DNA of 37,518 bases. Source: a virus. Shown piece after piece: positions 1 to 37,518 of this stretch (the first letter of the stretch is position 1; the number at the start of each line of letters is the position of its first letter). Position numbers and translations under genes: made by a program. The notes beneath the pieces were generated by a model. The model searched no databases and was not told where the DNA came from. It worked only from the letters and a program-made list of their open reading frames with translations. The DNA is taken from positions 1-37,518 of IMG/VR virus record IMGVR_UViG_3300048023_000340, one strand, 5' to 3'.

Positions 1-2
1 AT

Positions 3-395
3 GAGCCACAAAAAATTATTACAGGCCTTCAATTAAAACAACAAGGCATTATTGATACACAAACATTACAAGAAAATATGGATGGATTAGATAACATTAC
101 ACAAATTCAACAAAGAATAAATAGCGAGAGAGCAGAAAATGTATTGTTTGAAAGTCTTATGGCCCAAGCTGCACAAGGTAATCCTAAAGCTACTATGGCC
201 GCAATAGAGATAAAGAAAAATCCTCAACATATAAACAAAATTTTAGAGAAGTTCTATACTGCTGAAGGTGATGAAATGTCACCGGAGGAGGAAGCACTTG
301 TGGGTGGACCTCAACAACCACAAGGAGGACCTCCACCAGGATTACAACAAGTATTAGCACAAGTAGCTGCACAAGGAGGTGGACCAGGTGCCTAA
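3..395 (+). CDS. Portal protein, C-terminal fragment (5' end outside window)
   Basis: The reading frame is open from the first complete codon in frame (base 3), so this is the 3' part of a larger gene. The visible 130 residues begin with a stretch of the form G-x-I-D-x-x-T-x-x-E-N-(x)n-I-x-x-E-R, typical of the helical C-terminal part of phage portal proteins. They end in a flexible Gln/Gly/Pro-rich tail, which is also common in portals. The portal forms the dodecameric ring at the packaging vertex. Position ahead of the scaffold and capsid genes fits, but no catalytic or diagnostic motif is in the fragment, so the call rests on composition and context. An internal ATG at 78 is probably not the start. 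Confidence 0.55.
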   Translation, partial: EPQKIITGLQLKQQGIIDTQTLQENMDGLDNITQIQQRINSERAENVLFESLMAQAAQGNPKATMAAIEIKKNPQHINKILEKFYTAEGDEMSPEEEALVGGPQQPQGGPPPGLQQVLAQVAAQGGGPGA

Positions 396-663
396 AGAAT
401 TTGACCCAATGGCGGAAATTGATAAAACATTTTTTGATATTGTTCACAATCAACCTGGTGAATGGATAACATCAATAGAACAAAATCCAACAGATTTTGA
501 ATTTACCCCTCACTATGTGGAATACCATATGCCTGGACCTATACCAGGAGTATTTATGCGTATAAGTATGCAGATAGAATTACCACAAGAAATGACAAAC
601 TTAAATCAATTTATGTTAAGTCTTAGTGAGTATTTATTAGATGAAGATGAGAAGTATGCGTAA
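388..663 (+). CDS. Hypothetical acidic protein, 91 aa
   Basis: No family recognised. The start is placed at GTG 388 because an AAGGAGG-like ribosome site at 373-379 lies about 8 bases upstream. An in-frame GTG at 379 would sit inside that site. The gene overlaps the end of the portal frame by 8 bases, implying translational coupling. The protein is acidic with a mixed alpha/beta look (FEFTPHYVEYH, then MRISMQIELP) and ends in DEDEKYA. A role in head assembly is possible from position only. Confidence 0.7.
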   Translation: MPKEFDPMAEIDKTFFDIVHNQPGEWITSIEQNPTDFEFTPHYVEYHMPGPIPGVFMRISMQIELPQEMTNLNQFMLSLSEYLLDEDEKYA

Positions 664-1099
664 ACCAGCAAGTAAAAAAACAGCTGAACAAGCTACAGAT
701 ATGAAAGCCGACCCAGGTTATCAAGACTTGTATGTACCAAGGAAGAGTGGCGACCCAACAGGACAAAGTAAAGTTATTAACGACACATTAGCACCGGGAC
801 TTAGTGCAGAAACTACTGGACCGGAAGGAGAAGCAGTAAATGCAAAAATAAATCAACCAGCTTCACCTATAGCATTAGGTGCACCTACTAAATTTGGAAG
901 TACTCCTATAACTAATGGTTTAAGAACAGCGGGTGCAAACATTCCAGGTAAACCACAAATGGATGTAGAGGCTTATTGGATGGGTTTGTTTGATGAATTT
1001 CGTGACCCAATGATAGCTGAATATTTAACTAACGATACTTTTGTAGCACCAAGAGTAGAAAAAGTTGGACCACAAAACGCAGATACAGAAACTTTCTAA
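656..1099 (+). CDS. Hypothetical protein, 147 aa
   Basis: No family recognised. The start is placed at ATG 656, whose ATGCGTAA overlaps the upstream stop by 8 bases, the same junction type used elsewhere here. An in-frame ATG at 641 would add five residues, and neither has a strong ribosome site. The N-terminus is basic (RKPASKKT); the middle is Gly/Pro/Ala/Thr-rich and probably disordered; the last 50 residues look folded (YWMGLFDEFRDPMIAEYL). The stop overlaps the next start (TAATG). Likely a minor virion or assembly protein, by position only. Confidence 0.65.
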   Translation: MRKPASKKTAEQATDMKADPGYQDLYVPRKSGDPTGQSKVINDTLAPGLSAETTGPEGEAVNAKINQPASPIALGAPTKFGSTPITNGLRTAGANIPGKPQMDVEAYWMGLFDEFRDPMIAEYLTNDTFVAPRVEKVGPQNADTETF

Positions 1100-4000
1100 T
1101 GCGTGGTTCATCGTTTTTTTCTGCTTCACATATAAGCGAGGCAATAGCTAGAGAAACTTTAAACAGAGTTAACTCTTACAAGCAAGGCCAAAAAATGTCT
1201 AAGACACCTCAAGGCCAAGAGTTAGTTAACAACTTTGTAGGACTAGGTAGAACATATCCTAATGTACCATTTAAAATGAATGCCTATCAAGCAATGGCTG
1301 GTACGCAAGAAGATGATACTGTAGCTTTTGCAACTGCTATGAAAACAGCAGAAATATTAGCAGAGCAATACCAGGTAGAACCAGTGACAGAAGTAGGTGG
1401 ATTAAAACGAGCATTCCAAGTAGGTATCTTAGGTCTTGACAGTATGTTTCAACCAGTATCAAGAGGTTTTAAATCAGCAGTAGTCGCTGCACAAGCAGAA
1501 GGTAAATCAGTTCCAGGCACAGTTGCACTAGCAACATTAGCTGGAATACCGGAAATACTTGTTGGTGATAAAGGTGAAGGTGGAGGTGCGTTCACACAAG
1601 GTGTTTTAAATGCATTACTTGGTGATGGTGTTGGTGATAAATACAGAGAAGCTAGAGATGCGTATGGACCATCAGAGTTAACTAGATATGTACAAGAAAA
1701 AAGAAAAGGTAATCCTATAAACCTAGGAGATGGATTAATGCCTAACTCTGTAGATTTAACTAAAACACAAGAATACTTAAATGCTATTCGTGCTGGTGAA
1801 AGTACACAAGTAGCTTATAACAAAGCTAAAGCTATTTATGGTAGAGATATTACAAATGCTTTTGACCAAGCAGAAGATAGGTTTAAATATACAACTAAGC
1901 GTGGAGAAAAAATAAATATATCTCCAGGAAGAGTTATTGCATCTACAATGACTAACCCTGGAAGCACAGGATACAGTGTTATATCCGGACTTATTGATGG
2001 TGTTTTTAGAGTAGCTGCTGACCCTATGAACTTAGCACTTATGTATGGTGCTGGAACTAAAACTGCAATGAGAACAATGTTAAATGCTAATAAAGCTGCA
2101 ACAAGAATTGGAACTCCTGCTTATAAGAATGCACAGTTTTGGAAAGGTTTTTTACCAGGTAAAACAGGTAAAGAAAACAGAGCATTGTTTTATGGTAAAA
2201 CAGCAGATGAAGTATTAACAGAAGAGTGGGGTATAAAGTTTACAAGAGCTTTAGCAGATTTAGATGGAGATGAAGGATTAGCATTTTTACGAGATATAAA
2301 AGAGTTTGATAGATTACCAGTATCAGTATTGCAAGTTCTTAATGTAGTAGATGACCCATTGCATATTAAACAAATACTAGAAACTGTAGCTAAAGCAGGA
2401 AGATTAACAGACCAAAACTACGATGATATGTTTAATATCATAAAAGAATATTTACCAGCTAATAAAAAAATAGAACTAGACAATGTTAGACAACTGACCA
2501 AAAGCAATAAAAACTTAGGGCTAAAAGTATTGCCTTATAAACCTACTGCTTATGGTGAGTTTTTTAATTATATGAACAAAGTAATTCTAGGTAAAACTAC
2601 AGAAGTAGCACCATTTAGAAAATTACTTGCACTAGGAACAGATAATCCAGTAAAAGGAATACTAGGTGCATCACAACAACTTAAATTAATGTTACCAAAA
2701 CATATGCAGAGAGCTTTAGCACTTAGACCGGAAACAGTAGTAATGGTTACAGAACTAGACAACAGCGTTAAGAATATAGACAATATGCTTAAAGCTGCAT
2801 TTGTTGACCCAAAGACAAGAGGTGCATATATTCGTGAAGGACTACAAGCAACAAGTCAAACACAATTAGATGACTTAGTTAATAGAGCCAATATGGATAT
2901 TGCTGGAAGTATTATAGATAAAAACCCTAACTTAAAATTTGATGTAGAAGATATTGTAAAACAACAAGAAAACTTTTCTGCACAAATGGAAGAGTTAAGA
3001 AGTTTCTTTAGTGGTACAGCTGGTTCTCTTGCATTTAACGGAACTAAAATTAAAAAACGATATAAGACATTAATAAAAGATTTAGAAGAGTATTACAAAA
3101 GAGCTGGTATTAAAGACTTTGACCCAACAGATTTGGAAAGATATGTGTATGAAGCAGTACCTACTATGCATTTATTATCACAAGCAAGCGGTTCATTCTC
3201 TTTACTTATGGACCCACAAGATATACTTCGTGCATCAAAAGCACATCAGCAATTAATAGGACCGGAGGAAAGTTTATTAAAAGCCTGGGGTAAAAACATA
3301 GGAGTTATACAGGACAAAGACTGGGTAAAAGAATTTAAAATTCCTAGAAGAGCATATGAAGGACAAGGTAAATTAAAACCACAAGGAAGCATAGACTATA
3401 TGTTTAATACATTTCAAAATGATTTCCTGAAACCTTTATGGATGATTAGGTTAGCTTTGTTGCTTCGTGTAGTTCCGGAAGAAGGTTTGAGAAACGCATA
3501 TGCAGGAAATGTTAATCCATTTACAAAATTCTTAACTAGATTATCTCTTACTTCTAATAAATACTATGACTTTTTTGAAGGAAGTAGAGCAGAAGCAGTA
3601 GCAAGAATATGGAACAATACCGGTGAGTTAGTAATGTCAACACAAATGAAACCGGAAGATATACAGTTTATGTTAAAGATGCTAGATGAAAGTGATGTTG
3701 CAGCTTTAAATGCAATGGATTACGGACAAGCAGAAAAACTAATTAAACGATACTTGCTAGAAACTAATTACAGTGGTGAAGTTAGTGAGTATATGGTTGA
3801 TGCAGCAGTCAATGGATTTGATGTAAGAAATGTAAAGTTTGCAGAACTTACAGAAAAAACATTTAATGCTAAAAAGAAAACTATTAAGGCCGAAGCTAAA
3901 GGTGCAATACAAGGATACGATGGAAATACCTATAACTCTATGGGTGAAGCAATACTTGCAACTGGTGGTTTTTCAGTAGATTTATCTAAACAAGGATTTA

Positions 4001-7000
4001 TAGACTTAGGATACAGAGGACCAGCAGAAGGTGATGTATTCGTATCTGCTTATAAAAATAAAGAAATGCAAATAGGTAATGTTGGCGAAATAGAAAAAGA
4101 AGCAGCTAAGTATGGTATAACACCAGCAGAATATTTAGATACACAAATAGATAATTTATTTTTTGATGATGACACAGTTGCATTGTTGGCTAAAGACAAA
4201 CACGCAATGGGTGTTTATACAGACAAAGATGGAAATATTATGTTAGATGTAGCGGTAGGACTTAGTGGTGATAATGCTATAACTAATGCTGCAATGATAG
4301 GTATGAATGCATTCCAGGAAAGTGTTTATGTAGTTAATAGACAAACAGCAATAGATGCAGGATTTGGTAAAGCATTAGGAAACTTAGATAATAGTAATTT
4401 AATATTTTTACATTTAGTAGAAGAAGGTAAAGGTGCTAAATCAATTAACATTGATAGTGTTATTAATAAACCAGCACTAGAGGCATTGTTTAAATCTAAC
4501 TTTGATGCATTAAAAATATCAGTAGATGAAGTTAAGGGTGCCGCACAAGGATTACCAGGTGGTAGTTTAATGAATAACACACCGGAGTATATGTCATCTA
4601 TGGGTGACCAAGCATTAACAGCTGCATTTAAAACAGGTCGTAAAGATTTAATTGAAAATATGTTTATACAAGTTGATAAGTATTTAGGTGATGGAAGTAT
4701 TAATCCTAGATACTGGGAAGCATTATGGAGTGAAATAGAACTACTAGCTACTGACCCTATTGCAGTAAGAGTAGCGAATATGGGAATAGATGAAGCATTC
4801 AAATATTTTAGAAATGAAGGTAGTGAAATTATAGATGACTTAGTTAGAAGAAGTTTTAACGAAGAAGATAAAATATATGGATTAAAAAATGCTGCTGGTG
4901 ATAAAGCATTCAAAGAATATTTAGAGAGTGTTCAATATAGAATAGCAAGGCTTATAGGTGCAGACCATCAAATACTAGACCCAGTAACAAACATACCAAT
5001 ATCTGCGGAAGCTGCAAGACAAGTAGGATTTAAAGATGGATATAAAATATATCCTAAATTTACAAGCGACTTAAATTCAGTTAAGAGTTCACAAATATTA
5101 GAAATGATTAGAACTGGTGGTGTTCTTAATAGGAAAGACTGGGTTAAATGGAAACAACATAACCAGTTGCTTAAAGGTAATTCAGTTAGAACAGGTGGTA
5201 AAAGTATTAAAGGACAAGCTAACCAGGCATTCTATAAAGAATTAATTGAAGAATTATCATCGGAAGTTGATAAAGCAGGATTAGGCCCTATGTCATTACC
5301 AGCTAAGTTTGATGGTTCACAAAGAATAAGTGAAAGCGGAACAATGGTAGTTGGAGATAAGATAGTAGCAGCTGGATATTTTGATGATGCTAATTATAAT
5401 CCTGGTGCTATGGGTGGTTACAAAAAAATAATAGATACTGCTTATGATAGTTTACTTGCAAGCCCATCTAGTCGTTTAAACAGGGACCCATTGTTTAGGT
5501 ATGCATTCTATGAAAATGCAATAGAGGCTATGGCCTATATGGATGATGCAACTAAAGCAGAGTTTTTAAAAGGTGCAGAAGCCTGGGTAGATGGTAATAA
5601 ACTATGGGACCAGCTAATAGAAGCTGCTAAACAACCGGCAGTTGAAAATACAATTACTTCTCTTAAACAAGCAGAAGATATATTAAAAGCTAAAGCAATG
5701 GAAGAAGTAAAAACAATATTGTATTCTACAAATCAAAGACATATGGCCAGCGATTTGTTTAACAAGTACATACCATTCCCGGAAATATGGGCAGAGGTAT
5801 TCCAATCTTGGGGTAAATTAATACAAGAAAATCCACAGAAGTTTAATAAAACAAGAATTGCAATAGACAATGGTGAAGAAGCAAAACCTTGGGATAGTGA
5901 AAATGGTTTCTTAGAAGAGGACCCAAGAACAGGCAAGATGATGTTTAACTATGTAGATGCATTGAACTTATTATCATTTGGTGTTGCCGGTAGGGCATTG
6001 AAAGCAGTAGCACAACAGACAGCTTTTGGTGAAAACTTAGAAGATGAAGGTGTAAGAATGTCTTTACCAGGATATGCTAGCGGTCTTAACTTAATAGCAC
6101 AGAATGGTTTCGCACCAGGTTTTGGACCATTAGTTACAATACCAGCAAATATAATTGCACAAAGAATGCCGGTTCCTAAAGGAATACAAGATTTCTTTTT
6201 AGGTTCTTTCGGTAGAGGTAATCCTCTTGACCAGCTACCAGCCTGGCTACAAAAATTATTTACAAACGAAAATACTTACAGTGTAGAACGACAAGCACAA
6301 TTTGGTACAGCAGTTATGGATACTTATACAGGATTTGTATTAGCAGGTTTAGTTGACCAAACAGACCAAAACAGTATTGATAAATATATGAATAAAGCAT
6401 TTGACCAAGCAGGTAAATTATTTATTTTTAGAGGAACTACACAATTTACATTACCTACTGGAATACAACCAAGGATAGAAGTAGAAGATAAAGATGGAAC
6501 TTGGTGGACAACACAGGCCTTAAAATCTAAATACGATGAGTTGTTAATTAAGAATGGGTATGATTACATACAAACAGATATGGATTTTGAAAAGAAGTTT
6601 GGTATAAATCCTATTCCATTAACACAATCTAAGAACCAAAGTATGGGTAAAAAACCAGTAAAGGAACATTCATACTTTTGGTGGAACCAAGATAATAGAA
6701 AAGACATACTTGAACCAGGTGCATTACCCAACACTGGTGTGTATATACAACCGGACAAAATAGAAGATGAATTATATTATCCAGCATTTTATGAGATAGA
6801 AAGTCAAAACTTAAATCCAAGACAATATGCAGAGTTTATGCAACAGTCACAAGCTATCTTTGAATTAGAAAAAAAGAAAGTAGATATAAGAAATAATGAA
6901 CCGGAACGAAACTGGGAAGATGCATATGCAGATGCTAAAAGAGAAATACAAGATGAGTATGGTATTGCTAACATTTACAATTTTGTAGGAAAGCAACAAA

Positions 7001-7380
7001 GAGCAAAGATAGAAACTATTATGTCTGAACTTTCAAATTGGGGAGATTATGAACTTACTAAAAATTCACCGGAGTATGCATTTGTAGTAGAATATGTACA
7101 AAGAAGAAACGAAGTTCTTGATGTATTTCTTAATAATGGAAATTACACATACACTAACAGGTATGGGCAAAGTGAAACATTAAGAATTAGAGGTTCTTCA
7201 AGAAGTAATCCAGTGTTAAGTGGTAGTAGCGATGACTACTTAGAAGCACAGGAAGTAATGAGATTTATATGGGAGGACATCGTGGCTAAGAGTGAAGGTA
7301 CAAACTTTAGACAATTAGCTAATGAAGTATTGTTTTACGAAATAAGCCCAGTCAACCCAACAAATATAAAGGATAGATAA
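1099..7380 (+). CDS. Giant virion-type protein, 2093 aa, unknown function
   Basis: This is the largest gene, one sixth of the window, and is coupled on both sides by TAATG. No enzymatic motif was recognised. It is largely helical and soluble-looking, with scattered hydrophobic, glycine-containing stretches. Examples lie near residues 110-155, 290-320, about 775-800 (LWMIRLALLLRVVPEEG) and about 1630-1720 (GYASGLNLIAQNGFAPG). Size, helical content and position among structural genes fit a protein packaged inside the head and ejected with DNA, as internal virion proteins are in short-tailed phages. A tape measure is less likely, because no tail-tube or sheath genes are visible and the gene precedes the capsid gene. 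The function is inferred only. Confidence 0.85.
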   Translation: MRGSSFFSASHISEAIARETLNRVNSYKQGQKMSKTPQGQELVNNFVGLGRTYPNVPFKMNAYQAMAGTQEDDTVAFATAMKTAEILAEQYQVEPVTEVGGLKRAFQVGILGLDSMFQPVSRGFKSAVVAAQAEGKSVPGTVALATLAGIPEILVGDKGEGGGAFTQGVLNALLGDGVGDKYREARDAYGPSELTRYVQEKRKGNPINLGDGLMPNSVDLTKTQEYLNAIRAGESTQVAYNKAKAIYGRDITNAFDQAEDRFKYTTKRGEKINISPGRVIASTMTNPGSTGYSVISGLIDGVFRVAADPMNLALMYGAGTKTAMRTMLNANKAATRIGTPAYKNAQFWKGFLPGKTGKENRALFYGKTADEVLTEEWGIKFTRALADLDGDEGLAFLRDIKEFDRLPVSVLQVLNVVDDPLHIKQILETVAKAGRLTDQNYDDMFNIIKEYLPANKKIELDNVRQLTKSNKNLGLKVLPYKPTAYGEFFNYMNKVILGKTTEVAPFRKLLALGTDNPVKGILGASQQLKLMLPKHMQRALALRPETVVMVTELDNSVKNIDNMLKAAFVDPKTRGAYIREGLQATSQTQLDDLVNRANMDIAGSIIDKNPNLKFDVEDIVKQQENFSAQMEELRSFFSGTAGSLAFNGTKIKKRYKTLIKDLEEYYKRAGIKDFDPTDLERYVYEAVPTMHLLSQASGSFSLLMDPQDILRASKAHQQLIGPEESLLKAWGKNIGVIQDKDWVKEFKIPRRAYEGQGKLKPQGSIDYMFNTFQNDFLKPLWMIRLALLLRVVPEEGLRNAYAGNVNPFTKFLTRLSLTSNKYYDFFEGSRAEAVARIWNNTGELVMSTQMKPEDIQFMLKMLDESDVAALNAMDYGQAEKLIKRYLLETNYSGEVSEYMVDAAVNGFDVRNVKFAELTEKTFNAKKKTIKAEAKGAIQGYDGNTYNSMGEAILATGGFSVDLSKQGFIDLGYRGPAEGDVFVSAYKNKEMQIGNVGEIEKEAAKYGITPAEYLDTQIDNLFFDDDTVALLAKDKHAMGVYTDKDGNIMLDVAVGLSGDNAITNAAMIGMNAFQESVYVVNRQTAIDAGFGKALGNLDNSNLIFLHLVEEGKGAKSINIDSVINKPALEALFKSNFDALKISVDEVKGAAQGLPGGSLMNNTPEYMSSMGDQALTAAFKTGRKDLIENMFIQVDKYLGDGSINPRYWEALWSEIELLATDPIAVRVANMGIDEAFKYFRNEGSEIIDDLVRRSFNEEDKIYGLKNAAGDKAFKEYLESVQYRIARLIGADHQILDPVTNIPISAEAARQVGFKDGYKIYPKFTSDLNSVKSSQILEMIRTGGVLNRKDWVKWKQHNQLLKGNSVRTGGKSIKGQANQAFYKELIEELSSEVDKAGLGPMSLPAKFDGSQRISESGTMVVGDKIVAAGYFDDANYNPGAMGGYKKIIDTAYDSLLASPSSRLNRDPLFRYAFYENAIEAMAYMDDATKAEFLKGAEAWVDGNKLWDQLIEAAKQPAVENTITSLKQAEDILKAKAMEEVKTILYSTNQRHMASDLFNKYIPFPEIWAEVFQSWGKLIQENPQKFNKTRIAIDNGEEAKPWDSENGFLEEDPRTGKMMFNYVDALNLLSFGVAGRALKAVAQQTAFGENLEDEGVRMSLPGYASGLNLIAQNGFAPGFGPLVTIPANIIAQRMPVPKGIQDFFLGSFGRGNPLDQLPAWLQKLFTNENTYSVERQAQFGTAVMDTYTGFVLAGLVDQTDQNSIDKYMNKAFDQAGKLFIFRGTTQFTLPTGIQPRIEVEDKDGTWWTTQALKSKYDELLIKNGYDYIQTDMDFEKKFGINPIPLTQSKNQSMGKKPVKEHSYFWWNQDNRKDILEPGALPNTGVYIQPDKIEDELYYPAFYEIESQNLNPRQYAEFMQQSQAIFELEKKKVDIRNNEPERNWEDAYADAKREIQDEYGIANIYNFVGKQQRAKIETIMSELSNWGDYELTKNSPEYAFVVEYVQRRNEVLDVFLNNGNYTYTNRYGQSETLRIRGSSRSNPVLSGSSDDYLEAQEVMRFIWEDIVAKSEGTNFRQLANEVLFYEISPVNPTNIKDR

Positions 7381-8864
7381 TGGACCCGGATAACGAAGAA
7401 AATAATATATTAGACCTTGAAGAAGGCAGCAGTGATGACACTGGTATAGATGTTGCTGATTTTAGTGAAGGTGGGATAGGTTCACAATCTATAGGAAGTA
7501 TAATAGCTTATTATCTTCAACAAGCTGCATATGAATATGATATCGCAAAAATAAATGAAAAAGGCACATCAGTTGATGCTAATACTCAAACTTTTAATTT
7601 AAACCAAATATTTCAAAACGCTGATTTACGAGGCATATTTAGTGATGAAACAATAGCTTTATACAATGATGTCACAACAAATCTAAACATAGATAAATTA
7701 ACAGAGTTAGTAATAAAAGCTGATGCAGAAATTAGAAGTGCTGAACCGGTAATTGATAGACCGACTGAAGGTTCTGTTAAAGGTGCAACATCATATGTAT
7801 TTCAAAAACCAGGATTTTTTGGACAGGGTACACAAACAAATACACAAGACATAATAGATGAAATAAACAAAACTCTTAACAGTGTTGATTACACAAGTGC
7901 TAGAGAAACAGAAGAGAGATTACAAAAACAATCTGATGCTGGAGAATATATACCGGACCCAGCAGGTACTTATAGGTCAACTCATCCAGCGTGGGGATAT
8001 ACAACCGATAAAGATGGAATGGTTCAGTCTAAAACTGAAACTGACCCTACTACTGGAGAGCCTACAGAGTATGATGCACCATTCCCAAAAGGTGCAGAGT
8101 ATAGAAACTTTATTGATATGGACCCAAGTGAAATATTTATATTAAAACAACGAATGGTTAGAGCAGGACACGATGCAGGACCACCAGCAGAATTTGGCCA
8201 GTGGACAGATAAAGATGCTGCTTTTATGGCCCAAATATTTATCAAAGCAACTGATACTGGTAACTGGGAAAAAGATATGGCTGCTGGTATTGCTATGTAT
8301 GAAACTACTCTTACAGAACAAGAAGCAGTATATAACGAAACAAAAAACTTTAGTGAAATGTATCAGGATTTCATAAACCTTGAACAACAAGTTAAAGCAA
8401 ATCCAACACAAATTAAAGAACTTATGGACCAAGTAGGTGCGTTAATGGGTATTAATTTTACTGATGCAGATTATGTAGATTTCGCAGAAGATATAAATAA
8501 AAGTTTAGCCGAAGCATCTGCATCTCAAAAGGCATACGAAGATAGCTTAATAACAGATAGAGATATTATCTTAGGGACTACATTGGGAGATAGTTATAGA
8601 GCAGAACCAGGTGAAGGTTATGTCAAACTAGCATTACCTAATAGCCGGCTACCTTTAATTGTTCCTGGATACGAAGTCTTAATGCAAGGCAAAGGTGAGA
8701 TACCACAACCTAAAAGTGCTATAGATACCATACAAGAAAATTTATTAGCAAGACCGGAGATACAAGGAGAGATAGCATCGGTAGAGAATTTACAACAAAT
8801 ACAATATGGTACTAACTTTTTTGAAGCATCAATGGGCCAAATTGGAATGGGAGATGATACATAA
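7380..8864 (+). CDS. Hypothetical virion-associated protein, 494 aa
   Basis: No family recognised. It is coupled to its neighbours by TAATG at both ends. The protein is acidic; a disordered acidic N-terminus (DPDNEENNILDLEEGSSDD) is followed by a mainly helical body with no membrane segment or signal peptide. It is one of five consecutive medium-sized, acidic, apparently helical proteins (7380-13951) between the giant protein and the scaffold gene. This block could encode internal head or ejection proteins, inferred from arrangement alone. Confidence 0.8.
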   Translation: MDPDNEENNILDLEEGSSDDTGIDVADFSEGGIGSQSIGSIIAYYLQQAAYEYDIAKINEKGTSVDANTQTFNLNQIFQNADLRGIFSDETIALYNDVTTNLNIDKLTELVIKADAEIRSAEPVIDRPTEGSVKGATSYVFQKPGFFGQGTQTNTQDIIDEINKTLNSVDYTSARETEERLQKQSDAGEYIPDPAGTYRSTHPAWGYTTDKDGMVQSKTETDPTTGEPTEYDAPFPKGAEYRNFIDMDPSEIFILKQRMVRAGHDAGPPAEFGQWTDKDAAFMAQIFIKATDTGNWEKDMAAGIAMYETTLTEQEAVYNETKNFSEMYQDFINLEQQVKANPTQIKELMDQVGALMGINFTDADYVDFAEDINKSLAEASASQKAYEDSLITDRDIILGTTLGDSYRAEPGEGYVKLALPNSRLPLIVPGYEVLMQGKGEIPQPKSAIDTIQENLLARPEIQGEIASVENLQQIQYGTNFFEASMGQIGMGDDT

Positions 8865-9805
8865 TGGAAGAAAATAATACAACACCATTTGGTGGACTGG
8901 ACTGGTATAAAGCTAAGACTGTTGAAGAGATGCGTGCAGATTTAGTAAGTATGGCCCAAGGTAATTACTTTGATAATGAAACAGAATATGTGTTTAAAGC
9001 AAGTGGTGACATTGTTATTAGAACTGGTGAAGAACTTAATGACCAAGCACCGGAAGGACCAGGACCGGAAGAATATCAACAAATGAACAATGAACAAATA
9101 GTTCAACAATATGTATCAAGAATTAAAATGTATCCACCATTAGTGTCAATAGAAGACCAAGAAGGTTTTGCTGAAGCGTACTTACCTGCATTAGAGAATA
9201 TGAATAATGTTGCAAGTGTATTTGGTAATGATGTTCAGTATGGAGATGGTATGACAATGGCTTCAGAAATACAGACAGGTGCAATAACAGATTATATTGC
9301 TACAGGATTTGAAAGTATTCAAGAGTTTTATGACTGGTATCTAAGTGATGTTGCACCTCATCAAGCAGTATTACAACCAGGACAAACACAAGCAGAAGAC
9401 TTTAGTATTGTTGATGAAGGTTTTTATGATGAGAAGAAAAATTTAACTGATGAATTTCCAATGTCTGAACCATTTGTGGACCCAATGACCACTCCAAACA
9501 CTAGATTTGTTAGAAGCCCGGCAACACAAACTGATAACTCTTTGTTTAAACAGCCAGCTAAGAACTACTATGGACTGCTTAAATTGATTACCAACATACA
9601 AGAGGGTGCTGAAGATTTTGTAAAATATAAAGATAGACTTAAAGCAGGTGCATTTGAAGGTATGGGACCTACAAAAGAAGCATTAGCTAGAGCAGGTAGG
9701 CTAGAAAGTGAACCACCTAATACTGTATTTCCACAAAACGAAGAAGCTAAGTCTTTACTAGAGATGGTTAAAGAGATACAAGGTGGTAACCAAATTGCAG
9801 ATTAA
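8864..9805 (+). CDS. Hypothetical virion-associated protein, 313 aa
   Basis: No family recognised. The start overlaps the upstream stop (TAATG). The protein is acidic and Gln-rich, with short aromatic patches (FYDWYLSDVAPHQ near residue 165) and a likely coiled or helical C-terminus. The gene carries the first copy of the dispersed palindrome in the window (9542-9553), read in frame as Leu-Phe-Lys-Gln. The tail overlaps a tiny downstream frame starting at 9795. Confidence 0.8.
   Translation: MEENNTTPFGGLDWYKAKTVEEMRADLVSMAQGNYFDNETEYVFKASGDIVIRTGEELNDQAPEGPGPEEYQQMNNEQIVQQYVSRIKMYPPLVSIEDQEGFAEAYLPALENMNNVASVFGNDVQYGDGMTMASEIQTGAITDYIATGFESIQEFYDWYLSDVAPHQAVLQPGQTQAEDFSIVDEGFYDEKKNLTDEFPMSEPFVDPMTTPNTRFVRSPATQTDNSLFKQPAKNYYGLLKLITNIQEGAEDFVKYKDRLKAGAFEGMGPTKEALARAGRLESEPPNTVFPQNEEAKSLLEMVKEIQGGNQIAD
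9542..9553. repeat. Dispersed palindrome copy 1 (inside gene)
   Basis: TTGTTTAAACAG inside the 313-residue gene, read in frame as L-F-K-Q. It is the leftmost copy in the window; none was seen in the first 9.5 kb. Confidence 0.8.
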
Positions 9806-9881
9806 AAAGAAAACTGTTGAAGAAATAGCTGAAGAACTTAAACAAGCCAAGGAACAATTTAAAAAAACTAAAGAGAAATAA
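9795..9881 (+). CDS. Small charged helical protein, 28 aa (TTG start)
   Basis: A short frame begins at TTG 9795, with a ribosome-site-like AAGGTGG about 8 bases upstream. It overlaps the previous gene by 11 bases and ends in TAATG shared with the next start, so it fills the only gap in this block and matches the local coupling pattern. The product is Lys/Glu-rich and should form one amphipathic helix (KTVEEIAEELKQAKEQF). Function unknown. It could instead be a non-functional spacer, since the start codon is weak. Confidence 0.5.
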   Translation: MQIKKKTVEEIAEELKQAKEQFKKTKEK

Positions 9882-11629
9882 TGTCAGTTGAATTAGGTAA
9901 TAGAGAAGTTCAAATGATAACTGATGCTATAAAATCAGTTGTTAATGATGCTATAAAATTTGGTAATCCCGAAAATTTTAAAATGCCTGATGGCTCTTAT
10001 ATGAAAAACGCAGAGGACTGGCGTACAGGTATTATTTCTAGTCTTATACAAGGAACTCCAGGAGATACTTACGCATCACATACAGGAGTATTGTATAATT
10101 ACACTAACAAAATAGATAGCAATATAAAAAATGTAAGACTTGAAACTCTTATTAATTACGCATTTGATACCTTTTTAGCATTTGAAGAAACAGAAATGTT
10201 AGATAAATTAGCATCACCGGATTTTTTGTGGACTGGATTTCAGGAAACGAGTGAGGCTATTTACGATATTGCAATGGAGTTGACTAATGATTTTGATTTA
10301 GAGATACCTTCAGTTAGTGCTGATAACTGGGATATAAAAACATTATTAATAGAAACAAGTGAAGCACTTTTGGATAGCGACATAAAAGAAGGGGATTTAA
10401 CAAGCAGTCTTGAATTACGAATAAGAGTTTTAGATGACATACGAATTAACGAGTTATACCAAATGTATGGTACATTCCCATCTACTGAAGGTGTAAGACC
10501 ATTTATAGTACAGCTTACGGAGTTGTATGACCAAGTAGATAATTTAGATGATGATGGTATTTTAGAAATTATAGATGCGTTAGAAAATTTATATATTGAA
10601 AATGACCCAGGATTTACTTTAAAAGAAATTAATCCAGGTGGTAAAGGCAGACCATCTATTCAACAAATAGTAAAAAATCAAATACAACATTATTTTCAAG
10701 AGATGACAGATTTACAAGAAAGATATATAAAATTTAAGAACACACCATCAACAGTTTTTCAATCAGTACACGATGAAAATGTTGAAAGAATGTTTTATAA
10801 TATGGGACAAATAGTGGACCCAATGAGAGATGCATTTGGTGATATGCTATTTAGCACTAAAGAACCCGCACAGTTTACTAGCAGCTTTTCAGTTTTTCAG
10901 GGGACAGATGCAGAATTACCATATCAAATTGGTAAAACATATATGAATAGGTTCCAGGAAATAGCAGGTAAAAAAGCATACGATATAACTACTGACCCAA
11001 ACTATGCTAAAGATTTCAGTGTATCTAAAAACTTAACTGCTGGTGAATTTTTAGCTGATTATGTAAGTATGAATATATACGGAAATCGTATTGATGATGA
11101 TATGCGAGAAAAATTAAGTCGTATAAGTATTAATGATGCAAACGCAGATGTACCATACGACCCACGATATATAACTCCCGAACAATTAGTACAAGATGTA
11201 GATAAAGCCATATCTAATTCAGATGGTGTAGAAAATCTAAACAAAGCTAAAAAGATTATGGATAAAAACCCTGGTGTATTTAAAAAAGTATTTAGTGTGT
11301 TAGAAAAACTAGACATCGGGGACCAAGTAATTACTAAAGCAGTGCTACCTGCATTAGGAAGAATAGGTGTAGCTGGTGCAACTGGACCACTTGCTTTAGC
11401 TTATGCAGGATATGAAACCGCATTACTACTAGGAGATATAGCAAATTCTATTTATCAAGCACAAACAACTGATGAAGGTTTTTGGGATAACTTTGGTGAA
11501 GTAAGTGATAAGTATTCTATTGCATACAAAATAAGCAAACCAGTGTATGATATAATACTAGGAAACCTATCTACAGTATTAGAACAGGAGGATGAGGAAT
11601 TTATTCCACAATACATCTATGACAGTTGA
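9881..11629 (+). CDS. Hypothetical virion-associated protein, 582 aa
   Basis: No family recognised. The ATG overlaps the preceding TAA. The protein is acidic and mostly helical. Near the C-terminus (about residues 480-525) it has a Gly/Ala-rich hydrophobic stretch (LGRIGVAGATGPLALAYAGY) that could insert in or cross a membrane, a feature also found in ejected internal head proteins. The last 11 codons overlap the next gene. Role inferred from position between portal and scaffold. Confidence 0.8.
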   Translation: MSVELGNREVQMITDAIKSVVNDAIKFGNPENFKMPDGSYMKNAEDWRTGIISSLIQGTPGDTYASHTGVLYNYTNKIDSNIKNVRLETLINYAFDTFLAFEETEMLDKLASPDFLWTGFQETSEAIYDIAMELTNDFDLEIPSVSADNWDIKTLLIETSEALLDSDIKEGDLTSSLELRIRVLDDIRINELYQMYGTFPSTEGVRPFIVQLTELYDQVDNLDDDGILEIIDALENLYIENDPGFTLKEINPGGKGRPSIQQIVKNQIQHYFQEMTDLQERYIKFKNTPSTVFQSVHDENVERMFYNMGQIVDPMRDAFGDMLFSTKEPAQFTSSFSVFQGTDAELPYQIGKTYMNRFQEIAGKKAYDITTDPNYAKDFSVSKNLTAGEFLADYVSMNIYGNRIDDDMREKLSRISINDANADVPYDPRYITPEQLVQDVDKAISNSDGVENLNKAKKIMDKNPGVFKKVFSVLEKLDIGDQVITKAVLPALGRIGVAGATGPLALAYAGYETALLLGDIANSIYQAQTTDEGFWDNFGEVSDKYSIAYKISKPVYDIILGNLSTVLEQEDEEFIPQYIYDS

Positions 11630-12818
11630 AGAAGAAGAAAAGCAAGGATTATTAACTAACCAGTTTGTATTCCAACCGGAAGAAATTATAGAAATAGATG
11701 GTGTAGTGTATGCAGTTTATTTTGATACAGGTGAAGAACTAGGTGACTTCCCTATCCTAGCTAAAGTTGACAATGCTAATTTTGTGACAGTAGGTGTAGA
11801 GCCAATATCACTAGATATGGAAAGTTTTGCACTGCGATATGGTTATGTATTTAGAGGACACGAAGATTTATTAGTTAGTGAAATACTAACAGGTGAAGAT
11901 GAAAAGGACTACAAAGGTGTATTTGATGTAGTAGAGGCACAGTTTGAAGCTAAAGCCAAGGATGAAGGAATGAGTTGGTTGTTAGATACAGATGTTCAAG
12001 CTGCATTTTTAGCTGCTTCTCTAACTGGTACACCAATATCTACTGATGATTTAGAAGGTACACAATGGTATGAAAACTCTACAGAAGGTGAAAGAAACTT
12101 TATGTTGCAGTATTATTCAGACCCGGACAAGGTTGCTAAAGACATAGGAACTAATATGGCCAACATTAAAGAAGGAATTGTAGCTAGAAATATGACTGGA
12201 CCAGTAAATGAACTAGCAAAAACAATAGCTATGATGGTGACAACAGGCCAAATACTACCGGATGAAGTAGATACATATTTAGATTACATTGATGACAGTG
12301 CATATTTAGATTTACTAGGTGGTAAAGAACTACTACCCGAAGGCTTACAAGATTTTGTAGGGAAGTTTACTGGTGTCAATACAGGACAATCAACTGCTAA
12401 AGGTTTCATTGTAGATACATTGGGTATGGGTGCATACGAAGCTATGGTTAGTAACAATTCATTTTATAAGATAGCCGCAAGAGTTAGAGCGGGAGATATA
12501 GAAGGTGTAAAGAATGAACTACAAATGCAACACGATGTACTTTATCCAATGTTTAAAGGTTCTAACTACGCTACTTGGAATGGATACTACTCAAATAGAG
12601 CATCTAAACTTATCAATGGAACTACGGGTGGACAGCTAGTTAAGTTAACACAAAGTCAACAAGACACTATAGATGATTTAATTGTTAAAGCTAATGGAGA
12701 TTATATGAAGTTTGATGAAGAAGTAAGAACAAGTTTTATTGACAGCCCAGGAGTTAAAAATAAATTCTTAGATGATTTAGCATCAAGAGTACCTCAAGCA
12801 TTTAGTGGAGTATTTTAA
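11592..12818 (+). CDS. Hypothetical virion-associated protein, about 400 aa
   Basis: No family recognised. The start is uncertain: ATG 11592 gives 408 residues, but its AGGAGG lies directly against the codon. ATG 11619 gives 399 residues and the 11-base overlap usual here, but has no clear ribosome site. The protein is acidic, with an N-terminal beta-rich stretch (VVYAVYFDTGEELGDFPILAKV) followed by a helical domain. It ends in TAATG shared with the next gene. Possibly an internal head protein, by context. Confidence 0.75.
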   Translation: MRNLFHNTSMTVEEEEKQGLLTNQFVFQPEEIIEIDGVVYAVYFDTGEELGDFPILAKVDNANFVTVGVEPISLDMESFALRYGYVFRGHEDLLVSEILTGEDEKDYKGVFDVVEAQFEAKAKDEGMSWLLDTDVQAAFLAASLTGTPISTDDLEGTQWYENSTEGERNFMLQYYSDPDKVAKDIGTNMANIKEGIVARNMTGPVNELAKTIAMMVTTGQILPDEVDTYLDYIDDSAYLDLLGGKELLPEGLQDFVGKFTGVNTGQSTAKGFIVDTLGMGAYEAMVSNNSFYKIAARVRAGDIEGVKNELQMQHDVLYPMFKGSNYATWNGYYSNRASKLINGTTGGQLVKLTQSQQDTIDDLIVKANGDYMKFDEEVRTSFIDSPGVKNKFLDDLASRVPQAFSGVF

Positions 12819-13951
12819 TGCCTTTATATAAAGACCCAAGAACAGGAAAAACAAAAGAATTTGATACTGCCTCTGAAGCTGCTGGTGAAGGATATTTTGA
12901 GGAAGTAAAATTAGAGGACCAAGTTGACCCGGCTGTTATTGATGCAGTTAACAATGCTGGTGTTCCTGGATTAGAAGATGGTGAAGAAATAATTATTAAT
13001 CCTGGACCATCACAAGCAGAAGAAGAGTTAGCAAATGCTGAAGAAAAAGCATTAGAAATAATAAACTCATTTTTAAGTGCGTGGGAAGGTTCAAATATTT
13101 ACACTGGTAGTGATACTACACCGGAGTTTGAAGAAGAAACAGAAACATACACACCTACAAAAGATGATGCAGCTGCATTATATCCATACTTCCCTTCTAA
13201 TATTCTTGATGGATTAATAGCTAAGTGGACAGAAACAGGAAGTATTGATATTGCACTTGCAACAGTAAGAGGTAGTGATGAGTATGCTAAAGCATTCCCT
13301 GGTATAAGAAGAGAAGATGGAACTCTTCGTATGACAGAGATACAATACCTAGAATTAAAAGATGGTATGAAAGATGCATTAAGAACATACAACTTAAATC
13401 CCGATATATTTGCAGATGAAATAACATCAGCAATAAGCGGTGATGTGGATATACAAGAATTTAAAGCAAGACTAGAGTTTGGTTATGAACAGTTAGTAAA
13501 CAACAAAGAACAAGTACTAGAAATATTTAACGAACAATATGGTTATGCAATAGATGAAACTTCTTTATTTGCTATGTTTATTAGCCCAACAATATCTACA
13601 GCAGTTTTAGAAAATCAAATACTTACATCTCAAATACTTGCAGAAGCAGAAATAGCTACAGTATCAGTAGGACTTACAACAGCAGAAAAATTTGTAGAAG
13701 CTGATGTATCACAGAGAGATGCAGCTAAAGTATTTGCTAGAACAGATGAGTTGTCGGGCCTTACAGGTGCAGCCGCAGGTAGAGGTACTACCATTACTGA
13801 AGAACAAATTGCACTAGGAGTAGCTGGATTATCACCACAAGAATTAGGATTAGTTAAACGAGTAGCAGCACAAGAAGCAAGCGAAAGTGCTATACAGACA
13901 GGTGCATCAACAACCCAAGATGGGAAAGTTGTTGGATTAGTTGCTGAATAA
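12818..13951 (+). CDS. Hypothetical virion-associated protein, 377 aa
   Basis: No family recognised. It is the last gene of the block before the scaffold promoter. The N-terminus (MPLYKDPRTGKTKEFDT) looks like a short adaptor motif. Residues about 30-110 are acidic and low-complexity, and the rest is helical and Ala/Glu-rich. No membrane segment or signal peptide is seen. The gene ends only five bases before the palindrome-bearing promoter of the capsid operon. Confidence 0.8.
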   Translation: MPLYKDPRTGKTKEFDTASEAAGEGYFEEVKLEDQVDPAVIDAVNNAGVPGLEDGEEIIINPGPSQAEEELANAEEKALEIINSFLSAWEGSNIYTGSDTTPEFEEETETYTPTKDDAAALYPYFPSNILDGLIAKWTETGSIDIALATVRGSDEYAKAFPGIRREDGTLRMTEIQYLELKDGMKDALRTYNLNPDIFADEITSAISGDVDIQEFKARLEFGYEQLVNNKEQVLEIFNEQYGYAIDETSLFAMFISPTISTAVLENQILTSQILAEAEIATVSVGLTTAEKFVEADVSQRDAAKVFARTDELSGLTGAAAGRGTTITEEQIALGVAGLSPQELGLVKRVAAQEASESAIQTGASTTQDGKVVGLVAE

Positions 13952-13956
13952 CTACC

Positions 13957-13980
13957 TGTTTAAACAACTTGTGTTATAAT
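13957..13980 (+). promoter_or_regulatory. Extended -10 promoter with palindrome, scaffold/capsid operon
   Basis: TGTTATAAT (13972-13980) is an exact extended -10 box. The -35 position is occupied by TGTTTAAACA (13957-13966), with 8 bases between it and the TATAAT. The same palindrome-to-(-10) distance is seen at three leftward intergenic regions. Transcription would begin near 13987, giving a leader of about 150 bases. No canonical TTGACA is present, so activation by a palindrome-binding factor is possible (inference). Confidence 0.7.
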
Positions 13981-13988
13981 TAATACGA

Positions 13989-14125
13989 CACCCTACTAAG
14001 GTCGGGTGGTTAAAATAGACCTAGAACGAAAACTGTCTTGATGCCTACATACAAGACACGATAAAAAAATAATATGTAGTAGTTCAGCCGATGACATAAA
14101 TGCGGCTCGTAAAAATATTATTTAT
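13989..14125 (+). promoter_or_regulatory. Leader RNA with three possible tandem pseudoknots
   Basis: Three successive hairpins each have loop bases complementary to a segment just downstream, drawing as H-type pseudoknots. PK1: stem 13989-13993/14004-14008 (CACCC/GGGTG), loop AGGUC 13999-14003 with GACCU 14018-14022. PK2: stem 14034-14040/14052-14058 (TGTCTTG/CAAGACA), loop CTACATA 14045-14051 with TATGTAG 14073-14079. PK3: stem 14086-14090/14103-14107 (AGCCG/CGGCT), loop ATAAAT 14096-14101 with ATTTAT 14120-14125, touching the ribosome site. The long linking loops are A-rich. This was read by eye and not computed; PK3 is all A-U and the weakest. Confidence 0.6.
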
Positions 14126-14139
14126 AGGAGAGGACAGCA

Positions 14140-14589
14140 ATGTCACAAAACGAAGAAGCAAGCGTAGAAACCAATACTGGTGAAGATAAAAACTGGAAGG
14201 CAATTCGTGAGGAAAATAAAACCCTTAAAGAAGAACTGATAAAGTATCAAGGCCAGGAACGAGATGAGTTGTTTAAACAAGTAGGTTTAGATAGGTCAAA
14301 AGGAATTGGTAAAGCAGCCGACCAAATGTACGAAGGCGATACTACAGCAGATGCATTAAAAGCATTTATAGCTGAAGAATTTGGCGAAGAAGTATTTGGG
14401 CAACAAGACAGTTTTCGTGAAACAGTCAACGCAGGGCAGGAAAGATTAGACAGCCTTGCAGCACAAGCACAAGCAGTGTCGGGTTCCCCAGGAATACGGG
14501 ACCAAATAGCCGCAGCACAAGAAACTGGTAGGGTGCGAGATAGTATTGCTTCTAAAATGAAAGCTCTTAACGAGCTGGATAAAAAATAG
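14140..14589 (+). CDS. Putative capsid scaffolding protein, 149 aa
   Basis: A small, highly charged, Gln/Glu/Lys-rich, coiled-coil-forming protein encoded immediately before the major capsid gene, the usual position and composition for a scaffold that guides procapsid assembly. The N-terminal about 60 residues are strongly charged (KTLKEELIKYQGQERDELF); the C-terminus is helical and basic (KMKALNELDKK), as in scaffold segments that bind capsid protein. The ribosome site AGGAGAGGA precedes the ATG. The gene carries an in-frame palindrome copy (L-F-K-Q). It is likely expressed from the promoter at 13972-13980 through the folded leader. Assigned by position and composition, not homology. Confidence 0.65.
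   Translation: MSQNEEASVETNTGEDKNWKAIREENKTLKEELIKYQGQERDELFKQVGLDRSKGIGKAADQMYEGDTTADALKAFIAEEFGEEVFGQQDSFRETVNAGQERLDSLAAQAQAVSGSPGIRDQIAAAQETGRVRDSIASKMKALNELDKK
14269..14281. repeat. Dispersed palindrome copy 3 (inside scaffold gene)
   Basis: TTGTTTAAACAAG in the scaffold gene, read in frame as L-F-K-Q; about 310 bases downstream of the copy in the operon promoter. Confidence 0.8.
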
Positions 14590-14627
14590 TTTAGGAGAAT
14601 AAGCCTCCTAAGCAAGAAATTTAGGAG
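14590..14627 (+). promoter_or_regulatory. Duplicated ribosome site flanking an anti-ribosome-site sequence
   Basis: TTTAGGAG occurs twice (14590-14597 and 14620-14627). Between the copies lies CTCCTAA (14605-14611). It can pair with the first copy, forming a hairpin that leaves the true capsid ribosome site free. Alternatively it can pair with the second copy, which sequesters that site 6 bases before the capsid ATG. The two pairings are mutually exclusive. The sequence is clear; the switch function is inference. Confidence 0.6.
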
Positions 14628-14633
14628 ATTAAA

Positions 14634-15644
14634 ATGGCCGCAATAGGCTCACCCGACCCGATTTCAGTAAGCGAAATCAACAACTTTACGGGTGAATTAT
14701 TCAAAGTTGGTGCAAGAAGAACACCTTTACTATCAATGGTTGGTGGTTTAAATGGTGGTAAACTTCTTAACTCTCCTGTTTTCCAAACCCAAAAAGTAGA
14801 TACACCAGCAGTATCCAGCTACACAGCTGTTGCTGAAGGTGGAACACCTGCTTATTTTGGTAGAAGCAGAAGTTCATCTATTGACTGTGTGCAAATATGG
14901 AACCAAGGTATTAAACTTACCTATTCCGCATTAGCATCTACAGGATATTTGAACTCACAAGCTATGGAAAGCGGGACTGCCGCATTTGAAGGTTCAAACC
15001 CAATTAACGATGAGATGGCTTTTCAATTAGAAGAGTTACTCTCCAAGATAGCAAGAGAAGTTGAATATGAATTTTTCAATGCTACCTTCAATGATGGAAC
15101 AGATGGAAACCCAAGAGAGATGCGAGGCATCGCTGAATGGGTAGCTTCCGGAAATGGTTCATCAGCATTCGCACACGATACAAACAACGATGGAACAGGT
15201 ACAGCCCAAGGGCTTGACTTTGATGCAATGGCTGAAACATTAAAATTAATGTATGATGCCGGTGCACCATTACAAAATGTTGTGCTTTTTGCAAGACCAG
15301 GTTCAGTCTTAGACTTAAACCAAAACCTTGTTAAAAGTGGTTCTAATCAAATGGCTATCTTACCAAGAGATAGAAATGTAGCTGGTATCAACATTGATAC
15401 TATCGTTACACCATTCGGAAATATTGGATTAGCAGTGAACGAGTTCGTTCCAGCTGACCAAGCATTCGTATTGGACCTTGCATATCTTGATGTATGCTTC
15501 TTAAACATCCCTGGTAAAGGTGGTGTATTCGTAGAAGATACAGACAATGATGATGCAGCAGCAATATCAAAGCGTGTTTATATGGAAATTGGTCTTGAAA
15601 AAGGACCTGCCGAATACCACGCAGTTATCAATGGCGTAAGCTAA
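14634..15644 (+). CDS. Major capsid protein, SU10/DUF5309-type, 336 aa
   Basis: Forms the icosahedral shell. The N-terminal part resembles the DUF5309/SU10 capsid family in length and landmarks. These are an opening PISVSEINNFTGELF, then RTPLLSMVGGLNGGK, then NPINDEMAFQLEELLSKIAREVEYEFFN near residues 122-150. These proteins have an HK97-like fold. It follows a scaffold-like gene and has a strong ribosome site (TTAGGAG, 6 bases before ATG) inside the duplicated element at 14590-14627. A terminator-like hairpin follows. Family recognition is from memory of conserved segments; it is the most secure virion assignment here. Confidence 0.8.
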   Translation: MAAIGSPDPISVSEINNFTGELFKVGARRTPLLSMVGGLNGGKLLNSPVFQTQKVDTPAVSSYTAVAEGGTPAYFGRSRSSSIDCVQIWNQGIKLTYSALASTGYLNSQAMESGTAAFEGSNPINDEMAFQLEELLSKIAREVEYEFFNATFNDGTDGNPREMRGIAEWVASGNGSSAFAHDTNNDGTGTAQGLDFDAMAETLKLMYDAGAPLQNVVLFARPGSVLDLNQNLVKSGSNQMAILPRDRNVAGINIDTIVTPFGNIGLAVNEFVPADQAFVLDLAYLDVCFLNIPGKGGVFVEDTDNDDAAAISKRVYMEIGLEKGPAEYHAVINGVS

Positions 15645-15656
15645 AGATAAAAATTT

Positions 15657-15696
15657 ACAAGATTTGGGTGGAACTCCACCTCCACCCTTTTCTTGT
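15657..15696 (+). terminator. Terminator-like hairpin after capsid gene
   Basis: Stem GGGTGGA (15666-15672) pairs with TCCACCC (15681-15687) around an 8-base loop, followed by TTTTCTT. Outer bases ACAAGA (15657-15662) can pair with TCTTGT (15691-15696). The U-run is short, so termination may be partial, which would lower expression of downstream tail genes relative to capsid. Confidence 0.6.
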
Positions 15697-15704
15697 GTTA
15701 AAAT
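15696..15704 (+). promoter_or_regulatory. Possible extended -10 promoter for decoration-like gene
   Basis: TGTTAAAAT fits an extended -10 box and its context (CTTGTGTTAAAAT) resembles the box at 13972 (CTTGTGTTATAAT). It lies directly after the capsid terminator hairpin. No palindrome or clear -35 is present. A start near 15711 would give a 20-base leader carrying the TTTAGGAG ribosome site. Confidence 0.35.
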
Positions 15705-15730
15705 ATTACATAGGATTTAGGAGAAGATAA

Positions 15731-16084
15731 ATGCCGGTAGCAGGTAAAAGTTTATACAAAACAAAAGCAGTGACAATAGACATAAGCGAAAGCGCAACTG
15801 TATCTACAGCAGTAGATACTGGTGGTTTATTGTTAGCAGGAATTATTTTTCCAGCAGCAATGACAGGAACAGCTATTACATTTCAAGTAGCATCTACTAA
15901 TACAAACGGAACATTCAAAGTCTTAACTGAAACTGATGGAACAGATGTGTCTTATACAGTATCAGCAGACAAACAAGTTCGTGTTGACCCTAGTGGATGG
16001 GCTGGAGTAGGTGCAATTAAAATTGTATCCGGTTCCACAGAAGCAGCTGATAGAGTTATTAATTTAGTATTCCATTCAGCATAA
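15731..16084 (+). CDS. Putative capsid decoration/head protein, 117 aa
   Basis: A small, beta-rich, Thr/Val/Ala-rich protein following the capsid gene. It shows the pattern TIDISESATVSTAVD, then a hydrophobic GLLLAGIIFPAAMTG, then TFQVASTNTNGTF, then VDPSGWAGVGAIKIVSG. Similar proteins commonly lie beside major capsid genes and are thought to decorate the shell or form head fibres; that is recalled, not checked. The ribosome site TTTAGGAG precedes the ATG at a good distance. No membrane segment is present, and the product is probably abundant. Confidence 0.55.
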   Translation: MPVAGKSLYKTKAVTIDISESATVSTAVDTGGLLLAGIIFPAAMTGTAITFQVASTNTNGTFKVLTETDGTDVSYTVSADKQVRVDPSGWAGVGAIKIVSGSTEAADRVINLVFHSA

Positions 16085-16092
16085 GGTAAAAA

Positions 16093-17034
16093 ATGAGTAG
16101 TGATATACGAGGCCTAGTAGATAGGACTTTTAGAGAGTACTTAGAACCAATGGATAGTTTAGAAAGCTATACATATCTAACTACTGGTGTAGGTACAACT
16201 GAAACAACTATTGCTTATGATGGTAATTTACTAAGTATAGAAGAAGAAGATGCAATAGATGCTGGTGCAATAATAGAAATTGGTACCGAACTTATGTATT
16301 CTAAAGGACTTAATGCTGCTGGAAATACTCTTACAGTATCACGAGGTGCTAGAGGAACAACTGCACAATCTCACAGCACAAACGATTTAATTAAATTATC
16401 ACCAGCATTTGCAAGAATTAATGTTTTCAATGCAGTTAAAGACCAAATAGAAAATCTTTATCCTACTCTCTACGCAATAGAAGAGCAGACAATAGCAGCT
16501 GCTACAGGATATGTAGCACTTACAGGTGGTGATGATAATAGAATTGTTGCACCACTTAAAGCAGTATCACAGTACACAAATCTATCTTCCGGTAGTGAAA
16601 CATCGGTACAGTTTAGAGGTGTAGCAGTAGAACTAATTGATGTACCTACAACAGTCACAGCTAGTGGTAAAGTAGTACAGTTCTCCGGTGTAAATAATGG
16701 TGTAAATGTTCATTGCACATTCAAGAAAAAATTCGGTGAGATAACAAATGAAGATACAACATTATCTTCGGTAGGTTTAGAAACAGAATACGAACCTATA
16801 ATTATGGCCGGAGTAGCCGCACAGATACTAGCAGGTAGAGATATACCTTCTGCTACTGCTGAATATATAACAGAGAGTATGGCCCTAACTACATTCCCAG
16901 TTAATTCAGCTACTAGCATTAGAAACAGTTTGTTGCAATATCAACAAGTTCTTATAAATCAAGCTAGAAAAGATTTAAGAGCAAGGTTCCCGGAACCAGT
17001 CGCTCTTAACAGTGTGGTGTATCCAAGTGCCTAG
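16093..17034 (+). CDS. Putative head-tail adaptor protein, 313 aa
   Basis: Two parts are visible. An N-terminal region (about residues 1-115) contains a beta module with IEIGTELMYSKGLNAAGNTLTVSRGARGT, a motif common in phage adaptor and tail proteins that describes a small beta sandwich. A C-terminal helical portion ends in SIRNSLLQYQQVLINQARKDLRARFP. The order capsid, decoration, adaptor, nozzle is usual for head-tail joining genes. A weak AAGG site precedes ATG 16093. The gene overlaps the next by 8 bases if the latter starts at GTG 17027. Confidence 0.5.
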   Translation: MSSDIRGLVDRTFREYLEPMDSLESYTYLTTGVGTTETTIAYDGNLLSIEEEDAIDAGAIIEIGTELMYSKGLNAAGNTLTVSRGARGTTAQSHSTNDLIKLSPAFARINVFNAVKDQIENLYPTLYAIEEQTIAAATGYVALTGGDDNRIVAPLKAVSQYTNLSSGSETSVQFRGVAVELIDVPTTVTASGKVVQFSGVNNGVNVHCTFKKKFGEITNEDTTLSSVGLETEYEPIIMAGVAAQILAGRDIPSATAEYITESMALTTFPVNSATSIRNSLLQYQQVLINQARKDLRARFPEPVALNSVVYPSA

Positions 17035-19000
17035 GGTTGCAACTACTAATAACATTACAAATCCTCAAAGATATGGATATGATGTGCGTATTGATGAGTT
17101 GTTGTTGCGTTCAGCAGCAGGTTCAGATAGAAGATTAACTATACAATCCAGTGATGTTCAAGACAATAAAATTAATGTTGCAAGAAATCCCGAAGATTTT
17201 ACATCTAATGTTGGAAGGATATACTCTAGGAATAATTTTTCTGCTGGTCAAGGTTTAGATACAGCACATAGAGCAGATGCAAATGCTAATGATGCTAATA
17301 GATTTTGGGATAGTAAAGGTATAGATGTCTTTCACGGAGATGATGAAACATCTTATAACATTCATCTACTACACACAACAGCACCGGAAGGAATAAGTTT
17401 TTCAAATACAAACAACTACCTTGTTCAAACAACTAATGGTTATTTGTATGTGACAGATGGAACAGATATACATTTATCTACTGATGATGGTGTGACCTGG
17501 AGTACAATAGCTTCCGGAACTAATGGTGCAACACATAACTTTACAGGATTAGCCGCAGTAGGAAACACTTTGTATGCTACAACTGCTAATGGAACCGCAG
17601 GTTCGCAATTAATTAACTACGATGGTAGCACTTGGTCGGTTCTTACTACAGCACAAGCTGCTGCTGGTGGCCTAAATGGTATATGGTTTGCTAAAGGACA
17701 GCTATTTATTAGTGGTGATGATGGAACAGTAGAGAGATTATGGGCAATATCACCATTTGAAAAATCCTGGAGTGCTAGTGATTTACAAACTTCTGCACAA
17801 ATTGTTTCTTTTGAAGACACACACCACATATCACAAGTAGCTGATGCAGGTGCAGTAGTTCTAGTAGCCGCAACAGATGGAAATATATATTCTATTAAAG
17901 AAGTAGAAGGTACTATGACACTCAAAGGCCAAACTACTATACCATTTGAAGAGGTACATTCAATAGCTGCAACAGAAGGCCAGGTATTTTTTGGTACAAA
18001 AGAATATACCAGGGATGTTGGAAGATTTTATCGTGCACAATTATCGGTAGCAGATGATTTATATGTGTTAGCAGGTAGGCAATTAATAAAAGAATGGGTT
18101 ATTACTGGTATAGATACAACACCTAAACATATGTTTGTATCAAGGGATAGTGTTTATTTAGGAATACAAGAAGATACTAATGAAAGTTATTTATGGAGAT
18201 ATTATTTACCAACTGCTGGTTTAGCTAGAGATTTAGAGGCAGGTGCAGGAGGCCATATAACTGGTATAACTATTGCAGGGGATAAATTCTGCATTGTTGT
18301 AGCAGGCCAAGATTTATACAGGGAAACCTCGTTGTTTAAACAAGAAGGTTATCTCATTACTTCTGCTGCTGATTTTTTTACAGCTGAACATAAGCAATAT
18401 GTAGGTGCAGAAATATCTACATTGTCTTTAGCAGACAACACAAGTGTAGAGTTAGAGTACAGTACAGTGTTTGAAGCCTTAGATAATCCAACACACAGTA
18501 GTTTTGTAAATGCATTAACACAAATTATAGGTGTTGGTGACACAGAAAAACAAATAGCAGAAGTATCTAGGTACATTATTGGTAAAGTAATACTTAAATC
18601 TAGTGACCAGGTATCTACACCTTATGTTAAATCTATGCAGTTTCGTGCATTAGCAAGGCCCGAACTTGTTGTTGCACAGATACCAGTTAATTTAAGCGAT
18701 AGAGTTGAAAGGCCTAATAGAAAACCTCTTAGAGTTAAAGGACTTGGAGATGTTTTATATACGGCACTAAAACAAAAAGAGGGTGATGCTGTGACACTGG
18801 AGTTATACACGCCAAAAGAAACAATAAGAGGTGTAGTAGAACAAGTAAGTTACCCAATTATTGATAATGAAAATATTGGTAGTGATTTTTTATTTGCTAT
18901 AGTTACAGTACGAGGAACTAGAGTTCCATTGACACAAGACCCTACAAGTGAAGAAGTATTTGGTATTCAAATGCTTGGTAAAGCAATCTTCGGAGGTTAG
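17027..19000 (+). CDS. Putative tail nozzle/tubular protein with beta-propeller-like repeats, about 657 aa
   Basis: GTG 17027 gives MPRVATTNN and an 8-base GTGCCTAG overlap with the upstream stop; GTG 17012 would add five residues. The middle (about residues 95-420) has repeated beta units of the form GNTLYATT, GQLFISGDDG, DGNIYSIKEVEG and GQVFFGTK, each reading like a propeller blade. The C-terminus (about 500-650) is a compact beta domain with a VRGTRVPLTQ end. In short-tailed phages, propeller-bearing proteins build the tail nozzle or tubular part, which fits this position. Exact subunit identity is uncertain; a receptor-binding role is the alternative. Carries an in-frame palindrome copy. 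Confidence 0.55.
   Translation: MPRVATTNNITNPQRYGYDVRIDELLLRSAAGSDRRLTIQSSDVQDNKINVARNPEDFTSNVGRIYSRNNFSAGQGLDTAHRADANANDANRFWDSKGIDVFHGDDETSYNIHLLHTTAPEGISFSNTNNYLVQTTNGYLYVTDGTDIHLSTDDGVTWSTIASGTNGATHNFTGLAAVGNTLYATTANGTAGSQLINYDGSTWSVLTTAQAAAGGLNGIWFAKGQLFISGDDGTVERLWAISPFEKSWSASDLQTSAQIVSFEDTHHISQVADAGAVVLVAATDGNIYSIKEVEGTMTLKGQTTIPFEEVHSIAATEGQVFFGTKEYTRDVGRFYRAQLSVADDLYVLAGRQLIKEWVITGIDTTPKHMFVSRDSVYLGIQEDTNESYLWRYYLPTAGLARDLEAGAGGHITGITIAGDKFCIVVAGQDLYRETSLFKQEGYLITSAADFFTAEHKQYVGAEISTLSLADNTSVELEYSTVFEALDNPTHSSFVNALTQIIGVGDTEKQIAEVSRYIIGKVILKSSDQVSTPYVKSMQFRALARPELVVAQIPVNLSDRVERPNRKPLRVKGLGDVLYTALKQKEGDAVTLELYTPKETIRGVVEQVSYPIIDNENIGSDFLFAIVTVRGTRVPLTQDPTSEEVFGIQMLGKAIFGG
18332..18344. 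repeat. Dispersed palindrome copy 4 (inside tail gene)
   Basis: TTGTTTAAACAAG, in frame as L-F-K-Q within the nozzle-like gene, about 680 bases before the next copy at 19016. Confidence 0.8.
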
Positions 19001-19006
19001 AATATT

Positions 19007-19039
19007 ATGGTATCATTGTTTAAACAAGGAGATAAATGA
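19007..19039 (+). CDS. Candidate 10-aa micro-ORF containing the palindrome
   Basis: ATG 19007 follows GGAGG (18992-18996) by about 10 bases and reads MVSLFKQGDK. Its TGA overlaps the next gene's start (ATGA), as true coupled genes do here. The palindrome at 19016-19028 supplies LFKQ. It may be a translated leader peptide coupling expression of the fibre gene, or chance. Confidence 0.35.
   Translation: MVSLFKQGDK
19016..19028. repeat. Dispersed palindrome copy 5 (abuts ribosome site)
   Basis: TTGTTTAAACAAG joined directly to GGAG of the ribosome site of the fibre gene starting at 19036. A protein bound here, or the folded RNA, would overlap ribosome binding. Confidence 0.8.
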
Positions 19040-19773
19040 CCGCACAACAAATTAATTACAGCAACTTTTATGAAAGTACAGTTGCCTCTACTCAAATAGG
19101 TAGTAGTGATACAGCTTTTGACATTACTGCGGTAGCTACTTCTAATGGAACTGATGCTATTAATGCACCATACTACATAGTAGTTGACCCGGATACAGCA
19201 TCTAAAAGAGAAGTAATGTTAGTAACTAATGTTGCTGGTACTACTCTTACAGTTGAACGAGATAAAGAAACTAGACATTCAACAGACCCAGTTCACGCAC
19301 AAAATACAGTTGTTCGTATGGCTGTTGTTGGAGAAATGTTTGAAGATATGCACGACCAAATAACAGATGGTGCAGTTACAATGAAGAACAAAGTAATACA
19401 AGATTTTACAGAAACAGTGTATGGTAGTTCAGCTAGCGTAGCAGGAAACTTAGATATAGATGTTGATAACGGAAACATACACACAGTCACCTTAACTGAA
19501 AGCGTGACAGGAATAGATTTTCTTAACCTACCAACAAGTGGTATGTGTGTAGTACAAATATTATTTACACAACCTTCTTCACAGTCTTATACAGTTGCAT
19601 TAGATGCAATAACAATTAATGGTGCGGGTGCAGTCACAGGTAATACAAGTGGTAATGGTGGAATAACTATTACTGCAAACCCTTCTACTGATACAGTTGA
19701 TATATTAACTTTTGCTTTTGTTAATGCAGGCACACCTCATATCACTGCATTCCAAGACAGTAGAAATGCGTAA
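19036..19773 (+). CDS. Tail fibre-type protein, 245 aa
   Basis: The N-terminal half carries the module DINAPYYIVVDPDTASKRE, then TTLTVERDKETRHSTDPVHAQ, then VGEMFEDMHDQITDG. This arrangement is widespread at the start of phage tail-fibre proteins, where it probably attaches the fibre to the tail. The C-terminal half is beta-rich and Thr/Val-rich. The gene follows the nozzle-like gene and is coupled by TAATG to the next. The palindrome overlaps its ribosome site. Receptor binding may be shared with the glycine-rich fibres downstream. Confidence 0.6.
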   Translation: MTAQQINYSNFYESTVASTQIGSSDTAFDITAVATSNGTDAINAPYYIVVDPDTASKREVMLVTNVAGTTLTVERDKETRHSTDPVHAQNTVVRMAVVGEMFEDMHDQITDGAVTMKNKVIQDFTETVYGSSASVAGNLDIDVDNGNIHTVTLTESVTGIDFLNLPTSGMCVVQILFTQPSSQSYTVALDAITINGAGAVTGNTSGNGGITITANPSTDTVDILTFAFVNAGTPHITAFQDSRNA

Positions 19774-20177
19774 TGCCTTTAGGTGCGTATAAACTAGCTA
19801 TCTATTCAGCCGGAGATACTAACCCTCCAGTGTGGACAACAGCAGCAGGTGCATTAGGAACCTTTAGGCCAGGTAAAACAATAGTTTCTCAAAGTGCAAA
19901 CATTACAGTTGCCGCAGCTGATGAAGAAGGTAATGGAGAAAACTTTACAGTAACTTCCGGTTCACTACCTACAGGACTATCAATGGTAGATAATGGAAAT
20001 GGAACTGCTACAATTAGTGGTACACCAGGACAAGTCACCAGTAGTACAACATATAACTTTGATATAACAGTAGAAGATGACAAAGGCAATGGTGACCCAA
20101 GGTCATTTAGTATTGTCATTCAACCTAACTACTTCGGTGACAGTAGCGATGGTGCATATACAGGAGGTAATGATTAA
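19773..20177 (+). CDS. Ig-like (putative He_PIG-type) fibre protein, 134 aa
   Basis: Residues about 38-117 form one Ig/cadherin-like repeat. The signature is the run from TVTSGSLPTGLSM through GTATISGTPG to TYNFDITVEDDKG, typical of putative Ig (He_PIG) modules used in adhesion. The N-terminal 30 residues (LAIYSAGDTNPPVWTT) are a short beta segment. Coupled by TAATG on both sides, so it belongs to the fibre operon. Probably a minor fibre subunit or adaptor that displays the next protein; that part is inferred. Confidence 0.6.
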   Translation: MPLGAYKLAIYSAGDTNPPVWTTAAGALGTFRPGKTIVSQSANITVAAADEEGNGENFTVTSGSLPTGLSMVDNGNGTATISGTPGQVTSSTTYNFDITVEDDKGNGDPRSFSIVIQPNYFGDSSDGAYTGGND

Positions 20178-21106
20178 TGGCTAATTACACTTGGTCAGTA
20201 GCTAATGCAAGTGCATATAAAGGTGATATGGTTGTAAAACAGTATTCATCTTTTAACCTAGGTGCCGGTGATACGCTTACACCTGATGCAAGAGCACAAG
20301 GAGTTATGTTATTTGTAGATGGTGATGCAACTATAGATGGAACTATACAAGTTAAAGGTGCATACTTAGGAACTCCAGCAGACTTATCTTGGAATATGGC
20401 CTGGATTAAATCCGGTGAAACAGGAACTTTTACTAACTCATCTACTGAATGGGGCAATGGTTCAAGTGCATCTAATGGTGTTCAAAGCACGCTAGATACA
20501 ATATTGACTAAGATGCCTACAACTTCTAGTAATTCATTAACAGTTTTTACTGGACAAAATGGTATAGGTAATGCAACAGGTGGTGTAGGTTATGGTGGTG
20601 CAGCACCTAACAATGGTCAAGATAACAAAAACCAAGGTTCTCCATTCGCAGGTGGTGCTGGTGGTAATGGTGATATTACTTCTAGTGATACAGAAGTTAG
20701 ATATGGTGGTAGAGGTGGTAATGGCCAAGGTGGTGCCTATGCAATGGGCAATGGTGCAGGAAACCCTGGAGGTAGTGGTGCTAATAATGCAGCTGGAGAT
20801 TACTCCGGTGGTCTATTTGTTCTTTGTGCAAGCGGAGATATATTAGGTTCCGGAACAATAAATTGTAGTGGTAGTAATGGAGGATACGCTGCCTTTACAT
20901 CTACAGAAGTTTTATACGCTTATGGTGGTGGAGGTGCAGGTGGAGGTAGAATTATTCTTATTGCTGGTGGTAGCATATCAGGCTCTATAACTTGTAATGT
21001 TAATGGTGGTAGTGGTGGTGGTGCTACGGGTTCAAAGTATTTATCACTAAGTGGTAGCAGTGGTAATAACGGAACTGTCACAAAAGTAGAAAGTGTTGGA
21101 GTTTAA
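20177..21106 (+). CDS. Glycine-rich tail fibre/adhesin, 309 aa
   Basis: The N-terminal about 100 residues are ordinary beta structure (MLFVDGDATIDGTIQVKGAY). They are followed by long Gly/Asn/Ser-rich stretches (for example GGAGGNGD, GGRGGNGQGG, GGGGAGGGRIILIAGG) broken by hydrophobic beta strands. Such composition is known from phage adhesins that fold as polyglycine-II helices, with loops binding the host surface. Coupled by TAATG to its neighbours. The variable glycine-rich part is the likely host-range determinant. Confidence 0.65.
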   Translation: MANYTWSVANASAYKGDMVVKQYSSFNLGAGDTLTPDARAQGVMLFVDGDATIDGTIQVKGAYLGTPADLSWNMAWIKSGETGTFTNSSTEWGNGSSASNGVQSTLDTILTKMPTTSSNSLTVFTGQNGIGNATGGVGYGGAAPNNGQDNKNQGSPFAGGAGGNGDITSSDTEVRYGGRGGNGQGGAYAMGNGAGNPGGSGANNAAGDYSGGLFVLCASGDILGSGTINCSGSNGGYAAFTSTEVLYAYGGGGAGGGRIILIAGGSISGSITCNVNGGSGGGATGSKYLSLSGSSGNNGTVTKVESVGV

Positions 21107-21309
21107 TGGAAGAAATAGAAATTGTATGTGTCATTGATGATGATGGTGTAAGAAGATGTTTTTCTATTGCAATAGATAGAAACCAAATGCCGGTATGTCA
21201 CAGCACAACTACTAAACCAGCCAATGATAATGAATGGTATAACGAGTTGTTTAAACAGACAGATGCAAACCAACAAAATCCGCCTCCAACAATAAAGGAC
21301 TGGTCATAG
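21106..21309 (+). CDS. Hypothetical protein, 67 aa
   Basis: No family recognised. The start overlaps the fibre stop (TAATG). The first 35 residues could form a small beta fold with two cysteines (IVCVIDDDGVRRCFSIAID); the rest is polar and Pro/Gln-rich. Contains an in-frame palindrome copy (ELFKQ). The stop is immediately followed by the next GTG start. Confidence 0.65.
   Translation: MEEIEIVCVIDDDGVRRCFSIAIDRNQMPVCHSTTTKPANDNEWYNELFKQTDANQQNPPPTIKDWS
21247..21258. repeat. Dispersed palindrome copy 6 (inside gene)
   Basis: TTGTTTAAACAG, in frame as L-F-K-Q within the 67-residue gene. Confidence 0.8.
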
Positions 21310-21531
21310 GTGTTTGAAACATTAATAACTGCATTTGAAGGTATAGAAGATTACCAGCCAATTCACCACGCAGATTTTCTCGCACATCACAGTGATATAT
21401 CAGATAGTTATATGGAAACATTATTTGAAAACCAGTTAGAACATTGCAGTAGATTTATTAATCAAACAGTTAGCGAAGCTGGTGTATGTAAAAATGATAT
21501 AATAGAGTTGAATAATTTAGGATTACTATGA
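21310..21531 (+). CDS. Hypothetical protein, 73 aa (GTG start)
   Basis: No family recognised. GTG 21310 directly follows the previous TAG, with an AAGGA about 9 bases upstream. The product is acidic, helical and His-rich at the start (YQPIHHADFLAHHSD), with no membrane segment. Its TGA overlaps the next ATG (ATGA). It lies between two glycine-rich fibre genes and may assist fibre assembly, which is a guess from position. Confidence 0.6.
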   Translation: MFETLITAFEGIEDYQPIHHADFLAHHSDISDSYMETLFENQLEHCSRFINQTVSEAGVCKNDIIELNNLGLL

Positions 21532-22409
21532 GCATATTACTTAATTTAAAAGAAGGTACATTATTAGATATTGACCAACCTAACTTTAAACCATCATTCC
21601 CAGGAACACCTCCAAGTTTAGATATTGAATATTTAATTGTTGGCGGAGGTGCTAGTGCAGGTTCTGGAGGAACAGGTGGTGGCGGTGGTGGAGGTGCAGG
21701 TGGTATGATTACAGGCACAGCAACTATTGAAGCAACAGGAACTTACGCAGTCACAGTAGGTGCTGGTGGTTCGGGAACAGGTGGTAGTCGTGGTAATGAA
21801 CAGTATGGTAATTATGGTGGTGATAGTTCTATTGCTACATTAGTAGCTACTACAGTTAAAGGTGGAGGTCGTGGTGGTAGGGCTAATGGTGGTCCCGGAG
21901 GTAATGGTGGTTCCGGTGGTGGTGGAGGTTGGTCTAACTCTGCTGGTGGTTCAGCTACAACAGGTCAGGGTAATAATGGTGGAGAAGCTGGAGGTGGCTC
22001 TTTTGAAGGTGGAGGCGGTGGAGGTAAAGGCAGTGCCGGTGGAAGCAACGGAAACTCCAATGGTGGTTCTTCATCTAACAGTTCTATAACAGGTTCATCA
22101 GTTGCATACGCAGGTGGTGGCGGTGGCGGGGGCTATCAAGATTACGGAAGCGGTGGTGGTGCCGGTGCCGGTGGTGGCGGAGGTCACTTTTCAAGTGGAA
22201 GTTCTGCTTCTATATCTAACAGAGGTTCCGGTGGTGGTGGAGGTGGAGATGAAGGATATGGCGGTGGTGCTGGTTCTTCCGGTGTCGTAGTTGTAAGATA
22301 CATAACTGCTGATAATTCTTCATTCACTATAACAGGAGGTTCTACTTCAACTTCAGGTTCATACACAGTTCATAGATTTACAGGTAGCTCTAACTTGGTG
22401 GTAGCATAA
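21528..22409 (+). CDS. Glycine-rich tail fibre/adhesin, 293 aa
   Basis: Over about 190 residues this protein is dominated by Gly/Ser/Asn runs (GGTGGGGGGGAGG, GGSGGGGGW, GGGGGGGYQDYGSGGGAG). They are enclosed between a VGGGASAG entry and a hydrophobic exit strand (GVVVVRYITAD), followed by a small beta C-terminus (YTVHRFTGSSNLVVA). This layout matches the glycine-rich domain found in many phage tail fibres. Being the second such protein in the operon, it may be a distinct receptor-binding fibre or an adhesin tip. ATGA coupling upstream and TAATG downstream. Confidence 0.7.
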   Translation: MSILLNLKEGTLLDIDQPNFKPSFPGTPPSLDIEYLIVGGGASAGSGGTGGGGGGGAGGMITGTATIEATGTYAVTVGAGGSGTGGSRGNEQYGNYGGDSSIATLVATTVKGGGRGGRANGGPGGNGGSGGGGGWSNSAGGSATTGQGNNGGEAGGGSFEGGGGGGKGSAGGSNGNSNGGSSSNSSITGSSVAYAGGGGGGGYQDYGSGGGAGAGGGGGHFSSGSSASISNRGSGGGGGGDEGYGGGAGSSGVVVVRYITADNSSFTITGGSTSTSGSYTVHRFTGSSNLVVA

Positions 22410-22816
22410 TGGCTCATTTTGCACAATTAGATGAAAACAATATTGTAATAAATGTATGGGTTATAACAAACGAAGATATAGGGGACCCGGAAAATACAGC
22501 AGGATTAGACAACGAACAACAAGGCATTGATTTTATTACAAATGAATTAGGACAAGTCGGGTTGTTTAAACAAACATCTTTTAATTCTAATTTTAGAGGT
22601 GGTTATGCAGGAATAGACTGGGTTTACAGTGAAGAAGATGATAAATTTTATCCTCCTAAACCTTACGATAACTGGATTTTTAATGAAGAATATTATGTAT
22701 GGTTGCCTCCAGTAGAGAAACCTACATTAACAGATGAAGAAATAGCTGCTAATAAAATGTATTACTGGAACCAAGAAGATAATACTTGGAACTTAGGAGA
22801 TAGCTACAGAACATAG
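22409..22816 (+). CDS. Conserved phage protein of the MAHFAxLDENN type, 135 aa
   Basis: It begins MAHFAQLDENNIVINVWVI and has NFRGGYAGIDWVYSEEDDKFYPPKPYDNW in the middle, a recognisable architecture in many marine phage genomes. There it usually lies near tail-fibre or capsid genes; its function is unknown to me. Coupled to the preceding fibre by TAATG. Carries an in-frame palindrome copy (GLFKQTS). An accessory fibre or tail component is the most likely role. Confidence 0.6.
   Translation: MAHFAQLDENNIVINVWVITNEDIGDPENTAGLDNEQQGIDFITNELGQVGLFKQTSFNSNFRGGYAGIDWVYSEEDDKFYPPKPYDNWIFNEEYYVWLPPVEKPTLTDEEIAANKMYYWNQEDNTWNLGDSYRT
22562..22573. repeat. Dispersed palindrome copy 7 (inside gene)
   Basis: TTGTTTAAACAA, in frame as L-F-K-Q. 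In related phage proteins this region usually reads W-V-Q-T-S-(Y/F)-N, so the L-F-K residues may have been shaped by the DNA motif. Confidence 0.8.
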
Positions 22817-22828
22817 TATTGTTAAGGT

Positions 22829-23494
22829 ATGCTTAAAGTATATCCTAAGAAAAAAGAATACATTCCTTTATTAGAACATATATCAACTAAACCAATTATT
22901 CCCGATTGGTATAAAAATCAAAAGATGTCAAGTGATAAAGACACTTGGAATAAATTTATAAATAAAAAACCAGCGAAAAATTGCCCAGCTCTTCAACATA
23001 ATATTACTTCCAGTTATTATGTGACTGCTTGGAGTGATGTATATGTAGAGATATTTGATGATGGTAGTAGCACTTGGGATTGCCCAGTTAGGTTTGCGTG
23101 GGAAGAACCTATAGAAGATTGGATAAGACATCAAAGCCCTAATCAATTAGAAGGTATGGATATTAAACAGATACCTGGTGTAGGCATACTTAAACTTGTT
23201 ATGCCTATGTATTTTAAAACACCTAAAGGGTATGGATTATTGGTAGAAGGAATACATCCAACTGCTAAATTTGTACAAGGAATATCGCCAACAGATAAAT
23301 GGTTTAAAATTCCATTACCATTTAGTTTTGAAGGAAATAAATTAGTTATTAAAACAGGAGAACCTTTAGTAAAATTAACAATAGTTAAATTAAAACCTAA
23401 GATACAAAAAATAAATACTATACCTAAATATTTTAATGTATTAGAAATTAAAAAAAATCAAGTATATCACTGGAACAGATATAAAAATATGTAG
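22829..23494 (+). CDS. Hypothetical phage protein with PDWYK motif, 221 aa
   Basis: It has the pattern KPIIPDWYKN near residue 25, a CPAL/DCPVR cysteine pair, and a later GIHPTAKFVQGISPTDKWFKIPLPF stretch. Together these recall the DUF6065-like phage proteins of unknown function. Assignment is from memory and tentative. The gene is separated from the fibre operon by 12 bases, with only a weak AAGG site before ATG 22829. It is visibly more A- and Lys-rich than its neighbours. No membrane segment. Confidence 0.55.
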   Translation: MLKVYPKKKEYIPLLEHISTKPIIPDWYKNQKMSSDKDTWNKFINKKPAKNCPALQHNITSSYYVTAWSDVYVEIFDDGSSTWDCPVRFAWEEPIEDWIRHQSPNQLEGMDIKQIPGVGILKLVMPMYFKTPKGYGLLVEGIHPTAKFVQGISPTDKWFKIPLPFSFEGNKLVIKTGEPLVKLTIVKLKPKIQKINTIPKYFNVLEIKKNQVYHWNRYKNM

Positions 23495-23499
23495 GCATA

Positions 23500-23508
23500 T
23501 GATATAAT
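23500..23508 (+). promoter_or_regulatory. Extended -10 promoter giving a leaderless transcript
   Basis: TGATATAAT is an exact extended -10 box (TGnTATAAT). The ATG of the next small gene lies 7 bases beyond it, at the expected transcription start, so the mRNA would have no leader. There is no ribosome site upstream of that ATG, which agrees. This promoter would start the lysis region. Confidence 0.5.
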
Positions 23509-23515
23509 CCTATTT

Positions 23516-23647
23516 ATGGATTATGTAATTGGTTTTATTGTTGGATTTTTTTTAAAAGATTTTAGTAGGTATCTTAAAAAATTAGCTGATAGTCACTACG
23601 ATTGGGATACTGAATTTGAAGAATGGTCTGCTGATGACCTCCCATAA
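23516..23647 (+). CDS. Small single-span membrane protein, 43 aa (holin-like)
   Basis: A short frame with an N-terminal hydrophobic segment (YVIGFIVGFFL, residues 3-13), then basic residues (KDFSRYLKK), then an acidic amphipathic tail (DWDTEFEEWSADD). It starts the lysis region and overlaps the next coiled-coil membrane protein by 14 bases. It has no ribosome site but an exact extended -10 box immediately upstream, pointing to leaderless translation. It could be a small holin or lysis regulator; size and topology fit, homology was not seen. Confidence 0.5.
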   Translation: MDYVIGFIVGFFLKDFSRYLKKLADSHYDWDTEFEEWSADDLP

Positions 23648-23825
23648 CGGCAATGGATTTACACAGAAAGAAATGCTTACTCTAATATTGGAAGGGCAAC
23701 AAGATATAAACAAACGCATAGATGAGTTACACGAAAAGGTTAATCAAAAGATTTCAAGACAAGAATTAAGTGGATGGCTTGTAGCTATTTCCGCATTGGT
23801 GGTATTAATAAATAACTTAATGTAA
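23634..23825 (+). CDS. XhlA/holin-like coiled-coil membrane protein, 63 aa
   Basis: ATG 23634 is preferred; an in-frame TTG at 23616 would extend it over more of the upstream gene. The product has a cytoplasmic amphipathic coiled coil (LEGQQDINKRIDELHEKVNQK) followed by one C-terminal transmembrane helix (GWLVAISALVVLINNLM). XhlA-type lysis proteins share this topology. It would act in the inner membrane, either forming lesions or assisting a holin. The stop overlaps the next start (TAATG). Confidence 0.6.
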   Translation: MTSHNGNGFTQKEMLTLILEGQQDINKRIDELHEKVNQKISRQELSGWLVAISALVVLINNLM

Positions 23826-23932
23826 TGGAAGATGACTTCGTACTTCCGGACAATATGTTTACAGACAACCCTGTATTTGAAGACACTTCAAAAGAATTTG
23901 ATGATGATTGTGGGGATGCGTGTAAAATATGA
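23825..23932 (+). CDS. Small acidic protein, 35 aa
   Basis: A tiny frame whose ATG overlaps the preceding TAA and whose TGA overlaps the next ATG, exactly filling the gap. Very acidic (MEDDFVLPDNMFTDN at the start, FDDDCGDACKI at the end) with two cysteines near the C-terminus. Coupling on both sides is the main support. Function unknown. Confidence 0.5.
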   Translation: MEDDFVLPDNMFTDNPVFEDTSKEFDDDCGDACKI

Positions 23933-25740
23933 AAAAGTTTTTTAGTTTACTTGCAGCTTTCTTATTAGTTACTACACCTGCTTATGCTTACCACACAGAA
24001 ACACAAACACCTTATGGTATAAACATATCTGTTGATAATGAAACAGGAGAGATAGAACTTACCTTTCAAGAGAGTGATGCGTTAGAAGTTAATCCACCTG
24101 AATACTATAGGTTATTTTTTGGTGATGATGACCAAGCAGCAGACTTCTCTATAGATACTAGCTTTGGTTTTAATGAAGCATTGTCTTGGAGAACTTATTA
24201 CTTTACTCCTGAATATATATACGAAAAGTTTGAAACAACTACGCTTACATTTTATGCAAAGATACAAGCAAGGAACGATACAGGTAGTACAGTTAGTGAC
24301 TATACAGCAGTTGTTAGTGTAGAATATGATTATGATTATGTACCTGATACAACGACATCTAGTTCGACAACAAGCTCTACCACCACAACAACGACAACGC
24401 TACCTAAGGCGGAAGATGTGGTTGAAGATGGTAACACAACCTATCTTGCGTGGGATGAATATGGTTGCGAACATCCGAACAACCCTTTATCGTTTAAAGA
24501 ATACCTGGAAGCAGTAGAGAGTGGAGTTTGGTTCGGTTATCAAGATGGTGATTGCAGTGATGTACCTGATATCATTACTATTATTATCGAAGAAGAGGAG
24601 ATAGAAGATGAGTTGGACCAAGAGATACTTGGAGATGACACCCTCGGAGAAGAAGAAATTTTTATTGAAGAGGAAGAACTTACACAAGAAGAAATAGATA
24701 TCATTGAAGCAGAAATTAAAGCTGAAGAAGAGCGTTTAATTGCTGAACAGATAGATGCTGAAGAAGAATTACTTATACTAGAAGAACTAGAAGATAGTGT
24801 AATTATTCTTGAAGATTTATCTGAAGAAGAGATACAAGAGTTCGTAGATGTTATACAGGAAATAGAAGATACAATAGAAATTATTGAAATCGTTGAAGAG
24901 ATAATAGAACTAGATATACCCGAAGATATTATACTTGTTATAGAAGAAAAGGTTTTAGAAGATGATGATGTTGTTGTGGTGGAAGATGAAGAAGTTATCC
25001 AGGAAGTTTTGGATGAGCCAATACAGGAAGATGTTGAGGAGAAACTTGCAGAAGAACTTTCTGAAGAAGAGGTCATTGAAGAACTTGTTGAAGTTGAAGA
25101 GGTCATTGAAGAACTTATAACAGTAGAGATAGTAGAAGTATCTGAAGAGGAACTAGAAGAGTTCACAGAAGAGGAGTTAGTTGAGTATGAAGAAGCAAAA
25201 AAAGAAGCTATACAAGAGTTTGTACAAGAGCTTACCAACGAAGAAGTCGTAGAAGTACTTGAAGAAGTACAAGATGTTGGTGTACAAAACTTAGAACAAG
25301 TATCAGAGGAAGTACAAGAGGTTGTACAAGCAGTAGTGGAAGAGGCTATTGATAATGTTGAAGAACTTACAGAGGAACAAGTTGAGGTTGTTGCTGAAGT
25401 ATTACAAGTTGAAACTGAGGATGTTGCTATTGTTGCAGAAGCAATTAAATCAGATGAAGTCGTAGCTGAAGCAGTAGAAGAATATGTAGAGAGAGCTGTA
25501 GAGAACGCAGATGTAGAAGACTATACACTTGCTGATGTTGTCACAGAAAAAACTTATGAGGCATTCCTTGAAAATCCAATAGAAGTATTTGTAGATGTTG
25601 ATATACAAGATATAAACCTATCAACCATTGGTAATGATATGACACAAGACCAAAGAGAAAAAGCACAAGAAGTTGTCGTGCCTGTAATTTTGACTAGAAT
25701 AGTAAGTATCGCAGCATTTGTGATGAGGAAAAGTTTATGA
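23929..25740 (+). CDS. Secreted, membrane-anchored, extremely acidic protein, 603 aa
   Basis: Visible in order: a signal peptide (MKKFFSLLAAFLLVTTPAYA, residues 1-20); a beta domain (about 21-135); a Ser/Thr linker (141-158) ending TTTTTTTLP; a short module with two cysteines (C180, C209); about 345 residues of almost continuous Glu/Asp with Ile/Val/Leu; and a C-terminal hydrophobic segment (about 580-598, VVPVILTRIVSIAAFVM). It should be exported and held at the membrane, with a long negatively charged rod outside. A phage surface protein of this kind could block superinfection, alter the envelope or aid lysis; none is shown. The linker resembles actinobacterial surface proteins. A 21-base identical repeat (25066-25086, 25096-25116) suggests repeat expansion. 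Confidence 0.7.
   Translation: MKKFFSLLAAFLLVTTPAYAYHTETQTPYGINISVDNETGEIELTFQESDALEVNPPEYYRLFFGDDDQAADFSIDTSFGFNEALSWRTYYFTPEYIYEKFETTTLTFYAKIQARNDTGSTVSDYTAVVSVEYDYDYVPDTTTSSSTTSSTTTTTTTLPKAEDVVEDGNTTYLAWDEYGCEHPNNPLSFKEYLEAVESGVWFGYQDGDCSDVPDIITIIIEEEEIEDELDQEILGDDTLGEEEIFIEEEELTQEEIDIIEAEIKAEEERLIAEQIDAEEELLILEELEDSVIILEDLSEEEIQEFVDVIQEIEDTIEIIEIVEEIIELDIPEDIILVIEEKVLEDDDVVVVEDEEVIQEVLDEPIQEDVEEKLAEELSEEEVIEELVEVEEVIEELITVEIVEVSEEELEEFTEEELVEYEEAKKEAIQEFVQELTNEEVVEVLEEVQDVGVQNLEQVSEEVQEVVQAVVEEAIDNVEELTEEQVEVVAEVLQVETEDVAIVAEAIKSDEVVAEAVEEYVERAVENADVEDYTLADVVTEKTYEAFLENPIEVFVDVDIQDINLSTIGNDMTQDQREKAQEVVVPVILTRIVSIAAFVMRKSL
25066..25116 (+). repeat. Tandem 30-base-period repeat in the acidic coding region
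   Basis: The 21 bases at 25066-25086 recur without change at 25096-25116, encoding the repeated peptide EEVIEEL. Recent duplication in the Glu-rich rod is the simplest reading. Confidence 0.7.
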
Positions 25741-25955
25741 TAAAAAAAATATGGAATTGGTTTATAACAATAATTAAGGAAACATTAAACCTTAGTTGGA
25801 CCCTCGTTGGGCTAATAATTGCAACACTCACTTTGACCGGGAGTGCCCAGCAAGTAACAGGTTTAGCTACTGTAATTACATTAGCTGTATGGTTATTGAC
25901 CATTGGATTTAGAAGTGACAAGCCTAAAAACAAATCAACGAAAGCGAGTAGGTAA
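25737..25955 (+). CDS. Two-span membrane protein, 72 aa (holin-like)
   Basis: ATGA coupling to the acidic secreted protein. It has two predicted transmembrane helices (about residues 19-36 and 41-58: SWTLVGLIIATLTLTG and GLATVITLAVWLLTIGF) separated by a short turn. The basic tail (RSDKPKNKSTKASR) suggests an inside C-terminus. Size, topology and position match small class II-type holins. Since an r1t-type holin lies further downstream, this could be the holin, an antiholin or a lysis regulator. No closer family recognised. Confidence 0.6.
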   Translation: MIKKIWNWFITIIKETLNLSWTLVGLIIATLTLTGSAQQVTGLATVITLAVWLLTIGFRSDKPKNKSTKASR

Positions 25956-25993
25956 TGGACTGTTGTGGCGGTGGATGTTGTGGCGGCAAATAA
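25955..25993 (+). CDS. Candidate Cys/Gly micropeptide, 12 aa
   Basis: ATG overlaps the previous TAA (TAATG) and reads MDCCGGGCCGGK. The two CC pairs separated by glycines resemble designed biarsenical-binding and metal-binding sequences. Coupling supports translation, but the frame is too short to judge, and it overlaps another small frame (25965-26081). Confidence 0.35.
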   Translation: MDCCGGGCCGGK

Positions 25994-26081
25994 CTGCTAC
26001 ACATTTATTAATGAGAATGGTACACACATAAGTATATGTGATTGTAAGAATGGAGGAATAGGTGAAACTCACAGTTGTTAG
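25965..26081 (+). CDS. Candidate small Cys-containing protein, 38 aa
   Basis: GTG 25965 opens a frame to TAG 26081 that overlaps the next gene's start by 20 bases. The amino acid pattern looks coding (NCYTFINENGTHISICDCKN), with a C-x-C motif and further cysteines that could bind metal. Start choice is uncertain (GTG 25965, 25971 or 25980) and the ribosome site is weak. Confidence 0.35.
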   Translation: MAVDVVAANNCYTFINENGTHISICDCKNGGIGETHSC

Positions 26082-26673
26082 AACCCAAATGGGAACTGAT
26101 GCGACCAATGGAATTTTATTAATTGATAATGTATTTGAAGCATATACATTAGAAGACCAATACCAAGCAGTAAAAGTAATGCACGAAACCTGCATACCTG
26201 AAGGTACATACGACATAAAGTTTAGAACTGTTGGTGGTTTTCATACTAAGTATGCAGAGAGATATGGTAATGCACACTATGGTATGTTACATTTACAAGA
26301 TGTACCTAACTTTACTTATATACTTATACACGCTGGGAACACCGATGAACATACTTCGGGTTGTCTTATTGTCGGAGAAACTCAACAAGATTTAGACCTT
26401 AGTGAGGATGGTTTCATCGGACATTCAGGCAAAGCGTATTCAAAAATGTATAACAAGGTGGCTAAAGAACTACTACTTGGTGGGGAAGTAACTATAGAAT
26501 ACACAACAATAACTAAATTATTACAAAAGCCTTTATCTAATTCTTCTACTGATGATGTAGTACTAGCTAGAACAGTTATGGATAAATTGCAAGAACTCCA
26601 GGAAGATATTTCTGAAGTGAATGGTAATGTTATAACAAATCAAGCTATGCTAAGAGGTAGGATAATTAAATAA
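26062..26673 (+). CDS. DUF5675-type protein, putative lysis-associated, 203 aa
   Basis: GTG 26062 has a good GGAGGAAT site. Residues about 1-140 match the DUF5675 pattern: an N-terminal beta stretch, TYDIKFR near 49, and the signature IHAGNTDEHTSGCLIVG (residues 89-105) with a His and a Cys in the spacing seen in L,D-transpeptidase-like folds. DUF5675 genes often sit in phage lysis cassettes, so a peptidoglycan-related role is plausible but unproven. The C-terminal 60 residues form an extra amphipathic helix (DKLQELQEDISEVNG). The stop overlaps the downstream holin start. Confidence 0.65.
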   Translation: MKLTVVRTQMGTDATNGILLIDNVFEAYTLEDQYQAVKVMHETCIPEGTYDIKFRTVGGFHTKYAERYGNAHYGMLHLQDVPNFTYILIHAGNTDEHTSGCLIVGETQQDLDLSEDGFIGHSGKAYSKMYNKVAKELLLGGEVTIEYTTITKLLQKPLSNSSTDDVVLARTVMDKLQELQEDISEVNGNVITNQAMLRGRIIK

Positions 26674-26954
26674 TGTTTGATAAATCTAAAAGAAAAAGAA
26701 ACTCTGATGGGACATTCAAGAAGGATGTGGCGTGGACCCCTTGGAACGAAGCCTGGAGTTATAAAATGAGTGAAGAACTTAAAGATATGATTGAGCGTAC
26801 AGCTTGGACCTTCATTGAAGCGTTCATTGGTGCGTTAACAGTTGCACCTTTAGTAGGTGTAGAAGCTGAAACATTACAACTAGCTGCTTTAGCTGGTGGT
26901 GGTGCTGCACTTGCAGTCATTAAGACATACGCAAAAAAACAAATCACTAAATAA
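26673..26954 (+). CDS. r1t-type holin, 93 aa
   Basis: A basic N-terminus (SKRKRNSDGTFKK) leads to an amphipathic region (SEELKDMIERTAWTF) and two hydrophobic spans (about 48-63 FIEAFIGALTVAPLVG and 68-85 LQLAALAGGGAALAVI), ending in a basic tail. The ERTAWTF...AAL pattern is that of r1t-family holins, found mostly in phages of Gram-positive bacteria, where they make the membrane lesions that release the endolysin. TAATG coupling to the DUF5675 gene supports a lysis cassette. Confidence 0.65.
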   Translation: MFDKSKRKRNSDGTFKKDVAWTPWNEAWSYKMSEELKDMIERTAWTFIEAFIGALTVAPLVGVEAETLQLAALAGGGAALAVIKTYAKKQITK

Positions 26955-26994
26955 CCTAAGTTAAATACCGGGGTAATTCAATATCTGTTATATA

Positions 26995-27008
26995 CTTGTT
27001 TAAACAAG
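26995..27008. repeat. Dispersed palindrome copy 8, perfect 14-base form
   Basis: CTTGTTTAAACAAG is perfectly symmetrical. It sits in the 75-base gap between the holin and metallophosphoesterase genes, just upstream of the CGGAGG ribosome site. A possible extended -10 (TGTTATATA, 26986-26994) directly precedes it, which would put the palindrome over the transcription start like a repressor operator. Confidence 0.7.
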
Positions 27009-27029
27009 CAATAAAAACGGAGGTGGACA

Positions 27030-28220
27030 TTGCCTAAAAAGAAACAAGAGAAGGGGATACCGGTAGAGAATAGTAATAATTTCTACAAAGCCGGATGGAA
27101 ACCTAACGCAGAATTTAACCACGAAACAAACAGAGGTGAAATAACAGAGGTCACCACTGATAAGAACTACCACAATAACTACGACAACATACTAAAGAAG
27201 TGGGGATTTAATCCTAAAGAGTATGAGATAGATGGTATTTTAAAGGTATCTTCCTGGAATGCACAGCTTAAAGGTGGTAGGGTTGAAACATTTTATGCAT
27301 TCAAAGGTACAATTCGTAGAAAAAATTTATCAAGAGATAAGTATTACAAGGAGTTGTTTAAACAGGCAGTCAAGAAGCCACCACTACCAAAGCATAATAT
27401 CTTTAAGGGTGACACTGCATTCTGTTTTTTCCTTGCCGACTTTCAGTTGGGTAAAGATGACTATGGTGTAGAGAATACAGTCAAAAGATTTGATGTTGCT
27501 TTACAAGATGGGTTGCAACTATTAAAGAACTACCGAAAAATGGGTATGAAGATAGATGAGATTTATCTAATAGGAATGGGTGACCTTACAGAAGGGTGTA
27601 GTAAATTCTTCTACGACAGTCAACCACACAATGTTTCTTTAAATCTTTTAGAACAATATGCATTAGCCAGGGCAATGATATTTAAGGCAGTAGAAAACTT
27701 CTTACCACACGCAGATAAGATAGTTCTTACTGGTGTTCCTGGTAATCACGGAGAAATGACAAGAAGTTCTAAGGGTCAAGTGTTGTCTAATCGTTTAGAT
27801 AACAGTGACACTATGCATATACAAATAATGGATGAGATATTTAAAGCTAATCCGGAGAGATACAAGAAGGTAGAGGTAATAGTTCCGGAGGGTTATCACT
27901 TAAACTTAGATATAAAGGGTGTGCCTTGTGCTTTTACTCACGGCCATATGAGTTCGGGCAGTGGGAATGCAGAAAATAAAATAGAGAACTGGTGGAAGGG
28001 TCAGATGTATGGGTTCTTACCATCGGGTGATGCAAAAATCTTAGTCACAGGCCATTACCATCACTTTCGTGCTAAAACACAGGGTGATAGACACTGGTTT
28101 CAATGTCCATCTATAGATAAAAGTATAGACTTTACACAACGAACAGGTCTTTGGTCACATCCAGGAGTTCTTACATTATTAATAAACGATAGAGGTCCTA
28201 GCTTTCCAGTCATTGTTTAA
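27030..28220 (+). CDS. Metallophosphoesterase (calcineurin-like), 396 aa
   Basis: Hydrolyses phosphoester bonds with two metal ions; in phages such proteins may act on DNA ends or nucleotides. The metal-binding motifs appear in order: D137 (FFLADFQLG), G-D at 184-185 (LIGMGDLTEG), G-N-H at 238-240 (TGVPGNHGEM), FTHGHMSSG near residue 307, and TGHYHHFRAK near 345. The first 125 residues are a separate N-terminal region of unknown role. Start is TTG 27030 behind GGAGGTGG. It contains an in-frame palindrome, and its TAA stop lies inside another copy. It is the last rightward gene before the leftward block. Confidence 0.85.
   Translation: MPKKKQEKGIPVENSNNFYKAGWKPNAEFNHETNRGEITEVTTDKNYHNNYDNILKKWGFNPKEYEIDGILKVSSWNAQLKGGRVETFYAFKGTIRRKNLSRDKYYKELFKQAVKKPPLPKHNIFKGDTAFCFFLADFQLGKDDYGVENTVKRFDVALQDGLQLLKNYRKMGMKIDEIYLIGMGDLTEGCSKFFYDSQPHNVSLNLLEQYALARAMIFKAVENFLPHADKIVLTGVPGNHGEMTRSSKGQVLSNRLDNSDTMHIQIMDEIFKANPERYKKVEVIVPEGYHLNLDIKGVPCAFTHGHMSSGSGNAENKIENWWKGQMYGFLPSGDAKILVTGHYHHFRAKTQGDRHWFQCPSIDKSIDFTQRTGLWSHPGVLTLLINDRGPSFPVIV
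27354..27365. repeat. Dispersed palindrome copy 9 (inside gene)
   Basis: TTGTTTAAACAG, in frame as L-F-K-Q at residues 109-112 of the metallophosphoesterase, between its N-terminal region and the catalytic domain. Confidence 0.8.
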
Positions 28221-28225
28221 ACAAG
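28213..28225. repeat. Dispersed palindrome copy 10 (contains a stop codon)
   Basis: TTGTTTAAACAAG; its internal TAA is the stop codon of the metallophosphoesterase gene. Lies at the junction of the converging rightward and leftward blocks. Confidence 0.8.
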
Positions 28226-28226
28226 T

Positions 28227-28253
28227 AGGCTAGGCCTAGCCTTTAAAGGCTAG
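28227..28253. terminator. Overlapping palindromes at convergent gene ends, possible two-way terminator
   Basis: Two perfect palindromes overlap: a 16-base AGGCTAGGCCTAGCCT (28227-28242) and an 18-base CTAGCCTTTAAAGGCTAG (28236-28253). Each can fold into a hairpin in RNA from either strand, and the second holds the stop codon of the leftward nuclease gene. There is no long U-run, so termination strength is unclear. Confidence 0.45.
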
Positions 28254-28658
28254 ACCTGCTATCTCATCAATGGGTACCAATACTCCCTTGCTTCTATTAC
28301 CATCGCCACCAACCACATCCCTTTTGGATTGTAGATATTTACTTACTATTTTTTTAAGGTCAGCAACTCTAACAATATAAGCAATGACAGGATTTTCTAA
28401 CTCATCAACAAGAAATACACACCAGTATTCAGCTTTCGTAGCCGCTATACCACTGCGTTCCCACTCATCTTTACCGATAGGCTTATAAGAATACTCAACG
28501 AAATGGTTTCGTGTGTTCTCCCATATGTGCCTTTCGCTTTTTACTTCTATGTTTTTACCTAACATAAACTCTTTAAATAGTTCCTCCATCTCTTCACCTT
28601 TTGCAAGGTCATCGTGAAACTTTTGTGTGTTTATGTCGTAGTCTTTATTCTTAGGCAT
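28236..28658 (-). CDS. PD-(D/E)XK-like endonuclease/resolvase, 140 aa
   Basis: ATG 28658 is chosen for its GGAGGAACG site; a longer frame upstream lacks one. The core fits small phage nucleases. GEEMEELFKEF (about residues 21-31) is a helix with an acidic residue. It is followed by IEVKSERHIWENTRNHFVEY (37-56) carrying the E-x-K pair, and then SGIAATKAEYWCVF (69-82), the usual G-I-x-x-T-x-A-x-Y-W segment. Such enzymes cut branched or double-stranded DNA during recombination or packaging. Last gene of the leftward operon, near the Rad52-type gene, which suits a recombination role. Overlaps the upstream gene by 8 bases. Confidence 0.6.
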   Translation of the reverse strand: MPKNKDYDINTQKFHDDLAKGEEMEELFKEFMLGKNIEVKSERHIWENTRNHFVEYSYKPIGKDEWERSGIAATKAEYWCVFLVDELENPVIAYIVRVADLKKIVSKYLQSKRDVVGGDGNRSKGVLVPIDEIAGLAFKG

Positions 28659-29094
28659 CGTTCCTCCAACAGTGTTCGCTACTATACCAATGGTGTTTAC
28701 CATCGTTGTACCACAACCAAGATGCTACCTTTGTTGATACAACTGGGTCAGTTCTTGGGCTAGTAATCTTTAGTTTGGGTGTAAGCCAGGCCCAAGTATT
28801 GTCATTAAACTGGAATAGACCTACATCTCTAGTTCCATTCGTGTTGTCATTGACTGCATTAGGCCGGCCTGAACTTTCACAATATATAATTGTGAGAACC
28901 TCCGCTACATCTTCTTCTTTGAAGTGTTCGCTTACAAGAGGTTCCCACTTAATTACATACTCTATCTTCTCCACATTGTTTAAACAATTAGAATAAAGGC
29001 TTATGTCACTAGGCATCTCTCCAACTGGATAGATACATAGAGGTAATACCAATTTAAAAAATAGGGGTATTAGCATTCCTTCTCTTCTCCTCAT
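28651..29094 (-). CDS. Secreted lysozyme/transglycosylase-like protein, 147 aa
   Basis: A basic N-terminus and hydrophobic stretch (MRRREGMLIPLFFKLVLPLC) look like a signal or anchor. The catalytic-type region has ES at 73-74 (YCESSGRPNAVNDN), then GTRDVGLFQFNDNTW (88-101), the goose-type/lytic-transglycosylase pattern in which Glu73 would be the acid. It should cleave peptidoglycan outside the membrane. It is encoded among leftward early-type genes rather than in the lysis cassette, so it may aid infection or be the endolysin. Three cysteines (C37, C72, C142). ATG 29076 is an alternative start. Palindrome copy 11 lies in the gene. Confidence 0.65.
   Translation of the reverse strand: MRRREGMLIPLFFKLVLPLCIYPVGEMPSDISLYSNCLNNVEKIEYVIKWEPLVSEHFKEEDVAEVLTIIYCESSGRPNAVNDNTNGTRDVGLFQFNDNTWAWLTPKLKITSPRTDPVVSTKVASWLWYNDGKHHWYSSEHCWRNDA
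28976..28987. repeat. Dispersed palindrome copy 11 (inside lysozyme-like gene)
   Basis: TTGTTTAAACAA, read on the minus strand within N-C-L-N-N, a different frame from the rightward genes (L-F-K-Q). Confidence 0.8.
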
Positions 29095-29365
29095 CTTTCC
29101 TATGTGTTAACTCTACCAAGTAAGCATTGCATCCTTGCAATTCAGTTTTCATTGAACCAGTATTGGTCACAACTTTATCCATTACTGCACAAAAATAATT
29201 TCCATCAGTGTCGTAATAGACTGGTTGTTCCTTACTGCAACGATGCTTGAACTTACATTGGGTTGAGGGCATAGATGTTATATCAAAATTATGATTAGGG
29301 TATCTATCCTTAATCTTCTTGATAAGTTTATCTAGTTTTTCTCCTCCTGCTTTTTCAAGAGCCAT
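29054..29365 (-). CDS. Cysteine-containing small protein, 103 aa, possible zinc binding
   Basis: ATG 29365 gives MALEKAGGE and an 11-base overlap with the Rad52-type gene; a TTG at 29371 is an alternative. A basic helical N-terminus (KLDKLIKKIKDRY) is followed by C-x5-C (CKFKHRC) and two later cysteines (C near FCAV, and C in LQGCNAY), which could bind one metal ion. Ends in a strongly charged tail (THRKDEEKRRN). No family recognised. Position next to the annealing protein suggests DNA metabolism. Confidence 0.65.
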   Translation of the reverse strand: MALEKAGGEKLDKLIKKIKDRYPNHNFDITSMPSTQCKFKHRCSKEQPVYYDTDGNYFCAVMDKVVTNTGSMKTELQGCNAYLVELTHRKDEEKRRNANTPIF

Positions 29366-30293
29366 CGACAAGTGACCAAGTATCGGTATCTATCCAGTCA
29401 AAGATATTACCTTTGTTAATTACTCCATTGTGTAATGCATCCTTAGCCTTCTTAACTAATTCTGTTTTGCCCTCATCAGTTGCCTTAGCTAAACATCCAT
29501 TAAATGTTTTTAATTGTTTTTCGGATGGTGCATCACCTGGATTTTTTATTACAGGTTTATCTTTAACCTCTTTAACATCTCCAAATACTTCACCTACAAT
29601 ATCTGTGTCATCTTCTTCCTGGAATTTGCTTTCCTGGTATTGTACGAATAGGTCCATAAATAAATTAAAGTCCTTCTCGTTCCATTCAGCAATGTCTGTT
29701 TTGTTTCCGGATTTCTTCCAGTCTTTCCAGGCCATATCTTTTACAAGACTTCTTACTGCTGGGTTCTCCTCGTGAAACTCCAAGGCACTGCGTAGTCTGT
29801 TAAGCATATCTCCTGGGTCCTCATCTAAGAACTTCTCTTCAGTCTTAGGCTTAGGTGCTGGCTTAGGTTGGGCCTTTGGTTTCTCTGTTGGTGTTTCACC
29901 TTGTGAATAAAACTCTTCTTCAGTTATACCACCGGTCCATAGCTCTAGGCCCAGGCCTATTCTCATCGCGCATCTTTTGATACCATCACTAACTGCAAGT
30001 TTTAATATCTCGCTTTCAGTGTTTCTATCTAGTGCGTGCTTGTCAACATCTCCTACCTCTTCTATGGTTTGGTCTGTTGATTTAATATATAGTCTGCATT
30101 TGGCCCCGACTATAGCATTGTCTTTGCCTCTAACTTCTTCATATGTGAAGTCATATCCTCCAGGAATTACATCAACAAGTCTTTGTGTCACAATATGGTG
30201 TGGTACATACTTGCCGAACTTTCCTTTCGGTGCATCCTTTACAACTTCTTTTGAGAAGTTTTTAATAAGTGCCTTTAAGGTCTTATCTTCCAT
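29355..30293 (-). CDS. Rad52-family single-strand annealing protein, 312 aa
   Basis: The N-terminal 125 residues have the Rad52/Rad22 pattern: YVPHHIVTQRLVDVIPGGYDFTYEEV, then a central beta region (GAKCRLYIKSTDQTIEEVGD), then ESEILKLAVSDGIKRCAMRIGLGLELW. This domain forms rings that anneal complementary single strands during phage recombination and replication. It is followed by a Pro/Lys-rich linker and an acidic region. The C-terminal domain (PSEKQLKTFNGCLAKATDEGK to FDWI) resembles the small helical tail domain of phage Rad52-like proteins. The ribosome site AAGGAG precedes ATG 30293. Lies in the leftward operon with a nuclease downstream. Confidence 0.8.
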   Translation of the reverse strand: MEDKTLKALIKNFSKEVVKDAPKGKFGKYVPHHIVTQRLVDVIPGGYDFTYEEVRGKDNAIVGAKCRLYIKSTDQTIEEVGDVDKHALDRNTESEILKLAVSDGIKRCAMRIGLGLELWTGGITEEEFYSQGETPTEKPKAQPKPAPKPKTEEKFLDEDPGDMLNRLRSALEFHEENPAVRSLVKDMAWKDWKKSGNKTDIAEWNEKDFNLFMDLFVQYQESKFQEEDDTDIVGEVFGDVKEVKDKPVIKNPGDAPSEKQLKTFNGCLAKATDEGKTELVKKAKDALHNGVINKGNIFDWIDTDTWSLVDGS

Positions 30294-30296
30294 TTG

Positions 30297-30512
30297 TTAT
30301 CTCCTTATTCCTATCTCCTTGCGGTATCGCAAGAAGTTTTGCTTTGCGTTTTTACTTTGCATACAAAATCTCCACCAAGTTTCAAAGTCACAATAGCTTG
30401 TATCCCATTTGTCATATGGTTTACATTTTGTTGTGTGTTTTCTATGGTGCCGGCAAGCGTATCCTTTACCGAATACTTTAAAGGCCGGGTTCTTTTGTAT
30501 GGGATTAGGCAT
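30297..30512 (-). CDS. Small basic Cys/His protein, 71 aa
   Basis: ATG 30512 overlaps the upstream helix-turn-helix gene by 8 bases. The product is basic and aromatic, with CRHHRKHTTKCKPYDKW (about residues 20-36) followed by C41 and C50, which could form a zinc site. There is no clear HNH nuclease signature. Ends with a run of basic residues (NFLRYRKEIGIRR). Nucleic-acid binding is plausible from charge; not recognised. Confidence 0.65.
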   Translation of the reverse strand: MPNPIQKNPAFKVFGKGYACRHHRKHTTKCKPYDKWDTSYCDFETWWRFCMQSKNAKQNFLRYRKEIGIRR

Positions 30513-30726
30513 TTACTTTTACCTCTTCCAATATTTTATATACCCTTGCTAGACTAATGTTCAGAATGTCCGCTATTTGCTTGACTGTCATCCCATTGTT
30601 TAAACAAGTAGTAATATAATTCTTACGAACTTCTAGCTTAGAAAGTTTTTGCTGTTCTAATCTATTAATTTCGTGTTGAACTCCACGAAGATTATTTGTC
30701 GCTGTTATCTGTTCCATTGTTGTCAA
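30505..30726 (-). CDS. Small helix-turn-helix DNA-binding protein, 73 aa
   Basis: The C-terminal part (about residues 44-70) reads NNGMTVKQIADILNISLARVYKILEEV, a clear helix-turn-helix like those in resolvase-type and sigma-region-4-like proteins. The N-terminal half is an amphipathic helix (EINRLEQQKLSKLEVRKNY) suitable for dimerisation. A dimer would suit a symmetrical operator. The dispersed palindrome lies inside this gene just before the helix-turn-helix codons, so autoregulation is possible. Start at TTG 30726 after GGAGGTGA; ATG 30717 is an alternative. The target site is inference. Confidence 0.7.
   Translation of the reverse strand: MTTMEQITATNNLRGVQHEINRLEQQKLSKLEVRKNYITTCLNNGMTVKQIADILNISLARVYKILEEVKVNA
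30596..30608. repeat. Dispersed palindrome copy 12 (inside helix-turn-helix gene)
   Basis: TTGTTTAAACAAG, read on the minus strand within T-C-L-N-N, immediately before the helix-turn-helix codons. A site inside the gene of a candidate binding protein. Confidence 0.8.
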
Positions 30727-36686: not shown

Positions 36687-36781
36687 TAGAAGAGAACATC
36701 ATATCCTTTCTAGGACATTTGTTCCCCTTTCTATTGTGTTGAGAGATGAGCCGACCAGCAATGGCCGGCCATTTCTTTTTA
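36687..36781 (+). ncRNA. Candidate small structured RNA, about 95 bases
   Basis: Bounded by a promoter (36654-36680) and a terminator-like stem ending in TCTTTTT (36774-36780). Internal pairing is visible: GAACA (36693-36697) with TGTTC (36719-36723), and within it TCCT with AGGA. No reading frame of note. It could equally be the leader of the zinc-ribbon gene at 36800. Confidence 0.35.
36753..36780 (+). terminator. Terminator-like stem-loop
   Basis: GCCGACC can pair with GGCCGGC with one mismatch, or the perfect palindrome AATGGCCGGCCATT can fold alone. Either is followed by TCTTTTT. Confidence 0.5.
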
Positions 36782-36799
36782 ATATGATAAAGTGGGCCT

Positions 36800-36907
36800 A
36801 TGACAATTTATGTAAAAGACTGTGATGAATGCTTACAACCAATGTGGGAGGACTTACTAAATGATGAAGGTATCTGCGAAAATTGTCAACAACACCAAGA
36901 AGATTAA
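36800..36907 (+). CDS. Small zinc-ribbon-like protein, 35 aa
   Basis: ATG 36800 to TAA 36907. Two C-x2-C pairs (DCDEC at residues 7-11 and CENC at 26-29) lie 14 residues apart, enough for one zinc site. The remainder is acidic. The ribosome site is weak (AGTGGG). Such minimal zinc ribbons in phages often bind host transcription or translation factors. Function unknown. Confidence 0.5.
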   Translation: MTIYVKDCDECLQPMWEDLLNDEGICENCQQHQED

Positions 36908-36923
36908 TAACCTACTCTTCTTT

Positions 36924-36932
36924 TGTTATAAT
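36924..36932 (+). promoter_or_regulatory. Extended -10 promoter
   Basis: TGTTATAAT, the same nine bases as in the scaffold/capsid promoter (13972-13980). The start would be near 36939, shortly before the second zinc-ribbon gene. Confidence 0.5.
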
Positions 36933-36977
36933 TACATTTTTAAGAAGGACAAGGTAGCTAAAGGCATAAGAGAGTTT

Positions 36978-37064
36978 ATGTGTGCCGGCTGCGGTGGACA
37001 CTATACATATCCCTTTACTAGCAAAGATTATTTTATGTGTAATTCTTGTTGGAAAACTCTATAA
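36978..37064 (+). CDS. Tiny zinc-ribbon protein, 28 aa
   Basis: ATG 36978 with AAGAGAG upstream. The product reads MCAGCGGHYTYPFTSKDYFM then CNSCWKTL: two C-x2-C knuckles, the first followed by G, in the standard zinc-ribbon layout. A longer frame from ATG 36861 is open, but it overlaps the other zinc-ribbon gene in a different frame and would run across the promoter at 36924, so the short form is preferred. Confidence 0.5.
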   Translation: MCAGCGGHYTYPFTSKDYFMCNSCWKTL

Positions 37065-37079
37065 AAAAATTTTTTTTCT

Positions 37080-37108
37080 GCCTCGTATAAACGAGGCTAC
37101 TCTATAAT
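37080..37108 (+). promoter_or_regulatory. Hairpin promoter with degenerate palindrome
   Basis: Arms GCCTC (37080-37084) and GAGGC (37093-37097) enclose GTATAAAC (37085-37092). TATAAT (37103-37108) follows the core by 10 bases. This mirrors the leftward hairpin-plus-(-10) units at 33793, 34305 and 34742 with different arms. Confidence 0.5.
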
Positions 37109-37113
37109 AAATC

Positions 37114-37338
37114 TGCCTGGAAAAAGTTTCTAGGTACTGTATGAGGATACAGTTGAAGAAGAAAATAGCGTTTCTCTTTACAGATATGACAGCCCTGTTG
37201 TTGAGTTGAGTGAGATTGATTATTTCTTTTTTCTTTCATAGAGAAGGTGTGAGGACTTTTAACTAAAGACACAACTGCCTTCTCGCAACAAAGTTGGACA
37301 CTTTGTAAGGTCACTAAACCTCCTTCGGGAGGTTTTGT
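37114..37338 (+). ncRNA. Candidate structured RNA, about 225 bases
   Basis: Starts just after a TATAAT box and ends in a strong intrinsic terminator. Hairpins in order: CCTGGAAA/TTTCTAGG (37116-37123/37127-37134); ACTGTAT/ATACAGT with GAGG loop (37136-37142/37147-37153); a composite arm GAGAAGG/CCTTCTC (37241-37247/37278-37284) containing TGTG/CACA and CTTT/AAAG; ACAAAGT/ACTTTGT (37288-37294/37300-37306); and the terminator. Stem density is far above what the coding regions show. I did not match it to a known RNA class. Confidence 0.55.
37316..37337 (+). terminator. Strong intrinsic terminator with UUCG loop
   Basis: AAACCTCC (37316-37323) pairs perfectly with GGAGGTTT (37328-37335) around TTCG, the very stable C(UUCG)G tetraloop, and TT follows the stem. 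Ends the candidate RNA. Confidence 0.8.
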
Positions 37339-37367
37339 GCTATTATGAATTAAAAGAGGAGGAATGT

Positions 37368-37439
37368 ATGCCTAAAGGAATTGGATACCCTAAAGGAATG
37401 GCTAAAAAGAAAAAAGCCAAAAAGAAGAAGAAAAAATAA
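37368..37439 (+). CDS. Very basic small protein, 23 aa
   Basis: ATG 37368 follows AGAGGAGG; the ATG at 37364 is too close and stops at once. The product is MPKGIGYPKGMAKKKKAKKK plus three lysines. Short MPKG...KKK proteins are common in phage genomes; nucleic-acid binding is likely from charge. The stop overlaps the next start (TAATG). Confidence 0.6.
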   Translation: MPKGIGYPKGMAKKKKAKKKKKK

Positions 37440-37518
37440 TGGCTGAATTTCAAGGTAAGCAGGTAAGCCTTAATAAACCAAGTAGGATTAGTAAAGGCGA
37501 ACCAGGACACGGAAGAAA
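37439..37518 (+). CDS. N-terminal fragment of small conserved phage protein (cut by window end)
   Basis: Begins at ATG 37439 overlapping the preceding stop and runs off the window after 26 codons. The visible part, AEFQGKQVSLNKPSRISKGE, recalls small phage proteins that start with V-x-L-N-K-P and continue with a KVYVKDPKTGN-like segment (DUF5872/6321-type). The rest is not present, so the family call is tentative. Confidence 0.4.
   Translation, partial: MAEFQGKQVSLNKPSRISKGEPGHGR

Follow-up and report, generated by a model that had tools for sequence, protein, structure and literature searches.

A modular family of conserved structured RNAs near the late genes of uncultured marine phages

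We show that positions 37115–37340 on the plus strand of a linear, 37,518-base record from an uncultured marine phage (the window, by which we mean this whole stretch of DNA) hold a member of a conserved structured RNA family. The family comprises at least 115 distinct phage sequences, and the RNA measures about 225 nt here, with lengths in relatives ranging from about 60 to 290 nt. Covariation and a plus-strand bias, both drawn from the comparison of relatives, are the decisive evidence that the interval encodes an RNA. We think it rather likely that it is a stand-alone, plus-strand structured phage RNA that has its own host-sigma-type promoter, ends at a hairpin and acts in trans. A preliminary description of this DNA had proposed a new phage RNA delimited by a hairpin promoter and a UUCG terminator. 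The observation itself is confirmed: the palindrome, the −10 element, stem-loops H1, H2, D and H5, and a perfect 8-bp UUCG hairpin are all present in the sequence. The non-coding character, the promoter region and the 3′ hairpin withstood comparison, whereas the hairpin promoter and its proposed link to other palindromes did not. The elements of the window discussed below are these:

37063–37077, plus strand: A7T8 tract, UP-element-like part of the putative RNA promoter (conserved A/T tract upstream)
37080–37097, no strand assigned: 7-bp perfect palindrome, the former "hairpin promoter"
37103–37108, plus strand: conserved −10 element, TATAAT
37115–37340, plus strand: the RNA, matching covariance model R1 at 59.9 bits (E 1.5e-9); its transcript ends are inferred
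37116–37134, plus strand: hairpin H1 (6/6 pairs changed on both sides; 98.9% paired)
37137–37152, plus strand: hairpin H2 with a GRGG tetraloop, GAAA in some relatives (6/6 pairs changed on both sides; 94.9% paired)
37155–37240, plus strand: central region, closed by purine/pyrimidine helix P3 (37155–37169 with 37223–37240)
37241–37284, plus strand: domain D, optional, here in its short form (28 distinct D copies were aligned, this one included)
37288–37306, plus strand: hairpin H5, with UGGAC in its loop and belonging to the minimal core (pattern scan; retention in minimal copies)
37316–37335, plus strand: 3′ UUCG hairpin, perfect 8 bp, probable intrinsic terminator
37338–37346, plus strand: extended −10 TGCTATTAT of the late operon, directly past the RNA (TGnTAnnnT in relatives)
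37368–37438, plus strand: first late gene, for a small basic protein (MPKGIGYPKG...)
from 37439, plus strand: gene for an 85-aa protein, cut by the window end
36449–36545, minus strand: core of a second RNA, within a conserved non-coding block at about 35690–36652

Folding of 37080–37340 was better than that of all 200 shuffles (z −4.7). The interior alone folds weakly (z −1.9, with 10/200 shuffles equally good), as does the opposite strand of 37113–37340 (z −1.9), so single-sequence folding of the interior was unconvincing by itself as proof of an RNA and comparison had to decide. Model R1 was built from a seed of 25, taken from a first set of 49 distinct homologues collected by pattern, with the window outside the seed. 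This covariance model, a check that had been suggested at the outset, finds the RNA across relatives, with matches in 42/59 and 34/71 sources; of 16 records, 11 match, each with a single copy. In an alignment of 60 distinct homologues, 96.1% of cells pair, and two-sided changes affect 25 of 35 pairs, against 13 in shuffles; double-change cells number 260, compared with a shuffled mean of 78 and with 8–29 when the structure is slid. The signal is carried by H1, H2 and the 3′ hairpin, whose 12-pair helix is 99.4% paired with 8 pairs changed on both sides. Support is weaker for P3 (90.5% paired in alignment A4), where changes are mostly one-sided; P3 and H5 are both conserved and vary little, and their pairing is therefore less tested. 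G-U exceeds A-C (157 to 33 cells), as expected of a plus-strand RNA, in an alignment fitted to a model that itself leans that way.

Relatives in IMG/VR were gathered through three proteins: a SprT-like protein (28 loci), the terminase (77 loci) and the 85-aa late protein, for which 80 of 598 were kept, so that the distribution of the RNA reported here is a lower bound. The 115 distinct loci were drawn from 127 model-match rows compiled by hand, omitting contigs already represented, rows below 40 bits and the 3′-truncated matches L023 and L026; upstream counts refer to the 100 of them with at least 70 nt of upstream DNA. A blastn search of the window's end region against 50,697 isolate phage records gave no relative. 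Isolates with a relative of the 85-aa protein (CRP-6, CRP-901, HTVC106P and Kolga) carry it in other contexts, and the regions fetched from them had no model match. As for the host, the capsid protein is similar to those of actinophages, and three terminase relatives lie in one Actinomycetota metagenome-assembled genome (MAG); the other terminase-bearing MAG records carry the names Gammaproteobacteria, Rhodobacteraceae and Flavobacteriaceae. None of the 15 virus records tested had WhiB. A contig of an Actinomycetota MAG (L184) was considered as a carrier of the RNA and not accepted (23 bits, E 0.03), and the H5 pattern occurred in 0 of 395 genomes drawn from the class of that MAG.

The region upstream supports the earlier proposal that the RNA has its own promoter region. 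An A4+T5+ tract lies 25–44 nt upstream in 90 of the 100 homologues with enough upstream DNA, and a −10 is found near the expected place in all 100 by the loose pattern TANNNT and in 67 as TATANT. The window has no recognisable −35, which is why a consensus scan missed the putative promoter; since the scan flagged neither promoter nor terminator, we infer both from conservation. The 7-bp palindrome, which had been taken for a working hairpin promoter, occurs in only 5 of 92 homologues with the A/T tract, what is conserved being that tract and the −10. An N4-type hairpin promoter, which requires a conserved promoter hairpin, was rejected on the same count, and the palindrome is probably a clade-specific DNA operator. 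Its proposed kinship with the palindromes dispersed through the window did not hold either. The dispersed unit TGTTTAAACA, present in 17 copies against 0.19 expected between 9543 and 34757 (eight of them TTGTTTAAACAA), is a different sequence, and relatives of the promoter palindrome keep the GCCTCG/CGAGGC arms while the centre changes; any likeness to TGTTTAAACA therefore falls in the wrong part. As a putative dispersed operator, TGTTTAAACA is reminiscent of the stoperators of phage L5. Sequence searches gave no support for a hairpin-reading virion polymerase: by sequence, a 2093-aa protein in the virion region (1099–7380, plus strand) matched nothing significantly in PHROG, Pfam or PDB, although distant homology is possible. 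In two relatives, accessory genes are inserted directly upstream of the RNA promoter (L013, 3200–3840; L005, 2620–3200), each behind its own A/T-rich tract.

At the other end, the 3′ hairpin is probably an intrinsic terminator. Its U run is short and lies mostly inside the stem, and the consensus scan did not call the hairpin a terminator. Distant homologues conserve the stem with loops other than UUCG, so the hairpin and stem of the proposed UUCG terminator stand, but the UUCG loop itself is not essential. The location noted earlier, near the packaging end, is typical of the family: 94 of the 115 loci have the RNA directly before late genes, a convergent minus-strand gene intervenes in 13, and 8 have another or unknown context. 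Comparison with relatives places the end of the window inside the 85-aa protein gene, slightly ahead of the terminase gene. This position makes a leader with antitermination the main rival explanation. In a cis-acting leader of the late operon, transcription from 37103 would stop at the hairpin beginning at 37316, and a phage factor bound to H5, H1 or H2 would be needed for read-through into the packaging genes; the minimal form of the RNA, one hairpin plus terminator, looks attenuator-like. Both the predominance of loci before late genes and the short, unflagged U run count against a stand-alone RNA. Nevertheless, among loci that lack a convergent gene, 101 of 102 have the sequence TGnTAnnnT behind the RNA, whereas none of the 13 loci with such a gene does, two tallies being combined; the raw tally was 101/107 and 0/8, and the six misses are the five remaining convergent loci and L153. 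Moreover, in the 13 convergent loci the RNA is not in line with the late genes, the convergent gene ending 1–3 nt past the RNA in eight of them. Because of this extended −10 and these loci, the RNA is probably not the leader of the late operon, a role we consider unlikely, and on this sequence evidence it is best read as its own unit, with the late genes under a putative promoter of their own.

The late leader of lambda (6S RNA, pR′–tR′) is an RNA of about 200 nt that directly precedes the late genes and has a promoter and a terminator of its own, and lambda pR′–tR′ (with Q) and HK022 put are leader models with read-through into late genes. The marine RNA resembles the lambda leader in size, in its predicted promoter and terminator and in its place before late genes; it differs in having fresh promoter sequence behind it, loci with a convergent gene and a multi-helix conserved fold.

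Two further explanations are far less probable than a leader. The adjacency of packaging genes in most loci could point to a packaging or virion RNA, similar to the pRNA of phi29, that serves the neighbouring terminase, yet several modules are variable or absent, and some related records, although these may be fragments, have no match; we regard this as very unlikely. It is just as improbable that the hairpins are by-products of a DNA-level site, such as an operator cluster, cos/pac or an origin: packaging genes are near and some clades have promoter palindromes, but the excess of G-U over A-C, the variable loop lengths and the framing of the structure by promoter and 3′ hairpin speak for RNA. 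A small protein gene has next to no chance, given that the 70-aa minus-strand ORF of the window has no counterpart frame common to the 60 distinct homologues, whose closed ORFs of at least 40 aa (1 plus-strand and 10 minus-strand) align in only a few close pairs, and that the lengths of the 45 homologues without D fall in all three classes modulo 3. The absence of a conserved frame agrees with the preliminary finding of no convincing gene.

The RNA likewise fits no known class, as had been remarked before. Rfam 15 gave no match at the gathering cut-off in the window and 15 distinct related loci, and relaxed E-values gave only weak matches in or around the RNA interval, far below gathering. tmRNA was rejected, with no ARAGORN gene in the window and no Rfam match at 37080–37340. 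The literature searched, which left subscription papers and preprints aside, held no earlier description of the RNA.

Comparison of the smallest copies with the longer ones reveals an invariant core, consisting of the UGGAC hairpin H5 and the 3′ hairpin, around which other hairpins have been gained or lost. Only these two follow the promoter in L245, L205, L223 and L208, and L219 has H1 in addition. A scan of IMG/VR with the H5 pattern returned 55 stretches, 54 of them within the RNA family: three had been matched previously, and of the 52 newly found, 51 score at least 40 bits against the model, the exception (L231, 16.7 bits) appearing to be unrelated sequence. In H5 the ACAGT arms are spaced by anything from 6 to 10, yet UGGAC is constant, a pattern easier to reconcile with an RNA contact than with a DNA operator. 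Optional parts include an extra hairpin with a AAAUAAAUA loop and domain D, which occurs in a short and a long form and, within this RNA, at a single position flanked by the central pyrimidine stretch and H5.

Domain D is also found outside the first RNA. In L246, L248, L249, L251, L262 and L266 it forms an insert within a second conserved RNA, encoded on the opposite strand, and L254 and L264 also carry it outside the first RNA. Our alignment of its 28 distinct copies excludes the pattern hits in L091, L271 and L275 as unrelated sequence, and has 17 long rows, one of which (L268) is a short form picked up by the wrong end. We considered whether D resembles ribozymes or riboswitches and set the idea aside. 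The second RNA carries the motifs AACUAGGGU...CCUAUUA...GGGAGGG...CACAGGG; in 32 sequences, 14 of its 33 predicted pairs change on both sides. It had no Rfam match in the window, and it is present in L151 and L125, where the first RNA gave no match. It is possible, though we would stop short of calling it probable, that D acts as a portable domain of RNA (a protein-binding or docking unit, or an aptamer), plugged into a constant position of the first RNA and into a helix of the second. If so, these phages would run a family of RNA scaffolds built from exchangeable modules, in the way that phage proteins exchange domains. Downstream of the second RNA, L246 (1086–1195, minus strand) has a truncated tmRNA-like tRNA domain with a short insert replacing the mRNA part; its match to Rfam family RF00023 reaches 38 bits (E 1.2e-13), short of the gathering score of 47.

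Under the stand-alone reading that we favour, transcription would start from the promoter region at 37103 and end at the 3′ hairpin, and the product would act in trans, with the UGGAC hairpin, which neighbours the 3′ hairpin, as its indispensable part. What it does is the point of which we are least sure. We tentatively suggest a binding platform or decoy, in which the UGGAC hairpin holds one host or phage protein and optional hairpins (the GRGG loop, the AAAUAAAUA loop and domain D) may add or tune contacts, since this would account for a core that stays constant while the additions are exchanged. Pairing with the start regions of the phage's own genes was no better than in shuffles by a simple duplex test (mean −21.4 versus −21.3 kcal/mol over 47 starts).

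Small phage RNAs that act on other RNAs in trans, as decoys or antisense, have precedents in AgvB, AsxR and c4, as described in a review of phage sRNAs (PMC12197685). c4 is listed in Rfam as RF01695, according to PMC2864571; the marine RNA, in contrast, has no Rfam match. GOLLD and ROOL are ornate structured bacterial RNAs (PMC12286853), and the marine RNA is far smaller, again with no Rfam match. Among these large RNAs, GOLLD is phage-associated. A further parallel may lie in the Rhodococcus phage WC1 and the Mycobacterium phages D29 and Kampy, for which PMC10986025 reports highly expressed non-coding RNAs of unknown function, likewise from non-coding regions and some near genome ends. High expression is documented for these actinophage RNAs, whereas the marine RNA is predicted from sequence; both 7-kb ends of D29 gave no model match. 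The family may nonetheless bear on these unexplained abundant RNAs of cultured actinophages.

For uncultured marine phages, in which function is revealed almost entirely by proteins, our results contribute an RNA family with good support, and the covariance models make the family findable. One domain common to two otherwise different RNAs renders the exchange of non-coding RNA modules directly testable, and the minimal copies show which hairpin to study first.

Two other stretches came to light in these loci. Upstream of the terminase, a conserved-looking segment with the motifs CCTTGGGTA ... CCTTTACCTG or TTCACCTG lies at about 5790–5920 in L183, 4520–4640 in L184 and 230–350 in L219. On the minus strand of the window, at about 36700–36745, AGAAAGGGG (AGAAAGGAGG in relatives) forms a strong ribosome-binding site, and the very short frames after it are possible leader peptides.
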